This document shows, in pieces, positions 1 through 64,000 of a stretch of 64,000 bases of DNA. Both the position numbers and the translations under genes were made by a program. Positions within the stretch are counted from its first letter, which is position 1. Each line of letters starts with the position of its first letter. The stretch is from contig JAJECI010000010.1 in the NCBI GenBank assembly GCA_022822065.1, positions 1-64,000 of the forward strand, in the 5' to 3' direction. Source of the DNA: Candidatus Dadabacteria bacterium (GTDB lineage: Bacteria > Desulfobacterota_D > UBA1144 > Nemesobacterales > Nemesobacteraceae). A model generated the notes under the pieces. It did no database searches. It was given only the letters and a program-made list of their open reading frames with translations, and was not told where the DNA came from.

Positions 1-104
1 ACTTCCTTCGCTCCGGTTTTACCCAGAAGGGTCATCCCGTTCGCGAAGAACACGAACCCCACGAGCAGCAACACGTAACCTAATAAAGCTTCTATTGGAA
101 CCAT
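1..104 (-). CDS. AmiS/UreI family channel, N-terminal part only
   Basis: The gene runs off the left edge, leaving about 34 N-terminal residues: a short leader and one hydrophobic helix followed by a FANGMTLLG segment. This resembles the first helix of AmiS/UreI channels, which carry urea or short amides across the inner membrane. An ATG at 113 sits only 1 nt after the AAGGAGG Shine-Dalgarno, while the ATG at 104 is 10 nt away, so 104 is chosen. With so little sequence the family call is moderate, and the substrate cannot be inferred. Confidence 0.5.
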   Translation of the reverse strand, partial: MVPIEALLGYVLLLVGFVFFANGMTLLGKTGAKE

Positions 105-141
105 ACTAACCATACCTCCTTATGAGATCATAACCGTTCCT

Positions 142-159
142 GGCCCCAAGACAGGGGCC
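142..159 (-). promoter_or_regulatory. Leader hairpin upstream of the AmiS/UreI-like gene
   Basis: GGCCCC (142-147) and GGGGCC (154-159) form a perfect 6-bp stem with a 6-nt loop. It lies between a possible promoter and the ribosome-binding site of the gene at 104. No T-run follows, so it is more likely a leader structure than a terminator. Function unknown. Confidence 0.35.
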
Positions 160-169
160 GCTAATTATG

Positions 170-199
170 CTTTTATCACAAACGCATCTTCAATGTCAA
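170..199 (-). promoter_or_regulatory. Possible sigma70 promoter for the AmiS/UreI-like gene
   Basis: On the minus strand TTGACA (194-199) is followed after 18 nt by TAAAAG (170-175). The -35 box is perfect and the -10 box is weak. It points at the gene starting at 104 and leaves a leader of about 60 nt that contains the hairpin at 142-159. Confidence 0.4.
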
Positions 200-235
200 G
201 CGTAAATTACAACCCCAACCCGGGGCAAAACGGCA

Positions 236-733
236 TTATTGGGATGGAATAAAATCCAAGGCGACCGAGTTTATGCAGTACCGAAGCCCGGTCGGAGGGG
301 GGCCGTCCTTGAAGACATGCCCCAGATGCTCCCCGCATTTGCTTGATACTACCTCATAGCGCCTGAGTCCGAAGGAGTTATCGGGAACTATCTTCACGGC
401 GTCCTCGCTTATGGGCCTCCAGAAACTCGGCCATCCGGTTTTTGAATCGTATTTATGCTCGGAGGAAAAAACAGGCTGCCCGCAGCCCGCGGTAATGTAG
501 GTTCCCTTTTTCTTGTTGTGAAGCAGTTCTCCGGAAAAGGGGGCTTCCGTGCCCTTTTTCCAGAGCACTTTGTACTCAAGGGGCGAAAGCTTCTTTTTCC
601 ACTGCTCAGAAGTAAGTCCCATGACCCCCTCGGGCAGGGGTTTTTCACCCTGTTCGCCTCCCGCGGGCAGAAGCGGCCAAACAACAAGAACCGCGACCGC
701 AAGAACAATCATGGTAATTCCGCGCATAATCAT
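236..733 (-). CDS. msrB: Exported peptide-methionine (R)-S-oxide reductase, zinc-free type
   Basis: Reduces methionine-R-sulfoxide in oxidised proteins. The 165-residue product starts with a hydrophobic signal segment (residues 4-24), so it likely works outside the cytoplasm. The MsrB core is clear: GWPSF at 100-104, HLGHVF at 136-141 and the catalytic Cys153 in RYCINS. Each of the two usual CxxC zinc pairs has only one Cys left (Cys84, Cys133), so the structural zinc site is absent, as in known zinc-free MsrBs. Which remaining Cys resolves the disulfide is unclear. A GAGG motif about 8 nt upstream supports the ATG at 733. It is divergent from the aldehyde dehydrogenase gene. Confidence 0.93.
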   Translation of the reverse strand: MIMRGITMIVLAVAVLVVWPLLPAGGEQGEKPLPEGVMGLTSEQWKKKLSPLEYKVLWKKGTEAPFSGELLHNKKKGTYITAGCGQPVFSSEHKYDSKTGWPSFWRPISEDAVKIVPDNSFGLRRYEVVSSKCGEHLGHVFKDGPPPTGLRYCINSVALDFIPSQ

Positions 734-843
734 GAAGACGACCTCTATTTCTCAATATAAACACCCTCCGTCGGCATGTAAAGTGGCTTAAAATCAGGTA
801 AAAAACAAAAAGCCCACACCAAGGGGCGGCGGAGGGAAAAAGC

Positions 844-2238
844 ATGCCGAAAACACTTGAGGTTCTTGGAGCCTACGACGAAAAACTCATAAGAAAAATT
901 CCCGTGACCAGCAAAAGGGAGATGCAAAAAGCGCTTTCCGAGGCAAGGGCTCTTGCCGACCGGCCGTCAGAAAGAATCCCCATTCCGCAAAGAATAGAGA
1001 TCCTCGAGCGAACCAGGGAGTTTGTCGAGAGAAACTACGACCGTATCGTGGCGGACGCCGCCGCGGAGGGAGGAAAACCTCTCATTGACACCAGAGCCGA
1101 GATCACAAGAGCCATAAACGGAATAAAGGTGGCGATCGAATCCCTCTCCAGCCTCGGAGGAGAGGAAATACCCATGGGCTCAAACGCCGCTTCCCTTAAC
1201 AGGATGGCATTTACTCTCAGGGAACCAATAGGGGTTGTGGTAGCCATCTCGGCCTTCAACCACCCTTTTAACCTCGCCGTTCACCAGGTGATACCCGCGG
1301 TGGCCGTCGGCTGCCCGGTAATCATAAAGCCCGCGCTCAATACTCCCCTTTCCTGCCTTAACCTGCTTGAAGCTCTCTACGAAAGCGGTCTTCCAGAAAA
1401 GTGGGCCCGCGCCGTTATAGTGGACGACACACTCGCCGAAGCGCTGGCGACGGACAGAAGGGTCAACTACCTCACATTCATCGGCTCCGCCAAAGTGGGA
1501 TGGCACCTGAGGTCAAGGCTCGCGCCGGGAACAAGATGCGCTCTTGAGCACGGGGGCTCGGCTCCCGTGATAGTGGAGCGCGACGCTGACATAGACGACA
1601 TGCTTCCCCTTCTTGCAAAAGGCGGCTTCTACCACGCGGGCCAGGTCTGCGTTTCCGTGCAGAGGGTTTTCGCGCAAAGCTCGGTAGTGAAAAAGGTCGC
1701 CAAAGGACTTAAGAAACTTGCTCTCGAGACAAAAGTCGGAGACCCGATGAGCGAAGAAACGCATATAGGCCCCCTCATAAGCCCGAGGGAGGTCACAAGA
1801 GTTAACAGCTGGGTAAAAGAGGCTTTGAGAAAAGACGGGGAGCTTCTTTGCGGAGGCAAAAAAATCGGGAAAACCTGCTATGAGCCCACGGTAATCCTTA
1901 ACCCGAGCCAGAGCTGCAGGCTCTCGCGCGAGGAGATCTTCGGACCCGTTATAGCCGTTTACTCCTACAAGAGAATGGACGAGGCCATAGAACTGGCGAA
2001 CAGCCTCCCCTACTCGTTTCAGGCGTCGGTATTCACCAAGAACATCGATACCGCCCTTGAGGCCGTGAAGAAGCTGAAGGCGGCTTCAGTGCTCGTAAAC
2101 GACCACACCGCGTTCCGGGTCGACTGGATGCCTTTTCGCGGGGCCGGGCACTCGGGAATAGGAACGGGAGGAATTCCGTACACTATGCGCGAGATGACCC
2201 ACGAAAAACTTATGGTAATAAGGTCATCCGCGGTATAA
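844..2238 (+). CDS. NAD(P)-dependent aldehyde dehydrogenase family protein
   Basis: Oxidises an aldehyde to the acid or thioester with NAD(P)+. The 464 residues include the Rossmann-associated FIGSAKVG loop (212-219), catalytic Cys269 in AGQVC, general base Glu235 in LEHGG, oxyanion Asn139 and Lys162. The GGGG-like LELGG motif is LEHGG here. The overall pattern resembles the lactaldehyde/phosphonoacetaldehyde/GapN-like branch, but the substrate cannot be read from the sequence. A good Shine-Dalgarno (GGAGG, 8-nt spacing) supports the ATG. It stands alone, convergent with the TonB receptor. Confidence 0.9.
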   Translation: MPKTLEVLGAYDEKLIRKIPVTSKREMQKALSEARALADRPSERIPIPQRIEILERTREFVERNYDRIVADAAAEGGKPLIDTRAEITRAINGIKVAIESLSSLGGEEIPMGSNAASLNRMAFTLREPIGVVVAISAFNHPFNLAVHQVIPAVAVGCPVIIKPALNTPLSCLNLLEALYESGLPEKWARAVIVDDTLAEALATDRRVNYLTFIGSAKVGWHLRSRLAPGTRCALEHGGSAPVIVERDADIDDMLPLLAKGGFYHAGQVCVSVQRVFAQSSVVKKVAKGLKKLALETKVGDPMSEETHIGPLISPREVTRVNSWVKEALRKDGELLCGGKKIGKTCYEPTVILNPSQSCRLSREEIFGPVIAVYSYKRMDEAIELANSLPYSFQASVFTKNIDTALEAVKKLKAASVLVNDHTAFRVDWMPFRGAGHSGIGTGGIPYTMREMTHEKLMVIRSSAV

Positions 2239-2248
2239 AAGAATCTTG

Positions 2249-2289
2249 GAAAAAAGTTCCTGCCGGGACCGAGTTCATCCCGGCAGGAA
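2249..2289 (-). terminator. Rho-independent terminator of the TonB receptor gene
   Basis: A perfect 12-bp stem (2257-2268 with 2278-2289, 9-nt loop) is followed on the minus strand by a T-run complementary to the A-run at 2250-2255. The T-run lies only on the minus side, so it ends the gene that stops at 2316. The hairpin may also slow transcription coming from the plus-strand dehydrogenase gene. Confidence 0.85.
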
Positions 2290-2315
2290 AATAATGCCGT
2301 TGCGGCAAGACAGGC

Positions 2316-4856
2316 TTAGAAGCTGTACTCGTAAGCCAAGTAGTAATAACCGCCGTTAAACCCGAAAGGTGCCGAGCGCCGTGAGTAGGTGAAAACTCCC
2401 GGGGAATCGACTATGAGAGACCCGTCGTGATCGTATATGGCACCGCCCCTTGACTGGCCGATTTCGTTCTTGTCAGGCTTTACGTCAAAAAGGTTGTTGG
2501 CCCCGATTTTAAGCGTGCCGACTTTGCCCATTCCCACGCTAAGACTCGCATCGGTAATGTACTTTGCGCCGTAAGTCTGTCTTTTTCCACCGTCAAGAAC
2601 CGTATATTCCCCGTAACGGTGAACAGCGACCAGCAGGGAGGCGAATCCTTTTGAATAAGACCCGGAGAGGGAGAAGCGGTCCTTAGGCTGCCATTCTTCT
2701 ATAATCGAACGGTCCTGTTCCGTAAAAAGCTCTTCGGGGAGACCGAGCGGAAGATTCACGTCCGTGATCTCGGTTTCACTTACAGTTCCGGCAAAAACAA
2801 TGTTTAAAGTAGAAGTGTCGCCAAAGGAATGATCATAGCTCGCTACCACATCCACCCCCCTGGTCGTAGTGTCCGCGGCGTTCATGAAGAACTGACCCTG
2901 CTGCGCCCCTACGCTATCCCTTACCGATTGAGGAATGGCTTCATTACCCTCGCTAATCCTGCCGCTCAGAATAACCCGGTCGTCAATCAGTATGTAATAG
3001 AAGTCGGTTGTGATCGTGAGGGCGGAAAACGGGTTGAACACGAAACCGGCACTGAAGTTTTGTGAAGTTTCTTCTTTAAGTTCCGGAACCCCTATCATCC
3101 TTGCGAGATCACTGTCATTACGGAAAGTCCCCACTTCGAACGCATCAAATTCTCCTGTCTGCTCATTAAGATTGAACTGTGTCGAGACGTTATTGAAATA
3201 AATCTGCTGCATGGAAGGAGCCCTGAAGCCCGTGCTCGCAGAGCCCCTAAGGGCAAAAGAATCTGAAAGTCCGGCTCGGGCAGAGAGTTTTCCGTTAAAA
3301 GTGTTCCCGAAGTCGCTGTAGTTCTCGTAGCGCACGGCGGGACTTAAAAGCAGTATCTCCCCTACATCAAATTCCGCGTCGGCGTATGCGGAGAAAGCAT
3401 CCCTTGATTCTGAGAGCTCATTGCTGGGTTTGAAACCAGGAAATACCTGTATTCCGGGAGCTCCTCTGCCCCCGGGACCATCGTAGTCTTCATATGAATA
3501 CCGTTCACCGGCTACTATCTCATATTCCTCCCTTCTGTACTCACCTCCCCAGGCGAGATTTCCAAACGTAAAAGGAGTCGTAAAATCAAGATTCACCGTG
3601 TGCTGAAAAAGCTTTAGCTCTCCCGCGTCGGCGGACAGTGGAATTGAACCGGTGTAATCCGCGTCGGAGAGACATTGCGCCGCCTCACCGGTATGGCACC
3701 TGACCCATGAGGCGTTATGGGAATCAGTGATCTCAAAGGAAAAAGAGTTTCCGCCCACTACATAACTCACGTCCATTTTTACGCTGTCGGTAAGGTCTCC
3801 CTCGAAACCCGCACCGAATGCCAAATCACTTATACTGGTGTTGATAAGAGGAAGAAAACCATCCGGGTAAGCTGATCCGGCAGGGTTTCTGTCAAACTGA
3901 TTTGCCCTTCTGTAAAAACCCCCGCTCTCGTTTTCCCTCTTCGACAGGTCAAAGAAGCTGTAAACCTCACCGTCCATAATATCCACCGGCGCCCTCATGT
4001 TGAGCACGAAGCTCACGTGCGTGGAATCCGCGTCGCCCACTCTGAACCTGTCCCTGTCAAAAACGCGCTCGGGATCGTTTACGCTGCTGGCTGAAAGCGT
4101 CCGCGGACTACTCACACTTCCGCACGGGGCCGCATTTCCGTCCGTGTCAAGACATTCACTGCCGGAATACTGGATATCTCCCATTGCCCCCGCCCTGTTG
4201 GAACGGCCCCTGTCCCTTACTTCAAGGGTCGCATTCACGACGCTTTCGCCGCCGACCGAAAAACCCTTGTTTATGCTCGCCACAAGAGTTTCTCCGTCTC
4301 CTTCGTAAAGCTGTCCGGCGGTTGCAGTTATCTTGCCGTCGTAGCCGTCCTTAAGAATTATGTTTATAACACCGGATATGGCATCTGAACCGTACTGCGC
4401 CGAAGCGCCGTCCCTCAGTACCTCGATTCTCTTTATCGCGCTTACGGGAATCGTGTTCATATCAACACCCGCGGTACCACGGCCCACCGACGTGTTTACG
4501 TGTATCAGGGCGCTTTTGTGGCGGCGCTTTCCGTTAACCAGAACAAGAACCTGATCAGGCCCGAGGCCCCTGAGCGTGGCGGGGCGAAGAGCGTCCGTCC
4601 CGTCGCTTATGGTCGAGCTTGAAAAGTTAAAAGACGGTATGAGTTCCTGAATAATCCGGCCTACCTCGGTCTGCCCGGTAGCGACGATCTCCTCTTCCGT
4701 TATGACATCGACGGGAACCGGAGAGTCAGAAACGCTTCGTTCCTCAAAACGGCTGCCGAGCACGACGAGCTTTTCAAGTTCGAAAGCATTTGTTAAGGGA
4801 CTTAGCAAACCTGCGAAAAGCAGGACAGAAAGCCCCGTAATGATTCCTTTTTTCAT
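2316..4856 (-). CDS. TonB-dependent outer-membrane receptor
   Basis: Energy-coupled uptake of an unknown ligand across the outer membrane. From the ATG at 4856 the product is 846 residues. It has a signal peptide, a TonB-box-like stretch LVVLGSR, a plug domain (VLVNGKRRHKS, then GASAQYGSDAISGVINI) and a 22-strand-type barrel ending in an aromatic residue (YEYSF). An upstream in-frame ATG at 4922 would add 22 non-signal residues. The start at 4856 is preferred because it follows GGAGG and begins MKKGIITGLSVLLFAG. It is divergent from a secreted Cache protein. No riboswitch is recognisable upstream, so I do not assign cobalamin, siderophore or glycan as ligand. Confidence 0.92.
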   Translation of the reverse strand: MKKGIITGLSVLLFAGLLSPLTNAFELEKLVVLGSRFEERSVSDSPVPVDVITEEEIVATGQTEVGRIIQELIPSFNFSSSTISDGTDALRPATLRGLGPDQVLVLVNGKRRHKSALIHVNTSVGRGTAGVDMNTIPVSAIKRIEVLRDGASAQYGSDAISGVINIILKDGYDGKITATAGQLYEGDGETLVASINKGFSVGGESVVNATLEVRDRGRSNRAGAMGDIQYSGSECLDTDGNAAPCGSVSSPRTLSASSVNDPERVFDRDRFRVGDADSTHVSFVLNMRAPVDIMDGEVYSFFDLSKRENESGGFYRRANQFDRNPAGSAYPDGFLPLINTSISDLAFGAGFEGDLTDSVKMDVSYVVGGNSFSFEITDSHNASWVRCHTGEAAQCLSDADYTGSIPLSADAGELKLFQHTVNLDFTTPFTFGNLAWGGEYRREEYEIVAGERYSYEDYDGPGGRGAPGIQVFPGFKPSNELSESRDAFSAYADAEFDVGEILLLSPAVRYENYSDFGNTFNGKLSARAGLSDSFALRGSASTGFRAPSMQQIYFNNVSTQFNLNEQTGEFDAFEVGTFRNDSDLARMIGVPELKEETSQNFSAGFVFNPFSALTITTDFYYILIDDRVILSGRISEGNEAIPQSVRDSVGAQQGQFFMNAADTTTRGVDVVASYDHSFGDTSTLNIVFAGTVSETEITDVNLPLGLPEELFTEQDRSIIEEWQPKDRFSLSGSYSKGFASLLVAVHRYGEYTVLDGGKRQTYGAKYITDASLSVGMGKVGTLKIGANNLFDVKPDKNEIGQSRGGAIYDHDGSLIVDSPGVFTYSRRSAPFGFNGGYYYLAYEYSF

Positions 4857-5123
4857 CCTGAGTCCTCCATAATCCAAAATGCTTATTTTTGTATGATAAC
4901 ATAAAACCACGAAACAGTGCACAATTTGACGCCGTCAGCAAAACAATTGACAACAGCTAGAAGCTTTTATTAGGCAATTACCTCATAACCAGCCAGAAGC
5001 AGGTAATTCATCGGCTGAATTCACGTGGGGAAGGTTTGAGAATTCCATTCGCCCGAGTGGAGAAGGGGGCGACCTTGTTAGGACTAAACGTTCTGCACCA
5101 CCTTGGAATAACTTAATCTTTAC

Positions 5124-5153
5124 TTGACAAACAGTTAAGCGGGTGAATAAAAT
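5124..5153 (+). promoter_or_regulatory. Strong sigma70-like promoter for the Cache protein gene
   Basis: TTGACA (5124-5129) is separated by 18 nt from TAAAAT (5148-5153). The leader to the ATG at 5270 would be about 110 nt. The other Cache gene, at 12296, also has a TTGACA box with an 18-nt spacer. Confidence 0.6.
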
Positions 5154-5157
5154 CTTT

Positions 5158-5177
5158 ACCGATCGGTTGGTATCGGT
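5158..5177. promoter_or_regulatory. Operator-like inverted repeat just downstream of a -10 box
   Basis: ACCGATCGGT (5158-5167) is a perfect 10-bp palindrome. A further half-site ATCGGT (5172-5177) makes a second inverted repeat with the first ACCGAT. It lies at the expected transcription start of the Cache gene, where a repressor could act. No regulator gene is adjacent. Confidence 0.4.
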
Positions 5178-5269
5178 GATCTGTCAACCTGAAAAAATAA
5201 TTCCTTAATAAAATATGAGCAGTTTATCTGGTATTTTAAGCTAACCCCCTAAAAAGAAAGGATGGAATC

Positions 5270-6748
5270 ATGAAAAAAACCGCAACGGTCACACTGTTTT
5301 CCTGCTTTATGCTTGTTCTTACCGTCGTCTTCGGCGATACACACCCCGCTTCCGCAGATGATATGTATACAACAACCGCCCAAGAGGCGAGTGAGATGGA
5401 CACTATGGAAGCTATGAGGAATTTTGTGCTGAATGTAAAAGAGCATTCGGAGAGACTCAGAGCCGAGGACAAGCACGCGGAGTTCCGCGCCGAAATGAGA
5501 ACTGACGACGGAGTGTGGAAAAGTGGAACCACTTACATTATTACCGTTAATACAAAAACCGAAGGACTCCAGAAATTCGAAGCAGGTGAACTTGTAACCT
5601 TCCATGCAGAACATCCCGCTGCCTCGAACGGGTCTTTGAGGCGCATCGGAATTTTTCAAGAGCTGGTGACCGAGGTAGAGGGAGCGGGAGGAGAGGCGCG
5701 CTGTGTTCAGGACGACTCCGGGAAGTATGGAAACCATATCTGTGCCGTTCGTACTGTCTTGACGGGGGCCGCCGGAGTCAGCATACCTGTCATATCAGTT
5801 GCGGGCTTTCATCATGAACTGAGTGAAGTGGATTTTTCCAGGGTGATCTGTCCTGATTTCACCCCTCAGTACTTTGGCGAGCAGGCGGAACGCGGAACGG
5901 ACTCCAAAGGAGAAGAATTCATACGTACAAGCGCCGACATGGTACATGACGAAAAAAGCCTGGAGAATTATCTGAAAACGGTAGATGAGCACATTTCCGA
6001 CGAGCTTGCTGTGTACCGAACAATACCGGGGCTTACCCCTCTGCAGCGAAGAGCGCTCATGGGCCAAAGATTTATTCAGCTCAGGCCCTGCTGGAGAACC
6101 TGGCCCTGGAAACAGGATGACATATATTTCTATCTGATCATATATGCGGGTGAACAGTACGGGATCTTTAACGGACTCAATCCTGAATTTGAAGATGTGC
6201 CGCTGCGTCTCTATGACGGCTGCATTGACATCAGTCGGGGCGTGTCCGATATAGTAGACCGGCAAGGCGACGGTTTCCTCGAATACTACTGGTCTAACCC
6301 TCTTATAGATGACGATGTAGTGGTTGATGAGAATGGAGACCCCATACGGGGCCTGTCTCCCGGTACGTCGGTCAAGCTCGGCTACTTCCTGGAGACAAAC
6401 TTCGGCGGCGCGGCCATCACATATTATGTTCTCGGTTCCGGTATTTACCCGGATAAGAAATATTCTGCTCCCGACGAGTCCGGCATGTGTCAGCCCGAAC
6501 CTGAAGGCTTATCCCAACTCGCTCGGGACAACCTTCACAAATTCCCCGATTTTTCAGAACAGGAAAAAGGTGACGGAGGATGCGCGATTACCTCCGGAGA
6601 CCAAGGCAATCTCAAGGCTGGGGCGCTTAGCCTGTTTTTGATCGTCGCAGCTCTGTTTCTCGCGATTTCAGGGAAAAGCCGCCTAGGCGGAAAGTTCCGG
6701 ACCCGGCATCCGGGGAACCGGCGGGCAGCCAAACTCGAAAAAGACTGA
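5270..6748 (+). CDS. Secreted double-Cache protein with Cys-type C-terminal sorting-like tag
   Basis: The 492-residue protein has a signal peptide (1-29). An N-terminal Cache-like region spans about 45-185. A clearer single-Cache region covers about 283-395, with YYW (339-341), a PGTSVKLGY strand and the typical end GSGIYP (389-394). No kinase, chemotaxis or cyclase output domain follows. The C-terminus is GDGGCAI (Cys438), a hydrophobic helix (about 450-467) and a basic tail, the layout of Cys-containing CTERM sorting signals such as JDVT-CTERM. Known: Cache domains bind small ligands outside the cell. Inferred: a surface-anchored ligand binder. The product at 11262 shares the C-terminal Cache region and the tag. 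Start supported by AAGGATGG. Confidence 0.75.
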   Translation: MKKTATVTLFSCFMLVLTVVFGDTHPASADDMYTTTAQEASEMDTMEAMRNFVLNVKEHSERLRAEDKHAEFRAEMRTDDGVWKSGTTYIITVNTKTEGLQKFEAGELVTFHAEHPAASNGSLRRIGIFQELVTEVEGAGGEARCVQDDSGKYGNHICAVRTVLTGAAGVSIPVISVAGFHHELSEVDFSRVICPDFTPQYFGEQAERGTDSKGEEFIRTSADMVHDEKSLENYLKTVDEHISDELAVYRTIPGLTPLQRRALMGQRFIQLRPCWRTWPWKQDDIYFYLIIYAGEQYGIFNGLNPEFEDVPLRLYDGCIDISRGVSDIVDRQGDGFLEYYWSNPLIDDDVVVDENGDPIRGLSPGTSVKLGYFLETNFGGAAITYYVLGSGIYPDKKYSAPDESGMCQPEPEGLSQLARDNLHKFPDFSEQEKGDGGCAITSGDQGNLKAGALSLFLIVAALFLAISGKSRLGGKFRTRHPGNRRAAKLEKD

Positions 6749-6760
6749 AAACGACGTTTA

Positions 6761-6825
6761 ATCCGAGGTTCCTGGCCCGCTCTCTTGCGATCGAATGTGC
6801 GGGGTTCAGGAACCTTGGATTTTTC
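6761..6825 (+). terminator. Terminator of the Cache protein gene
   Basis: A 14-bp stem with one G-T pair (6761-6774 with 6807-6820) is extended inside by CCCGC/GCGGG and is followed by a T5 run. It starts 12 nt after the stop codon. Confidence 0.75.
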
Positions 6826-7037
6826 GCGACAACCCTAGCGGATAATTCAGCAGTGCTCCGGCCATTCAGAAACCTTATTCTGATTTTCGGGGACAAAGCC
6901 GCAAACCCCGCAGGCCCTGAGAGGGGCTGGTTTGTCTCAGTTGCCTCCGGACGCAATTAACCACCACCGGAAAACCGCCGCGCGGCGAGCGATGTGACGA
7001 CCGGGTTTTATTCAGGCGCAACGCGCCCTCCCGGGCG

Positions 7038-7066
7038 TTTGAAACATGGGGACATTGCTTTATACT
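7038..7066 (+). promoter_or_regulatory. Promoter of lepA, close to the start codon
   Basis: TTTGAA (7038-7043), a 17-nt spacer and TATACT (7061-7066). The predicted start of transcription lies about 7 nt before the ATG at 7080, and no Shine-Dalgarno is present. This fits a leaderless or nearly leaderless mRNA. Confidence 0.45.
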
Positions 7067-7079
7067 TTACAGCCTGATC

Positions 7080-8876
7080 ATGGAAACAAGCCTGATTCGG
7101 AACTTCTCCATAATAGCCCACGTCGACCACGGCAAATCAACCCTCGCCGACAGGCTCCTTGAGTTCACCGGCACCCTGAGCGAGCGGGAGAAAACCGAGC
7201 AGTTCCTGGACAACATGGAGATAGAAAGGGAGAGGGGAATAACCATAAAGGCCCAGGCGGTAAGGCTGAAGTACAAGGCCGATGACGGCAGAACCTACGA
7301 ATTCAATCTCATAGACACCCCCGGGCACGTCGATTTCAGCTATGAGGTTTCGCGAAGCCTGATAGCGTGCGAGGGAGCATTGCTGGTGGTAGACGCCTCC
7401 CAGGGGGTTGAGGCCCAGACGCTTGCCCACGCATACCTGGCCGCCGACTCCGGGCTTGAACTCGTCCCCGTAGTAAACAAGATAGACTTGCCTTCCGCGG
7501 AACCCGACAGGGTGAAAAAAGAGATAGAGGACATAGTCGGAATCTCCACCGAAGACGCGGTTTTGGCAAGCGCCAAGGAAGGAACAGGCACTAAGGAGAT
7601 ACTGGAATCGATCGTGGCGCTTGTGCCGCCGCCCAAAAGCCCCGAGGACTCGAGGCTCAAGGCGCTTATATTCGACAGCTGGTTCGATTCGTACCAAGGC
7701 GTCGTGATGCTGGTAAGGGTATACGAAGGAACAGTAAGACTCGGCATGAACATCAAGCTAATGGCAACCGGCAAGAAATACGAAGTCAGGAAAATAGGCA
7801 CGTTCGCTCCGCAGGCAACGGAACTTGAGCAGCTCGGGGCGGGACAAGTCGGATTCATAACCGCCTCCATAAAGGAAATTGGCGAGGCAGGGGTCGGAGA
7901 CACGATAACGGCGGCCGATTCCCCCACTGAAAAGCCCCTCGAGGGGTTCAAGGTAATAAAGCCCATGGTCTTCAGCGGGCTCTACCCGATCGACACGGGA
8001 GATTACGACAAACTGAAAGAGGGACTCGAAAAACTCAAACTAAACGACTCATCTCTTGTTTACGAACCGGAGACATCACTTGCGCTCGGATTCGGTTTTC
8101 GCTGCGGCTTTCTCGGGCTTCTACACATGGAAATCGTGCGGGAGAGGGTCGAGAGGGAGTTCGAGGTAAACCTCATAACTACCGCGCCGACCGTTATTTA
8201 CAGGGCCATCTATCCGGGAGGAAGGGAAGTTTACGTCGACAACCCCAGCGAACTTCCGACCGGCGACCGCTCAGCCCGGCTCCAGGAACCGTACGTGTTC
8301 GTGTCCGTTCATACCCCTTCGGATTACCTGGGGCAGATATTCGAGCTCTGCGAAAAAAGAAGGGGGATACGGAAGAACCTGAGCTACGTCACGGAAAACA
8401 GGGCCATAATCGAATACGAGCTCCCGCTTGCGGAAATAGTCTATGATTTCTACGACACTCTTAAGTCTGTCACAAAGGGGTACGCCTCGATGGATTACGA
8501 GCCCGCGGGATACAAGGACTCAGACCTCATAAAGCTCGATATTCTCGTTAACGGAAACCCGGTCGACGCACTCTCCATAATCTCCCACAAGGACAAGGCC
8601 TACGAGAGGGGAAGGGAGCTTATAGTGAAGCTCCGCTCTCTCATCCCGCGCCAGCTCTATGAGGTGGTTATACAGGCGGCGATTGGAAGCCGGGTGATAG
8701 CCCGCGAATCGGTAAGGGCGATGAGGAAGGACGTTACCTCCAAGTGCTACGGGGGAGACGTCACCAGAAAAAGAAAGCTTCTTGAGAAACAGAAGGAAGG
8801 AAAAAAGAGAATGAAGCAGGTAGGAAGGGTGGAGATACCGCAGGAAGCTTTTCTGGCCGTGCTTAAAAACGACTGA
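7080..8876 (+). CDS. lepA: Elongation factor 4 (back-translocating GTPase LepA)
   Basis: Ribosome-bound translational GTPase that acts on stalled or mis-translocated ribosomes. The 598 residues match the family length. G1 is AHVDHGKST (13-21), G3 is DTPGHVDF (79-86) and G4 is NKID (133-136). The LepA-specific C-terminal domain, with [12 protein letters not shown] and a lysine-rich end, is complete. There is no Shine-Dalgarno before the ATG, and a TATACT box lies only 13 nt upstream. It is convergent with the ThDP enzyme gene. Confidence 0.98.
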
Positions 8877-8894
8877 CGGCAAAGGCAACTGCTT

Positions 8895-10583
8895 CTAGTC
8901 CATCGCCCTCATCATCATCTCCGTGATCACCCGCGTCGCGCCGCTTACCGCGTCAGGGTCGGTTCTTACGTTAAGCACCGAAGGAAGCCCCGAGGAAAAG
9001 GCCCTTTCAAGACCTGGGGTCAGGTCTTTTATATCCTCTATCTTCTCCCCGTATCCGCCCATCGCTTTTATTATTTCGTGAAAATCGACAAAACCGAGAT
9101 CCACTCCCTGGGTCACCCCCGCGTCAGGGTAGGTTATCTCTATCTGATGCTTGGTCATTCCCCACGCGGAATCGTTGCAGACCACCGCCACAAACGGGAT
9201 AGAGTGCCTCACCGCGGTTTCCATCTCCATGAAATTCATGGCCACCGCCCCGTCTCCGGTCACAAGCGCCACGGACTTTTCGGGAAAGGCAACCTTCGCC
9301 CCCAGCGCGAAAGGCACACCGACACCCATGCACCCAAGCGGACCTCCCTTAAGGTAATGCCCGGGTTTTCTCACTTCGGATGAAAGATCAGTCCACGACT
9401 GGCAGTCCCCCCCGTCAACCGCGATTATTCCCTCTCCCCCGAGGTAGTCAGAAACCGTTTTTGCCACCGCGGCCGGGTGGATTCCCTTCGATCTGGAAAC
9501 GGTACGGCGAAACGCCGCGCGGGAGCGGGACCTCGAGGAGCGGGCATCCTTCATCCAAGAGCTGAAATCGAGGCTCGTCTTGTTTTCCCGTGCGTAGAGA
9601 TTCGCTTTTGCGAGAAAGGAATCAAGGTCGCAGACAACCCCGAGATCGGCCGGGCGGTTCCTCCCGATCTCCTCGGGGTGGATATCCACCTGGACCGTTT
9701 TGGCCTCCGGATTTATGGTTTTTCCGAACCCGGCGTAGATACTGAGCCTTATGCCGAGGAGGATAACGAGATCAGCGTTTGCGCTTATCTCCCTGAATCC
9801 CCCGGGACTTGCAGGGGACGCCGCCCCGAAGCAGCATTTATGACTGTCCGGCAGTATCCCTCTTCCCATGTTAAGAGTGAAAAAAGGCGCTCCGAGCCTT
9901 TCTGCGAATTCCAAAATACTTTGCTCGGCACCCGAGTACCACCCGCCGCTTCCGACAATCACTACAGGCCTTTTCGAGTCGGAAAGCAACCGGAAAAACT
10001 CAGAGATCTTGCGCTCGGGCGGCTCGCAGTCCGTATCGGGAACGGGTGCCCTCGCGGGCGAAATTTCCTTCTCGTCGCAACTCGGATAAAGAACCTCGTA
10101 GGACATTCCAAGGTACGCGGGCCCCGGCCTGGAAGAAATAGCGGCCCCGTAGGCGGCCGAGACGTATTCTTCGAGCCTTTCGACCTCGTAAACCGTCCTC
10201 GCCCACTTCGTAACCGGCCTTACGATCGCTTCCTGGTCTATTTCCTGAAGGGACATCCGGTCGTTCTCCTCGATCCCCGAACGCCCTGAAATCAGTATCA
10301 TGGGAGAATTGGCAAGGTAGGAACCCGATACCCCGGTAAGAGCGTTTGTAAGTCCGGGACCCGCCGTCACAAGGCATATCCCGGGTGTTCTCCTCAGTCT
10401 CCCGTAAGCGTCCGCCGCCATCGCGGCCCCCTGCTCGTGGTGGGTGTCGACAAGCCTTATGCCAAGATCCGTACAGGCCCTGTAAACGGGATTTATGTGT
10501 CCCCCTCCGAGGGTAAATATGTCCCTCACTCCCAAGTCGTAAAGAGCCTTTGAAACCAGATGTCCGCCCTGTTGTCTAGCCAT
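8895..10583 (-). CDS. Thiamine-diphosphate enzyme, acetolactate synthase/2-hydroxyacyl-CoA lyase-like
   Basis: A 562-residue ThDP-dependent lyase or synthase. The N-terminal domain carries the activating Glu50 in HHEQGAA, and the C-terminal domain has GDGAVAMN near 443-450 that binds the Mg-ThDP diphosphate. The middle domain is of the FAD/nucleotide-binding TPP_enzyme_M type. Early segments such as GGGHINPVY and RPVTKWARTV resemble HACL/oxalyl-CoA decarboxylase-like members more than biosynthetic IlvB. No IlvN regulatory subunit is adjacent, so branched-chain synthesis is not supported. The ATG at 10583 is chosen over the one at 10646 because GGGAG lies 7 nt upstream of it. Confidence 0.85.
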   Translation of the reverse strand: MARQQGGHLVSKALYDLGVRDIFTLGGGHINPVYRACTDLGIRLVDTHHEQGAAMAADAYGRLRRTPGICLVTAGPGLTNALTGVSGSYLANSPMILISGRSGIEENDRMSLQEIDQEAIVRPVTKWARTVYEVERLEEYVSAAYGAAISSRPGPAYLGMSYEVLYPSCDEKEISPARAPVPDTDCEPPERKISEFFRLLSDSKRPVVIVGSGGWYSGAEQSILEFAERLGAPFFTLNMGRGILPDSHKCCFGAASPASPGGFREISANADLVILLGIRLSIYAGFGKTINPEAKTVQVDIHPEEIGRNRPADLGVVCDLDSFLAKANLYARENKTSLDFSSWMKDARSSRSRSRAAFRRTVSRSKGIHPAAVAKTVSDYLGGEGIIAVDGGDCQSWTDLSSEVRKPGHYLKGGPLGCMGVGVPFALGAKVAFPEKSVALVTGDGAVAMNFMEMETAVRHSIPFVAVVCNDSAWGMTKHQIEITYPDAGVTQGVDLGFVDFHEIIKAMGGYGEKIEDIKDLTPGLERAFSSGLPSVLNVRTDPDAVSGATRVITEMMMRAMD

Positions 10584-10655
10584 GAACTTTTCTCCCGTAA
10601 TCAAAGAAACCATTATTTTGCGGTAAATACAACCCGGGGAAAACAAAAAAAATCC

Positions 10656-10683
10656 TTGAGTGCCCCCGGATGATGATTAATAT
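10656..10683 (+). promoter_or_regulatory. Possible promoter of the hsp20 gene
   Basis: TTGAGT (10656-10661), a 16-nt spacer, then TAATAT (10678-10683), about 57 nt before the ATG. A sigma32-type promoter was considered but the C-rich -10 element is missing. Confidence 0.3.
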
Positions 10684-10739
10684 GGAACTGCGGAAGGGGA
10701 AACGGGGATAAAAAATTCATTTAAACGGAGGTAAAGACA

Positions 10740-11159
10740 ATGAAATACGCAGTAAATTTATGGGAGCCGGGCAACGTCTTTCGTAACTTCGCAAACGTCT
10801 TTCCCGGGGTTTTTGATTCCGAGGCGCCGGAGGCAGCCCGGAGCCCCAAAGTCGACGTTTTCGACGACGGAGGGAATTTCGTCGTATCAGCCGAACTTCC
10901 CGGGGTAAGCAGGGAGGACTTTGACATAGACGTAAAGGACAACCGGCTTACGATAAAGGGAGAAAAAAAGCTTGAGAACAAGACCGAGAAGGAAGGATAT
11001 CTCAGGGTCGAGAGATCCTACGGGCTGTTTGAGAGAAGTTTCTTCCTTGACGACAACATAGACAAAGAAAACATCCAGGCCGAGTACAAAGACGGCGTCC
11101 TGCGCCTCACCCTGCCGAGAAAGCAGGATGAACCTTCAAAGAAAATAGAGGTAAACTGA
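10740..11159 (+). CDS. Small heat shock protein, Hsp20/alpha-crystallin family
   Basis: An ATP-independent holdase that keeps unfolding proteins soluble. The 139 residues contain a full alpha-crystallin domain (about 36-130) with VDVFDDGGNFVVSAELPG at its start and the A-x-x-x-DGVL-type box (EYKDGVLRLTLPR) near the end. The short C-terminal tail has IEV, an IxI-like anchor. GGAGG lies 7-8 nt before the ATG. It is monocistronic and ends at a bidirectional terminator. Confidence 0.95.
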   Translation: MKYAVNLWEPGNVFRNFANVFPGVFDSEAPEAARSPKVDVFDDGGNFVVSAELPGVSREDFDIDVKDNRLTIKGEKKLENKTEKEGYLRVERSYGLFERSFFLDDNIDKENIQAEYKDGVLRLTLPRKQDEPSKKIEVN

Positions 11160-11160
11160 T

Positions 11161-11196
11161 AAAAAAAGGGGGAACGCCAAGCGACGCTCCCCCTTT
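11161..11196. terminator. Bidirectional terminator between hsp20 and the second Cache gene
   Basis: The 9-bp stem AAAGGGGGA (11165-11173) / TCCCCCTTT (11188-11196) is flanked by A7 on the left. Read on the minus strand it ends in T7, so it is a strong terminator for the gene stopping at 11262 and a weaker one for hsp20. Confidence 0.8.
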
Positions 11197-11261
11197 AATT
11201 GTTTGCGCTAAAACACCTATCCGCTCTGGAGAGATGCCTCAGTCAGAAAACATCCCTAAAA

Positions 11262-12296
11262 CTAAGAATGAATGCCGTTCCGCCTGCCCGTCGCACGGTT
11301 TCCGAACGTTGCGGTAAAAAACAGTGCGGACACTATCAACAGCAGGTTAAGGGCGTTACTCCCAGGCGTACTGTCGCTTCCCGCCGCGATTGCACAACCT
11401 CCGCCGCTGACACTCTCGACGACATCCTCCACTACTTCCTCAACTTCTTCAGGCTCTTCCATGGGTTCTTCCATAGGCTCCTCCATAGGTTCTTCCATGG
11501 GCTCCTCCATGTCCGTAACTATTTCACATCCCGAAAGTGGGGTGCCCGTTTTCGGGTAGATACCGGAACCGAAGATAACACCTGGAGAACCAGCGAGCGC
11601 CGCCGCTCCCAAGTACTCAAAGGGATTCACAACGTAGCTTATTTTCCAAGAGAAACCGGGGGCCATCATTACGTTGGCGTTGGGCTCGTCGTCACCCTCC
11701 ACAGTCGGATCATTCCAGCAATACTCAACCGAGGCGCCAGAAGGAGTCCCTGCAACCGCGTCAGTAATTACCTCAAGGACATCCCTATCCCCCCTGTCAA
11801 TAGCTTGAAGAACCGTACCCTCAACACTTGGATCTGCTCCGTTATAAAGCATCGTTCCGTCATCGTTCATGATGAAAAGATATATGGAACCCGACACCCA
11901 CTCTGGGCCGCTGCCAAACACCTCACGGAAGCGGTGGGTAAAATCGCAACCTTGCTCTACATCCGCCCTAGTCAGACCCACGGTAGGAAAAAGAGCAATA
12001 AGTGGTTTTATCTCCTCTGCCGTAGCGGCTGAAAGATCAGGAATAGAGCTTGCGAAAGGAGCGAGTTTAGTAATTTGGCTAAAATCACAGCCCTTTATAA
12101 TGGTATTTATGTAATACTCATCAATCGCCGCCTCTACGAATGGTTTAAGGTCCGCTTCGGTCTGTACCTCATCGGCGTGTGTAGCGTGCACTGAAGTCGT
12201 AATACCGGAAAAGGCGCCCGCAAACACCAGCATGCACAAAAAAAGACCCGCAAGGGCCGCTGTCTTAAAGACAGTATTTCGCATTAATACTCTCAT
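11262..12296 (-). CDS. Secreted single-Cache protein with Cys-type C-terminal sorting-like tag
   Basis: A 344-residue exported protein. It has a signal peptide (to about residue 38), an alpha-helical start (DEYYINTIIKGCDF) and a Cache core with SGSIYLFIMNDDGTML. EYCWNDP (191-197), WKISYV and GSGIYP (243-248) complete the pattern of sensory single-Cache domains. A linker of five MEEP repeats (263-282) and a Glu/Val stretch leads to GGGC (Cys301), a hydrophobic helix (about 315-330) and an Arg-rich tail. No signalling output domain is present. The tag matches that of the protein at 5270. AAGGAGG 5 nt upstream fixes the ATG at 12296. Function inferred: surface-anchored ligand sensor or binder. 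Confidence 0.75.
   Translation of the reverse strand: MRVLMRNTVFKTAALAGLFLCMLVFAGAFSGITTSVHATHADEVQTEADLKPFVEAAIDEYYINTIIKGCDFSQITKLAPFASSIPDLSAATAEEIKPLIALFPTVGLTRADVEQGCDFTHRFREVFGSGPEWVSGSIYLFIMNDDGTMLYNGADPSVEGTVLQAIDRGDRDVLEVITDAVAGTPSGASVEYCWNDPTVEGDDEPNANVMMAPGFSWKISYVVNPFEYLGAAALAGSPGVIFGSGIYPKTGTPLSGCEIVTDMEEPMEEPMEEPMEEPMEEPEEVEEVVEDVVESVSGGGCAIAAGSDSTPGSNALNLLLIVSALFFTATFGNRATGRRNGIHS
11451..11510 (-). repeat. Five 12-nt in-frame tandem repeats (MEEP)
   Basis: Five copies of a 12-nt unit encode Met-Glu-Glu-Pro, forming an acidic spacer between the Cache domain and the C-terminal tag. Copies differ at third positions (for example ATGGG versus ATAGG on the plus strand). Copy number could vary by slippage. 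Confidence 0.85.
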
Positions 12297-12689
12297 TATA
12301 TCCTCCTTACTGATTGTTCAGTTTAAACCCTAAAGAACCTCGACTCCCGTCGGGGCATTAGTGGCATTTATCTTATAGATTAGAACAAGAAAACAATAAG
12401 GCTGTCAAGCACTTTCAGGGCAAAATCAGGCATAACCCTACTAAGGGCACCATAGCTTGACACGCAAGCCTCCGCGCAACAAAAAGCCTTCCCTATTGAA
12501 CAAGTCATATAATGACCGGGGAACCCGGTGATCTCGACTGTTTTCTTGTCCCGGGATACTTGTCTTCGGGCGATCTGACTTCAGGCCGAACATCCTATCA
12601 GCCACCGCCGGGCGATTAACTCAGGAAGTCGGCGGGGACGGGACGAATCGCTTGTTATGAAGGGAAAACTAAAGTAAATTTCCTTCCGT
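12297..12689. other. 393-bp intergenic region with divergent promoters
   Basis: Contains the promoter of the Cache gene (12379-12408, minus), with a short GC-rich hairpin in its leader near 12340-12357. On the plus strand there is a TATAAT (12508-12513) followed by a perfect hairpin ACCGGG-GAA-CCCGGT (12515-12529), ahead of the MBL-fold gene. No good -35 box accompanies that TATAAT. No ORF seen. Confidence 0.5.
12379..12408 (-). promoter_or_regulatory. Sigma70-like promoter of the second Cache gene
   Basis: On the minus strand TTGACA (12403-12408), an 18-nt spacer and TCTAAT (12379-12384, five of six consensus positions). The leader to the ATG at 12296 is about 75 nt. Confidence 0.6.
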
Positions 12690-13664
12690 ATGCTGGAAAT
12701 CAGTTCTAGCTCTGAAATAAAGCTTTCCGGTACCGATATATACTTCGACTCGAAGCGGGCCGTACCGCTTTCTTTTATTTCAAGCGCGAACTTCAACAAG
12801 CTGCCCCGAAGCGAAAAAATCATAGCTACTCCCGAAACGATAAAGCTTCTGGGGAAAAAAATTAAAGGCTCGGCGGTTCTTTCTTCCCCTTACGGAAAAC
12901 CTTTCACTCTGGGCAGCTACTCGATTGAGCTTATCCCATCGGGACAGATGCTCGGGGCGGCGCAGGTGGTCGTCGAAAAAGACGGAAAGAGAATCGTTTA
13001 CGCGGGTGGCTTCAAGCTCAAGAATACCGCCACGGCAGGCTACGCAGAACTCAGGAGATGCGACACGCTGGTCGTAAACTGCGCCTACGGAGCGCCGAAG
13101 TTCATTTTCCCCCCGCCCGAAGTAGTAATGGAATCCATATTCGAATTCATAAACAGGACACTGTTTGAGGACAACGTGCCGGTAATCCTGGTAAACCCCA
13201 TGGGAAAAGCGCAGGACCTTATACTTTTCCTCGGGGAAAGAGAAATAGAGATGAGCCTTCATCCAGCGATGGTTAAGACTCTAAGGCTCTATGAGGAACT
13301 CGGGGTGAGGATTCCTCCCTACGGAGGAATAAAAAGAAAGCATTTCAAAAACAAGGTCCTGATAGCCCCTCTTTCCTACAGGGACTCCGCGGTCGTCGAG
13401 AACCTTAAAAGAAAGAAAGTTGCGGTGATAAGCGGCCGCTCAATGGAAAACGGAACGTTTATTAGATCGGCTCTACGGGCCGAGGTGGCGTTTCCCTTGA
13501 GCAACCACTTCGGATACGACGAGATTTCGGAGTATCTCGGCGTTTCAAGACCCGGGAACGTGATCATAAGGGGAAACTTCGGCGATAGCTTCACGGAAGG
13601 ACTTGAGAAGGACGGGTGGAACATAACGGCGTTTAAAAAGCCGCGCCAGCTGGAACTTTTCTGA
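12690..13664 (+). CDS. Metallo-beta-lactamase-fold exonuclease homologue lacking metal ligands (pseudoenzyme)
   Basis: The 324 residues align by eye with the CPSF-like MBL exonuclease family (the 'ligase-associated exonuclease/mRNA 3'-end processing factor' group) throughout. The metal site is gone. Where the family has SHAHxDH this protein has SSANFNK (31-37). PAGH is PSGQ (Gln86), YTGD is YAGG (Gly107) and the ESTYG-type motif is NCAYG (130-134). Only the late SDH-type His survives, as SNH (271-273). VNPMGKAQDL keeps the family's helicase-like-side motif. The ORF is intact and conserved between motifs, so it is not a decaying gene; a structural or regulatory role is inferred. It ends 7 nt before yjbQ. 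A stop codon lies just upstream in frame, so 12690 is the first usable start, although no clear Shine-Dalgarno is present. Confidence 0.75.
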   Translation: MLEISSSSEIKLSGTDIYFDSKRAVPLSFISSANFNKLPRSEKIIATPETIKLLGKKIKGSAVLSSPYGKPFTLGSYSIELIPSGQMLGAAQVVVEKDGKRIVYAGGFKLKNTATAGYAELRRCDTLVVNCAYGAPKFIFPPPEVVMESIFEFINRTLFEDNVPVILVNPMGKAQDLILFLGEREIEMSLHPAMVKTLRLYEELGVRIPPYGGIKRKHFKNKVLIAPLSYRDSAVVENLKRKKVAVISGRSMENGTFIRSALRAEVAFPLSNHFGYDEISEYLGVSRPGNVIIRGNFGDSFTEGLEKDGWNITAFKKPRQLELF

Positions 13665-13671
13665 GGACAAA

Positions 13672-14091
13672 ATGCCGGTTGAAACGAAATCATTCACTAT
13701 AAGCACCCAAGGCGACTGCGACATACTGGACATAACTCCTCACGTGAGCCGAGAGCTTTCCAAGGCGGAACTGTCTTCGGGAACGGCCACGGTCTTTGTC
13801 GCCGGCTCGACCTGCGCGGTCACAACCATAGAGTACGAAAGCGGGGTGCTCTCCGACCTGAAAGACGCGTTTGAAAGAATGGCGCCAGAGGCCATGCACT
13901 ACGCGCACAACGCCAGATGGGGCGACGGAAACGGTCACTCGCACGTAAGGGCGTCTGTGCTCGGACCCTCGCTTACGGTTCCGTTCTCAGAGAGCGGTCC
14001 GCTGCTCGGTACCTGGCAGCAGATAGTGCTCGTTGACTTCGATAACCGCCCCAGAACGAGAAAGGTAATCGTCCAGATTATCGGAGAATGA
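13672..14091 (+). CDS. yjbQ: YjbQ family protein (secondary thiamine-phosphate synthase / UPF0047)
   Basis: A 139-residue protein of the UPF0047/YjbQ family. E. coli YjbQ has weak thiamine-phosphate synthase activity, and the true role is unsettled. Family signatures are GSTCAVTTIEYE (about 42-53), HNARWGDGNGHSHVRAS and LGTWQQIVLVDFDNRPR. GAGG lies a few nt before the ATG. The gene begins 7 nt after the MBL-fold gene and is surely co-transcribed with it, which makes the two plausible partners. Confidence 0.9.
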   Translation: MPVETKSFTISTQGDCDILDITPHVSRELSKAELSSGTATVFVAGSTCAVTTIEYESGVLSDLKDAFERMAPEAMHYAHNARWGDGNGHSHVRASVLGPSLTVPFSESGPLLGTWQQIVLVDFDNRPRTRKVIVQIIGE

Positions 14092-14098
14092 CTGCGCC

Positions 14099-14758
14099 TC
14101 AGACGAACTTGACCGAAAAATGCGTGGGCTTGTACCTTACGTTAAGGTTAACGATAAGGGGCGTGAGCGACTCTATCATCGAGGAGACCTCGAGCGGACC
14201 CGCGTCAAGCACCCTGAGGTTCTTCATTTCCTCGGTAAGGTTCTTGACCACCTCTTTAGCTCCCTCGTCATCACCGCATATTACCACGTCGTAATCAAGG
14301 TCCTCGTCTATGTTGGCAAGTTCCTTCGCGGGAAGATTGTGATAGGCGGACACCAGCCTCGCCGTCTCGGGAAGCGCATCCTTTATCTCAAGAGCAGAAG
14401 AACCCTGGGCCGGAGGGTCAAAAAGGAAAGTCTTGCCTTCCCTTTTCATCGAGACCACAGGAGTTACGACTATCTGATCCGTGATGCTGTCGCCGCATCC
14501 CCCTACGGTGGCCGCCGCGTACTCGGGCGGAATGCTTATTATTATTATCTCGGAAGCCGCCGCGGCATCCGCGTTCGCCATGCCGTGTATGTTCGATTCG
14601 ATTCCAAGCCCCTCGAGCGTTTCCGCGTGACCCGCCGCTATGCCGAGCGCTTTCTCCTCGCTTCTGGAGCCTATGTATATCTCATGTCCGGCTCTTGACC
14701 ACCGCAGTACCAGACCTTCCGCTATGTCTCCCGTTCCACCCAGAAGTGATATTTTCAT
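14099..14758 (-). CDS. npdG: NADPH-dependent F420 reductase family protein
   Basis: A 219-residue Rossmann protein. It has GGTGDIAEG (about 7-15), the NADP-selective GSRSEEKA loop and the family's PPEYAAATV region, as in NpdG, which swaps hydride between NADPH and coenzyme F420. The C-terminal part is the small mixed domain seen in F420-dependent NADP oxidoreductases. No F420 biosynthesis or F420-using gene is in the window, so the physiological cofactor is unproven. A Shine-Dalgarno AAGGAG lies about 10 nt upstream. It is convergent with yjbQ (7 nt apart). Confidence 0.85.
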   Translation of the reverse strand: MKISLLGGTGDIAEGLVLRWSRAGHEIYIGSRSEEKALGIAAGHAETLEGLGIESNIHGMANADAAAASEIIIISIPPEYAAATVGGCGDSITDQIVVTPVVSMKREGKTFLFDPPAQGSSALEIKDALPETARLVSAYHNLPAKELANIDEDLDYDVVICGDDEGAKEVVKNLTEEMKNLRVLDAGPLEVSSMIESLTPLIVNLNVRYKPTHFSVKFV

Positions 14759-14873
14759 CCTTTAACGTCTCCTTGCATCAAAATTTTTACAGAACTTCTA
14801 TCGTATATGCCTGCGGAGCGTTTTTCAAGCATAAACAAGACCTTGTCAGGAAAAGAGAAGAGGTCTCAATCTA

Positions 14874-15173
14874 TCACAAGCCGGCCGCCATCTGGAAAAG
14901 AGAGTTGACGACGGCGCGCTTTATGAAGACTATCAGAAGCAGGACCACTATGGGGCTAAGGTCTAGCGAGCCCCCGATGGGAGGAATATATCTTCTGGCA
15001 AAACCCAGAACCGGTTCCGTTGCCGAGTAAAGAAACCTCACTATAGGGTTGTACGGGTCGGGGTTCACCCACGAAAGTATCGCCCGTCCCACTATGAGCC
15101 ATATGTAAACGCTAAGAAGTATGTCCACCACCTCGGCGATGGCCCTTAAGAAGTTGCCTCCTAATATTTCCAT
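14874..15173 (-). CDS. YggT family integral membrane protein
   Basis: A 99-residue inner-membrane protein with two hydrophobic segments (about 8-32 and 65-90) flanking SWVNPDPYNPIVRFLY and EPVLGFARRYIPP, the hallmarks of YggT. YggT proteins are linked to osmotic tolerance and cell-envelope organisation; the exact activity is not known. It starts 2 nt after proC ends, with GGAGAGG as ribosome-binding site, as last gene of maf-yggS-proC-yggT. Confidence 0.92.
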   Translation of the reverse strand: MEILGGNFLRAIAEVVDILLSVYIWLIVGRAILSWVNPDPYNPIVRFLYSATEPVLGFARRYIPPIGGSLDLSPIVVLLLIVFIKRAVVNSLFQMAAGL

Positions 15174-15174
15174 G

Positions 15175-16002
15175 TCAGTCCTCCTCTCCTGAAAGTTCCG
15201 CGGAACGTCTGGCCGCGGACTCGATAGCGGATATCACGGCGGCCCGGAAACCGCCCCGCTCAAGCGAGTGAATCCCGCTTGCCGTGGTTCCCCCGGGCGA
15301 TGTGACCATGTCCTTTATCTCGGCGGGATGCCCGGCGCCTTCCTGAATCATTCTCGAGGTGCCGAGAACGGTCTGCGCGGCAAGGTCCGTTGCAAGTTTC
15401 CTTGAAAGCCCCATTTTAACCGCACCGTCGCAAAGCGCCTCGATGAAAATCGACACAAACGCCGGACCGCTTCCGGAAAGGGCCGTAACAGCGTCCATGA
15501 GGCCTTCACTCTCAATCCGAAAGGCTTTCCCCAGGGAGCCCAGGATTTCGAGAACCAGATCTTCTTCCTCACCTGAGAACCCTTCCCCGAAATAAACGCA
15601 GGATGCCCCCTCAAGCACGAGACTCGGGGTGTTGGGCATAACCCGCGCAAGCTTTATCTCCCTTCCGATAAGCTTTTTTATGAAAGAGTACCCTACCCCT
15701 GCGGCGATCGACACGTAGAGCTTGTCTTTGGTAGCGACGTTTTTCACTTCCCTGCAGACCTCGGGGATTACCTGGGGCTTTACGGAAAAAATGACTATAT
15801 CGGACTTTTTTACCGCTTCCCTGTTATCTGAGGTGGTCGCGACTCCGTACTGCGAGGACAGGTAAGAGAGTCTCTCGGGGTCTACGTCTGAGAGCGTTAC
15901 GTCCCTTTTCTTAAAGCTTCCAGAGGCGAGAAGTCCCCTTACCATCGCCTCGGCCATGTTCCCCGCTCCTATGAATGCCGTTTTTTTCATTTTCAAACTC
16001 AC
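15175..16002 (-). CDS. proC: Pyrroline-5-carboxylate reductase
   Basis: The last step of proline synthesis: reduces 1-pyrroline-5-carboxylate with NAD(P)H. The N-terminal GAGNMAEAM nucleotide-binding loop, the family motif VMPNTPSLVLEGA and the C-terminal dimer region with DMVTSPGGTTASGIHSLE are all present. Length about 275 matches. The GTG start at 16002 overlaps the yggS stop by GTGA and has GAGG 5 nt upstream. The ATG at 15990 (MKKTAFIGAG) is an alternative. Confidence 0.97.
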   Translation of the reverse strand: MSLKMKKTAFIGAGNMAEAMVRGLLASGSFKKRDVTLSDVDPERLSYLSSQYGVATTSDNREAVKKSDIVIFSVKPQVIPEVCREVKNVATKDKLYVSIAAGVGYSFIKKLIGREIKLARVMPNTPSLVLEGASCVYFGEGFSGEEEDLVLEILGSLGKAFRIESEGLMDAVTALSGSGPAFVSIFIEALCDGAVKMGLSRKLATDLAAQTVLGTSRMIQEGAGHPAEIKDMVTSPGGTTASGIHSLERGGFRAAVISAIESAARRSAELSGEED

Positions 16003-16688
16003 TCGGGCCTCGGACCGAAAAGCGCCGAACCGACCCTGAGAATCGTGGCTCCTTCTTCGATCGCCACCTCGAAATCATTGCTCATACCCATTGAGAGCTC
16101 CCGTATTCCGGGAAACTCCCCCGACACCTTGTCCCTCAGCTCCCTGAGTCCCGAGAACCATGGCCTGCTCATCTCGGGATCCTCGAAGTAAGGGGGCATA
16201 ATCATGAGTCCCTCAAGCGAAACGTTCCGGAATCCGGACGCGCTTTCGAGAAACCCCCGAAGATCGCTCCCCCTGATCCCGTTCTTGCTGTCCTCCCCGC
16301 CGTTTATCTCAACAAGCGCCCGGACGCGGGTTCCGGCGGATGCGGCCCTCTTATCAAGCTCCGCCACAAGGGCCATGTTGTCAACCGCGTGCACAAGTTC
16401 CGCCTTGCCCACAACGTATTTCACCTTGTTTCTCTGCAGGGCCCCGATGAAATGCCAGCGAAGCGTGCCGGCGGCACCGCTTCCGGCCTCCCTCTGCTTG
16501 TCGCGAAGCTCCTGGGCGTAATTCTCGCCGAAATCCCGAAGCCCGAGCCGGTTGGCCTCCAGAATCACCGTCAAGGGGAACTTCTTCGAGACCGCTACCA
16601 GCCGCACATCCTCCCGGTTCCTCCCGCTTCTTCGGCACGCCTCTGCGATTCTCCGTTCTACTTCGTCTATGTTATCCTTCAAGCTCAT
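15999..16688 (-). CDS. YggS family pyridoxal phosphate homeostasis protein
   Basis: A PLP-binding protein of the alanine-racemase N-terminal fold that buffers PLP; no enzyme activity is established. The 229 residues include PLP lysine Lys35 in VAVSK, GENYAQEL, WHFIGALQRNK and the closing SMGMSNDFEVAIEEGAT and RVGSALFG phosphate-binding region. It overlaps maf by 4 nt and proC by 4 nt. The yggS-proC-yggT order is common in many bacteria. Confidence 0.95.
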   Translation of the reverse strand: MSLKDNIDEVERRIAEACRRSGRNREDVRLVAVSKKFPLTVILEANRLGLRDFGENYAQELRDKQREAGSGAAGTLRWHFIGALQRNKVKYVVGKAELVHAVDNMALVAELDKRAASAGTRVRALVEINGGEDSKNGIRGSDLRGFLESASGFRNVSLEGLMIMPPYFEDPEMSRPWFSGLRELRDKVSGEFPGIRELSMGMSNDFEVAIEEGATILRVGSALFGPRPE

Positions 16689-17275
16689 CCGGATTCCACG
16701 ACACCTATATCCGAAAGTACTGAAACCAGCTCAAAAAGCGGAAGTCCGACGACACCCGTGTAGGAACCTTTTATCCACTCAACAAGGCATGATCCTGCCC
16801 CCTGAATGGCGTATGCGCCCGCCTTGTCCATGGGCTCTCCGGTCTTAATGTACCGACGCATCCCTTCCGTATCAAGGGACTTCATCCGCACCTCGGTACG
16901 GGTGGCCCCGAGGTGAAGAACATCGCCGGGGGATTTCGCCACGCAGAAGCCCGTTATGACCTCGTGGGTTACCCCGGAGAGTTTCTGCAGCATCGAGAGT
17001 GCGTCTTCTTCGTCGCGGGGCTTGCCGAAAATCTCTCCCGAGACGGACACGACCGTGTCGCTGCCCACGACGATGCGCCCCGGCCGCTGCTGCGCGCAGA
17101 CGTAAAGCGCTTTCTCCCTGGCCATGCGCTTTGCGAAATCAAGCGGCGATTCTCCATCGCAAGCGCTCTCGAGCACCTGCGGCGCAATCACTTCGAAATC
17201 AAGACCAAGACTCGCAAGCAGCTCCCGTCTTCTTGGAGAAGAGGAGGCAAGCACGAAGTTTCTGTTCTTAAGCAT
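16685..17275 (-). CDS. Maf family nucleoside triphosphate pyrophosphatase
   Basis: Hydrolyses non-canonical or pyrimidine nucleoside triphosphates to monophosphate and pyrophosphate. From the ATG at 17275 it has 196 residues, starting MLKNRNFVLASSSPRRRELL, the phosphate-binding Maf motif. VVGSDTVV, GKPRDEEDA and GAYAIQGAG complete the active site. An upstream ATG would add 20 unrelated residues; GAGGG about 11 nt before the ATG at 17275 supports that start. It is divergent from prmC. Confidence 0.95.
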   Translation of the reverse strand: MLKNRNFVLASSSPRRRELLASLGLDFEVIAPQVLESACDGESPLDFAKRMAREKALYVCAQQRPGRIVVGSDTVVSVSGEIFGKPRDEEDALSMLQKLSGVTHEVITGFCVAKSPGDVLHLGATRTEVRMKSLDTEGMRRYIKTGEPMDKAGAYAIQGAGSCLVEWIKGSYTGVVGLPLFELVSVLSDIGVVESG

Positions 17276-17308
17276 CTGGGAAAGACCCTCTAAGCGGAAA
17301 CCCGAAAC

Positions 17309-17334
17309 TTGAAAACGCGTCTTCTGCGTATACA
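17309..17334 (+). promoter_or_regulatory. Possible promoter elements upstream of prmC
   Basis: TATACA (17329-17334) lies in TGCGTATACACTC, nearly the same string as before apgM (TGCGTATACCCTC at 50166). A TTGAAA sits 14 nt upstream, a spacer too short for a classic promoter. Confidence 0.3.
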
Positions 17335-17354
17335 CTCATCAATTTCAAGCTCAA

Positions 17355-18197
17355 ATGGAAATCAGAGAACTTTACCTGAAAGGCAGAAAAAGCTTCGAGG
17401 AAAACGGCTTCGAGTGCCCGGGAATCGAGACAAGAGCGATACTCGCGGGAAGCCTCGGCACGGACCCGCTGGAATTCTACGCGCATCCGGAAAGACGCGT
17501 GGACCCCGCGCGCGCGGAAGCGTTTGAAAAACTCCTTCGCCGACGCCTCGCGGGAGAACCCCTCGCGTACGTCACCGGCAAGCGGGAATTCTGCTCGAGG
17601 CCTTTTGTCGTGACCCGCGACGTCCTGATACCGAGACCGGAAACCGAAACGCTTGCGGAACTCGCTATAGAGACCGCGGGACGGATGAAAAATCCCCGTA
17701 TCCTCGACCTCGGAACGGGAAGCGGGTGTCTCGCCGTAACCCTGTCTCTCGAAGCAGACGGCTGCGAGGTTTTCGCCTCGGACGTATCCGCGGCGGCGCT
17801 CGGGGTAGCAAGGAGAAACGCCCGCGCACACGGCGCGCGCGTTCGGTTCGTCCGCTCGGATCTTCTGGGTTGCTTTGCAATATCTTCGTTTGACATCATA
17901 ATTTCCAACCCGCCTTACGTATCCGAAGCGGAATACGCGGAGCTTTCCCCGCAGATAAGGCGCTTCGAGCCGCGCACGGCGCTTCTCGGCGGGAAGGACG
18001 GGCTTGCGTACATAAGGAAAATAGCGGCCGCGGCGGGAACCGCGCTTCGAGAAGGCGGTTTTCTGCTTCTTGAAATCGGGGCCTCTCAGGCGGAGAGCGC
18101 GGAGAGAATAGTTCGTGAAAACGGTTTTTCGGACATAGGCTTCGGGATCGATATCGGCGGAGCGAAAAGGGTAGTGAAAGCGACTTGGAAAAAATAG
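17355..18197 (+). CDS. prmC: Release factor glutamine methyltransferase
   Basis: Methylates the GGQ glutamine of peptide chain release factors using SAM. It has an N-terminal helical domain (1-75) and a Rossmann methyltransferase domain with DLGTGSGCLA (118-127) and the catalytic NPPY (185-188). At 280 residues it is the normal size. It heads prmC-murA-hisG and overlaps murA by 13 nt. prfA, often the gene before it, is absent here. Confidence 0.97.
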   Translation: MEIRELYLKGRKSFEENGFECPGIETRAILAGSLGTDPLEFYAHPERRVDPARAEAFEKLLRRRLAGEPLAYVTGKREFCSRPFVVTRDVLIPRPETETLAELAIETAGRMKNPRILDLGTGSGCLAVTLSLEADGCEVFASDVSAAALGVARRNARAHGARVRFVRSDLLGCFAISSFDIIISNPPYVSEAEYAELSPQIRRFEPRTALLGGKDGLAYIRKIAAAAGTALREGGFLLLEIGASQAESAERIVRENGFSDIGFGIDIGGAKRVVKATWKK

Positions 18198-19441
18198 TAA
18201 TAGAAGGAGAAAAGAGGCTTTCCGGAGAGGTGTCGGTCGGCGGAGCGAAAAACGCCGTCCTTCCCATAATGGCGGCCTGCATACTGAACGACGGGGAGAA
18301 CACCATCTCGAACGTGCCGGATCTGGCGGACGTGCGGACCATGATGAAACTCCTCGAAACCCTGGGCGCGAGATGCGAGTACGCAGACGGTGACCTGCTC
18401 GTTGACTCAACAAGCATAGACAGCTACAAGGCTCCCTACGATCTGGTAAAGACGATGAGGGCTTCCGTGCTGGTTCTGGGGCCGCTTGTGGCCAGATTTA
18501 AGAAAGCTGAAGTCTCTCTCCCCGGAGGATGCGCTATAGGAGAGAGGCCCATAGATCAGCACATAAAGGGACTTCGAATCCTCGGAACGTCGGTGCAACT
18601 CGAAGACGGATACGTAAGCGCCGTTGCGAAAAAACTCGAGGGAACCACCGTGCCCTTCGATCTCTCGACCGTTACGGGGACCGAAAACATAATGCTGCTG
18701 GCCAGCGTCTGCAAAGGAGAGACCGTCATCCTAAACGCCGCATGCGAACCCGAGGTGGTGGACCTCGCAAACGCCCTGAATCTGATGGGAGCGAAAATAG
18801 AGGGAGCCGGAACGGATATAATAACGATAACAGGGGTAAGTTCGCTCGATCCGCTGAGGGGCTACAGCGTGATGCCGGACAGGATAGAGGCGGGGACGCT
18901 GATGATAGCCGGAGCACTTAATGAAAGCGATCTTGTGATCAAGAACTGCAGGTTCGAGCACCTTGGGGCGCTCACGGGGAAACTGCTTCAGACGGGAACC
19001 GAAATAGAAAAAAACGGGGACTCCATCAGGGTGCGAGGCACAGGGGAGATAAGAAGCATAGACTTCTCCACGCTTCCATACCCCGGATTCCCGACCGACA
19101 TGCAGGCCCAGATGATGATACTCATGTGCGTTGCCGACGGAATGAGCGTCATAACGGAGAACATATTTCCGCAGAGGTTCATGCACACCGCCGAACTGCG
19201 GAGGATGGGCGCGGACATAAAGCTTGTCGGAAACAGCGCCGTGGTAAGAGGTGTCCGTGAGATGAGGGGCGCCCCCATCATGGCAAGCGATCTTCGGGCG
19301 AGCGCCTCGCTCGTGCTGGCAGGGCTTTGCGGCGCCGGCAGGACGGAAGTGTCGAGAATCTACCATCTTGACCGGGGATACGAGAAACTTGATGAAAAAC
19401 TGCGGTCAGTAGGAGCCAGCATCTGGAGGGAAAAAGAGTGA
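18185..19441 (+). CDS. murA: UDP-N-acetylglucosamine 1-carboxyvinyltransferase
   Basis: The first committed step of peptidoglycan synthesis: transfers enolpyruvate from PEP to UDP-GlcNAc. The 418 residues show Lys22-Asn23 (KNAVLPI) and the fosfomycin-target Cys116 in PGGCAIGERP, so fosfomycin sensitivity at the enzyme level is expected. It begins with TTG at 18185, inside the end of prmC; the protein starts EKIVIEGEKRLSG as family members do. The stop overlaps the hisG start. Confidence 0.97.
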   Translation: MEKIVIEGEKRLSGEVSVGGAKNAVLPIMAACILNDGENTISNVPDLADVRTMMKLLETLGARCEYADGDLLVDSTSIDSYKAPYDLVKTMRASVLVLGPLVARFKKAEVSLPGGCAIGERPIDQHIKGLRILGTSVQLEDGYVSAVAKKLEGTTVPFDLSTVTGTENIMLLASVCKGETVILNAACEPEVVDLANALNLMGAKIEGAGTDIITITGVSSLDPLRGYSVMPDRIEAGTLMIAGALNESDLVIKNCRFEHLGALTGKLLQTGTEIEKNGDSIRVRGTGEIRSIDFSTLPYPGFPTDMQAQMMILMCVADGMSVITENIFPQRFMHTAELRRMGADIKLVGNSAVVRGVREMRGAPIMASDLRASASLVLAGLCGAGRTEVSRIYHLDRGYEKLDEKLRSVGASIWREKE

Positions 19442-20055
19442 TAACCATAGCAACGCCCAGGGGAAGGCTGCTTGAGGAGACCGTCGAGCTCTTCAAGAAG
19501 GCCTCCATGGACATAACGGAGATAATCAAGGATTCGAGAAAGCTCATATTCGAGTCCGAAGAGGCGGGGATGAGGCTGCTTGTAGTGAGACCCACGGACG
19601 TCACCTCCTACGTCGAGTACGGAGCCGCGGACTGCGGAATAGTCGGCAGGGACACACTGATGGAGCAGGACTGCAATCTTTACGAACCTCTTGACCTCAG
19701 AATAGGGAAATGCAAGATGGTGGTCGCCGCCCCGAAGGACTTTGAGAAGTCGGGCAAGACGTCCTTGCGGATCGCAACGAAGTACCCGAGAATCGCAAGC
19801 GATTTCTACAACAAAAAAGGCATAACCACGGAAGTCATAAAACTCTACGGTTCGGTTGAGCTCGCGCCCATAATAGGGCTTTCCGACGTCATAGTGGATC
19901 TCACGGCCTCGGGAGAAACTCTGAAGAAAAACAATCTTGAGATAGTGGAAGAGGTAGCGGACGTAAGCGCGAAGCTGGTCGTCAACAAGGTAAGCATGAA
20001 AATAAAGTCAAAGGAAATAAAGGAATTGATTGAAAAACTCGAGGAGGTAAGATAG
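19438..20055 (+). CDS. hisG: ATP phosphoribosyltransferase, short form
   Basis: The first step of histidine synthesis: condenses ATP and PRPP. The 205-residue length and lack of the C-terminal ACT-like domain mark the short HisG form, which needs HisZ for activity and feedback control. HisZ is not in this window. Motifs include IATPRGRLLEETVELF, GAADCGIVGRD and the PRPP loop DLTASGETLKKN. It has a GTG start overlapping the murA stop (GTGA). Confidence 0.96.
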   Translation: MITIATPRGRLLEETVELFKKASMDITEIIKDSRKLIFESEEAGMRLLVVRPTDVTSYVEYGAADCGIVGRDTLMEQDCNLYEPLDLRIGKCKMVVAAPKDFEKSGKTSLRIATKYPRIASDFYNKKGITTEVIKLYGSVELAPIIGLSDVIVDLTASGETLKKNNLEIVEEVADVSAKLVVNKVSMKIKSKEIKELIEKLEEVR

Positions 20056-20072
20056 GCCGCCTCCCTTTTTTT
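20043..20072 (+). terminator. Probable terminator of prmC-murA-hisG
   Basis: A short stem GGAGG (20043-20047) / CCTCC (20060-20064) followed by T7 (20066-20072). The stem starts inside the last hisG codons and is only 5 bp, so strength is uncertain. Confidence 0.45.
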
Positions 20073-20078
20073 CATGAT

Positions 20079-21128
20079 TCATCGGAAAAGTTCGAGTTGA
20101 GCGGGTCCGTCTTTTCTGAAGCGGGAAACGTCAAGAGGCGCCTTCCTTCCCGTAAAACCGAATTTCCCGTAAGCCACGCGAAAGATTCTTTCGGTCTGCT
20201 CGGCGAAAATCCCTTTGCCCTTCATCCGGACGCGGTACTCAGAAGAGTTAAGGTCTCCGTCCCTCATAGACTCGATTCTCCCCAGTATCTTTTTCTTTCT
20301 GGCGGGGTAGTGGCGTCCGAGCCACTCGGAGAATATGTCGGCAACTCCGTAGGGCAGCCTGAGCATCACGTAACCCGCGTCGACGGCCCCGCGGGCCGAA
20401 GCCTCTTTCATTATGGCCGGGATCTCATGGTCAGTCAGCCCGGGAATCACCGGGGCTATGAGCACCGTCACGGGAATGCCGGCGTCCGTGAGCTTGGCTA
20501 TTGCCCTGAGCCTGTACTCGGGTTGCGACGCCCTGGGTTCCATCTTTCTTGAAAGTTCGCCGTCAAGCGTCGTGACGGAGATAACCGCGCTCGCGCAGCC
20601 GATTCCGGCCATGTCGGAGAGAATATCAATATCGCGGGTCACCAGATGGTTCTTGGTCACTACACCGACCGGGTTTCGGAATTCCCGCAGGACCTCAAGG
20701 CATTTTCTCGTTATCCGGAAATGTTTTTCCGCCGGCTGATAGCAGTCAGTGACCCCGCTCATCGCTATCGGCTTGGGAACCCATTTCGCCGAGCGAAGCT
20801 CCTTTCTCAGGAGCTCGGGGGCATTCTGCTTCACGAAGATCTTCGTTTCGAAATCAAGTCCCGCGGAAAGCCCCAGGTATTCGTGCGTGGGTCTTGCGTA
20901 GCAGTAAACGCATCCGTGCTCGCATCCCCGGTAGGGATTGATGCTCGCGTCAAAGGAAACATCGGGACTCTGGTTGTAGGAGATTATGGTTTTCGTCCAG
21001 TCCCTGTAGTAAACGGTTCTGGGGGCGGCGTCAGCGGCGGATGCATCCTCGTCCGCAACAAAATCAATCCGCTCGAACCTTCCCGCAGGGTTCTCCTGGG
21101 ACCCCCTTCCCTTTATGGATGGCTTCAC
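20079..21128 (-). CDS. PA0069-family radical SAM protein
   Basis: A radical SAM protein of the PA0069/Rv2578c group, related to spore photoproduct lyase-like proteins; its reaction is unknown. The [4Fe-4S] motif is CEHGCVYC, preceded by INPYRG. The N-terminus KPSIKGRGSQENPAGRF is the family start. A TTG at 21161 would lie inside the lon terminator stem. The GTG at 21128 has GGGAG 9 nt upstream and starts exactly at the conserved region, so it is chosen (349 residues). Confidence 0.88.
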   Translation of the reverse strand: MKPSIKGRGSQENPAGRFERIDFVADEDASAADAAPRTVYYRDWTKTIISYNQSPDVSFDASINPYRGCEHGCVYCYARPTHEYLGLSAGLDFETKIFVKQNAPELLRKELRSAKWVPKPIAMSGVTDCYQPAEKHFRITRKCLEVLREFRNPVGVVTKNHLVTRDIDILSDMAGIGCASAVISVTTLDGELSRKMEPRASQPEYRLRAIAKLTDAGIPVTVLIAPVIPGLTDHEIPAIMKEASARGAVDAGYVMLRLPYGVADIFSEWLGRHYPARKKKILGRIESMRDGDLNSSEYRVRMKGKGIFAEQTERIFRVAYGKFGFTGRKAPLDVSRFRKDGPAQLELFR

Positions 21129-21145
21129 TTTGCGAATCTCCCTTA

Positions 21146-21188
21146 AACTAAAAAGCCCCAAAGCGGCAGCGGCCGCCTCGGGGCTTTT
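21146..21188 (-). terminator. Terminator of lon
   Basis: Stem AAAAGCCCC (21151-21159) / GGGGCTTTT (21180-21188) with an inner GGC/GCC extension. On the minus strand it ends in a T-run after GGGGC. It lies between lon and the radical SAM gene and separates the two transcripts. Confidence 0.8.
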
Positions 21189-21212
21189 GAAACACTAAGT
21201 AGTTGCTTGCCT

Positions 21213-23624
21213 TCAGTTTATGTTCTTCGGCACCGGGTCGGCCTCGAGGGGGTAACCGGCCTTGGGAACGACAAAGTTCTTGAGCACAGGCTCATCCGAG
21301 AGAATCACCTTTTCAACAACTTCGTCCATATGTTCCACGGGGGTTATCTTCACCTCTTTTCTCACGTTCTCCGGTATGTCCTCAATGTCCTTCTTATTCT
21401 CTACGGGAATCAGCACTTCCTTCACCCTGCCCCTGTGGGCGGCGAGGATCTTTTCCTTGAGTCCTCCAATGGTAAGCACTCTTCCGCGAAGCGTGATCTC
21501 TCCCGTCATCGCGATTTCCCTGTTTATGGGCTTTCTCGTAATGGCGCTCGTAATGGCGCTCGCTATCGCTATGCCGGCGCTCGGCCCGTCCTTGGGAGTG
21601 GCTCCCTCGGGAACGTGAATGTGTATATCCACGTTCTGATAGAAAAGCCTTTCGAGCCCCAGGCGCTGCGCCCGGCTCCTCACGTAGCTCATCGCCGCGC
21701 GCGCGGATTCCTGCATCACTTCCCCGAGCTTTCCGGTAACGGTGAAATTTCCCTTGCCTGGAACAATGGAAACCTCTATAGTGAGAAGTTCCCCTCCAAG
21801 CTCCGTCCACGCAAGCCCCGTGGCGGCTCCCACCTGGTCGGTGGTCTCGATCTCCCCGTACTCGTACTTGGGAGTGCCGAGATACTTGCCGACACTCTTG
21901 GCGGTGATGTTGACTCCCTTGGTCTTTTTCTTCTCAACGATCTCCCTCGCAACCTTCCTGCAAAGCGCCGCTATTTCCCTCTCGAGGTTCCTGACGCCGC
22001 TTTCCTTGGTGTACCTTCTTATGATCTGCAGAAGCGCCTCGTTTTTTATTGACACCTTGTGGTCGTTAAGGCCGTGATCATCCTTCTGCTTCCCTATAAG
22101 AAACTTCCTGGCTATCTGGAGTTTTTCCTGCTCCGTGTAGCCGGGAAGGCGGATTATCTCCATGCGGTCCTGAAGCGCCCAGGGAATCGTGTGCAGCACG
22201 TTCGCCGTCATTATGAACATCACCTTCGAGAGATCGTAGTCGGCCTCGACGTAATGATCGTTGAAATTTGAGTTCTGCTCAGGGTCAAGGGCCTCAAGGA
22301 GCGCCGAAGCCGGATCTCCCCTGAAGTCCATCCCGAGCTTGTCGATCTCGTCGAGGAGAAAGACGGGGTTTATGGTTCCGGCCTTCTTCATTCCCTGTAT
22401 GATCTTGCCCGGAAGGGCTCCTATGTAGGTCCTCCTGTGTCCCCTTATCTCGGCCTCGTCCCTTACCCCGCCGAGAGACGTCCTGACGAACTTGCGGCCC
22501 ATTGCGCGCGCTATGGACTTGGCCAAAGAGGTCTTTCCCACACCCGGGGGTCCCACGAAACAGATTATCGGTCCCTTAAGCTTCTCGGCGAGAACACGAA
22601 CCGCCAGATATTCAAGTATCCTCTCCTTGGGCTTTTCAAGGCCGTAGTGATCCTCGTCGAGAATCGACGCGGCTTCCTCGATGTCAAGGCGGTCCTCGGT
22701 CTTCTCCTTTATCCACGGCAGATCCAAAAGCCAGTCGATATAGTTTCTCACCACAGTCGCCTCGGCTGACATGGAGGACATCATGCGGAGCTTGTTTATC
22801 TCTCTCTTTACCCTCTGCTCAACGTCCTCGGGAAGTTCTTTCTCGCTCAGCTTTTCCTCAAACTCGTCTATTTCGCTTTTAAGATCGTCCCCCGTGCCGA
22901 GCTCTTTCTGAATGGCCTTCATCTGCTCGTTGAGGTAATACTCCCTCTGGGCCTTTTCCATCTGCTTTTTGACCCTCTTTCCTATGCGTTTCTCCATCTG
23001 GAGTATCTCGAGCTCGGACTGCATCTTCTCGCAAAGCTTCTCGAGCCTCTCGAGCGGATGGAGCACCTCGAGAATTTCCTGCTTGTCCGAGAGTTTCATG
23101 TTAAGATGCGAAGCGACCGTGTCGCCGAGCTTGCCGGGCTCGTCAATGGACATGAAAGTCACGAGGGTTTCCGAGGGGATCTTGGTGTTGAGTTTCACGT
23201 AATCCTCGAAAAGCTTGGTCGCCGAACGCATGAGCGCTTCAACCTCGACGCTTTCCCCCGAAGGTTCCTCTATCTCCTTTACCTCTACGACAAACATGTC
23301 CTTGTGGGAAACAAAGCCCGATATTGAGGCCCTCTTTTTGCCCTCGACAAGAACCTTCACGGTGCCGTCCGGAAGCCGGAGCATCTGAACTATCGTTCCG
23401 ATGGTCCCGATTCTGTACATATCCTCGTTTCCGGGTTCGTTCACCTTCGCGTCTTTCTGCGCCGAAAGGAATATTTCCTTGCTGCCCTTAGCCGCTTCCT
23501 CAAGGGCCTTGATTGACTTTTCCCTGCCCACGAAAAGCGGAGCCAGCATGTAGGGATAGATAACTACGTCGCGAAGTGGAAGGAGCGGAAGAACTTTCTC
23601 GTTAACGCTTACGGGATCTGACAT
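21213..23624 (-). CDS. lon: ATP-dependent protease La
   Basis: Cytoplasmic AAA+ serine protease for damaged and regulatory proteins. The 803 residues carry the LonN domain (from about 10), a coiled coil with [18 protein letters not shown], the Walker [10 protein letters not shown], Walker B, and the proteolytic domain with the catalytic Ser in PKDGPSAG and a Lys further on. GAGGAGGAG sits just before the ATG. A promoter at 23658-23687 precedes it; divergent from ferritin. Confidence 0.98.
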
Positions 23625-23657
23625 TTTCTCCTCCTCAATAAGTACAAGCTTATTTAG

Positions 23658-23687
23658 AGTATATAATACAGGTTCCGGTATTTACAA
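23658..23687 (-). promoter_or_regulatory. Promoter of lon
   Basis: On the minus strand TTGTAA (23682-23687), 18 nt, then TATACT (23658-23663), about 34 nt before the ATG. It looks like a housekeeping promoter rather than a heat-shock one. Confidence 0.45.
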
Positions 23688-23827
23688 CCCCGTTATTATA
23701 CAGCACGCAGACAGGCATTCATAATCCGGGGGAAAGTTCTTATTGGAAATAATTACCATCTAGTAGTAATTTTTAACAAACAGGTTATCATTAACGATGC
23801 AGAACAAGAAGCCAAGGAGGAATCAAA

Positions 23828-24322
23828 ATGATTGACAGCGACGTACAGGACGCGATAAACACGCAGATAAGAAACGAATACTATTCATCCTATCTCTATC
23901 TCTCGATGGCCGCCTATTGTGAATCCAAAAACTTTTCCGGTTTCGCGGGCTGGCTTCGCAAGCAGAGCGAAGAGGAGCTTGTGCATGCGCTGAAGTTTTT
24001 CGATTACCTGATCGACAGGGGCGGCAGGGTAACTCTTGACTCGATAGAGCAGCCCCCCTCCGAATTCGGAGCGTTCCTTGAGATGTTCGAGGAGGTTTTG
24101 GAGCATGAAAGGGAGGTTACGGGGATGATAAACAACCTTTATGATCTCGCCGCCTCGAAAAACGATCAGGCAACTCTAGTAATGCTCCACTGGTTCATAG
24201 AAGAACAGGTCGAGGAGGAAAAAAGCGCCGAGGAAGTCGTCGAGCAGCTGAAGCTCGCAGAGGACAGCCCCGCAGCGCTTCTGATTCTTGACAGGGAACT
24301 CGCCTCAAGAGAAGGGGAATAA
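23828..24322 (+). CDS. Ferritin, iron-storage ferroxidase
   Basis: A 164-residue non-haem ferritin that oxidises Fe(II) and stores Fe(III) in a 24-mer. Ferroxidase ligands fall at the same positions as in E. coli FtnA: Glu17, Glu50, His53, Glu94, Gln127, Glu130. No haem-ligating Met pattern of bacterioferritin was seen. AAGGAGG lies 7 nt before the ATG. It sits divergent from lon; no convincing Fur box was found between them. Confidence 0.96.
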   Translation: MIDSDVQDAINTQIRNEYYSSYLYLSMAAYCESKNFSGFAGWLRKQSEEELVHALKFFDYLIDRGGRVTLDSIEQPPSEFGAFLEMFEEVLEHEREVTGMINNLYDLAASKNDQATLVMLHWFIEEQVEEEKSAEEVVEQLKLAEDSPAALLILDRELASREGE

Positions 24323-24516
24323 GCAAAAGCGCCCGGCGCGACACTTCTCCCCGGGACCGCAGAATCACAGAAGCGGGACCGGTCGACACGCTGAGCTGAT
24401 ATCGAGGCCACAGGTTCGGTGAAAAGCCCCCGTGATCTTTACTTTCAAGCTCCGGTATGTATTTTAGTCTGCTCGTAGATTAAGACGTTCTCCGCAGTGG
24501 GGAAGGAAGCAGGCAA

Positions 24517-25821
24517 TTGGGAATAAAATACAACCGGCCTGAAGTAAACAGGCAGATTACAAAACAGCTTATAAACGACTACGGGGCGATTGTCTCCACC
24601 CTCGTGAAGATTTTCGGCCACGAGAGCCTTGAGCACGTGCAGAGAGTGTGTGCCAACTCTTTTGAGAAAATGAGGGCCAGGTGGGGAAAAGACGGGATTC
24701 CCCAGGATCCCCAGAGCGCGGTGTGGGCTGACATAACGGAGAACTCAAACAAGCTTTTCTGCAGGAAGATAAACTACCTCTCAAGAGCGAACGGACCGAA
24801 GAGAAGGATCGACGTATCGGGATTTCACCTTCCCTTTCCGGATAAAGAGGAAGTGGCGAAAAACCAGGTCGAGATGCTTTTCGCGCTGTGCGCTCCCGGG
24901 GTTGAAAGTTCCATCCAGAAATATCTCGTGCTGAACGTGCTCTGCGGTTTTTCCTGCTCATCTCTCGCCAGGATACTGGAGAGAAACGAGAAGTCCCTGG
25001 AAGAGCAGCTCGCTTCGGAAAAAAAGAAGATAGCCGAAGCGGCAGGGCGGCTGACCCGGGCCGATATGGAGAAAGATCTCGGGGTGGTGACCAGAAACAT
25101 ATACGAGATTTTCAGCCTCGGCCAAAACGGTCTCCGCAAGGAAATGCCCCCAGTCGCCTCCTTGTGCCTTTCCGCAATAAGACTTGGCGAAATGCTGCTT
25201 GATTTCCCCGCAACGACAAAACCCAGGGTTCACGCCCTTGTATCCTTCATGCTGCTAAACGCCTCTAGGCTTCGCACCATGAACGACGGCAACGGAAGAC
25301 CGCTTGGGATAAAGGAGCAGAACAGGGAGCTTTGGGACAGGGACATGATCAAAAGGGGATTCGAGCACCTTGCCCTCTCGGCCGAGGAAGGAGAAGAGGT
25401 CACGGAGATTCACCTGAAGGCAGGCGTCGACGCCGTCCACTCGCTGGCCGAAAAATACGGGGACACGAACTGGGACCGGATCATCTCGCTCTACGACAAG
25501 TACCTGGCATGCAACTACTGTCCGCTTGTCGAACTTCAAAAAGCAATCGCCATTTCCAAAACCCGAGGGCCCCAGGAAGGTCTTCGGGCCATAGGGGGAA
25601 TACGCGGGGTTGAGGAGCTCCGTTCGCACGATCTCCTGTATTCGACCCTTGGAAACCTTCATTTCCAGCTTCACAAGTACGAAGACGCGATATCGAATTT
25701 CAACCGCGCGATCGGCCTTGCCGAGGACTCCTTCGAAAAAGCGTTCTATTCCAAGAAGGTAAGGATCTGCGAAGACAGGATAAGCATGTCGAAGCGCTAC
25801 AGGTACGGAGTTTCCTTCTGA
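24517..25821 (+). CDS. ECF sigma factor, ECF42-like, with large C-terminal extension
   Basis: 434 residues. The N-terminus (about 15-85; DYGAIVSTLVKIFG to the DGIPQDPQSAVWADI segment) matches sigma region 2 of ECF42 sigma factors. Residues 115-170 match region 4, and a DUF6596/TPR-like C-terminal part (about 180-434, with LYSTLGNLHFQLHKYEDAISNFNRAIG) is the family-specific control region. ECF42 members lack classical anti-sigma factors. The TTG start at 24517 follows GGAAGGA. The DGG/YCII-type protein genes usually found beside ECF42 are absent. Several family-consensus residues are changed, so target promoter use is uncertain. ggt follows after 20 nt. Confidence 0.75.
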   Translation: MGIKYNRPEVNRQITKQLINDYGAIVSTLVKIFGHESLEHVQRVCANSFEKMRARWGKDGIPQDPQSAVWADITENSNKLFCRKINYLSRANGPKRRIDVSGFHLPFPDKEEVAKNQVEMLFALCAPGVESSIQKYLVLNVLCGFSCSSLARILERNEKSLEEQLASEKKKIAEAAGRLTRADMEKDLGVVTRNIYEIFSLGQNGLRKEMPPVASLCLSAIRLGEMLLDFPATTKPRVHALVSFMLLNASRLRTMNDGNGRPLGIKEQNRELWDRDMIKRGFEHLALSAEEGEEVTEIHLKAGVDAVHSLAEKYGDTNWDRIISLYDKYLACNYCPLVELQKAIAISKTRGPQEGLRAIGGIRGVEELRSHDLLYSTLGNLHFQLHKYEDAISNFNRAIGLAEDSFEKAFYSKKVRICEDRISMSKRYRYGVSF

Positions 25822-25841
25822 ACCCTCCCCGGCCGCTTAGT

Positions 25842-27569
25842 ATGCCTGCAGACTCAATCCTTAAACACGCCGTCGCATTCTGTCTTGTTTTATCCGTCGC
25901 ATTCACTTCCGCCCGCGCGGAGCCCGGTTATTCAAGTGAAAGTACGGCGGAATCCGCGTCTTCTCGAAACGGGATGGTTGTATCCGAGGAGCGGATCGCC
26001 ACCCTCGTCGGGCTCTCCGTGCTCAAGGAAGGCGGAAACGCCGTTGATGCGGCGGTCGCCGTCGGCTTCGCACTTGCGGTTACCCACCCGAAGGCCGGAA
26101 ACCTCGGGGGCGGCGGATTCATGCTGGTGCATCTGGGCAAAACGGGACAGACAGTCGCCATAGACTACAGGGAAAAAGCCCCGCTTGGGGCCACGCGCGA
26201 CATGTTCCTCGACGAAAACGGAGAGGTTGACATGGAACGGGCACGGCACAGCGTCTATTCCTGCGGGGTTCCGGGAACGGTCGCAGGGCTTTCGCTGGCC
26301 CTTGAAAAATACGGGACCATGCCGCTTGAAAAAGTTCTTGTGCCGGCGATAAAGCTTGCTGAGGAGGGGTTTGCGGTTACGCCGGAACTCAGGAAATCGC
26401 TTCTGGAAGCAAAAAGGCGCATGAAAAAATCAGGCGAGAGCATGGAGATTTTTTTCAAAAACAACGGGAAGCCGCCCCGGGAGGGAGAAACCCTCAGGCA
26501 GAAAAACCTCGCGTGGAGCCTAAAGGAGATAAGCAAAAACGGGCCCCGGGCATTTTACAGGGGGGCGATAGCGAAAAAAATCACGGCCTATATGAAAAAG
26601 GAAGGAGGCCTCATAACCGAACGGGACCTTGCATCTTACGAGGCTCTCATAAGAGAACCGGTGACCGGAACCTACAGGGGCTACAGCGTCCACTCGATGC
26701 CACCTCCAAGCTCGGGCGGGGTCCATCTTATCCAGATGCTCAACATTCTCGAGCGCTATCCGCTCTCGCGATACGGACATAATTCCGCCCGGTACGTCCA
26801 CATTCTCTCGGAGACCATGAAACTTGCCTACGCGGACAGATCAAAGCACCTGGGCGACCCGGATTTCTCCCCCGTTCCCGCAGAACATCTCATCTCAAAA
26901 CAGTACGCGAAGCGCCTGGCAAACCGCATCAATCCCCAAAAAGCGACTCCGAGCAGATACGTAAAGCCCGGCTCACCGGTCCCCGCCGGAGGCACTGACA
27001 CCACCCACTTCACCGTAGCCGACAGGTTCGGAAACGTGGTTTCAAACACATACACGCTTAATTTCCCCTACGGCTCGGGGCTCGCCGTGCCGGAAACGGG
27101 AATCCTGCTAAACAACGAAATGGATGATTTCTCGGCAAAACCCGGAACGCCGAATGCATACGGCCTAATCGGCGGCGAAAAAAACTCCATCGCTCCCGGC
27201 AAAAGAATGCTGAGCTCCATGACGCCGACCATAGTGTTTAACGACGAAAAGCTTTTTCTCGCAACGGGAAGCCAGGGGGGAAGCAGAATAATAACCTCCG
27301 TGCTTCAGGTGATCCTGAACGTGATCGACCATAAAATGAGCATAAGGGAGGCCACATCGGCCCCGAGGATACACCACCAGTGGCTCCCCGACACCCTGTA
27401 CGTGGAAAAAGAGGCGGGGAAAGACCTAGAGGACGGGTTGCGGAAAAAAGGATATGAAGTGAAAAAAACGGGCCCGATGGGGAGCACGCAGAGCGTGGCG
27501 AGGATCAACGGGGTTTTTCACGGAGCGACCGATCCCAGGCGCACGGGAGGGCTGGCGCAAGGGCAGTGA
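25842..27569 (+). CDS. ggt: Gamma-glutamyltransferase, exported
   Basis: Cleaves or transfers the gamma-glutamyl group of glutathione and related compounds, normally in the periplasm. The signal peptide ends near SARA (residue 26). The autoprocessing nucleophile is Thr387 in TDTTHFTVAD, giving large (27-386) and small (387-575) subunits. The substrate-binding SSMTPTIV and GGSRIITSV motifs follow. At 575 residues it is full length. It lies 20 nt after the sigma factor gene, so co-transcription is likely. No clear Shine-Dalgarno before the ATG. Confidence 0.95.
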   Translation: MPADSILKHAVAFCLVLSVAFTSARAEPGYSSESTAESASSRNGMVVSEERIATLVGLSVLKEGGNAVDAAVAVGFALAVTHPKAGNLGGGGFMLVHLGKTGQTVAIDYREKAPLGATRDMFLDENGEVDMERARHSVYSCGVPGTVAGLSLALEKYGTMPLEKVLVPAIKLAEEGFAVTPELRKSLLEAKRRMKKSGESMEIFFKNNGKPPREGETLRQKNLAWSLKEISKNGPRAFYRGAIAKKITAYMKKEGGLITERDLASYEALIREPVTGTYRGYSVHSMPPPSSGGVHLIQMLNILERYPLSRYGHNSARYVHILSETMKLAYADRSKHLGDPDFSPVPAEHLISKQYAKRLANRINPQKATPSRYVKPGSPVPAGGTDTTHFTVADRFGNVVSNTYTLNFPYGSGLAVPETGILLNNEMDDFSAKPGTPNAYGLIGGEKNSIAPGKRMLSSMTPTIVFNDEKLFLATGSQGGSRIITSVLQVILNVIDHKMSIREATSAPRIHHQWLPDTLYVEKEAGKDLEDGLRKKGYEVKKTGPMGSTQSVARINGVFHGATDPRRTGGLAQGQ

Positions 27570-27620
27570 TCCACACGCTACGCCCGTGAAAGCAAATCAT
27601 CTCGAATCCATCTTTCGCCG

Positions 27621-27650
27621 TTACATAGCGGGTCCTATGTATGGTAAAAT
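27621..27650 (+). promoter_or_regulatory. Possible promoter of the autotransporter esterase
   Basis: TTACAT (27621-27626), 18 nt, TAAAAT (27645-27650), ahead of the Shine-Dalgarno AGGAAG and the ATG at 27686. Confidence 0.3.
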
Positions 27651-27685
27651 TGCTTTTGAAAACAGAATTCCCAGGAAGATTTTCG

Positions 27686-29596
27686 ATGTTCCGATATATG
27701 CGCTTTTTCTTTGCTGTTACGATCCTGTTAGGGCTTGTCAGCGGTGCCCAGGCCCAAACTTTTAATTCCGTCGTCACATTCGGCGACAGTTTAAGCGACT
27801 CCGGAAATATCGCCGATTTCTATACGCCCGTCGCCCGGTCTTTAGGACTCCAAGTTCCGCCCGGCACCAGTTTCACTACGAACCCGGACCCGGTCTGGGC
27901 CGAAATCGTGGCCCAGACTTTCGGGACGCCGGGAACCAATTCCCTCGCCGGAGGAACAAACTATGCATGGGGCGGCGCCTGCGTAAACCCGTCCGGTCCG
28001 TGTGAAGAGAACTCGGTACCGATGCAGAGAACAGAACGCCAGATTGACGAACACCTCTCCGGAGGAAATGCCGACCCCGATACGCTCTACATGATCTGGG
28101 GCGGCGCAAACGATATAAGGGCCCTCACCGAGGAAAATCCGTCTGATCCACAAGGTGCCGTCGACGGCACCCTGGAGGCGGCAGGAGCGTATCTGGATCA
28201 GATCCGAACTCTTCAGGACGCCGGCGCGCGCTATGTAGTGGTGCTGAATTTGCCCGACCTCGGCGCAACCGTGGACGCCCGCCGCGACGGAGCCGCAAAC
28301 CCCGACGCTCCCGCCGAACTCTCCTCCCTGAGCCGCACCTACAACGAAGCGCTCGATACGGGTATCGGCTCTCTGGGACATGGAATCGTCCCCGTAAATA
28401 TCTTTGCCCTGATGGAAGAAATAATCGAAGACCCTGAAAGCTACGGGTTCACCGACACCGAGGGGACAGCCTGCGTCCCCGGTTCAAACCCCTTGCGCCC
28501 CAGCGGGGAACCGGAATCGATAGTCTGCGGTCCGATCGACTCCGGCTACTTATCGCCCCCCGACACCGATGAGAACTATCTTTTTGCGGACGGTTCCCAC
28601 CCAAGCGGGGCCGCTCATGCGGTAATTGGGAACACGGTAATCTCAACTCTCACTGCCCCGGTTCAGGTATCGCTTGGAGGCGAAGGGGGAGTGGAGGTCG
28701 CGAGGGCGCACCGTGACGCCGTATTTGCGGAGCAGATGCCGGATCTCGGGTTCGATCGTCCGGACGCGAAGTGGCTAAGCTACCTTAGGGGCCAGGCGGG
28801 CAGGCATGATCTCAAGGCCTCGTCCCATCTGGGAAAGACTCAGGCGGAAACGCGGGTGCTCACCCTGGGCGCCGACTACAGGGCCCTGGATGAACTTTAC
28901 CTGGGCGCGGCGCTGAGCCTTGGAAACCACAGTAACGACGTCTCGGGCGCAAGCATCGACAGCACCGTGGTGACCGGTTCGCTGCACGGAACTTTTATTT
29001 CTGACGTTTTTTACCTGGGCGGCGCCCTTAACCTGGGCAGAACGTCGATTGACATCGACCGCTCGATCCGCCTCGGAGCGGCTCTGCGCACGGAACATGG
29101 CTCAACAACATCCTATCAGTACGGAACCGATGTCGAACTCGGCTGGGTTCTGGGTACATCAGAGAAATACAGGTACAGCCTGTTTTTCGGGCTCGGGTGG
29201 CTCAATCAGAAAATCGACGGCTACAGTGAAAACGGCGCCTCTTCCACCTCGATGAACTTCTCGGACTTCGAACGCGACTCCATCATAGCGCGGGCGGGTT
29301 ACCAGTTCAAGGGAAACCTCCTGGGTCCGAGCGAAACGGTGTTCCCATACATCCGCATCGCTTATGAGAGGGAGCTCAACGACGATCCTGTTTCGGTCAC
29401 CGCGGGTTCAAACACCATGTCAGGACGCTTCACCCTCCCGGGCTTCAAGCCGCCGAATGAATGGGTAAACGCCGCCGTCGGTCTCACCGTCAATATCGGC
29501 AGCCGGACAAAAACTTTCGCCGGCTACTCCGGGCGCTTCGGCAACAATTCAAGACGCGACCACGAGTTAAACCTCGGGGTGCGCATGGCATTCTAA
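27686..29596 (+). CDS. GDSL-family autotransporter esterase
   Basis: A 636-residue autotransporter: signal peptide (1-23), SGNH/GDSL hydrolase passenger (about 26-325) and a C-terminal beta-barrel (about 360-636) ending in Phe. Catalytic Ser35 is in FGDSLSDSGN, the oxyanion Asn142 in GGAND, and the Asp302/His305 pair in ADGSHPSG. It resembles EstA/ApeE-type lipolytic autotransporters, which stay on the cell surface. The ATG at 27686 (MFRYMRFFFAV) has AGGAAG 7 nt upstream. The upstream ATG at 27641 would precede the signal peptide with 15 extra residues. Confidence 0.93.
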   Translation: MFRYMRFFFAVTILLGLVSGAQAQTFNSVVTFGDSLSDSGNIADFYTPVARSLGLQVPPGTSFTTNPDPVWAEIVAQTFGTPGTNSLAGGTNYAWGGACVNPSGPCEENSVPMQRTERQIDEHLSGGNADPDTLYMIWGGANDIRALTEENPSDPQGAVDGTLEAAGAYLDQIRTLQDAGARYVVVLNLPDLGATVDARRDGAANPDAPAELSSLSRTYNEALDTGIGSLGHGIVPVNIFALMEEIIEDPESYGFTDTEGTACVPGSNPLRPSGEPESIVCGPIDSGYLSPPDTDENYLFADGSHPSGAAHAVIGNTVISTLTAPVQVSLGGEGGVEVARAHRDAVFAEQMPDLGFDRPDAKWLSYLRGQAGRHDLKASSHLGKTQAETRVLTLGADYRALDELYLGAALSLGNHSNDVSGASIDSTVVTGSLHGTFISDVFYLGGALNLGRTSIDIDRSIRLGAALRTEHGSTTSYQYGTDVELGWVLGTSEKYRYSLFFGLGWLNQKIDGYSENGASSTSMNFSDFERDSIIARAGYQFKGNLLGPSETVFPYIRIAYERELNDDPVSVTAGSNTMSGRFTLPGFKPPNEWVNAAVGLTVNIGSRTKTFAGYSGRFGNNSRRDHELNLGVRMAF

Positions 29597-29643
29597 AAAC
29601 TAAGTCGCTAAACGGAAAAATAATTGGAAACGCTTCCCGCGCA

Positions 29644-30597
29644 CTACTGAGCTGAGATGTAGAGCATCCTGTCTATCGATTTTTTAGCCTTCTGCGCGAT
29701 GTCTTCGGGAACCTTGACCTCGTACACCTCTTCCCTGAGGGAATTGAGCACCTTCTCAACCGTTATCATCTTCATGTACTCGCAGACCGCGTCAGCCTTG
29801 GCGGGGTAGAATTTCTTCTCCGGGCTCTGCTTCCTCAGCGTGTGGAGAATTCCGGTTTCGGTAGCAACCACGAACTCGGGGGTTTCGGAATTCCGGGTGT
29901 AGTCAATCATCTTTCCCGTAGAGAAAAACTTTATCTCCTTTGCAAGCTCGTCGTCCCCGGCTGCGGAATGAAGAAAGGACGTGGTGCAACCGCACTCGGG
30001 GTGAACTATCATCTCCGCGTTGGGATAGGACTCTTTTATCCTTCTTATGTCCTTCGGCCGTATTCCCGCGTGCACGTGGCATTCCCCGGGCCAGATGTGA
30101 ATCTTTCTTCCCGTAACCTTGGAGACAAATGCTCCCAGGAACATGTCGGGCAGAAAAAGTATCTCTTTGTCCTTGGGAATGGATTCCACTATCTTGACCG
30201 CGTTTGAGGAGGTGACGCAGTAGTCGGTCTCTGACTTGACGGCGGCCGAGGTGTTCACATAGGAAACCACGAGGGCATCCGGGTGTTCGGATTTCCACTT
30301 CTTGAGCTGTTCCAGGTTTATGGTCTCGGCAAGGGAGCAGCCCGCCTCGGGATCGGGAATAAGCACCTTCTTGTCGGGGGAGATAATAGACGCGGTTTCG
30401 GCCATGAAGTGGACTCCGCAGAAGATGATGACTTCCGCGTCGGTTTCAGAAGCTTTCTGCGAGAGACCTAAGGAATCCCCCGTGTAGTCGGCAAGGTCCT
30501 GGATTTCGGGTATCTGGTAGTTATGGGCCAGAATTACCGCGTTTTTTTCCCTTCTAAGCCTGTCTATTTCTTCTGAAATATCATGTAAGCTGTCCAT
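29644..30597 (-). CDS. nadA: Quinolinate synthase A
   Basis: Condenses iminoaspartate with dihydroxyacetone phosphate to quinolinate for NAD synthesis, using a [4Fe-4S] cluster. The three cluster cysteines fit Cys87 (PEAGCSLAE), Cys172 (GECHVHAG) and Cys272 (VCEYMKM). The 317-residue length matches the compact three-Cys type. It is the last gene of the nadB-nadC-nadA run; the start codon has only a weak ribosome-binding site. Confidence 0.97.
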   Translation of the reverse strand: MDSLHDISEEIDRLRREKNAVILAHNYQIPEIQDLADYTGDSLGLSQKASETDAEVIIFCGVHFMAETASIISPDKKVLIPDPEAGCSLAETINLEQLKKWKSEHPDALVVSYVNTSAAVKSETDYCVTSSNAVKIVESIPKDKEILFLPDMFLGAFVSKVTGRKIHIWPGECHVHAGIRPKDIRRIKESYPNAEMIVHPECGCTTSFLHSAAGDDELAKEIKFFSTGKMIDYTRNSETPEFVVATETGILHTLRKQSPEKKFYPAKADAVCEYMKMITVEKVLNSLREEVYEVKVPEDIAQKAKKSIDRMLYISAQ

Positions 30598-30631
30598 CTC
30601 AACAGCCGGGCATCCGCTATACAGCCCGCAT

Positions 30632-31483
30632 TCATGATTCTAACACATCAAAAGAAATATCTAAACACGGAGCCGAGTGCGTAAGAGCTCCGACAGAGAT
30701 GAAATCGACTCCGCTCTGCGCCATCTCCCTAACGTTCTCAAGGGTAACTCCGCCGGACACCTCGACAAGCGCGCGGCGGTCTATCAAACGCACGGCCTCC
30801 CCGATTTCCCGGATGTCCATGTTGTCAAGCATTATGACATGAACGCCGCAGGAAACCGCCTCCTCTACCTGCTCCATGGTTTTGGTCTCGACCTCTATTG
30901 GGAAATCCTCTCCGGCGCTTCGCCTCGCCTTTTCTACTGCGGCCGCTATGCTCCCGGCGGCCTTTATGTGATTGTCCTTTATGAGCACTCCGTCATAAAG
31001 CCCGGCGCGGTGATTGTGTCCCCCGCCTGCGGCCACGGCGTATTTGCTGATCCATCTGAGTCCCGGAAGGGTTTTTCTTGTGTCCTTTATCTTCACTGCG
31101 GAACCGGATACGGCCTCGACGAAAAAAGAAGTGAGAGTCGAGATGCCGCTCATTTTCTGAAGTATGTTAAGAGCAGTCCGCTCCGCCGAAAGAATCGCCC
31201 TGCCCCTGCCCGTAACGCGGGCGATAGTGTCTCCGGGCGAAACCCTGTCCCCGTCACGGACAATCTCTTCCCACGCGCAATCCGGATCAAGCTTCCGGAA
31301 AACGGCGCCAGAAAGCCCTATTCCCGAAACCACGCCGGTCCCCTTCGCACGTATTTCTCCGGTTAAAACGGCATCTTCGGGAACTATGCTCCCGGTCGTA
31401 ACGTCTCCGCTTCCTAGGTCCTCCCGAAGAGCAAGTTCCAAAACGGCGTCAACTTCCTGCGGGTAATTTTCGTGCGTACTCAT
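30632..31483 (-). CDS. nadC: Nicotinate-nucleotide pyrophosphorylase (carboxylating)
   Basis: Converts quinolinate and PRPP to nicotinate mononucleotide. The 283 residues carry the expected EDLGSGDVTT, KDTRKTLPGLR, HNHRAGLYDGVLIKDNH, VEVETKT-like IEVETKTMEQ and SGGVTLENVREMA motifs. The ATG shares one base with the nadB stop and GGAG is 7 nt upstream, so translation is coupled. Confidence 0.97.
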   Translation of the reverse strand: MSTHENYPQEVDAVLELALREDLGSGDVTTGSIVPEDAVLTGEIRAKGTGVVSGIGLSGAVFRKLDPDCAWEEIVRDGDRVSPGDTIARVTGRGRAILSAERTALNILQKMSGISTLTSFFVEAVSGSAVKIKDTRKTLPGLRWISKYAVAAGGGHNHRAGLYDGVLIKDNHIKAAGSIAAAVEKARRSAGEDFPIEVETKTMEQVEEAVSCGVHVIMLDNMDIREIGEAVRLIDRRALVEVSGGVTLENVREMAQSGVDFISVGALTHSAPCLDISFDVLES

Positions 31484-33063
31484 CAGTCGGCTCCGTAAAC
31501 CTCAAGATCCTTCCTGAAAACCAGGTGTTTTTCATAATCCGAGTCCTCCTCCGGATAATCAGACCTCATGTGGGCCCCCCGCGACTCCTTCCTCAAAAGA
31601 GCTGCGCGCGCAACGAGCCGACACACATCGAGCATCGTCCCGAGCTTAAAGCCAAACCATCCGGGAACGCTCTCGGTTGCCGAGAAAATCTCCTCGAGCT
31701 TCGCGACGAACTGTTCCACGCTCTCCCGCTCTCTCACTATCCCGAGATGCGTGCTCATCCCTCCGATTATCGTGTCCCTGGCTTCGTTGAAAAACCCGGC
31801 ATCGGCTTCTCTGGTGTCGGCAAGCATAAAACCCCGGAAATCCCCGCTAACGTCCCCCGCACGTCGCCCGCTGGATGCGCTGTCAACACATCTTTTGGCA
31901 AACACCATGCACTCGAGAAGGGAATTGCTCGCGAGGCGGTTGGCACCGTGGACGCCAGTGTTTGAAACCTCTCCGCAGGCGTAAAGACCCTCTATGTTCG
32001 TCTCTCCCATGAGACTGGTCCTTACTCCGCCTATGGTGTAATGGGCGGCGGGAGCAACGGGGATGCGGTCTTCGGCAAGATCAAAACCCGAATCCCTGCA
32101 GAGCCTGTCTATGTTAGAGAACCTTTTCCTTACGAATCCGGGATCCATGTGGGAGAGATCAAGATACACATAGTCTTCTCCGCAGGACCTCATCTCACTG
32201 TGAATCGCCTTTGAGACCACGTCTCTCGGCGCAAGTTCAAGGAGAGGACTGTAGCGTTCCATGAACCTCGCGCCTCGGGCGTTAACAAGATAGGCTCCCT
32301 CCCCCCTTATCGCCTCGGTGAGAAGAAAGGCGTCGCCTTCTTTGCCGCTGAAGACAGTGGGGTGGAACTGCACGAACTCCATGTCGGAGATCTCGGCTCC
32401 CGCTCTCCAGGCAAGCGATATGCCCTCTCCCGAGGCCCCTTCCGGATTGGTGGTCCTCCTGTAAAGGGCGCTCGCGCCGCCGGTGGCGACTATGGTGCTG
32501 GGAGAAGAAATTCTCACGTAGCCTTCCCTTCCCTCGTCGTAACCCCAGACGCCGTAGCATCTTTCCCCGTCCGAGATTATGTCGGTAACGGTGACAAGCT
32601 CCAGAATGGTCACCGATTCGCTTGAACTTACAAAAGAGATGAGAAACTCGATCATCTCCTTTCCCGTCGAGTCTCCTCCCGCATGAAGAACTCTTCTTTT
32701 CGAGTGGCCGCCCTCGAGACCGAGCAGAAGACCGCTGTCGTCGGAATCGAACTTCATGCCGAGATTTATGAGGTCAGCGACCCTCTCCCTTCCCTCTTCG
32801 ACCAAGATCTGCACGGCGCGGGCATCGCAAAGCCCTCTTCCAGCGGCAATCGTGTCCTCCTGGTGAAAAACAGGCGAGTCCTCAGGGTCGACGGCAGCCG
32901 CGATTCCTCCCTGAGCCCAGTATGAATTGCTTTGCACGAGGGTCTGCTTGGTCACCACCACGCACCGGCCAAGAGAAGACGCGCACACCGCGGCGTAGAG
33001 GCCCGCAAGCCCCCCGCCCACAACAAGAAAATCGCACTCGACGTCAATAATTTCTGCGCTCAT
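31483..33063 (-). CDS. nadB: L-aspartate oxidase
   Basis: FAD enzyme oxidising aspartate to iminoaspartate, with oxygen or fumarate as acceptor, for NAD synthesis. The 526 residues have the N-terminal FAD loop VVGGGLAGLYAA, the active-site region with ARGARFMERYSP and APRDVV, and HYTIGGVRTSLMGETNIEGLYACGE, typical of NadB and its fumarate reductase relatives. It follows glnD by 21 nt. Confidence 0.97.
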   Translation of the reverse strand: MSAEIIDVECDFLVVGGGLAGLYAAVCASSLGRCVVVTKQTLVQSNSYWAQGGIAAAVDPEDSPVFHQEDTIAAGRGLCDARAVQILVEEGRERVADLINLGMKFDSDDSGLLLGLEGGHSKRRVLHAGGDSTGKEMIEFLISFVSSSESVTILELVTVTDIISDGERCYGVWGYDEGREGYVRISSPSTIVATGGASALYRRTTNPEGASGEGISLAWRAGAEISDMEFVQFHPTVFSGKEGDAFLLTEAIRGEGAYLVNARGARFMERYSPLLELAPRDVVSKAIHSEMRSCGEDYVYLDLSHMDPGFVRKRFSNIDRLCRDSGFDLAEDRIPVAPAAHYTIGGVRTSLMGETNIEGLYACGEVSNTGVHGANRLASNSLLECMVFAKRCVDSASSGRRAGDVSGDFRGFMLADTREADAGFFNEARDTIIGGMSTHLGIVRERESVEQFVAKLEEIFSATESVPGWFGFKLGTMLDVCRLVARAALLRKESRGAHMRSDYPEEDSDYEKHLVFRKDLEVYGAD

Positions 33064-33084
33064 AAAAACCGCCCGCCTTTTCCC

Positions 33085-35700
33085 CTAGCTCACCGCTGAT
33101 ATAAGAGAATTCTCTATCTCTTTGAGTTTCTTGGCGCCGCTTATCTTGCGCCCCCTCGAGTCACGCACGTAAAACGTATCGGCGACCTGGTCCGCCCTGG
33201 TCGAAATCTTGGCGTAATCAATCGAAAGATTCATCTCGGCAATTGTTTTCGTGATGCTGTAGAGAAGTCCCTCCCGGTCGTGGGCATAAACCTCTATTAC
33301 GGTCGCCTTATCCGAAGACTCATTGTCAAACACGATTTCCGGAGGATACTCGGGAACCTTTCTTCCGTAGGAGGAATAGTTTCTCTTTCTCCTCTCAACC
33401 AGCTCGTCAACCTCAACATCTCCATCAAGCACCTTCATGAGGTTTTTGTCAACCTTTTTCCACACCTCGCCATACTCCTCTTCGGTCAGGTAATCGGTCC
33501 TGTCCACATAGAAGATGTCAAACGCCTTCTTGTCGAGCGTGGTTACGATCCTTGCCCCAAGGATATTGAGTCCGTTCGCGCTCAGGATCCCGCAGAACAC
33601 GGAGAATATCCCTTTTTTGTCGGGAGCACAGACTGTAAACTCGTCGTATTCCTCGTAGCGGATTACCTCCGTTGCGAACTTTCCCTCAATGGAGTTCAGG
33701 AGCTTCACGTGGCGCAGGATGTTCTGTCTTGAAAACTGGCTGAAGTAGGAAACCGGCATTTTCTTCAATATTTTTCTCACTTTGCGCTCGGGAATCTCTC
33801 CGTCGGCGTCGGCCAATATGTCCGAGGTCATCTTCTGCATCCACTCCTCGTCGGTTTTACGCCGGTACGTGCCCGCCGACATCTGCCGAAGGGTCTTCAC
33901 GTAGAGCTCCTGGAGCAGCATTCCCGTCCAGTCTCTCCAGACTTCGGGACCGACCGATCTTATGTCCGCGAAAGTGAGCAGATAGAGAAGAGAGAGTGTT
34001 TCTTCGTCGGGAATGGACTTGGCCAGCCGCTTCAAAACGACCGGGTCGTCAAGATCCCTTCTCTGGGAGAAATGAACCATGGCCAAGTGATGTCTCACCA
34101 GAAATTCAAGCTGCTCCGCGTCGGAGGCACCAAGGCCCATCCTCTCGGCTATCTTCGGGATCATGGCAGCCCCTTTCTGCGCGTGGCTTCCCCCCCGGCC
34201 CTTCCCCATATCGTGAAAAAGGCAGGCCAGAAAAAGAACATGTCTTTTCACCAGGCTTTCGGTGACTTTGGTGAGAAAGGGAAACTTCTCCTCGTATTCG
34301 TAATTTATAAGCCTTTCGATTTCCCTGACCATGAATATGGAGTGTATGTCGACTGTATAGACGTGGTAGGAATCAAACTGCACCATGCAGACTATTTTCC
34401 CGAATTCCGGAATGAAGCGGCCCAGAAGGCGCAGCTCGTTCATCTTGAGCAGCATTTTCGAGACATCCTTTCCGAAACGCAGGAGCCTCAGGAATATCCT
34501 GTTGAACTCTGGGTCGTTTCGGACTTTTTCGTCTATGCGGGTTACATGCTCACCCATGAGAAGTTCAAGGTATTCGGTGAATTCGACCGAGTGGCGGTCG
34601 GCGTATTCAAACGCGCGCAGGAAATTGCAGAAGTCCTCGCTGAAAACGTTTCTGCTCGTCACGGAGAGATATTTGCCCTGTATGGTAAACCCGTGGTCAA
34701 GATGAACGGCCTTTTTGCCGAGTCTTCTCCGCGCATAGACCCTCGTGCATTTTTCCGTCAGCCTTCGGGACTGCTGCACCACCACCGCGGCGCGAAGGTA
34801 GTAGATCCTCATGAACTTCTCCACCGCGCGGAGATTTCCTTCCCTGTAACCGAAGGATTTAGCCACCTGTGTCTGAAGTTCGAAACTCAGGCTGTCCTCC
34901 CTTCTTTTTGTCTGGTAATGCAGCTGCGCGCGCACGAGCAGAAGGAAATTAAGACATTTGCGCATCACCCTGTATTCCTTCTCCGAGACGAACCCCCTCT
35001 GGAGCACTTCCTCGAAACTCTTGGCCTTGTAGTTTGCCTGCGCTATCCACATCGCTGTCTGGAACTCCCTGAGCCCTCCCCTTCCCTCCTTAACGTTAGG
35101 CTCGAGGATGTAAAGGGTTTTTCCGTACCTCTCTCCCCTTATGTCCCTTTCCTCTATCTTTCTCCTTATGAAATCGTGTGAAATTTTGGGGAGCACCTCG
35201 CCGTAAATTTCGTTTTCAAGTTCGTCGTAAAGAGCCCTGTCCCCGCATATGAACCTCGAGTCGAGAAGGGAGCTCAGGATGGTAACGTCGTTTTTGTCCA
35301 TCGAGAGTTCCCTGCACTCCTCAAGGCTTCTCGTGCAGTTTCCCACATCCATCTTAGTGTCCCAGAGAAGGTAAAGAAGCCGCTCCACTACCTCCTCGGC
35401 CAAGCCCTTCGAGCCTTTTTTGTGAAGAAAAAGAAGATCTATGTCGGAGTACGGGGAAAGCTCTTCCCTGCCGTAACCCCCGAGAGCCACTATGGAAACA
35501 CCTTTTAGTTCCGGGTAGCCGTACCGCGAAAGGGCCTGCCTGATGAAGTCGTCCACGACCGCGGTCCTCTCCCGGGCAAGCTCGTAGCCTATGAGGGCCT
35601 TGTTTTTCCTGCTCCTGGCGTAATGGCGCCTGCGTATATGCTCGTAGGAGTCCGTAAAGAAAGCCAGAAGTTCATTCTCAGTGGTCTCAAGTTTTTTCAC
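33085..35700 (-). CDS. glnD: Bifunctional uridylyltransferase/uridylyl-removing enzyme
   Basis: Senses glutamine and modifies PII proteins, setting nitrogen metabolism. The 871 residues include the nucleotidyltransferase motif GGYGREELSPYSDID (74-88, with metal ligands Asp86 and Asp88), an HD hydrolase domain with FHDMGKGRGGSH, and two C-terminal ACT domains. It starts with GTG. No PII or glutamine synthetase gene is in the window. A 12-bp palindrome lies just before the start. Confidence 0.96.
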   Translation of the reverse strand: MKKLETTENELLAFFTDSYEHIRRRHYARSRKNKALIGYELARERTAVVDDFIRQALSRYGYPELKGVSIVALGGYGREELSPYSDIDLLFLHKKGSKGLAEEVVERLLYLLWDTKMDVGNCTRSLEECRELSMDKNDVTILSSLLDSRFICGDRALYDELENEIYGEVLPKISHDFIRRKIEERDIRGERYGKTLYILEPNVKEGRGGLREFQTAMWIAQANYKAKSFEEVLQRGFVSEKEYRVMRKCLNFLLLVRAQLHYQTKRREDSLSFELQTQVAKSFGYREGNLRAVEKFMRIYYLRAAVVVQQSRRLTEKCTRVYARRRLGKKAVHLDHGFTIQGKYLSVTSRNVFSEDFCNFLRAFEYADRHSVEFTEYLELLMGEHVTRIDEKVRNDPEFNRIFLRLLRFGKDVSKMLLKMNELRLLGRFIPEFGKIVCMVQFDSYHVYTVDIHSIFMVREIERLINYEYEEKFPFLTKVTESLVKRHVLFLACLFHDMGKGRGGSHAQKGAAMIPKIAERMGLGASDAEQLEFLVRHHLAMVHFSQRRDLDDPVVLKRLAKSIPDEETLSLLYLLTFADIRSVGPEVWRDWTGMLLQELYVKTLRQMSAGTYRRKTDEEWMQKMTSDILADADGEIPERKVRKILKKMPVSYFSQFSRQNILRHVKLLNSIEGKFATEVIRYEEYDEFTVCAPDKKGIFSVFCGILSANGLNILGARIVTTLDKKAFDIFYVDRTDYLTEEEYGEVWKKVDKNLMKVLDGDVEVDELVERRKRNYSSYGRKVPEYPPEIVFDNESSDKATVIEVYAHDREGLLYSITKTIAEMNLSIDYAKISTRADQVADTFYVRDSRGRKISGAKKLKEIENSLISAVS

Positions 35701-35701
35701 T

Positions 35702-35713
35702 TTGGAATTCCAA
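35702..35713. repeat. 12-bp palindrome before glnD
   Basis: TTGGAATTCCAA is a perfect palindrome occupying the 27-nt gap between the methyltransferase stop and the glnD GTG. It could be an operator or an mRNA fold covering the ribosome-binding site, or chance. Confidence 0.4.
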
Positions 35714-35727
35714 GAAACAAATATCCG

Positions 35728-36366
35728 TTAAATCCTGACACTCAGCGCCACCCCGTCGCGAAGGGGAACCACCGTGGAGAAAAACTCAGGGTCCGAGAAC
35801 AGAAGCCGGTTAAACTCCAAGACCCCTTCGGTGCTCTCAGAGCCTCCGCCGCCGAGAACCCTCCCTCCCCAGAGCACGTTATCGGTGATGAGCATTCCCC
35901 CGGGGTTAAGCTTCTCCCGCGCAAGCTCGATAACCCGCGGGTAAGCCTCCTTGTCTATGTCATTGAATATCATATCAAATTTACCGTCCGAATTCGCCAG
36001 TACGTCGAGCGCGTCTCCGCAGACAAAACGGAGCTTGCGGATCTGCCCGGCCCGCGTGAAGTACCCGCGCGCCGCCTCCGCGTTTTCCTCAAGCCAGTCC
36101 GTGCAGGTTACCACGCCTCCGTCTCCCAGAGAAAGGGAGAACCAAAGGGCCGAGTACCCGAACCCGGAACCCATCTCGAAAATGCTTTGCGGCCTGTGCA
36201 GAAGGCATATCTGCGAAAGAAACCTCCCCACGAGAGGCCCCACTATTTTCACGTCGCTACCCTCCGCCCGCTCCTCCATTTCGTAAAAAACCTCGTGGAC
36301 GCCGGGGTAAAGAGAGCGGATATAATCCTCGATCTCAGGGTTCGTTATGGTTACGCCTTCGTCCAT
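35728..36366 (-). CDS. SAM-dependent O-methyltransferase, catechol-OMT-like
   Basis: A 212-residue class I methyltransferase of the O-methyltransferase family 3 type. SAM motif I is FEMGSGFGYSALWF, followed by TCTDW and the metal-linked NDIDKEAY and DNVLWGG motifs that bind the divalent ion and catechol-type hydroxyls in this family. The substrate is unknown. Its ATG shares bases with the stop of the adenosyltransferase gene. Confidence 0.88.
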   Translation of the reverse strand: MDEGVTITNPEIEDYIRSLYPGVHEVFYEMEERAEGSDVKIVGPLVGRFLSQICLLHRPQSIFEMGSGFGYSALWFSLSLGDGGVVTCTDWLEENAEAARGYFTRAGQIRKLRFVCGDALDVLANSDGKFDMIFNDIDKEAYPRVIELAREKLNPGGMLITDNVLWGGRVLGGGGSESTEGVLEFNRLLFSDPEFFSTVVPLRDGVALSVRI

Positions 36367-36941
36367 TACCCGTCCTCGCCCCGTCCGAAATCAACGAAGA
36401 TCTCCCCCGTCCCCGCGGTCTTGTTCTCCACTCTCGCAAGAACGAAAAGAAGATCCGAGAGGCGGTTAAGGTAAACCAGAATCTCGTTTCCCTCCTCCGA
36501 ATCCCCGAAGAATGCCTCAACGCTTCTCTCGGCCCTCCTGCACACCGTGCGGGCAAGATGAAGCCAGGCGGCGCCCTCAGCCCCTCCCGGCAGAACGAAC
36601 TCCCTAAGCTCCCCGACCTCGGGCAAAAATTCATCTATCCGCTCCTCGAGCCGCTTCGCCATCTCCTCGGTCACTCTCGGCGGGGAAAAAGTCGAGTCCC
36701 GCGGGGTCGCAAGATCGCTTCCCACGGTGAAAAGCGCGTTCTGTATTTCCCGCAGAAGCTCCCTAACCCTGGGATCGCCCGCCTTTGTGCAGGCAACTCC
36801 CAGAACCGAGTTAAGCTCGTCCACCTCGCCGTACGCATTTACCCTCGGCGATGATTTTCTCGTCCTTTTTCCGCCCAGAAGCGAGGTTTTCCCGTCATCT
36901 CCAAGGCCGGTGTAGACAGTGGTTATTCTTTTCTTAGGCAT
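36366..36941 (-). CDS. Cob(I)alamin adenosyltransferase, PduO type
   Basis: Makes adenosylcobalamin from cob(I)alamin and ATP. From the ATG at 36941 it has 191 residues, the usual length, starting PKKRITTVYTGLGDDGKTSL with the ATP-binding GDDGKTSL. YGEVDELNS and the signature LHLARTVCRRAERS follow. An upstream in-frame start would add 32 Arg-rich, non-homologous residues. No strong Shine-Dalgarno is seen. It heads the minus-strand run to nadA. Its presence implies use of vitamin B12 coenzyme. Confidence 0.93.
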   Translation of the reverse strand: MPKKRITTVYTGLGDDGKTSLLGGKRTRKSSPRVNAYGEVDELNSVLGVACTKAGDPRVRELLREIQNALFTVGSDLATPRDSTFSPPRVTEEMAKRLEERIDEFLPEVGELREFVLPGGAEGAAWLHLARTVCRRAERSVEAFFGDSEEGNEILVYLNRLSDLLFVLARVENKTAGTGEIFVDFGRGEDG

Positions 36942-37085
36942 TTGAAAAAATTTTAACCGCCCTCCTGCGAGCTTCAATTGCGGTTTAAATCCCCGCCCCC
37001 CTGCCGCGCATCCCAAGCGCCTTGCCCGCCGCCCCAAATCATGTTACTTTTTAATTTCCGGCTTTAACCAGTGAGGAGGTTCGGA

Positions 37086-37562
37086 GTGCCTTTCCCCCCC
37101 GGGCTCAGAGACAAGATACAAGACATAGCGGATGGCCATGAAACCAGGCTTTCGGCGCTTATTCCCGTCCTGCGGGAAGTGCAGAACGAATTCGGCTGGC
37201 TCTCCACCGAATCCATGGAAGAAGTCGCCGAGGCGCTCGATATTCCCGCCTCTTCGGTTCAGAACGTCGCGTCGTTCTACACCATGTTTTTCACAGAACC
37301 CGTGGGAACTCACGTTATGTGGCTCTGCAGAACCCTTTCCTGCGCGCTTCGCGGAGCCGAGGGCCTGGAGCATCACCTCTGCAAGCGCCTAGGGGTAAAA
37401 ACCGGCGAAACGACGGCCGACGGGAAAATAACCTTTCTCGAAGCGGAATGTCTCGCTTCCTGCGGTACCGCCCCCGCCATGCTCGTGGACGACACTCTTT
37501 ACGAGAACCTTACCGAAGCGGAAGTTGACAGAATAGTTGATGAAATCAAGAAGAAGGGATGA
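37086..37562 (+). CDS. nuoE: NADH-quinone oxidoreductase subunit E (24-kDa type), isolated
   Basis: A thioredoxin-like [2Fe-2S] subunit of complex I or of a related NAD-linked oxidoreductase. From the GTG at 37086 it has 158 residues with cluster ligands Cys81, Cys86, Cys122 and Cys126 (CRTLSC, CLASC). AGGAGG with a 6-nt gap selects this GTG; an earlier GTG at 37071 overlaps that motif. NuoF and NuoG, its normal neighbours, are absent, and the next gene (glycerate kinase) overlaps it by 4 nt. Confidence 0.9.
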   Translation: MPFPPGLRDKIQDIADGHETRLSALIPVLREVQNEFGWLSTESMEEVAEALDIPASSVQNVASFYTMFFTEPVGTHVMWLCRTLSCALRGAEGLEHHLCKRLGVKTGETTADGKITFLEAECLASCGTAPAMLVDDTLYENLTEAEVDRIVDEIKKKG

Positions 37563-38887
37563 GCGAGAAACTGAAAAAGGACGCGAGGGAGCTTTTCGAG
37601 GAGGCGCTGAAAGAAGCCGACCCGGGAAAATGCGTCCTGGAGCACATTAAACTCAGGGGCAAGCAGCTAAAGGTCGGAGGCAAGAGCTTTGATCTCTCCG
37701 AGTTCGAGTCGGTGTACGTCGCGGCCTTCGGAAAGGCCGCGTCCTCCATGGCCGCGGCGATTGAGGAGCTTCTCGGCGAGCGGATAACCGAGGGAATCGT
37801 GGTATCGAACGTCCGTTCCGAGCAGGCTTTTCAGAAAATGGATTTTCATCTCTCCTCTCACCCCGTGCCGGACGAAAAAAGCGTCGAGGCGGCGAAAAAA
37901 GTGGTCTCGCTTCTCGAAAGATCGGGAGAGAAGGATCTCGTGATCTTCCTCATATCGGGAGGCGGAAGCTCGATACTGGCAATGCCGAGCGAAGGGCTCA
38001 CCATAGAGGATAAAAGGGCGGTGACCGAAAGACTGATGCTGAGCGGGGTCGACACCTACGGCCTTAACACCGTGAGAAAGAAGGTGTCGCAGGTAAAAGG
38101 AGGAGGGCTTCTGGAAAAGGCTCTGCCCTCGCGGGTCATCACGCTGATTCTCTCGGACGTCGTGGGCGACCGGCTTGAATTCATAGCCTCGGGACCCACG
38201 GTTCCCGACACTACGACCTACGAGGACGCGTGGCGGGTCATAGAGGCTCTCGGGCTTGAGCACAGAATCCCCCCGAGGGTGGTGGTGCACCTTGAGAGAG
38301 GAAGAGAAAATAACGCTCCTCCAACGATGGACCGCGAGCAGTACGAACGCAGCGGAGCCACCACGGTTGTTGTCGGAAACAATCACAAGGCTATAGTCTC
38401 GATGGAGAAGATGGCGAAGAAAATGGGGTACAACACGCTTTTTCTCTCCTCCCAGATATCCGGAGAGGCAAGGGAAGTGGCCAAGGTGCTTGCGGGAATC
38501 TCCTTTGACATAAAAAGGTTCGGGAGGCCTGTTAAGAAACCCGCCTGCATACTCTTCGGGGGAGAGACAACCGTGAACGTAACGGGGCGGGGACGCGGCG
38601 GGCGCAACACCGAAACCGCCCTTTCCTTCTGCTTTGAGATAATAGGAAGCAGTGGAATCGTGGGGCTTTTCGCCGGAACCGACGGAATAGACGGTCCCAC
38701 AGACGCCGCCGGGGCGATCTGCGACGGACAGTCCCGCCTGATAGCAAGATCGATGGGCATAAGCGCGAGAGACCACCTTGCCGACAACGACTCGTACTCT
38801 TTCTTCGAAACCCTGGGCGATCTTATAAAAACCGGAAGCACGGGAACGAACGTCATGGACGTGGGAGTGGTTCTGATAGGAGAATGA
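37559..38887 (+). CDS. Glycerate 2-kinase, MOFRL (DUF4147) family
   Basis: Phosphorylates D-glycerate to 2-phosphoglycerate. The 442 residues have the family's N-terminal domain with AAFGKAASSMA, LISGGGSSILAMPSEG and NTVRKKVSQVKGGGL, plus the C-terminal MOFRL domain with GGETTVNVTGRGRGGRN and GTDGIDGPTDAAGA. It overlaps nuoE by ATGA. The product feeds lower glycolysis, where apgM at 50 kb also acts. Confidence 0.94.
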   Translation: MSEKLKKDARELFEEALKEADPGKCVLEHIKLRGKQLKVGGKSFDLSEFESVYVAAFGKAASSMAAAIEELLGERITEGIVVSNVRSEQAFQKMDFHLSSHPVPDEKSVEAAKKVVSLLERSGEKDLVIFLISGGGSSILAMPSEGLTIEDKRAVTERLMLSGVDTYGLNTVRKKVSQVKGGGLLEKALPSRVITLILSDVVGDRLEFIASGPTVPDTTTYEDAWRVIEALGLEHRIPPRVVVHLERGRENNAPPTMDREQYERSGATTVVVGNNHKAIVSMEKMAKKMGYNTLFLSSQISGEAREVAKVLAGISFDIKRFGRPVKKPACILFGGETTVNVTGRGRGGRNTETALSFCFEIIGSSGIVGLFAGTDGIDGPTDAAGAICDGQSRLIARSMGISARDHLADNDSYSFFETLGDLIKTGSTGTNVMDVGVVLIGE

Positions 38888-38927
38888 AAAACCATCGGAC
38901 AGGTGGAACAGAAGAGAGCCTCGAACG

Positions 38928-40283
38928 ATGGAAAATCTGACGAAATCACCCCTTCCGAGCAACGAGGAGGCGGAACGCGCGGTACTGGGTTCCGTACTCA
39001 TTGAAAGCAGCTCGATAAACCAGGTCCTCGAAATCCTTATAGCCGAGGACTTCTATAACGAAAGCCACTCCAAGATAATGAACTGCATGATAGATCTTGA
39101 CAGGGAGGGCACCCCCATCGACGTTCTCACCCTGTATGAGTGGATGGACTCCAAGGGGAGCATAGAAGAAGTCGGGGGGGCCGCCTACCTCACCTACCTG
39201 GTCTCGACCGTTCCCACGGCGGAAAACGTCGCTCATTACGCGAGGATAGTAAAAGACAAGTCCGTTCTGAGAAAACTGGTCCTCACCGCGACCGACATAG
39301 CGCACCGCGGGTACGGGCCCGATATCGAAGTTGACGAGTTCCTAGACAGGGCGGAGCAGTCAATCCTCGACATCGCCCAGAACAAGATAAAGCCGAGCTT
39401 CTGGCACTCAAGGGACCTCGCGCCGGTGGCGATAGACAATATCGAGCGGCTCTACAAGAAAAAGGAGCTCATAACCGGCATAAGAACAGGCTTTGAGAGA
39501 CTCGATCACCTGACCTCGGGTCTTCAGAAATCGGACCTCGTGATAATCGCCGCGCGCCCGGGAGCGGGAAAAACGTCGCTCTGCCTCAACATACTAAGCA
39601 ACGCCACGCTGAACGAAGACCTCTCAGTCGCCATGTTCTCGCTTGAGATGACGAAGGAGCAGCTCATGCTGAGACTTCTTTCCATAAACTCGAAAGTCAG
39701 TTTTTCGGCGATGCGAAGCGGGTACATAAGGGATGATGACCTCGAGAGGCTGTTTGATTCAGCCGAGAGGTACGCGGGCGCAAGCATCTTCATAGACGAC
39801 ACCCCGGCACTTACGGTGCTTGAGATAAGGGCAAAGGCGAGAAGGCTCAAAAAGGACAACCGCCTCGACCTGATCGTGGTCGACTATCTGCAGCTCATGA
39901 GAGGCAGTTCGAGAAATGAAACCCGGGAAAGGGAGATAGCGGAGATCTCGGGCGCCCTCAAGGCGCTCGCCAAGGAGCTTGACGTTCCGGTAATAGGAAT
40001 CTCGCAGCTAAGCCGCCAGACCGAAACCAGAACCGACCGCCGTCCCCAGCTCTCAGACCTCAGGGAGAGCGGCGCCATAGAACAGGACGCGGACGTAGTG
40101 CTTTTCATTCACCGCCAGGACATATACAGAAAGAACCCCGAGGAAAAAGACGGCATGGCGGAACTCATAATCGGAAAGCAGAGAAACGGGCCCACGGGCA
40201 CCGTGAAGCTTGTGTTTCTTGAGCAAAACGGGGTCCCGAGCTTCGAGAATCCTTCGGACGAATTCGAAGAGGGATTCGTCTAG
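38928..40283 (+). CDS. dnaB: Replicative DNA helicase
   Basis: A hexameric 5'-3' helicase at the replication fork. The 451 residues comprise the N-terminal domain (about 5-115), linker and RecA-type core with Walker A ARPGAGKTS (209-217), VDYLQLM and the QLSRQTETR and LRESGAIEQDAD motifs. No intein is inserted. It ends in a 4-nt convergent overlap with the next, minus-strand gene. Confidence 0.97.
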   Translation: MENLTKSPLPSNEEAERAVLGSVLIESSSINQVLEILIAEDFYNESHSKIMNCMIDLDREGTPIDVLTLYEWMDSKGSIEEVGGAAYLTYLVSTVPTAENVAHYARIVKDKSVLRKLVLTATDIAHRGYGPDIEVDEFLDRAEQSILDIAQNKIKPSFWHSRDLAPVAIDNIERLYKKKELITGIRTGFERLDHLTSGLQKSDLVIIAARPGAGKTSLCLNILSNATLNEDLSVAMFSLEMTKEQLMLRLLSINSKVSFSAMRSGYIRDDDLERLFDSAERYAGASIFIDDTPALTVLEIRAKARRLKKDNRLDLIVVDYLQLMRGSSRNETREREIAEISGALKALAKELDVPVIGISQLSRQTETRTDRRPQLSDLRESGAIEQDADVVLFIHRQDIYRKNPEEKDGMAELIIGKQRNGPTGTVKLVFLEQNGVPSFENPSDEFEEGFV

Positions 40284-40912
40284 ACTATGAAGGGCTTTAC
40301 GACCGCCTTGGACTTTGACTCCTTGAGGTAAAGGGCGGGAGAGCGCTGCCAGGCGACGAATTTTTCGTGGATTTCTCCGAACTTTTGCCTGACCGAGGTC
40401 CAGTGAAAATCCCAGTCGTAATTCCTCGGCCTGTCTGAAAAAAACATTTCGGAGAATATGGCGCTCTGCTCAGGAAGCCCCTTCTCCGCAATCCAGCCCG
40501 TTCTCACGTTCGCATAGCCGCTGGCGAACCCCATGGCAAACGTTCCCTCAAGACCGAGCCTAAGCGCCGCCGCGTTCGCAAGCTCAACGTAGACGTAGAG
40601 GGCTTCCGTCGTGCGGTAGCCCTTCTCCGGGAACTTCTCCCGGAACTCGTGCAGGTTCTTCACCAGATACATCGGATAATAGGTTGGAGAGTAAACCGAA
40701 ACGGATTTTGTCGGACTCCCAAGCGGCTCGCGCGTTATCGTTTCCCCGGAAATTGTCCCGAGCATGAAATCATCTCCGCAGAAATCCCCCGTATCTCCGC
40801 AAAGAGCCAGGGAAACCCTTATCTTTTCCCATTCTTCCCCGGCGATTTCACTCGCGCGGGCTACCTCGTCGGCTGTCTCGTCGGCCAAAACAAGTTCTTC
40901 AAGTGAAGGCAT
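40280..40912 (-). CDS. Hypothetical protein, no recognised family
   Basis: 210 residues, soluble, no signal peptide or membrane helix. It begins with an acidic helix and has aromatic-rich segments (VYSPTYYPMYLV; RNYDWDFHWTSVRQKFG) and two Cys close together (LCGDTGDFC). The layout suggests a folded domain, possibly enzymatic, but I do not recognise it. GAGGAG lies about 14 nt before the ATG. The end overlaps dnaB by 4 nt on the opposite strand. Confidence 0.7.
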   Translation of the reverse strand: MPSLEELVLADETADEVARASEIAGEEWEKIRVSLALCGDTGDFCGDDFMLGTISGETITREPLGSPTKSVSVYSPTYYPMYLVKNLHEFREKFPEKGYRTTEALYVYVELANAAALRLGLEGTFAMGFASGYANVRTGWIAEKGLPEQSAIFSEMFFSDRPRNYDWDFHWTSVRQKFGEIHEKFVAWQRSPALYLKESKSKAVVKPFIV

Positions 40913-40974
40913 ATGAAACGAAAATTCTCCTCGGCTTCAATATACATACACCGGGAAATTTATCAAAAAGGCAC

Positions 40975-41358
40975 CTAGGGCAAAAACCTTTCCCTCTCCT
41001 CGGGGGACGGCACTCTGCAGGTCTCCCTCTTTCCGAAAATACGGTAGCGGTTCCTCGATACGATCCCGTAAAAGCAGTCCTTAAGCGACCGGGGAAGATA
41101 GATGAAAAGGGAGGGAAGCTTCCAGAGCCCCCCAAGCCTCCCAAGGACGAGCAAAACTGCGTCGGCGCCCTCATGGACTCCATTTTCGTCAATATAGGCG
41201 ATTTTCCACTCGGGCGGGGGCTCGTTCCGGTAAAGGGAAAACTCGGCGGCCGTCTCCCCCTGAACCGGGGAAAAGAATATTTCCCGGCGGCTGTCCGTAC
41301 GGATGACGAAATCAACAAACCTGTTGCACCCCCCGCACACGCCGTCAAAAAAAATCAC
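40975..41358 (-). CDS. DCC-type thiol-disulfide oxidoreductase family protein (DUF393)
   Basis: A small thioredoxin-like protein of the DCC/YuxK family. The motif is IFFDGVCGGCNRFVDF with the CxxC pair, and the rest follows the family to about 127 residues. The GTG at 41358 cuts the usual N-terminus short. Upstream in frame lie CTG (41376) and ATT (41379), and GGGAG at 41386-41390 is 9 and 6 nt from them, so the real start is probably a non-standard codon giving GSEKPVIFFDGVC. Function is unproven. Confidence 0.85.
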   Translation of the reverse strand: MIFFDGVCGGCNRFVDFVIRTDSRREIFFSPVQGETAAEFSLYRNEPPPEWKIAYIDENGVHEGADAVLLVLGRLGGLWKLPSLFIYLPRSLKDCFYGIVSRNRYRIFGKRETCRVPSPEERERFLP

Positions 41359-41392
41359 CGGTTTTTCTGACCCCAGAATCTCTATCTCCCGT

Positions 41393-41866
41393 TTACGTAA
41401 GCTCCCGTATCATGGTTTCGTGCTGGGGAAATCTCAGAAGAAGACTCTCCTGCGCGCCGAGTTCGAAATCCTCGAACTCAAACCCCGGGGCCATCGTAGT
41501 TCCCATAAAAGCGTATCCGTACTCCCCCTCCACCACCATTGCGCCCTGCCAGGTTCCTTTGGGAACCACAAGCTGGGTTCTCTGGCCGGAGGGAAGATTA
41601 TCCCCCATGAACACTATTCTCGATTCTCCCGTAGGATAGAGAAGCAGCATCTGGACGGGATCGCCGAAGTAAAAATGGAAAATCTCGTCCGAATTCACCC
41701 TGTGCATCTTGGAATTCGCCTCTGAGGTTATAAGGTAGTAAATAGCAGTTGAAAGATTGCGGTCTTCTCCGGCCATCTCCTCGCTTCTGTAAGTCTCCTT
41801 GTAGTATCCCCCCTCACCGGGAAGCTTTTTCAGACCGAGTCTCTGTATAAGATGATCTGCTTTCAT
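41393..41866 (-). CDS. Cupin-fold DUF985 family protein
   Basis: A 157-residue cupin of the DUF985 (YML079w-like) family. The start LIQRLGLKKLPGEGGYYKETYRS and strands with TAIYYLITSEA, KMHRVNSDEIFHFYFGDP and FELGAQESLLLRFP are typical. The ligand and activity are unknown. The Shine-Dalgarno is GGAGG in the preceding sequence. The DCC gene follows closely downstream. Confidence 0.9.
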   Translation of the reverse strand: MKADHLIQRLGLKKLPGEGGYYKETYRSEEMAGEDRNLSTAIYYLITSEANSKMHRVNSDEIFHFYFGDPVQMLLLYPTGESRIVFMGDNLPSGQRTQLVVPKGTWQGAMVVEGEYGYAFMGTTMAPGFEFEDFELGAQESLLLRFPQHETMIRELT

Positions 41867-41906
41867 GGATTTTCCTCCAGCAAAATTGTTAAAATCAAAG
41901 CAGCAA

Positions 41907-41917
41907 TATAATATAAT
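41907..41917 (+). promoter_or_regulatory. Two overlapping TATAAT boxes between divergent genes
   Basis: TATAAT at 41907-41912 and again at 41912-41917, sharing a T. TTGTTA upstream gives spacers of 15 and 20 nt, neither ideal. It probably serves the gene at 41960. Confidence 0.4.
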
Positions 41918-41959
41918 ACGTCAAGACGATTTCACCATACAAAAACGGGGGATATTAAA

Positions 41960-42361
41960 ATGTCAGAAGAAGACACAAAGCCGGAAGAGGGAACAGAGTC
42001 GGAAGAGGCAGTAGCGGACAACTTCATGAACTCCATAAACATGGCCTTTAATCTCGGAGTAGCGGCCCATCAGGAGGCCGGCCAGTCAAAAAGCGTCGTG
42101 GAGGTAGCGACCGAGCTCGGAAACCAGATATACCAGAATTTCGCGCAGGCATACGGCGGCGAGATAAACGAGTCATTTCTCAAGGCAAACACCGAATACT
42201 TTCTCCAGATAGCGCTTATGGGATACATAATCCCCGGGGTGTGCGCTTTCGATAATGACTTCAAGGAGAAATTCTTCGCTCTTGTCTACGCGAGGGCCAA
42301 GCAGAACCAGCAGAGACAAAGCGGAGGGGAACCCGAGGGCGGAAGCAGGATAATAACCTGA
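41960..42361 (+). CDS. Hypothetical small acidic protein
   Basis: 133 residues. The N-terminal 20 are Glu/Asp-rich and probably disordered. A helical core (about 22-115) contains NSINMAFNLGVAAHQ and a mildly hydrophobic FLQIALMGYIIPGVCAF. The tail is Gln/Gly-rich. There is no signal peptide. I recognise no family. A GGGGGATAT ribosome-binding region and a TATAAT box upstream support expression. The nitrilase gene follows 22 nt later and may be co-transcribed. Confidence 0.75.
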   Translation: MSEEDTKPEEGTESEEAVADNFMNSINMAFNLGVAAHQEAGQSKSVVEVATELGNQIYQNFAQAYGGEINESFLKANTEYFLQIALMGYIIPGVCAFDNDFKEKFFALVYARAKQNQQRQSGGEPEGGSRIIT

Positions 42362-42383
42362 GTATGCCCGCGGCCCGAGTCTC

Positions 42384-43505
42384 ATGAGGAAAGTTCTAGG
42401 CGGCAGGGAAAAAGTGAAAGTCGCGGTTGCCCAGGCGGCTCCCGTGTTCATGGACAAGGAAAAGACCCTTGAGAAGGCCTGTCGCGTGATAAGGGAAGCG
42501 GGGGATAACGGGGCGGAGCTTATAGCATTCCCCGAGGCGTTCATACCGGGCTACCCGGCATACTACACAGTTGGCTACGAAACCCCGCCGCACGACTGGA
42601 CGGATTTCATGATCGCGCTTCAGGATAACTCCATAGTTATCCCCGGAGACGACACCGAGATGCTCGCAGAGGCCGCCCGCGCGGCCGACGCTCACGTGGT
42701 GATAGGCTGCAACGAGCTTGACGACCGCAAGGGAAGCCGCACCGTTTACAACTCCCTTCTTTTCATATCGCGCGAAGGCAAGGTGCTCGGCAGGCACAGA
42801 AAGCTCATGCCCACCTACACAGAGAGGACCTACTGGGGACAGGGAGACGGAAGCGACATAACCACCTACGACACCGACATAGGGAGAATAGGAGGACTTG
42901 TCTGCTGGGAAAATCACATGGTTCTCGTAAGGGCCGCGATGGTCTACAGCGGACAGGACTTCCACGTGGCGGTGTGGCCGGGGAACTGGAGGAGAGGGGA
43001 CGATAAGCTGCTTGCCGCTGAGACGGAGGATCCCGCAGCGGGGTGCACGGTGCAGCCCCTCATAAGGGTTCACGCGTTTGAGTCGGGGGCGTTCGTGCTG
43101 AGCGCCTGCGGTTATCTTGACGACGATGATTTCCCGGAAAGATGGCACTACGTGCGCGACGGCAACCACATGAACTACGACTGGGCTCGAGGAGGAAGCT
43201 CTATCGTCAACCCGGCCGGCAGATATCTTTTTGAACCCCACTTCGAAAAAGACGCTATACTCTACGCCGACTGCTACGCGAACCAGATAAAGGCGGTAAA
43301 AGCCGTGTTCGACTCCCTGGGCCACTATTCAAGATGGGACGTGGCCAAACTTCTCATCGACAGGGAGAAGCGGGAACCCGTGGCAGAAAAACCCGCAGGA
43401 CTTCGGATATCCTCCCAGGAAATAAAAAGAATTTCAGACGAGTACGGGGTTTCCGAGGACAAACTGGAAGCGATCGCAGAAGAGCTTAGAGAACTTTTTA
43501 ACTGA
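42384..43505 (+). CDS. Carbon-nitrogen hydrolase, nitrilase branch
   Basis: Hydrolyses a nitrile or amide. The catalytic triad is Glu51 (FPEAFIPGYP), Lys140 (HRKLMPTYTER) and Cys174 (GGLVCWENHM), the last in the form typical of true nitrilases. The 373-residue length and C-terminal extension also fit that branch. A GTG at 42414 with AGGG just upstream starts directly at VKVAVAQAAPVF and is a reasonable alternative start. The substrate is unknown; the AmiS/UreI-like channel is 42 kb away. Confidence 0.9.
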   Translation: MRKVLGGREKVKVAVAQAAPVFMDKEKTLEKACRVIREAGDNGAELIAFPEAFIPGYPAYYTVGYETPPHDWTDFMIALQDNSIVIPGDDTEMLAEAARAADAHVVIGCNELDDRKGSRTVYNSLLFISREGKVLGRHRKLMPTYTERTYWGQGDGSDITTYDTDIGRIGGLVCWENHMVLVRAAMVYSGQDFHVAVWPGNWRRGDDKLLAAETEDPAAGCTVQPLIRVHAFESGAFVLSACGYLDDDDFPERWHYVRDGNHMNYDWARGGSSIVNPAGRYLFEPHFEKDAILYADCYANQIKAVKAVFDSLGHYSRWDVAKLLIDREKREPVAEKPAGLRISSQEIKRISDEYGVSEDKLEAIAEELRELFN

Positions 43506-43520
43506 GAATAAAAGCCTTTT

Positions 43521-44492
43521 TTATGTCCCGGTCATTACGTTGGAGAGTTCAAGAACCTGCTTTTCCGCATGGTAGGAGCTTCTGACGAGCGGGCCCGCTT
43601 CCACGTGCGGGATACCGATTATTTTCTCTCCGTAGTCTTTAAGAGATTCAAACTCGACGGGATGGTAGAACCTTGATACCGGTATATGGTCGATAGTGGG
43701 CTGCAGATACTGTCCTATGGTAACTATGTCGCAGCCGGCGCGCTTGAGATCCTTGAGAGTTTCGACGATTTCCTCGAAACTCTCCCCGAGACCGACCATA
43801 ATGCCCGATTTGGTAAGCATCTCGGGTCTTCCCGTCTTCGCGGACAGTGAAAGAAGCTCAAGAGATCTGCCGTAGACAGCCTGCGGCCTAACGGACCTCG
43901 TTCTTCCTGACTGAGTTTTCTGCGGAAGAGAGTAGAGTCTCGGAACGGTTTCAATATTATGGTTCAAAACGTCGGGAGATGACGCTATCACTTCGTTAAT
44001 CGCCTCGTGCTCCCCCTTGAAATCCGGGATTAGAACTTCGATCTTTACCCCCGGGGATGTCTTCCTTACCTCGTTTACGGTCCGTGCGAATATACAGGCG
44101 CTTTCGTAGTTCCTGTCATCCCTGTTTACCGAAGTTATAACCACGTGCGCAACCCGCGCGTTGTTTTTCCGAAGCTCTGCGACCGCCGCGGCCACCCTTG
44201 CGGGCTCTTCCCAGTCGAGTTCGCCGCCTTTTCCCGTTTTCACGTGGCAGAAGCCGCAGCTTCTCGTGCAGACGTCCCCCAGAATCATGAAAGTGAGCGT
44301 TCCGGCCCCCCAGCATTCCCCTATGTTTGGGCACTTCGCCTCCTCGCACACGGTGTGAAGGCCAAATTCGCGCACCAAGCTTCTAAGCTTGGTATAATTC
44401 GGACCGCTTGGGATTTTTGCCTTTATCCATTCGGGTTTTCTGCGAGCCCCCGTACGGCCAGGCATCCGGGTTTCAGTGATGGCGGATCTCAT
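43521..44492 (-). CDS. lipA: Lipoyl synthase
   Basis: Radical SAM enzyme inserting two sulfurs into octanoyl-carrier proteins. The auxiliary cluster Cys are 49, 54 and 60 (CEEAKCPNIGEC), the SAM cluster Cys are 75, 79 and 82 (CTRSCGFC), and the essential late Ser is in RSSYHAE. Residues about 188-200 form a basic insertion (LPQKTQSGRTRS) where other LipA proteins pass directly from VPRLY to VRP. LipB is not in the window. It overlaps lapA by 4 nt. Confidence 0.96.
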   Translation of the reverse strand: MRSAITETRMPGRTGARRKPEWIKAKIPSGPNYTKLRSLVREFGLHTVCEEAKCPNIGECWGAGTLTFMILGDVCTRSCGFCHVKTGKGGELDWEEPARVAAAVAELRKNNARVAHVVITSVNRDDRNYESACIFARTVNEVRKTSPGVKIEVLIPDFKGEHEAINEVIASSPDVLNHNIETVPRLYSLPQKTQSGRTRSVRPQAVYGRSLELLSLSAKTGRPEMLTKSGIMVGLGESFEEIVETLKDLKRAGCDIVTIGQYLQPTIDHIPVSRFYHPVEFESLKDYGEKIIGIPHVEAGPLVRSSYHAEKQVLELSNVMTGT

Positions 44493-44854
44493 TTCGGCGT
44501 CCTGAACACTTCATGGGAAGAAGGCTGCTCCCGATAGCCGGCAGGCTTGTTCTGCAGAAGCTCCACCTCCAGATTCCCGATTTTCTTCTCGAGATCCTTC
44601 ACGGTTTCCCTGCTCCGCCTCAACTCGGACTTCGCGGAATGGCCTCTGGCAAAAGTCAGCAGAAAAAAAACAAACGCGCCCAGAAGAAACGAAGCCCCTA
44701 TTATCCCGGCATTGTAGACCGCCCACGTATTTTTAAAGGAGAAAAAACCCAGCTCGACTCTGAACACCTGAGTGGCTATCTCGAGGTTCTGAATGAAGAA
44801 AACGGCTACGAAACAGCATACGATCAGGAGAAAAAATCTTTTTACGTGTTTCAT
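44489..44854 (-). CDS. LapA-type (DUF1049) inner-membrane protein
   Basis: 121 residues from the ATG at 44854. It has two membrane helices (about 5-25 and 46-68) followed by a coiled coil (SRETVKDLEKKIGNLEVELLQ) and an unstructured tail. LapA proteins take part in lipopolysaccharide assembly control in E. coli with LapB; no lapB is next to it here. The TTG at 44899 would add 15 residues. Neither start has a clear Shine-Dalgarno. It lies between sppA and lipA. Confidence 0.78.
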   Translation of the reverse strand: MKHVKRFFLLIVCCFVAVFFIQNLEIATQVFRVELGFFSFKNTWAVYNAGIIGASFLLGAFVFFLLTFARGHSAKSELRRSRETVKDLEKKIGNLEVELLQNKPAGYREQPSSHEVFRTPK

Positions 44855-45004
44855 CGGTTGTTTGAAAGACGGTTTCGCCAAACCAGCGTGATCCGCCAAG
44901 CGGTACTTTATTGTAGAATATCGGTTTTTCTGGAAAATGCCAGCCGCGTCGAACTGCTGCGCACGTACTGCGAGACAAGATTGATGGAATAACGCGAACC
45001 CCGT

Positions 45005-45904
45005 CTAGTAAACCACGTCGGCTATGTAGTAGAGGCCGAACCCGGTTCTCACGGGAGAGACAAAAGTCACGCGCTCGGACAGAGTTTCGGGGAAAACGAA
45101 ATCGAGCAGCGTTCTTTTCTTCATGGGATACTCCCTGATCCACGAATCCTCATCCACACCCCCCAGATCCCTCGCCTCGGCAATCGCGGCCTCAAGAGTC
45201 CCGATGCGGTCAATCAGGCCGAGATCCTTCGCCTGGCTTCCGATGAATATCTTTCCGTCAGAAAGCGAAGCGACTTTCGCCGGGGGCAGATTCCTTCTCT
45301 CGGAAATCATGTCCTTGAACTGGGAATGGGAGCCGTCTATGAGCGTCTGCAGGTAAGCCTTCTGCTCCTCGGGCATTTTGCGAAGCGGCGAACCAAGATC
45401 CTTAAACTCCCCGCTCTTTATCACCTCGACCTCAACCTTCGCCCACTCAAGCAGCTGCTCGTAGCTTGCAAACTGCGCTATCACGCCGATGCTGCCGGTC
45501 ACGGTGCCGGGATTCGCATAGATCGTGGCCGCGGCGCAGGCGATATAGTAACCCCCCGAGGCGGCAACCGTTCCCATGCTGGCCACGACCGGCATCGCTT
45601 CGCCCAGACTTTTGAGCTCCTCGTATATTTCCTGGGAAGCCGCGACTGAACCTCCCGGGGAATTCACCCTTACCACAACGGCCTTTACGGAATCGGTTTC
45701 GCGTATTTTCCTTATGCTCTTAATATAGGGATCGGGGTCGATTATTATGCCGTCGACGTTTACCACCGCCACCCCGTCCCCGCCGGGGTTCTGGCCATGA
45801 TCGGAGATCAGCACTCCTATGAGAACTCCCGCGAAGCCGATAAGGAATATGACCAGAAGCGAGAGAAAGGTCTTAAGAAAAAAATTCAGGTCGGGAATTC
45901 TCAC
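45005..45904 (-). CDS. sppA: Signal peptide peptidase SppA, short form
   Basis: A membrane-anchored serine protease that degrades cleaved signal peptides. One N-terminal helix (about 10-33) is followed by a single protease domain with Ser116 (GTVAASGGYY) and general base Lys168 (SGEFKDLGSP). NSPGGSV forms the oxyanion loop. At 299 residues it is the single-domain type. The GTG start has GAGGGG 7 nt upstream, 11 nt after rpsA. Confidence 0.96.
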   Translation of the reverse strand: MRIPDLNFFLKTFLSLLVIFLIGFAGVLIGVLISDHGQNPGGDGVAVVNVDGIIIDPDPYIKSIRKIRETDSVKAVVVRVNSPGGSVAASQEIYEELKSLGEAMPVVASMGTVAASGGYYIACAAATIYANPGTVTGSIGVIAQFASYEQLLEWAKVEVEVIKSGEFKDLGSPLRKMPEEQKAYLQTLIDGSHSQFKDMISERRNLPPAKVASLSDGKIFIGSQAKDLGLIDRIGTLEAAIAEARDLGGVDEDSWIREYPMKKRTLLDFVFPETLSERVTFVSPVRTGFGLYYIADVVY

Positions 45905-45915
45905 TTCGCCACCCC

Positions 45916-47625
45916 TCAGTCAAGGGCCTTGAGCTTTTCGTTCAGGATGTCCCCGAGCTTGGAGGAACTTTCCTGCTGGGAGGACGCAAAATCTCTCATC
46001 GTGTCTTTTTCCTGTTTCTTCTCAAGCCTTCTGCGGCTGAGATTCACCTGGTGCTTAGGCTTGTTGAAACCCGTGACGAGACCGCTTATCTCGTCTCCAA
46101 CCTTGATGGACTCCTTGCTGAACTCATCGTCCTGAAATTCGCGGATGGCGTAAAATCCCGTTACGTCGTCGGCAAGCGCCACGGTGACACCGCTTTCGAG
46201 AATCTCCTCTATCTTGGAGGTGACCACGGTCTCGTTCACCTTGTAGTCCCGGAGCACCTTGTTCCACGGATCCGGGGTGAGCTGCTTGATTCCAAGCCCG
46301 ATTTTTCTCTGCCTCGGGATGACATTCAGCACGATAAGATCTATCTCCTTTCCCACGTCCTCGCTTGAGAAAACCTCAAGGGGGCTGACTTCCCCCTCCC
46401 ACTTCAGATTCTCCGGGCGCACGAGCCCGACCATGTCCGGGGCAACTTCGACAAAGACCCCGAGTTCCGTGACGTTTCTTATGGTTCCGCTGACCCTGGT
46501 GTTGGGAGGATTGCTCCGCTTGAACTCATCCCACGGGTTTTCCTGTATCTGCTTGAGGCTAAGCGAAATTCTTCTTTCCTTAGGCTTTACTCCCAGGACC
46601 GCCACCTCTATCTCGTTTCCGACCGAAACCACTTCGCTTGGATGACGGAAATTCTTGACCCAGGAAAGTTCGCTCACGTGCACAAGCCCCTCTATCCCGG
46701 GTTCAAGCTCGACGAACACGCCGAATTCCGCCGCGAAGACCACCTTGCCCCTGACTCTGTCGCCGACCTTGTATCTTTCCTGTATGCTCTCCCACGGGTC
46801 CTCGGTGGTCTGTTTCACCCCGAGGGTTATTTTCCCGTTTTCGATCTCGAGGCGAAGAATCTTGACCTGAATGTCCTCGTCTTCCTTAAGGACATCCCCC
46901 GGATGCCTTACCCTACCCCAGGAAAGCTCTCCTATCGGGACAAAACCCTCTATGCCCCCTATGTCCACGAAAGCTCCGGCGTCAATTATCTTCACCACGT
47001 TTCCGGAAATAGTCTGGCCTTCCGAGATGGTGGCGAGCGTCTCCTTTTTCTTCTCCTCCCTCTCCTCTTCGAGAATCACCCTTCTCGACACTACTATTCC
47101 GTTATCGTTGTTCTGAATAATGCGGGTTTCGATCGTCTGTCCTACCATCTCGTCAAAATCCGCGACCGGCCGCAGGCCGACCTGGGAACCGGGAAGAAAG
47201 ACCTTGAAGGGAGCATTGCGCCCTATATCGCAGTTAAAACCGCCTTTAACCCTGTTTAGAATCTTCGTGGAGACCGGTTCTTTGTTCTTGAACTTCTCCT
47301 CGATCGCCCTTTTTTCTCTTATCTGGTCTGCTTTTTGTTTGGAGGCCCTGACTGTGTTCGGGTTAGGTCTTTCGACCAGAACCTCTATCTCCGAGCCCAC
47401 TGAGACTTCATATTCGCCGTCTTTGTTTAGAAATTGGTTTATTGGAACTATGCACTCGAACTTAAACCCGAGGTCTATGAAAACAGCATCGGAATCAACC
47501 CTTATGACCCTTCCTTTTGCTATTTCCCCGTTCTCGGGCTCGCTCAAGCGCGATTCCATACTTTCATCAAGTAACTCCTCAAAGCTCTTTTCATTAGAAT
47601 CCGTAATACCATTATCCTGAGTCAT
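45916..47625 (-). CDS. rpsA: 30S ribosomal protein S1
   Basis: An RNA-binding protein that brings mRNA to the 30S subunit. The 569 residues contain six S1 repeats, each with a G-x-V or similar start and a conserved GF/GLV-P core (for example GGIEGFVPIGELSWG and PGIEGLVHVSELSWV). The gene lies in the frequent order aroA-cmk-rpsA. Many genes in this window have weak or no Shine-Dalgarno, which is where S1 matters most. Confidence 0.97.
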   Translation of the reverse strand: MTQDNGITDSNEKSFEELLDESMESRLSEPENGEIAKGRVIRVDSDAVFIDLGFKFECIVPINQFLNKDGEYEVSVGSEIEVLVERPNPNTVRASKQKADQIREKRAIEEKFKNKEPVSTKILNRVKGGFNCDIGRNAPFKVFLPGSQVGLRPVADFDEMVGQTIETRIIQNNDNGIVVSRRVILEEEREEKKKETLATISEGQTISGNVVKIIDAGAFVDIGGIEGFVPIGELSWGRVRHPGDVLKEDEDIQVKILRLEIENGKITLGVKQTTEDPWESIQERYKVGDRVRGKVVFAAEFGVFVELEPGIEGLVHVSELSWVKNFRHPSEVVSVGNEIEVAVLGVKPKERRISLSLKQIQENPWDEFKRSNPPNTRVSGTIRNVTELGVFVEVAPDMVGLVRPENLKWEGEVSPLEVFSSEDVGKEIDLIVLNVIPRQRKIGLGIKQLTPDPWNKVLRDYKVNETVVTSKIEEILESGVTVALADDVTGFYAIREFQDDEFSKESIKVGDEISGLVTGFNKPKHQVNLSRRRLEKKQEKDTMRDFASSQQESSSKLGDILNEKLKALD

Positions 47626-47725
47626 TTTGTTTAGCCGCCTTAACCATCAGTCTTTTACTAACTAAAGGCAAGGTTACATGAAAACTGGCTAAAATGGAAA
47701 GAGCGCTCGGGAAGAAAAATCGTTT

Positions 47726-48400
47726 TCAATCGGCCCGGAGGGAGATATCTTTTGTGCGAAGAAATATCGCCGCAATCACGTCTTCGGCGCTCATTCGGGT
47801 CGTATCTATCACCACGGCGTCAGGGGCGGGTCGAAGGGGGTTTTCCGCGCGAAGCGTGTCGCGACGATCCCTTCTGCGAAGCTCGTCTTCAACATCCGGG
47901 AGGGGAAGATCCTCCCGCTCATTTTGAAGAAATCTCCTTTTCGCCCTCTCGGCGACCGTAGCGTCGAGATAGAATTTATACTTCGCCCCGGGAAAGACAT
48001 AGGTCCCCATATCCCTTCCCTCGGCAACTATGTTTTCCCCTTCCCCGATCTTTCTCTGAATCCCGACGAGGAACTCCCTTACTTCGGCAAGCTCCGCGAG
48101 CTCGGAGGAAAGGGAGGATATCCTCTCCGTCCTTATAAGTTCCGAGACGTCGCTCCCGTCAAGAAAAACACGGCCCTCCGGAGAGAATTCCACAGTAGTT
48201 CCGGAAAGCAGCCGCTGTAGCGAAGCGGAATCGCGCGGGTCAACCTCTGCCTCGCTCGCCTTAAGGGCCACGGCCCTGTACATGGCGCCCGTGTCGAGAC
48301 ACGAAAAACCGAGCAGCTCGGCGATGCGCCTGGCGACGGTGCTTTTCCCCACTCCCGAAGGTCCGTCTATGGTAACGATATTGTCGCCGTCTCGTTTCAT
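47726..48400 (-). CDS. cmk: Cytidylate kinase
   Basis: Phosphorylates CMP and dCMP. From the ATG at 48400 it has 224 residues with P-loop GPSGVGKST (13-21), LDTGAMYRAVAL, GRDMGTYVFP and RRDRRDT. Upstream in-frame codons overlap aroA and are Arg-rich, so they are not used. The ATG overlaps the aroA stop by 4 nt. Confidence 0.96.
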   Translation of the reverse strand: MKRDGDNIVTIDGPSGVGKSTVARRIAELLGFSCLDTGAMYRAVALKASEAEVDPRDSASLQRLLSGTTVEFSPEGRVFLDGSDVSELIRTERISSLSSELAELAEVREFLVGIQRKIGEGENIVAEGRDMGTYVFPGAKYKFYLDATVAERAKRRFLQNEREDLPLPDVEDELRRRDRRDTLRAENPLRPAPDAVVIDTTRMSAEDVIAAIFLRTKDISLRAD

Positions 48401-49686
48401 TTGTGATCTGCAAGGGTCTCGAAAAGCGGGAAGAATTCGGGAAACGAGATGGAAACGCATCCGGCGTCCCCGATCACTGTTTCCCCCCGGGCACGCGTGG
48501 CGGCGACGGCAAGAGACATGGCGACCCGGTGGTCTCCGCGGCTCTCGCACCGGGCGGCGCGAAGCTTGTCCGTGCCGTTTATAATCATGCCGTCCGGCGT
48601 TTCCCGTATGTCCGCGCCAAGCTTCGAAAGCTCACCCGTCATGGCGCTTATCCTGTCGGTTTCCTTTACCCGAAGCTCACCCGCGCCGCTTATCACAGTT
48701 TCCCCCTCGGCAAAACACGCGGCCACGGAAATAACGGGAAGCTCGTCTATGGCCCGCGACACCGACTCTCCCTCCACGCGCACGGCGCGAAGCGCGCCGT
48801 GGCGGGCAATCAGGTCCCCTACCGGTTCCCCGCAGCACTCGCGGCGGTTCTCAACCAAGATGTCGGCCCCCATTTCCCGCAGGATATCGAGCACCCCGGT
48901 TCTAAGCGGGTTAAGTCCCACGTTCTTCACCATGATTTCCGATCCCGGGTTCAGGAGCGCGGCGACGATAAAGAAAGCCGCCGATGAGATATCCGAAGGG
49001 ATTTCAAGCTCGGTTCCCGAAAACTCCACTCCCGGGCTTACCGAGACGCGCGTTCCGCTTACCTCCACCGGAACTCCGAAGTGGCGCAGCATCCTTTCTG
49101 TATGATCCCGGGTTCTTTCGGGTTCCGTAACGCTGGTCCGCCCCGCGGCGTAGAGTCCCGCGAGCAGAATCGCGGACTTTACCTGCGCGCTCGCCACGGG
49201 AGAGCGGTAATCCATTCCCCGAAGTTCCGAGCCCGTTATGTGAAGCGGAAGGAGCTCTCCCTCTCCCGAGATCCTGGCCCCCATGCTGCGAAGCGGCGCG
49301 GTCACCCTGGACATGGGGCGGCGGCGCAGCGAATCATCCCCGGTAATGGTTGAGCCGAAGCTCTGGGCGCTAAGGACTCCCGTGAGCAGCCTGGCGGTGG
49401 TTCCCGAGTTCTCAGCGTCTATAGTCTTTCGGGGCGCCTCAAGGCCGTAAATCCCCTTTCCCGAAATCTCAACTCTCCCCGCACCCACTTCCACCCCGAT
49501 CCCCATGCTTCTAAAAGCGTTCGCCGTGGCAAGGGTGTCTCGAGAAGCAAGAAACCCGCTCGCCCTGGTTTTTCCCCGCGCGAGCGAACCAAGGATAACG
49601 GCCCTGTGGGAAATGGATTTATCTCCCGGAGGGATCATCTCTCCTCTGAACGCCCGGGTTTTTTCTTTCAGTGTGAAATCGGCCAT
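48397..49686 (-). CDS. aroA: 3-phosphoshikimate 1-carboxyvinyltransferase
   Basis: The sixth step of the shikimate pathway, joining PEP to shikimate-3-phosphate. The 429 residues have PGDKSISHRAVILGSLA at the start, the AENSGTTARLL motif and DHRVAMSLAVAA near the end. The TATAAT at 49699-49704 would place the transcription start only about 6 nt before the ATG, and there is no Shine-Dalgarno, so translation may be leaderless. Confidence 0.97.
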   Translation of the reverse strand: MADFTLKEKTRAFRGEMIPPGDKSISHRAVILGSLARGKTRASGFLASRDTLATANAFRSMGIGVEVGAGRVEISGKGIYGLEAPRKTIDAENSGTTARLLTGVLSAQSFGSTITGDDSLRRRPMSRVTAPLRSMGARISGEGELLPLHITGSELRGMDYRSPVASAQVKSAILLAGLYAAGRTSVTEPERTRDHTERMLRHFGVPVEVSGTRVSVSPGVEFSGTELEIPSDISSAAFFIVAALLNPGSEIMVKNVGLNPLRTGVLDILREMGADILVENRRECCGEPVGDLIARHGALRAVRVEGESVSRAIDELPVISVAACFAEGETVISGAGELRVKETDRISAMTGELSKLGADIRETPDGMIINGTDKLRAARCESRGDHRVAMSLAVAATRARGETVIGDAGCVSISFPEFFPLFETLADHK

Positions 49687-49698
49687 CTTCTGAGTGAA

Positions 49699-49732
49699 AT
49701 TATATACCTAACTCGGTAAAACAATATATAAT
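49699..49732. promoter_or_regulatory. Divergent -10 boxes between aroA and the DUF2237 gene
   Basis: Minus strand TATAAT at 49699-49704 for aroA; plus strand TATAAT at 49727-49732 for the DUF2237 gene. Both -10 boxes are perfect; the -35 boxes are poor. Confidence 0.45.
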
Positions 49733-49761
49733 ATTTGCCGTAAGGCGCAGTCTTTTACCGA

Positions 49762-50145
49762 ATGCACGGGATGAAAACGGAAGAAAAAAACATATTCGGC
49801 GAAGAACTAAAGGAATGCAGCACGGACCCGATGACCGGGTTTTTCAGGGATGGATGCTGCAGGGCGGCGGTCGAGGACGTGGGGCTTCACCTAGTCTGCG
49901 CGGAAATGACGGAGGAATTTCTCGAATTTTCGAAATCCAGGGGAAACGACCTCATAACCCCCCGCCCCGAGTTCGGTTTCGAGGGGCTCCGGCCCGGAGA
50001 CAGGTGGTGTCTTTGCGCGCTTCGCTGGAAAGAGGCGCTTGACGGCGGCGTGGCTCCGCCGGTTTTTCTGCAGTCAACCCACGAATCGGTACTCAAAATC
50101 ATAGATCTCTCCGATCTTAAAAAATACGCCGCCGACATATCCTGA
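49762..50145 (+). CDS. DUF2237 family protein
   Basis: A 127-residue member of the DUF2237 family with its signature in order: NIFGEELKECSTDPMTGFFR, DGCCR, HLVCAEMTEEFLEFSKSRGN, RPEFGFEGLRPGDRWCLC and PPVFLQSTHE. Conserved Cys and His suggest a metal or redox role, but no function is known. The ATG at 49771 is an equally good start. apgM follows 40 nt later. Confidence 0.92.
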   Translation: MHGMKTEEKNIFGEELKECSTDPMTGFFRDGCCRAAVEDVGLHLVCAEMTEEFLEFSKSRGNDLITPRPEFGFEGLRPGDRWCLCALRWKEALDGGVAPPVFLQSTHESVLKIIDLSDLKKYAADIS

Positions 50146-50185
50146 GTCTTGATTCCCCTGAATTTGCGTATACCCTCTTTTTCCT

Positions 50186-51412
50186 GTGAAATACCTCATC
50201 CTCCAAGGCGACGGCATGCCCGACCACAAGCTCCCTGAGCTTGAGGGCAGGACTCCGCTCGAGGTCGCCGACACCCCTAACCTTGACGAAATTGCGAAGC
50301 GGGCCGAGATTTTCGGGACCGCGAAGACCATTCCAGATCCTCTACCCCCGGGAAGCGACGTGGGAAACCTGGCGGTGCTGGGCTATGACCCCACGAAATA
50401 CTACACGGGAAGATCCCCCCTTGAAGCGGCGAGCATCGGGGTTTCGCTCGGGGACAGGGACGTCACGGTGAGATGCAACCTCGTAACCCTCGCGGAGAGA
50501 GACGGCCGGACGGTCATGGAGGACTACAGCGCCGGGCACATAACGGACGAAGACGCAACCGGGATAATCGAGGACCTGAAAAAAGAGTTCGACGGGGAGG
50601 AGTTTTCGCTGAGCCAGGGAGTAAGCTACAGGCATCTTCTTCTCTGGCGCGGAGGAAACAGCGGCATCCAGACAACTCCGCCTCATGACATTTCCGGAAA
50701 GGAAATCGCCCCCTGGCTTCCTTCGGGAGACGGGGCGGAAAAACTCCTCGGCCTCATGGAGAAATCCCGCAGGATACTGAAGGATCACCCCGTGAACGCA
50801 AAAAGAAGGGCCGAGGGGGAAAACACCGCCGACTCCATATGGCTCTGGGGCGAGGGAACAAGACCCGACATGCCGTCCCTTCAGGAGCTTTACGGAATCA
50901 CCGGGTCCGTTATATCGGCGGTCGACCTCGTAAAGGGAATAGGCGTATTCGCCGCGATGGAAGTGATCGAGGTTCCGGGAGCGACCGGGTACCTTGACAC
51001 GAACTACGCGGGAAAGGTAAGCGGCGCCCTTGACTCGCTGCGGCGCGTGGATCTCGCGATGATCCACATAGAGGCACCTGACGAGACGGGGCATGTGGGA
51101 GACGCCCGCCTCAAGATACGGGCGATCGAGGATTTCGACCAAAAGGTAGTGGGGCCAGCGCTTGCGGGTATGGAGCAGTTCGGCGAATACAGGGTGCTTG
51201 TGCTCTCGGACCACCCCACCCCCATAGACCTCAGAACCCACTCGAACGAGCCCGTTCCCTTCGCCATACTTGATTCCGCGGACCGCTCGGTAAAAAACAG
51301 CTCGCTTGTCTACACCGAGGACAGTGCCGCCTCAAGCGGAATCTTCGTCGAACAAGGTTGGAAGCTCATGGGAACGCTTGTCGCCGGAGGGGAGCAGGCG
51401 GGTCAGGGATAA
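50186..51412 (+). CDS. apgM: Cofactor-independent phosphoglycerate mutase, ApgM type
   Basis: Interconverts 3- and 2-phosphoglycerate. A 408-residue alkaline-phosphatase-fold enzyme of the archaeal/aPGAM type. GDGMPDHKLPEL holds the first metal Asp; the Ser nucleophile is within PPGSDVGNLAVLGYDP; HIEAPDETGHVGD and LSDHPTP hold later metal ligands. GTG start. The last 10 nt overlap the end of the convergent outer-membrane gene. A copy of its last 40 codons is found again at 52432-52554. Confidence 0.95.
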   Translation: MKYLILQGDGMPDHKLPELEGRTPLEVADTPNLDEIAKRAEIFGTAKTIPDPLPPGSDVGNLAVLGYDPTKYYTGRSPLEAASIGVSLGDRDVTVRCNLVTLAERDGRTVMEDYSAGHITDEDATGIIEDLKKEFDGEEFSLSQGVSYRHLLLWRGGNSGIQTTPPHDISGKEIAPWLPSGDGAEKLLGLMEKSRRILKDHPVNAKRRAEGENTADSIWLWGEGTRPDMPSLQELYGITGSVISAVDLVKGIGVFAAMEVIEVPGATGYLDTNYAGKVSGALDSLRRVDLAMIHIEAPDETGHVGDARLKIRAIEDFDQKVVGPALAGMEQFGEYRVLVLSDHPTPIDLRTHSNEPVPFAILDSADRSVKNSSLVYTEDSAASSGIFVEQGWKLMGTLVAGGEQAGQG

Positions 51413-52329
51413 TACTTTAACCCGACCGTGAAGGTCCAGTTGTCTATGTCATCCACTTCGAAATCTGACGTAAACGGCGTAATGCCGTCGGCGCGTACAG
51501 GTTTGTGACTCCGGATTTCCGTCCAGGACACATCGTCGCGGTCAAAACCACCGAGGCGCGTCCAGCGGACTTTGGCGCCAACTGAGAAATCGTCGCCAAG
51601 TGCGTAATCGACTCCGCCTACTACCTGGAAACCGAACCTGGTTTTGTCAAGCGCGGTATCCAAGGAGCTTGTTGTGCCCTCCGCAGCATCCTGCCACGGT
51701 TCCGTTCCCAGATCACTCCTGCGTAGGAATCTCGCCGAGTAGCGCATTTCCACCGAGCCCATACCTACGCCGGCTCCGATATAAGGCGTAAGAGGCGAGC
51801 CATTGCGCAGGTCGTAGTAAGCGTTCAGGAAAAGATGGTGGGCGCCGAGATCATATACACGTTCTGAAGGAAGATCGTTCTCATCCCATTCGCTCCTCTT
51901 TTGAGTAGGCGGGGCACCGCTGTCTGAGCCGGGGCGCGCTAACCTCGGAAGGAGGCGCACTAACCTTCTCTTGGAACTCTGACGGCGGTTAAGATACTCA
52001 GCTTCAAAGCGCAGCCCGTTGCCAAGCGCATAACCAAAAGTCGCACCGCCCACAAACCCCGCGCCGGGGGCGAACACGTTCGCAATGGTGGATATTCTAT
52101 CGGTGGTGCACTCCGCATCCATAGGCGGAGTCACACCTGAGGGGTAAAGAAGTGAATCGCACCGGGTCGGATTATTTGCAAAGGAATGGGAAACACCTAG
52201 ATTTCCCGACTTTGAAAAACCCCCTTCAATCCCTATATAAAACTTATCCTCAGCTGAAGCCTGTGACGAAGTAAGCATGAAAAATACCGCCATAAGCCAA
52301 AAACACGCACTGGTCGCCGCGTATCTCAT
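51290..52329. repeat. Tandem duplication, left copy
   Basis: Covers the last 40 codons of apgM plus the outer-membrane gene. The same order recurs 1142 nt to the right. Similarity starts at GTAAAAAAC (51290) and fades around the outer-membrane start codon. Confidence 0.8.
51403..52329 (-). CDS. Outer-membrane beta-barrel protein, copy 1
   Basis: 308 residues from the ATG at 52329, chosen because AAGGAGAA is 6 nt upstream and a signal peptide (MRYAATSACFWLMAVF, to ASAED) follows. The mature part is an 8-stranded opacity-type barrel: FYIGIEGGFS at the start, GFVGGATFGYALG, LFLNAYYDLRN, PYIGAGVGMGS, and a final GLKYYP. Its loop holds a PTRCDSLLYPSG...CTTDR segment with two Cys that could form a disulfide. 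It is a tandem paralogue of the gene at 52545. Ligand unknown. Confidence 0.85.
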   Translation of the reverse strand: MRYAATSACFWLMAVFFMLTSSQASAEDKFYIGIEGGFSKSGNLGVSHSFANNPTRCDSLLYPSGVTPPMDAECTTDRISTIANVFAPGAGFVGGATFGYALGNGLRFEAEYLNRRQSSKRRLVRLLPRLARPGSDSGAPPTQKRSEWDENDLPSERVYDLGAHHLFLNAYYDLRNGSPLTPYIGAGVGMGSVEMRYSARFLRRSDLGTEPWQDAAEGTTSSLDTALDKTRFGFQVVGGVDYALGDDFSVGAKVRWTRLGGFDRDDVSWTEIRSHKPVRADGITPFTSDFEVDDIDNWTFTVGLKYYP

Positions 52330-52431
52330 ATTACGTTCTCCTTTGTCGTAAATTCCCTTTGAACAATACCGGAAAGACAGTGGGAGACAACAAAACGCCC
52401 CGCATTTATCGAATTCGCAGGCTTTCCATGA

Positions 52432-52554
52432 GTAAAAAACGGCTTGCTTGTCTACATCGAGGATTGCGCAGTCGCAAGCGGAATCTTCGTCGAGCAAGGC
52501 TGGAAACTCATGGGAACGCTTGTCGCCGGACAGGAGCAGGCAGGTCAGGGATAA
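52432..52554 (+). pseudogene. 3' remnant of apgM left by duplication
   Basis: The 41 codons encode a near copy of the apgM C-terminus (shared ASGIFVEQGWKLMGTLVAG, then a stop) with no frameshift. It lacks the first 368 codons and any start, so it cannot be functional as apgM. Differences such as EDCAVAS versus EDSAASS show it has been free to drift. Confidence 0.85.
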
Positions 52555-53468
52555 TACTTTAACCCGATCGTGAAGGTCCAGATGTCCGTGTCATCCACTT
52601 CGAAATCGGCCGTAAGCGGCGTAACGCCGTCGGCGCGTATGGATTCGTGGCCTCTTACCAGCGTCCAGGACACCTCGTCGCGGTCAAAACCGCCAAGGCG
52701 CGTCCAGCGGACCTTGGCGCCGGCCGAAAGATTGTCGCCAAGCGCATAGTCGACTCCTCCCGCAACCTGAAAACCGAACCTGGTTTTTCCAAGCTCCGTG
52801 TCTATATGGCTGAGCGTGCCCGCCGCGGCCACCTGCCACGGTTCCGTACCCAGGGCGTCCCCCCGCAGGAATCTGGCCGAGTAACGCATTTCCGTCGAAC
52901 CCAGGCCCGCTCCCGCTCCGATATAGGGCGTAAAAGGCGAATCGTTGCGCAGGTCATAGTAGACATTCAGGAAGAAATGATGGGCCCTTAAGTCATATAC
53001 GCGTTCTGAAGGAGGATCGTTCTGGTCCCATTCGCTCTGCTTTTGATCGAACGTTTCGCCGCCGCCGCCGGAACCGAGGATTGCGAGCTTTCTATGCGAA
53101 CCCTGGCGGCGGTTAAGGTACTCCGCCTCGAAACGCAGCCCGCAGCCGAGGGCGTAACCCAGGGTCGCGCCCCCCGCAAAGCCCGCGCCGGGGGCGAACA
53201 CGTTCGCAATGGTAGATATTCTGTCGGTGGTGCACTCCGCATCCATCGGCGGAGTCACACCGGAGGGGTAAAGAAACGAATCGCATCGGGTCGGATGATC
53301 AATGAAAGACTGGGAAACGTCCAGATCGCCGGACTTCGAGAAACCTGCTTCAAGCCCCACGTAAAAACCTTCCGCCGCGGAATCCGGAACCGACAGGACA
53401 AATACCAAAAAAACCGCCAAAAGCCAACAGCACCCGTTGCCCGCAAAATGTCTCATATGTTTTCTCAT
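52545..53468 (-). CDS. Outer-membrane beta-barrel protein, copy 2
   Basis: 307 residues with a signal peptide ending near DSAAEG and the same barrel strands as copy 1 (FYVGLEAGFS, GFAGGATLGYALG, PYIGAGAGLGS, GLKYYP). The loop after NRRQ differs in sequence and length (Gly-rich here, Arg/Leu/Pro-rich in copy 1), so loops diverge faster than the barrel. GGGAG 5 nt upstream supports the ATG at 53468. It overlaps the apgM remnant on the other strand. Confidence 0.87.
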   Translation of the reverse strand: MRKHMRHFAGNGCCWLLAVFLVFVLSVPDSAAEGFYVGLEAGFSKSGDLDVSQSFIDHPTRCDSFLYPSGVTPPMDAECTTDRISTIANVFAPGAGFAGGATLGYALGCGLRFEAEYLNRRQGSHRKLAILGSGGGGETFDQKQSEWDQNDPPSERVYDLRAHHFFLNVYYDLRNDSPFTPYIGAGAGLGSTEMRYSARFLRGDALGTEPWQVAAAGTLSHIDTELGKTRFGFQVAGGVDYALGDNLSAGAKVRWTRLGGFDRDEVSWTLVRGHESIRADGVTPLTADFEVDDTDIWTFTIGLKYYP

Positions 53469-53526
53469 TGTATCTCCCGATTTAAGAGGCGTTCATTTCA
53501 AAGAATACAAACCGAAACAAAAAAGC

Positions 53527-54297
53527 CTACGTCTTTTTTACCTCTTCCCATATCTCATCCATCTGCTCCATGGAAAGAGCGTTTATCTCTTTCTCACCGG
53601 TCCGCACTTTTTCCTCGAACCTGGAGAATCTCTCTATGAACTTCTCGATGGCCCCGTGAGACGCGGTCTCCGCGTCGATGTCAAGATGCCTTGCCAGACT
53701 CACGACGGAAAAAACCAGATCTCCCCACTCCTCCCAGGACCTGTTTTTCTCTCCGGACTCCATTTCCCGCTCAAGCTCAAGCAGTTCCTCCTTTACCTTC
53801 GCAAGAACCGAGGAAACATCGTCCCAGTCAAACCCTACGCGGGCCGCTTTCTCGCCGACCCTCTGCGCCCTCATCAAAGATGGCATGGCTCTCGGTATTT
53901 CCTCCAGGTCGGGCTTCCCTTTTTTCTCCTTGAGTTTCTCGGCGTTCCAGGTCCTCAAGGCGTCGGCCGCGTCCTTGGCCTTTTTCTCGCCGAACACGTG
54001 AGGGTGTCTTCTTACGAGCTTGTCGTGAAGTCTTTGGGTAACGTCGCCTATGTCGAACTTCCCCTCCTCGCTCGCTATCTGGGAGATGAAGACGGTCTGG
54101 AAGAGAAAATCTCCAAGCTCTTCTATGAGTCCGTCCGTGTCCCCAAGCTCTATTGCCTGTATCACCTCGTAGGCCTCCTCGAGAACATACGCGCGAAGAG
54201 ACTCGAGCGTCTGTTCCCTGTCCCACGGACAGCCTCCCGGAGCGCGAAGGCGTCTCGCAAGCGAAACTATATCGTCAAAACTCTTTTCCTCTTTCAT
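53527..54297 (-). CDS. mazG: Nucleoside triphosphate pyrophosphohydrolase
   Basis: House-cleaning NTP pyrophosphatase, also linked to lowering ppGpp in E. coli. The 256 residues have a first MazG domain with GGCPWDREQTLESL and EEAYEV...EELGDFLFQTVF, metal-binding EExxE/ExxD-type motifs, and a second MazG domain with EEWGDLVFSVVSLARHL. It follows the M24 peptidase gene by 15 nt. The outer-membrane gene downstream is on the same strand. Confidence 0.95.
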   Translation of the reverse strand: MKEEKSFDDIVSLARRLRAPGGCPWDREQTLESLRAYVLEEAYEVIQAIELGDTDGLIEELGDFLFQTVFISQIASEEGKFDIGDVTQRLHDKLVRRHPHVFGEKKAKDAADALRTWNAEKLKEKKGKPDLEEIPRAMPSLMRAQRVGEKAARVGFDWDDVSSVLAKVKEELLELEREMESGEKNRSWEEWGDLVFSVVSLARHLDIDAETASHGAIEKFIERFSRFEEKVRTGEKEINALSMEQMDEIWEEVKKT

Positions 54298-54312
54298 AAC
54301 TCTTGGGGCAAT

Positions 54313-55443
54313 CTAGACCCGAAATCTTTTCGAACACCAGGTCAGGTTCTCGTTTCCGTCCCGCGTGACCAGAACCACGTCCTCTATCCTGACTCCCCCG
54401 AGATGCTCGTAGTAAAGACCGGGTTCGACCGTGACAACATTTCCTTCCCTCAGAATCTCTCTTCCGGGACCGATCCTCGGCGGCTCATGGATGTCAAGCC
54501 CGAGGCCGTGCCCAGTGGAATGTATGAAGCCCTCGGGGCTCCCGGAACCCGAAGCCGTGGTAGGAAATCCGCGTTCCGCGAAAAAATCCATTACCGCGCC
54601 GTGCACGTCCTTTGACCTTACACCGTCCTTTATCATGGAAAACGCAAGTTTCTGGCCGCGTAAAACCGTATCGTACATTCTCGAAAGTTCAGCCGAGGGC
54701 TCGCCTTTAACTACCGTTCTCGTCATATCGCCGAAATAGCGGTTTTCCTGAGACCTGGGGAAAATGTCGATCACCACAGGCCACCCGGCCTTAAGGGGAC
54801 CCGAACCCATCTCATGGGGCATGGAGCCCTGAACCCCTCCGGCCACTATGGTGTTCGAAGCCATATACCCCCGCGCGGCAAGATAGGAGCTTACGGCAGA
54901 GCGCACTGTCTCGGAGGTAAGGGGCTTGCCGTCACGGTAAAGCACGGAACCCTTCACCTCTGAATCCGATATGATTGAAATGGCGATCCTCATGGCCCAT
55001 GCCGTAGCGGAAAGCGCCTTCTTTATGAGCGAAACTTCCGCCGGGGATTTCCTGAGACGCCCTGGAAAAAGAAAATCCGTCTTCGCGGTCCTGACGAAAA
55101 AACCGGCTCCCCGAAGCGCGTCGGCATAGGAAACCGGAAAGTGCCTCTGGACAATCAGGCTCCTTATCCCTCTCTCCCTGAGAATTGCCGCGGCCACCTC
55201 GGCGATACCGGGGCTTTTTCTCCTGCCGCCGCGAATCTTGGCAACCCACTCCCCGAGCGAGACGACCCGCTCCGCTTTTGCCTCTTTTTTTCCCCGCTCA
55301 AGTTCAAGGTCGCTAAGAACCAGCGTCCCTTCCCCGTCGTGTTCGAAAAAAATAACGGGATCCGGAACGAAAAAACCGGTTCTGTGGTAAAGGTCTGCGT
55401 TGCGCTCGCTCGAATCGATTATAAGGTAGGCTGTTTTGCTCAC
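54313..55443 (-). CDS. M24 family metallopeptidase (Xaa-Pro aminopeptidase-like)
   Basis: 376 residues: a creatinase-like N-terminal domain (about 1-130) and a pita-bread domain with metal ligands in DIFPRSQENRYFGDMTRT (two Asp), HSTGHGLGLDIHE (His), VEPGLYY (Glu) and GGVRIED (Glu). This arrangement is that of Xaa-Pro aminopeptidases and prolidases; exact specificity is unknown. GTG start without a clear Shine-Dalgarno. Probably an operon with mazG. Confidence 0.9.
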   Translation of the reverse strand: MSKTAYLIIDSSERNADLYHRTGFFVPDPVIFFEHDGEGTLVLSDLELERGKKEAKAERVVSLGEWVAKIRGGRRKSPGIAEVAAAILRERGIRSLIVQRHFPVSYADALRGAGFFVRTAKTDFLFPGRLRKSPAEVSLIKKALSATAWAMRIAISIISDSEVKGSVLYRDGKPLTSETVRSAVSSYLAARGYMASNTIVAGGVQGSMPHEMGSGPLKAGWPVVIDIFPRSQENRYFGDMTRTVVKGEPSAELSRMYDTVLRGQKLAFSMIKDGVRSKDVHGAVMDFFAERGFPTTASGSGSPEGFIHSTGHGLGLDIHEPPRIGPGREILREGNVVTVEPGLYYEHLGGVRIEDVVLVTRDGNENLTWCSKRFRV

Positions 55444-55509
55444 GCCGAAAACTATACAGCAAACCTGGGCAACCGGGCAAACACGGCGGCGCCGTTTACC
55501 GCTTAGGCT

Positions 55510-55538
55510 TTGACAACTGCCCCCGGCAGATGTATTTT
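55510..55538 (+). promoter_or_regulatory. Promoter of the ErpA/IscA-type gene
   Basis: TTGACA (55510-55515), a 17-nt spacer and TATTTT (55533-55538), leaving a leader of about 43 nt with a GAGGAGG-type ribosome-binding region. Confidence 0.55.
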
Positions 55539-55587
55539 GTTTGTGGAGTGGTAAAAGAAATTTACACTGCGAGGAGGCAGAGGAAAT

Positions 55588-55911
55588 ATGTTTTCCGTAA
55601 CCCCCAAAGCCGTAGATGAAATAAAAAGGCTGCTTGCCGAAGACGACATCGAAAACGCGTTTCTCAGGGTAAGGATAGTGCCCGGGGGCTGCTCCGGGTT
55701 TTCCTATGAGATGGGATTTGACGACGAAACCGATGAAGGAGACAACTTAATCGAGTCCGACGGCATAAAGGTCGCTATCGACGAGATCAGCTACACCTAT
55801 CTCGACGGATCGGTTCTCGATTTCAAGGACGGTCTTGACGGAAAGGGCTTTGCGATCGAAAACCCTAACGCAACCGGTTCCTGCGGCTGCGGACAGTCTT
55901 TCACCGCGTAG
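55588..55911 (+). CDS. erpA: Iron-sulfur cluster insertion protein, ErpA/IscA type
   Basis: An A-type carrier passing Fe-S clusters to target enzymes. The 107 residues have the three conserved cysteines: one in PGGCSGFSY and two in GSCGCGQSF at the C-terminus. Likely clients in the window include LipA, NadA, NuoE, NuoI and the radical SAM protein. No isc/suf genes are adjacent. The choice between ErpA and IscA is tentative. Confidence 0.92.
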   Translation: MFSVTPKAVDEIKRLLAEDDIENAFLRVRIVPGGCSGFSYEMGFDDETDEGDNLIESDGIKVAIDEISYTYLDGSVLDFKDGLDGKGFAIENPNATGSCGCGQSFTA

Positions 55912-55913
55912 AA

Positions 55914-55938
55914 AAAAATCTGCAATATTCAGATTTTT
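55914..55938 (+). terminator. A/T-rich terminator after the ErpA/IscA-type gene
   Basis: Stem AAAAATCTG (55914-55922) / CAGATTTTT (55930-55938) with a 7-nt loop and a terminal T5, right after the stop codon. GC content of the stem is low. Confidence 0.5.
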
Positions 55939-55995
55939 CCCATTATATACTTATACATGCAGCGAACCTGCTAAGCGGTCAGCACAGAGTACATT

Positions 55996-57843
55996 ATGGC
56001 ATCGACGGCAAAAATACTTCAGGCCCACGAACAGGCAAAGAGCTACGACAGGATCAAGTCGAAGCACCTGATCGGAACCATCTTCACCGACTTTACCCCC
56101 TGGAACAAGCTCTACGGATTCAGGAACTTCATCCACGCCCCTTCGGGCAAGAAGATCGAGTTCGCTAACGATCCCGCCGTCATAGTGGGCACGGCCGTGT
56201 TCAAGGCCACCGGGGAGGAAGTGGCCATAATAGCCCAGCAGACCCCCTCGAACGAAAAGGAAAGAACCACGCTTAACTACGGAATGGTCAAGGCCGACGG
56301 CTACGGACTGTCTCTGTGCATGATGGAATACGCGGAGCAGCACCGTCTCAAGCTCTACACGTTCATCGACACCATCGGCGGAGACCCCTATGAGTACTCG
56401 GCCGAGAAGCTTCAGTCCTGGCTGATTTCCTACTGCCAGTCAAAGATGATTTCCCTGAGAACGAAAACAATAACCACGGTGCTCGGCCTGGGGGGAAGCG
56501 GCGGCGCGATCGCCATACAGCTTGGACACAGAAGGCTCATGCTCTCGCGGGCCGAATATTCCGTAATAACGGCCGAAGGCTGCTCCGCCATTCTCTTCAG
56601 AAGCGCGGACAAAGTGGCGGAAGCGCTTGAGGTGCTGCAGCCCACGGCGACCCACATGAAGAAATACGGAATAATCGACGAGGTAGTGAAAGAGGCTCCT
56701 CTTGGAAGAGACAGCTACATTCCCTCGACACTTAAGAACCTGCAGGCGTCTCTGGCCGCCGCATCCAAGGAAGTTGACCGCTTCGACGTGAGGCACCTGC
56801 GCGAGGAACTGCGCAGGAAAATCGAGAAGTGCGGGCGGATAAAAAAGCAGCAGAGAGTCTACGGGGGGATCGCGAAGAAGATAAAAGCCTGGCTCCCCAA
56901 CTACTTCAGCGGAAAAAAGGAGAATCCCGACATCTCGGAAATGCAGATAGCAATCTACGGAGCGGAACCTCACTTCTGCAACGACGAAAAGGACGGCCAG
57001 GGGAAAATCATACGCCCCGGCTGCAAGAAACAGCTCACGAAAGAGGAACTGCACGCGAACAATTCCTCGTGTCCCTACTGCCACCGTCCCGAAACGCTGA
57101 GTTCCGATGATTACCTGGACTTCCTTCTGGACGAGGCGTCCTTTCACGAAATAGAACCGGGCCTTTCGCTTGAGGACGTGGATTCAGTCTACAAATTCTT
57201 TAACTATTCGTCTTCAATACGGAAACTCGCCGGGAAAACCGACTCCAAGGATTCCCTCGTAACGGGTTACGGGACCATGTTCGGCATACCCGTGGCGGTG
57301 GCGGTCTGCGACTTCCGTTTCATGGGCGGGTCGATGAGTTCCGTTTTCGGCGAGAAGATGAGCAGAGTCGTCAGCTACGCCATAGAAAACAGGCTTCCCC
57401 TGATAACGGTAACGGTAAGCGGAGGAGCCCGGATGCAGGAAGGCACCGTGGCGCTGTATCAGATGGCGAAAACCATATCAGCGATCATGAGGCTTAAAGA
57501 AAACGGGCTCCCGAACATCTCCATACTCGGTCACCCGACAACCGGAGGAGCCCTCGCAAGCTACTCGGTCCAGGGAGACTTCATAATAGCCGAGAAAAGA
57601 GCGGTGATCGCCTTTGCCGGGGACCGCGTCGTGAAGCTCACAAGCGGCGGACGCGGGGTCGACCCGAAGATAATGTCCTCGGAATTCTACGAGGAAAGCG
57701 GCGGCGTTCACCTAGTGGTCGAAAGAAGCAAGATAAAACCCGCGATCTCCGGGCTGCTTAAGTTCAGGGGATTTAAAAACAGTCTGGACACCGGGACATT
57801 TCACCAGCGACCAGACGATGGATTTGAAGACGATTGGCTGTAA
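55996..57843 (+). CDS. Acetyl-CoA carboxylase carboxyltransferase, fused alpha (AccA) and beta (AccD)
   Basis: Transfers carboxyl from biotin to acetyl-CoA in fatty acid synthesis. A 615-residue single chain: the alpha part (about 30-255) has NYGMVKADGYGLSL, IDTIGGDP, GLGGSGGAIA and the LQPTATHMKKYGIIDEVV end. A basic linker (265-310) follows. The beta part (about 320-600) has a zinc site (Cys328, Cys343, Cys359, Cys362), YGTMFGIPVAVAV, SGGARMQEG and HPTTGGALASYS. The first two zinc Cys are 15 apart instead of the usual CxxC. The order is alpha-beta. No clear Shine-Dalgarno; TATACT/TATACA boxes lie at 55946-55957. accB and accC are not in the window. Confidence 0.92.
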   Translation: MASTAKILQAHEQAKSYDRIKSKHLIGTIFTDFTPWNKLYGFRNFIHAPSGKKIEFANDPAVIVGTAVFKATGEEVAIIAQQTPSNEKERTTLNYGMVKADGYGLSLCMMEYAEQHRLKLYTFIDTIGGDPYEYSAEKLQSWLISYCQSKMISLRTKTITTVLGLGGSGGAIAIQLGHRRLMLSRAEYSVITAEGCSAILFRSADKVAEALEVLQPTATHMKKYGIIDEVVKEAPLGRDSYIPSTLKNLQASLAAASKEVDRFDVRHLREELRRKIEKCGRIKKQQRVYGGIAKKIKAWLPNYFSGKKENPDISEMQIAIYGAEPHFCNDEKDGQGKIIRPGCKKQLTKEELHANNSSCPYCHRPETLSSDDYLDFLLDEASFHEIEPGLSLEDVDSVYKFFNYSSSIRKLAGKTDSKDSLVTGYGTMFGIPVAVAVCDFRFMGGSMSSVFGEKMSRVVSYAIENRLPLITVTVSGGARMQEGTVALYQMAKTISAIMRLKENGLPNISILGHPTTGGALASYSVQGDFIIAEKRAVIAFAGDRVVKLTSGGRGVDPKIMSSEFYEESGGVHLVVERSKIKPAISGLLKFRGFKNSLDTGTFHQRPDDGFEDDWL

Positions 57844-57870
57844 GCGATCGGTAACCCCGAAGCGGGCGCT

Positions 57871-58482
57871 TCACGTGGCCGGGGGAGTGTCGGCCTTCTC
57901 GGAGTAAGTGCCGTCCAGTCCCATTATTTTTGAAATTTCCTCGGGGGAATCAAGTATCTCCCCCTTGCCCATCTTGTAAAGAAAGTTCGCGTTGTCCCTA
58001 GGAGCATCGCTTTTTACGTTCGGGTCGAAGAAAACCTCTTTGGTGTGAACGAGTCCCGCGCGGTTATACGAAGCGAGTTCGTACTTCATCCCCATCCTGA
58101 GCGCGTCGCACGGGCAGGCCTCGACGCAGAAACCGCAGAAAACGCAGCGCATGAAATCTATGTTGTATACCTTCGGCCTTCTCTCGATCCCGTAATCGTC
58201 CGCGGGCTCGGAAACTATGGAGATAGCCTGGGTGGGGCACGCGATCTCGCAGAGCTTGCACGCAACGCACCTTATCTCGCCCTCGTCATCGGCAGGCATC
58301 ACGTGAAGCCCCCGGTAGTTCTCGGGAAGCGCCTTTACCTCCTCGGGGTATTTCACGGTTATCGGCTGATGGTTCGTGATGTGCCTTATGGTGATCATGA
58401 GGCCCTTCAGCACCTGGGGAATGTAAAGTCGCTCCCAGAAGGAAAGCCGCGGCCGCTCAAGCACTTTTACGTTTATCGCCAT
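57871..58482 (-). CDS. nuoI: NADH-quinone oxidoreductase subunit I, isolated
   Basis: A complex I arm subunit carrying two [4Fe-4S] clusters that hand electrons towards quinone. Ligands are Cys72, 75, 78 and 82 (CVACKLCEIACP) and Cys113, 116, 119 and 123 (CVFCGFCVEACP). The N-terminus LKGLMITIRH and the 203-residue length match NuoI. No other nuo gene is near, apart from nuoE about 20 kb away. It is convergent with accAD and follows the symporter gene on the same strand by 42 nt. Confidence 0.93.
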   Translation of the reverse strand: MAINVKVLERPRLSFWERLYIPQVLKGLMITIRHITNHQPITVKYPEEVKALPENYRGLHVMPADDEGEIRCVACKLCEIACPTQAISIVSEPADDYGIERRPKVYNIDFMRCVFCGFCVEACPCDALRMGMKYELASYNRAGLVHTKEVFFDPNVKSDAPRDNANFLYKMGKGEILDSPEEISKIMGLDGTYSEKADTPPAT

Positions 58483-58524
58483 AGCAACATCTATATACCA
58501 CAGAAAGGGGAAATACTGAAGCCG

Positions 58525-60267
58525 CTAGCGGAAAAAACTGTGGCGACGGTAAAGGATCAGGGCAAGCGCAAGCGCCGAAACGCAAAGAAGCCAAGGCGCG
58601 GTTTCGGTATCTCCCAGAAGCAGCTTGCCCGCCCCTATCATGAGGCAGAGAAGAAAGGACACGACCAGCGACCAGTTAAGAAAAACAGAAGAAAGAACTC
58701 CCCGTTCCGGCACAATCCCCGCTTTCTTGCGGACGGGCGACCAGAAGCCCGGGGGCCTTACCCTCGAGTAGAATTCCGAGAGCTTTTCGAAGGACTCGGG
58801 AGCGGTGGCGAAAGTGGCCGCGACCCAGCAGGTTATCGAGACGGGAACGACCAGTATCTGGTGGCGCAGTCCAAGCGGAATGTCCCTGGCCTCGGTGTAG
58901 AGAATCAGAACCAGCATGGTCGCAAGCGACGATCCAAGCGCCGCTATCTCGCTCCAGGCGTTTATCCTCCACCAGAACCACCTGAGTATCAGCACGAGGC
59001 CGATTCCCGAACTCATTGCCCAGAGAAATATCCAGGCGTCCCCTATGTTTTTTATCTGAAGTGCCACAACGCCCGCGATGACGGCAAGCGCCACGGTCGC
59101 GATCCTCGAGACCGCCACGTAATGGCGCTGCGGGGCGCTTTGCCGCACGAACCTTCTGTAAAGATCGTTCACGATATACGAAGCTCCCCAGTTAAGGTGC
59201 GTGGAAACCGTGGACATGAACGCCGCAAGGAAGGAAACCAGAAGAAGGCCTCGAAGACCCGGCGGGAGAAAGTCCCTTATCATCACAAGGTACATCGACT
59301 CGTCGTCCCCGCCTGTCACCCCGGCCGCCTCGGGAAAGATTACAACCGAAGCCAGGGCAACCAGAACCCACGGCCAGAGGCGAAGCACGTAATGGTTAAT
59401 CGCGAACCACGCCGTGCCCGCAAGGGCGTGCCTCTCGTCCTTCGCGGAACAGAGCCGCTGTATGAAGTAGCCTCCACCGTCGGCGTTGTGGGAGGACCAC
59501 CAGACAACGGTCATGAAGATAAGGAACGTGAAGAAGTCAGAGGAGAAAAACTCCTCGGCGCCTGTGGGCTGCGTGATGAACATGGAGGTCTGCTCGGGGG
59601 GAAGCTCTGCGATTTTGCTTATGAACTGTCCGTACCCTCCGACTGCGTCAGAATTTATGACCACGACCGCGAGTATGATCGTGCCGCCGAGCGCTATGGC
59701 GTACTGAACGAAATCCGTTATCACAACCCCCCAGAGCCCGGAGAAAACCGTGTAGACAAGCACTATTCCCACGCAGAGCGAAACCGCGTATATCTGCCCC
59801 ACTCCGAAAAAGACCTCGAACACCTTGATCATCGCGGTTATCACCCACCCCATCACTATGAAATTGAAAATCGTCGAGAAATAAAACGCCTTGAACCCCC
59901 GCAGAAACGCCGCGGGGCGGCCCCCGTAGCGAAGCTCTATCAGCTCGTTGTCGGTTATAACCTGCGCCCTTCTCCAGAGCCTTGAGAAAACCACTATCAC
60001 GAGTGCGTGGCTGAAGATGTAGTTCCACCAGAACCAGTTCTTCCATATCCCCTCGGTTCTTATCCACCCGGTTATGGCAAGGGGGGTGTCGGCGGCGAAA
60101 GTGGTGGCGACCATCGAGGTTCCGAGAAGCCACCAGGGAAGGCCGCGTCCCGAGACGAAATAGTCTGAAAGACTCCCGGACGCCCTCCTTGAGAAATAAA
60201 CGCCCACCCCCAGGGAAAAAACCAGGTAGAGGCCAACCAGCATCCAGTCCACGGCGTAGAGTTTCAT
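58525..60267 (-). CDS. Sodium:solute symporter family (SSS) transporter
   Basis: A 580-residue inner-membrane protein with about 13-14 hydrophobic helices and SSS hallmarks: SDYFVSGRGLPWWLLGTSM and TTFAADTPLAITG at the start, and NWGASYIVNDLYRRF mid-protein, where Na+-coupled transporters have the sodium-binding helix 8. It overlaps the GH3 gene by ATGA and follows anmK-nagZ. Inference: it imports a muropeptide sugar such as GlcNAc-anhMurNAc or anhMurNAc. The sequence itself does not fix the substrate. Confidence 0.9.
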   Translation of the reverse strand: MKLYAVDWMLVGLYLVFSLGVGVYFSRRASGSLSDYFVSGRGLPWWLLGTSMVATTFAADTPLAITGWIRTEGIWKNWFWWNYIFSHALVIVVFSRLWRRAQVITDNELIELRYGGRPAAFLRGFKAFYFSTIFNFIVMGWVITAMIKVFEVFFGVGQIYAVSLCVGIVLVYTVFSGLWGVVITDFVQYAIALGGTIILAVVVINSDAVGGYGQFISKIAELPPEQTSMFITQPTGAEEFFSSDFFTFLIFMTVVWWSSHNADGGGYFIQRLCSAKDERHALAGTAWFAINHYVLRLWPWVLVALASVVIFPEAAGVTGGDDESMYLVMIRDFLPPGLRGLLLVSFLAAFMSTVSTHLNWGASYIVNDLYRRFVRQSAPQRHYVAVSRIATVALAVIAGVVALQIKNIGDAWIFLWAMSSGIGLVLILRWFWWRINAWSEIAALGSSLATMLVLILYTEARDIPLGLRHQILVVPVSITCWVAATFATAPESFEKLSEFYSRVRPPGFWSPVRKKAGIVPERGVLSSVFLNWSLVVSFLLCLMIGAGKLLLGDTETAPWLLCVSALALALILYRRHSFFR

Positions 60268-61781
60268 GGACCTATCCTCACCGGAAGCCTCGCCGTGGAC
60301 ATCCGCTCTCCCGAAAGGACTTCCGCGGCCGCCCGGCCCGCCGCGCGCGAGGAGTCAAAAAGCGAGACCACCGTATCGAAAAAGGGAAATTCCGCCGCGG
60401 GGTAGGGAGAACCGAAGGTAAGCAGGATCTTTTCGCCGGGGAAAGAAGAAAAGCTGTTTACGTAATCTCTCATTTCTCGGGAAACAATGCTGTTCTCCGT
60501 CCAGGCCGCGGGTGCCGCGGATAAAACGCACACAAGCGAGGAGGAGGCTTCAAGGTCCGGAGTCTCGGGGCAGCGAAAGCGCTTCTCCACCGTCACTTTT
60601 TTCTCCGAGAGCCCCTCGCAAAGTCCGTCCAGAATTCCGTCCGAGCCCTCTTTGCCGAAGTGAAGAACCGAGACCTTGCCGCCGCTAAGGGTCCCTCCCC
60701 TCAAAACGCAGGCCGAGCGGCGGGAAATCTCATTTGCATGTTCGGCATTTCTCTCAAAATCGGGCGCCGGGACCTCTTTCCCGCCCGAGGCAAAAAGCTT
60801 TTTCGCGTAGAATATCCTGGAGAGGGACTCTGCGCACGCGGGATCCTGGAAAAACTCGTCCTCCGACTGTCTTTTGAGAAATCCCTCCGGGTCCCTTGGG
60901 TCAAGAACTATATCCACCCCAAACCCAAGGGCGGCAAGAATATTCTCATCTTCGCGCTCCCCCTCCCCCAAGGCGTCCATCCTGAAGGAATCCGAGACGA
61001 CCAAACCGCTGAATCCGAGTTTCTCCCGCAGAAGGCCCCTCAGAATCGGTTCCGAGAGGGTGGCGGGAGTTCCGGCCGGGTCAAGGGCGGGGAAACAGAC
61101 GTGCGCCGGCATCACGCAGTGAAGCCTTTTCGCGATCGCCTCCTCAAAAGGCGGAAGATCCGATTCCATGAGGCGCTCAAGGGATTTTTCGACGCGGGGT
61201 AGGCGGGCATGGGAATCCTCCAGGGTGGCGCCGTGACCGGGAAAATGCTTCGCGCAGGCAAGCACTCCCTCTTTCTGCATGGTTTCGGCAAAGACCCCGC
61301 CCAGTTTTGAAACCAACGCAGGGTCATCCGAGAAGGCTCTTACGTTTATTATCGGATTAAGGGGCTCGGTATTCACGTCAAGAACCGGGGCGAAGGCGAG
61401 ATTAAGCCCGCAGTATTTCATTTCCCCGGCCGTTATGGCCGCCTGACGTCTCAAAATCGCCTCGTCGTCTATCGCTCCCTGGGCCATCGCGAAAGGAAAA
61501 AGGGTCCCTCCAGAAACCCTCTGCCCCAGGCCCCTCTCAACGTCGCACCCGAAAAAAAGCGGAAATTCCGAGATGGACGCAAGCTTCCTCGTGGTTTTCC
61601 TGACCAGGTCGACGTCCCCGTTGAATACTATGAACCCGCAGACGCCGAAATCCCGCACCAGCCGCTGCGCCCGCTCCACGGACCCGGTATCGGAAAAATC
61701 GATTCTCGGCATAAGAAACTGCGCGGGCCGCCGGGACGCGGAAAGGTCTTTTGACGAAAACACGGCCGGATTCTCGTACAT
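60264..61781 (-). CDS. nagZ: Glycoside hydrolase family 3 beta-N-acetylhexosaminidase (NagZ-like)
   Basis: Removes GlcNAc from muropeptides in cell-wall recycling. 505 residues: the GH3 barrel has the NagZ-type KHFPGHG (178-184), DSH (189-191) and nucleophile Asp264 in VVSDSFRMD. A GH3 C-terminal domain (about 370-505) is also present, unlike the one-domain E. coli NagZ. No signal peptide, so cytoplasmic action is expected. The ATG at 61781 comes right after the anmK stop. It overlaps the symporter gene by 4 nt. Confidence 0.92.
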   Translation of the reverse strand: MYENPAVFSSKDLSASRRPAQFLMPRIDFSDTGSVERAQRLVRDFGVCGFIVFNGDVDLVRKTTRKLASISEFPLFFGCDVERGLGQRVSGGTLFPFAMAQGAIDDEAILRRQAAITAGEMKYCGLNLAFAPVLDVNTEPLNPIINVRAFSDDPALVSKLGGVFAETMQKEGVLACAKHFPGHGATLEDSHARLPRVEKSLERLMESDLPPFEEAIAKRLHCVMPAHVCFPALDPAGTPATLSEPILRGLLREKLGFSGLVVSDSFRMDALGEGEREDENILAALGFGVDIVLDPRDPEGFLKRQSEDEFFQDPACAESLSRIFYAKKLFASGGKEVPAPDFERNAEHANEISRRSACVLRGGTLSGGKVSVLHFGKEGSDGILDGLCEGLSEKKVTVEKRFRCPETPDLEASSSLVCVLSAAPAAWTENSIVSREMRDYVNSFSSFPGEKILLTFGSPYPAAEFPFFDTVVSLFDSSRAAGRAAAEVLSGERMSTARLPVRIGP

Positions 61782-61783
61782 TT

Positions 61784-62965
61784 CTATGCCACGTTCTTCC
61801 CTATTGAGATTTTTCCGAGAATCGTGGCGCCCCGGGCTCCCGTGACCCTCGGCACGTTTGCCCTGTTCGCACACACGGTCTCGTTGGCAAGCACCGCGAA
61901 CCCGACGGCTTCCTTCGCGTCAGAGGGAATGCCGTACTCATCCGAGAGGGAAAGCGGAATCGGGGCCAGCTTTTCGCGAAGACTTGAAACCATGACCGGG
62001 TTTCGGGCGCCGCCACCGCTCAGCACGACTTCCCCCACGTCCGCGGCCGGGAAAACGAACCTTTCGTAAGCAGAAACTATTGAGCAGACGGTAAACTCCA
62101 CGAGCGTGCGGAGAAGGTCCGGCGTGGATATCCCCTTTTTTTCCGCAAGAGAAAAAAGCGTTCCGGCCATTTCCTCTCCAAAAAGTTCCCTGCCGGTCGA
62201 TTTCGGAGGTTCGATATCCAGATAGGGATTTTCCATAAGGCTTTGGAGAAGATCCTTCCTGACCGAGCCTTTTTTTGCCATAGCGCCGTCCTCATCGAAA
62301 CTTCTCTCGCCTCCGGAGGCAATACGCGCCACAGAATCGATCAGGGAATTTCCGGGCCCCGTATCGAACGCCAGAAGCTCCTCGAACTTCCCCGTAACCA
62401 GCGTGCAGTTGGAAATACCCCCTATGTTCTGGGCTATGATGTCTTTTGTGGCCCCGGAGAACAGCAGGTAATCCAGATAGGGAACAAGTGGGGCCCCTTC
62501 TCCCCCGGCCGCGACGTCCCTCGTTCTGAAATCCCCCACCGTGGTAATTCCCGTGGCCTCGCAGACAACGTCCGCTTCGCCGAGCTGAAGCGTGGAGGAA
62601 ACCCCTTCTCCGAGAGAGGGGGGATTGTGAAAAACCGTCTGGCCGTGAGTGCCCACCAGATCCACGTCGGTCGTTTTCAGGGCGGCTTTCCGAAGAAGAT
62701 CAAAAACCGCGGCGGCAAACTCCTGGCCGAGCAGAAAATTGAGATCAGACACCGAACCCGCACTCAGGGAACCGGGCGAGAGAAGAATCTCCTTCGCGGC
62801 ATCGGAGTACTCCCTGCAGATGAAATCCTCAACCCGAACTTCGGCATCTTCCCCCGAACCGCGAATTCTTACCAGGGCAGCGTCTATACCATCCATTGAA
62901 GTCCCGGAAATAAGACCGATTACCAGTCTCTCCTCTTTTGAAATTATCTGATGAAGCCAATGCAT
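61784..62965 (-). CDS. anmK: Anhydro-N-acetylmuramic acid kinase
   Basis: Phosphorylates and opens 1,6-anhydro-MurNAc to MurNAc-6-phosphate in peptidoglycan recycling. The 393 residues have the phosphate loop GLISGTSMDGID (17-28), DLVGTHGQTVFHNPP, GDFRTRDVAAGGEGAPLVPY, NIGGISNCT and VVLSGGGARNPVM. It heads anmK-nagZ-symporter. MurQ, which uses the product next, is not in this window. A modest Shine-Dalgarno AGGTAG lies upstream of the ATG. Confidence 0.96.
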   Translation of the reverse strand: MHWLHQIISKEERLVIGLISGTSMDGIDAALVRIRGSGEDAEVRVEDFICREYSDAAKEILLSPGSLSAGSVSDLNFLLGQEFAAAVFDLLRKAALKTTDVDLVGTHGQTVFHNPPSLGEGVSSTLQLGEADVVCEATGITTVGDFRTRDVAAGGEGAPLVPYLDYLLFSGATKDIIAQNIGGISNCTLVTGKFEELLAFDTGPGNSLIDSVARIASGGERSFDEDGAMAKKGSVRKDLLQSLMENPYLDIEPPKSTGRELFGEEMAGTLFSLAEKKGISTPDLLRTLVEFTVCSIVSAYERFVFPAADVGEVVLSGGGARNPVMVSSLREKLAPIPLSLSDEYGIPSDAKEAVGFAVLANETVCANRANVPRVTGARGATILGKISIGKNVA

Positions 62966-63038
62966 TCGGAAAAAGCTACCTGATGAAAAAGAAGTTTAGC
63001 AGAAAGCCGCTTCCGGGGAGTGCCTGGGGGGCCGAATT

Positions 63039-64000
63039 CTACCGCGCCTGATACAAAAGCTCCGTTCCGGTCTGCTCCAGGACATCCGGTTCGTTTTGAT
63101 CGTAGTAATCCCGCAGCAACTGCCTCATCGAAATGATCCGCTCCATAAACGGCCAGTCAATCTCAATCGGCGACTCGGCATGCTTGTAGAGATGTCTCAG
63201 GGTCGATTGCAGAAATCTCGGCATGCTGGGGTCATGGATGGACGATTCACGCAGCACAGAATCACCTTCCTCGATCCGGAGAAGGTTTTCAAAAAGTCCT
63301 CCGGTGGTCTGCGTTTTAAATCGAGGTTCCATCTGCATCATGAACCGAAGCGACCCGGATTTCACTTCCACATAGCGATGCTGCACCAGCTGGTCAACGG
63401 GAAGAAAGGATTCATATCCGTAGTTCCCAATCATTGAGGACCTCAGTTCGACTTTAGTCCCGGAAGGCATAACTGTGTGTTCTTCGATCTCAGACACGAA
63501 CTGAACCGCGTCAAACGTCGGCCAAACACGTGACGACGCATAGGCGTACTCGGGCCACCTTTCCCCCAGGATATTTCTAAGGATCGCCAGCATGTGCACC
63601 CATTCGTACCCCAGCAGCCCGTAGTGCAAGTCGACGAATCTGCCCGCGGCGATATCGGGGCGGCGGTCCTTGCTGAATTCGATCCTGATCAGTTCCGGCC
63701 GTCTAATACCGGTTTTGGTAAGAAAATCCTTAAGTTCGTTGATCGCGAGAGAGTCATTATACTGCTCATTTCCCACGATGTGGGCGTCAGGATACCTGAT
63801 CAGAAGAGCCCGGAAAGAATCGATTTCAAAACTAAGGCAGATCGGCTTCTCAATAATGACCCAGGCACGCGGATTCCTCGACAGAACCTCTGAAAGGACC
63901 TTGAGATGACTCTCCGTGGGCACGCATATATTCCAGGCCTGAACGTGTCTGAAGACTTCTTCCGGCACGTCCTCAAGAGCGGAGTAAACATAGTTTTCCC
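63039..64000 (-). CDS. Gfo/Idh/MocA family oxidoreductase, N-terminus beyond the window
   Basis: An NAD(P)-dependent sugar-type dehydrogenase, missing its first residues: the frame stays open to the right edge (ENYVYSALEDVPEEVFRHV). Visible Rossmann elements are WNICVPTESH, then WVIIEKPICLS with the EKP motif, followed by the C-terminal alpha/beta dimer domain with RFVDLHYGLLGYEWVHML. Family members act on sugars, inositols or cyclitols; the substrate here is unknown. The gene is separated from anmK by 73 nt. Confidence 0.8.
   Translation of the reverse strand, partial: ENYVYSALEDVPEEVFRHVQAWNICVPTESHLKVLSEVLSRNPRAWVIIEKPICLSFEIDSFRALLIRYPDAHIVGNEQYNDSLAINELKDFLTKTGIRRPELIRIEFSKDRRPDIAAGRFVDLHYGLLGYEWVHMLAILRNILGERWPEYAYASSRVWPTFDAVQFVSEIEEHTVMPSGTKVELRSSMIGNYGYESFLPVDQLVQHRYVEVKSGSLRFMMQMEPRFKTQTTGGLFENLLRIEEGDSVLRESSIHDPSMPRFLQSTLRHLYKHAESPIEIDWPFMERIISMRQLLRDYYDQNEPDVLEQTGTELLYQAR

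Follow-up and report, generated by a model that had tools for sequence, protein, structure and literature searches.

Among the bacterial beta-CASP proteins, RNase J2 of Staphylococcus is one with reduced activity. CPSF100 and INTS9 are MBL/beta-CASP pseudoenzymes whose metal ligands have been lost (PMC7980224), while the human nuclease SNM1A (DCLRE1A), of the same fold, is tethered to a sliding clamp through a short motif, a PIP box on PCNA (PMC7607226). Bacterial proteins bind the beta clamp through a motif, QL[S/D]LF or QxxLF, that frequently sits at the C-terminus (PMC12309361, PMC4549789); Q-aliphatic-x-[L/M]-[F/L] is a wider form (PMC13254535). In the limited open-access literature searched, no MBL/beta-CASP protein was found among the clients of the bacterial clamp. 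Here we describe a gene at 12,690-13,664 (forward strand, stop included) of the window, i.e., the whole 64,000-nucleotide stretch of Candidatus Dadabacteria DNA analysed, which encodes a metal-erased protein of this fold with a tail resembling the clamp-binding motif.

Fold and the former metal site

The ORF runs uninterrupted from its ATG and encodes a protein of 324 aa. TIGR04122 (ligase-associated exonuclease) is the closest curated family, matched over residues 14-312 (E-value = 4e-34); the score of 118 bits does not reach the curated cut-off of 325 bits and therefore the protein is not just a ligase-associated exonuclease with its site erased. It groups beside an uncurated, tail-bearing branch. 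The operon of that family, with an ATP-dependent ligase and a DEXH helicase, is not present at the locus; the window and the relatives alike have yjbQ and an npdG-like gene beside this one. An ordinary TIGR04122 member is thus ruled out by score, motifs and operon. Pfam search with the product gave no significant match. The AF2 model (pLDDT 87.8, pTM 0.87, with an input alignment of 30 sequences) retrieved CPSF73, TTHA0252, RNase J, FttA and SNM1-family structures in Foldseek (E-value = 3e-15 to about 1e-11), the range for CPSF73, TTHA0252, RNase J and SNM1 being 3e-15 to 1e-12. This places the protein by its fold in the MBL/beta-CASP superfamily. A phage or plasmid origin of the gene was also considered and rejected, as there was no phage match and the plasmid matches were distant TIGR04122 or archaeal proteins.

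Motif positions were read by aligning the protein against relatives with intact sites. The original prediction had proposed four erased motifs, and the alignment bears out each of them. Specifically, the HxHxDH of motif 2 (SHAHxDH, proposed to read SSANFNK) aligns to S32-x-N34-x-N36-K37 in ISSANFNK, leaving SANFNK at residues 32-37 (12,783-12,800); PAGH of motif 3 is PSGQ, its His replaced by Gln86 (12,945-12,947); the TGD of motif 4 (YTGD, now YAGG) aligns to AGG, its Asp replaced by Gly107 (13,008-13,010); and the Glu of motif A aligns to Asn130 in VVNCAYG (13,077-13,079), the proposed NCAYG. The His of motif C (THG), now Arg294 in IIRG (13,569-13,571) by alignment with the intact relatives, is a further loss that was not on that list. 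The statement that only the SNH His is left stands for His273 of motif B (13,506-13,508), but the Asp of motif 1, D20 in YFDS (12,747-12,749), is kept too and is invariant in alignments A1 and A2. In total, the key residue is gone from five of the seven motifs, and of the nuclease metal motifs 2, 3, 4, A, B and C only the His of motif B remains, next to the Asp of motif 1. Such a loss of ligands predicts that the protein has no nuclease activity. Misalignment, which the original prediction had named as one possible weakness, is ruled out by the fold prediction and by the intact relatives aligning through all motifs; realignment puts the metal motifs nowhere else in the protein.

Orthologues, relatives and the C-terminal tail

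The nearest named records belong to Candidatus Dadabacteria. Of the 61 genomes searched, 33 gave a match. These take in the whole genus, its sister genus and many of the order's families, though not every one; among these 61 genomes the small-genome family f8 gave no match. The 32 complete orthologues form a single clade (support 100/99 in one tree and 96/98 in another), and not one of them, in the genus or across the order, keeps HxHxDH, intact relatives being found only in other phyla, apart from a separate TIGR04122 gene in G034; the possibility that orthologues retain the ligands can thus be set aside. The motif 3 position is variable across the order, and some members of family f3 alone have the His there; the Glu of motif A is Asp or Lys in orthologues; the SNH His is lost in some of them; and the Asp of motif 4 is present almost everywhere in the order outside the window's genus and lost throughout that genus. 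The ligands seem to have been lost in steps, as motif 2 and the Glu of motif A are gone everywhere and the motif 4 Asp in the genus. The emptied loops are more conserved (0.81-0.82 for the regions of motifs 1, 2, 3 and B) than the whole-protein average (0.63), which argues for a reused pocket.

Every complete copy read is open and within-genus dN/dS is 0.03-0.16 (median 0.10), in agreement with the earlier proposal that selection acts on the ORF. The 32 intact orthologues and a dN/dS of about 0.1 rule out a recent pseudogene or an assembly error. Considering the order-wide loss, the purifying selection and the intact fold, the protein is very likely a pseudoenzyme, as had been proposed. In one genome of the order, G034, the metal-erased protein occurs together with a separate, true TIGR04122 enzyme that scores 480 bits (L045, 3963-4970, and L020, 1498-2460).

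A profile of the Dadabacteria proteins, run on 387 sampled genomes, led to relatives in other lineages (E-value down to 2e-87), and a profile of those led to many more. These relatives keep the metal motifs and, where tested, score about 190-243 bits with TIGR04122, again under its cut-off. Members of the phylum of genome G272, in which 47 of 58 genomes gave a match, lack the metal motifs where they were read (SFLSSA.., LLYAP.., LILGA..). The model of this second metal-erased family (L184-L213) has a pLDDT of 88.0 and a general order of elements like that of the Dadabacteria protein. The trees separate the active proteins from the others by a branch of modest support (92/79; 87/63), and an AU test does not reject placing the Dadabacteria proteins next to the active G185 (p = 0.52). 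Both one and two losses of the metal site fit these trees.

The Dadabacteria protein ends in QLELF (residues 320-324; 13,647-13,661), which resembles the clamp-binding motif. QLxL[F/L/I] ends all 32 orthologues, with Q320, L321 and L323 invariant and position 5 often Leu instead of Phe. In the AF2 model the tail lies past the last strand, outside the fold and at low pLDDT, the chain closing with nine tail residues, so that a canonical motif stands in an accessible place. The original prediction of a binding or regulatory role was in this respect incomplete, since it overlooked the C-terminal motif that gives the role its content. The tail was identified as a clamp motif only in hindsight, and short motifs can match by chance; of the ends of 869 other long ORFs in the loci retrieved, none has the strict pattern and two have the relaxed one. 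One of these two is a PA0069-family radical SAM gene in the same window (20,082-21,161, reverse strand, 475 bits), whose product ends in ...PAQLELFR and so has the same clamp-motif-like tail as the 324-aa protein. Scanning the genome for QLxLF with a stop directly after it, using a stop pattern (TRR) that admits TGG as well, gave seven matches, including this gene and one antisense to a receptor-like gene. Concerning the rest of the clamp system, the beta clamp of the window's genome is ordinary, aligning over its full length with solved bacterial clamps, and MutS carries QLLLF close to its end.

The tail is also present in 24 of the 31 intact-site relatives of other phyla, as QLSLF, QLSLL, QLELL, QMSLF or similar, and the relatives without it include near-misses (QLRLDL, QLSFL, QNYELF) and truncated tails. 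Within the active group Q1, L4 and F/L5 are fixed while positions 2 and 3 are free (QLSLF, QMSLF, QISLF, QTELF, QKELF). None of ten TIGR04122-type enzymes has it. In the metal-erased family of G272's phylum 25 of 31 members end in QPTLF or similar, with Pro at position 2 and thus a less canonical clamp motif, and five in HLPxLF; in the model the last five residues, QPTLF, are below a pLDDT of 50. In the unrooted trees the tail-bearing actives lie between the Dadabacteria proteins and TIGR04122, so the tail is most simply read as older than the metal loss. Haloarchaeal relatives named "mRNA 3'-end processing factor" (L104, 286-1305; L106, 178-1236) have intact sites and end in QTRLDQF and QTRLDDF, which resemble the PIP box for PCNA.

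Gene neighbourhood and alternative explanations

The yjbQ gene (UPF0047; 13,672-14,091, forward strand; PF01894 E-value = 3.8e-33, TIGR00149 93 bits) starts 7 nt past the stop codon of the 324-aa ORF, and a GAGGA overlaps that stop. In Dadabacteria yjbQ is adjacent and downstream in 30 of 31 loci, with a gap of 2-17 nt in 29 of them, and this spacing and conserved order make co-transcription probable, as was first suggested; orthologues sharing both the lost ligands and the yjbQ neighbour were also found. This linkage would be explained if the protein formed a stable complex with YjbQ or controlled it, its role then being metabolic and not one in DNA. However, genomes of the order usually have at least two yjbQ copies, and YjbQ is also present where the metal-erased protein is absent, so that the linkage, though strong, is not obligatory. 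The gene is not a neighbour of the tail-bearing relatives outside Dadabacteria either, for which reason YjbQ was rejected as the partner of the wider family, and the tail would be left unexplained; overall, we consider such a partnership unlikely. We know of no link between yjbQ and the clamp. The window's genome has two YjbQ paralogues (G000:C10:37857-38237 and window 13,672-14,091), the one beside the pseudonuclease being the lower-scoring (110 vs 92 bits). On the other side, the ORF just upstream (11,262-12,296, reverse strand) has a PMEEPMEEPMEEPMEE repeat, then a hydrophobic segment and an RR-containing C-terminus, and looks exported. Relatives in other phyla have different neighbours. 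A helicase-like gene is downstream in 17 of 24 loci of the active group (the example tested has a DEAD domain, and G377 and G102 have Helicase_C_2), in G319 an ATP-dependent DNA ligase lies two genes downstream, and in the metal-erased family of G272's phylum ftsK is downstream in 25 of 30 loci. Such neighbours favour a DNA transaction.

Other readings concern the tail and the emptied site. Hydrophobic C-termini may act as degrons, and QLxL[F/L] is short enough to be a protease-recognition or packing element of a cytosolic pseudoenzyme with some other function, yet the pattern of constraint, with Q1, L4 and F/L5 fixed and positions 2 and 3 free, is the clamp consensus, and we find this explanation quite unlikely. 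The protein could also be a pseudo-subunit like CPSF100 or INTS9, pairing with an active MBL/beta-CASP nuclease to position its substrate, with a tail that is incidental or serves dimerisation. This is a known fate of dead members of the fold (PMC7980224), and the order member with a true TIGR04122 enzyme of its own would suit it. However, the genome of the window (96.5% complete) has neither an RMMBL protein nor a second TIGR04122 match, and hence the heterodimer model fits poorly; no candidate for an active paralogue was found in it, and the modelled chain has no C-terminal dimerisation domain, stopping with its nine-residue tail. We regard a pseudo-subunit as distinctly improbable. A remaining enzymatic activity in the former active-site groove, at a different metal site or by chemistry that needs no metal, might be sought in D20, His273 and the conserved Cys124 and Cys131, and in the conserved loops of the former site; with five of seven motifs stripped of their key residue, and with neither His273 nor Cys131 invariant in the order, it is very improbable. 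Finally, part of the order lacks the gene, as does the small-genome family f8, and this would be expected of a functionless, decaying gene, but the open copies, the low dN/dS and the conserved loops and tail speak against it, and decay is effectively refuted by the selection data.

Proposed role and comparison with known systems

The reading we favour, and hold to be probable, is that of a non-catalytic, clamp-tethered MBL/beta-CASP factor in DNA replication or repair. The QLELF tail would dock in the beta sliding clamp's hydrophobic pocket and thereby keep the empty nuclease fold beside clamp-loaded DNA, where the conserved, re-lined groove of the former active site would hold on to a nucleic-acid end, or to a protein partner, and not hydrolyse it. 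Possible outputs are end shielding, competition with clamp clients such as MutS, and recruitment of partners. The protein would derive from a wider bacterial family, as yet uncurated, of beta-CASP nucleases that bear the tail and have intact sites, the Dadabacteria branch having lost the metal site and retained the clamp tail. Homology, fold, ligand loss, purifying selection and an invariant, accessible tail, found in other phyla with an intact site, come out of the computational analysis; binding to the clamp, to nucleic acid or to a partner, and the process served, are what we infer from them. The clamp prediction hinges on a five-residue peptide. If the tail binds beta, a nuclease-fold family joins the bacterial clamp interactome, bacterial and eukaryotic clamp-bound beta-CASP proteins are linked, and selection is seen to drop catalysis while keeping tethering, possibly twice. 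We give even chances to the wider proposal of an undescribed, multi-phylum bacterial family of clamp-tethered MBL/beta-CASP nucleases, the counterpart in bacteria of SNM1A on PCNA, in which at least two phyla turned the enzyme into a non-catalytic clamp-bound factor with the tethering retained. The family brought out here is uncurated and databases now put it, below the cut-off, near TIGR04122.

With TIGR04122 the protein shares homology over almost the full length, the fold and the order of motifs; it differs in scoring far below the cut-off, in the missing metal site, in its QLxLF tail and in the absence of the ligase-helicase operon. The uncurated tail-bearing relatives (G377, G115, G185, G085, G183 and others) are of equal length and most carry a QxxL[F/L/W] tail, whereas their metal motifs are all intact and their neighbours are a helicase or a DNA ligase instead of yjbQ. 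CPSF100 and INTS9 have likewise lost ligands and kept the fold, but they are subunits of RNA 3'-end processing paired with an active paralogue, and no such partner was seen in the window's genome. Staphylococcus RNase J2, also a bacterial beta-CASP protein and a Foldseek match of the model, is longer and pairs with RNase J1, while the window's genome is without an RMMBL protein. Finally, SNM1A is active, much larger, carries a UBZ and uses another clamp and another motif, so that the comparison concerns only the way of working; in that sense, the Dadabacteria protein on its clamp may be comparable to SNM1A on PCNA.
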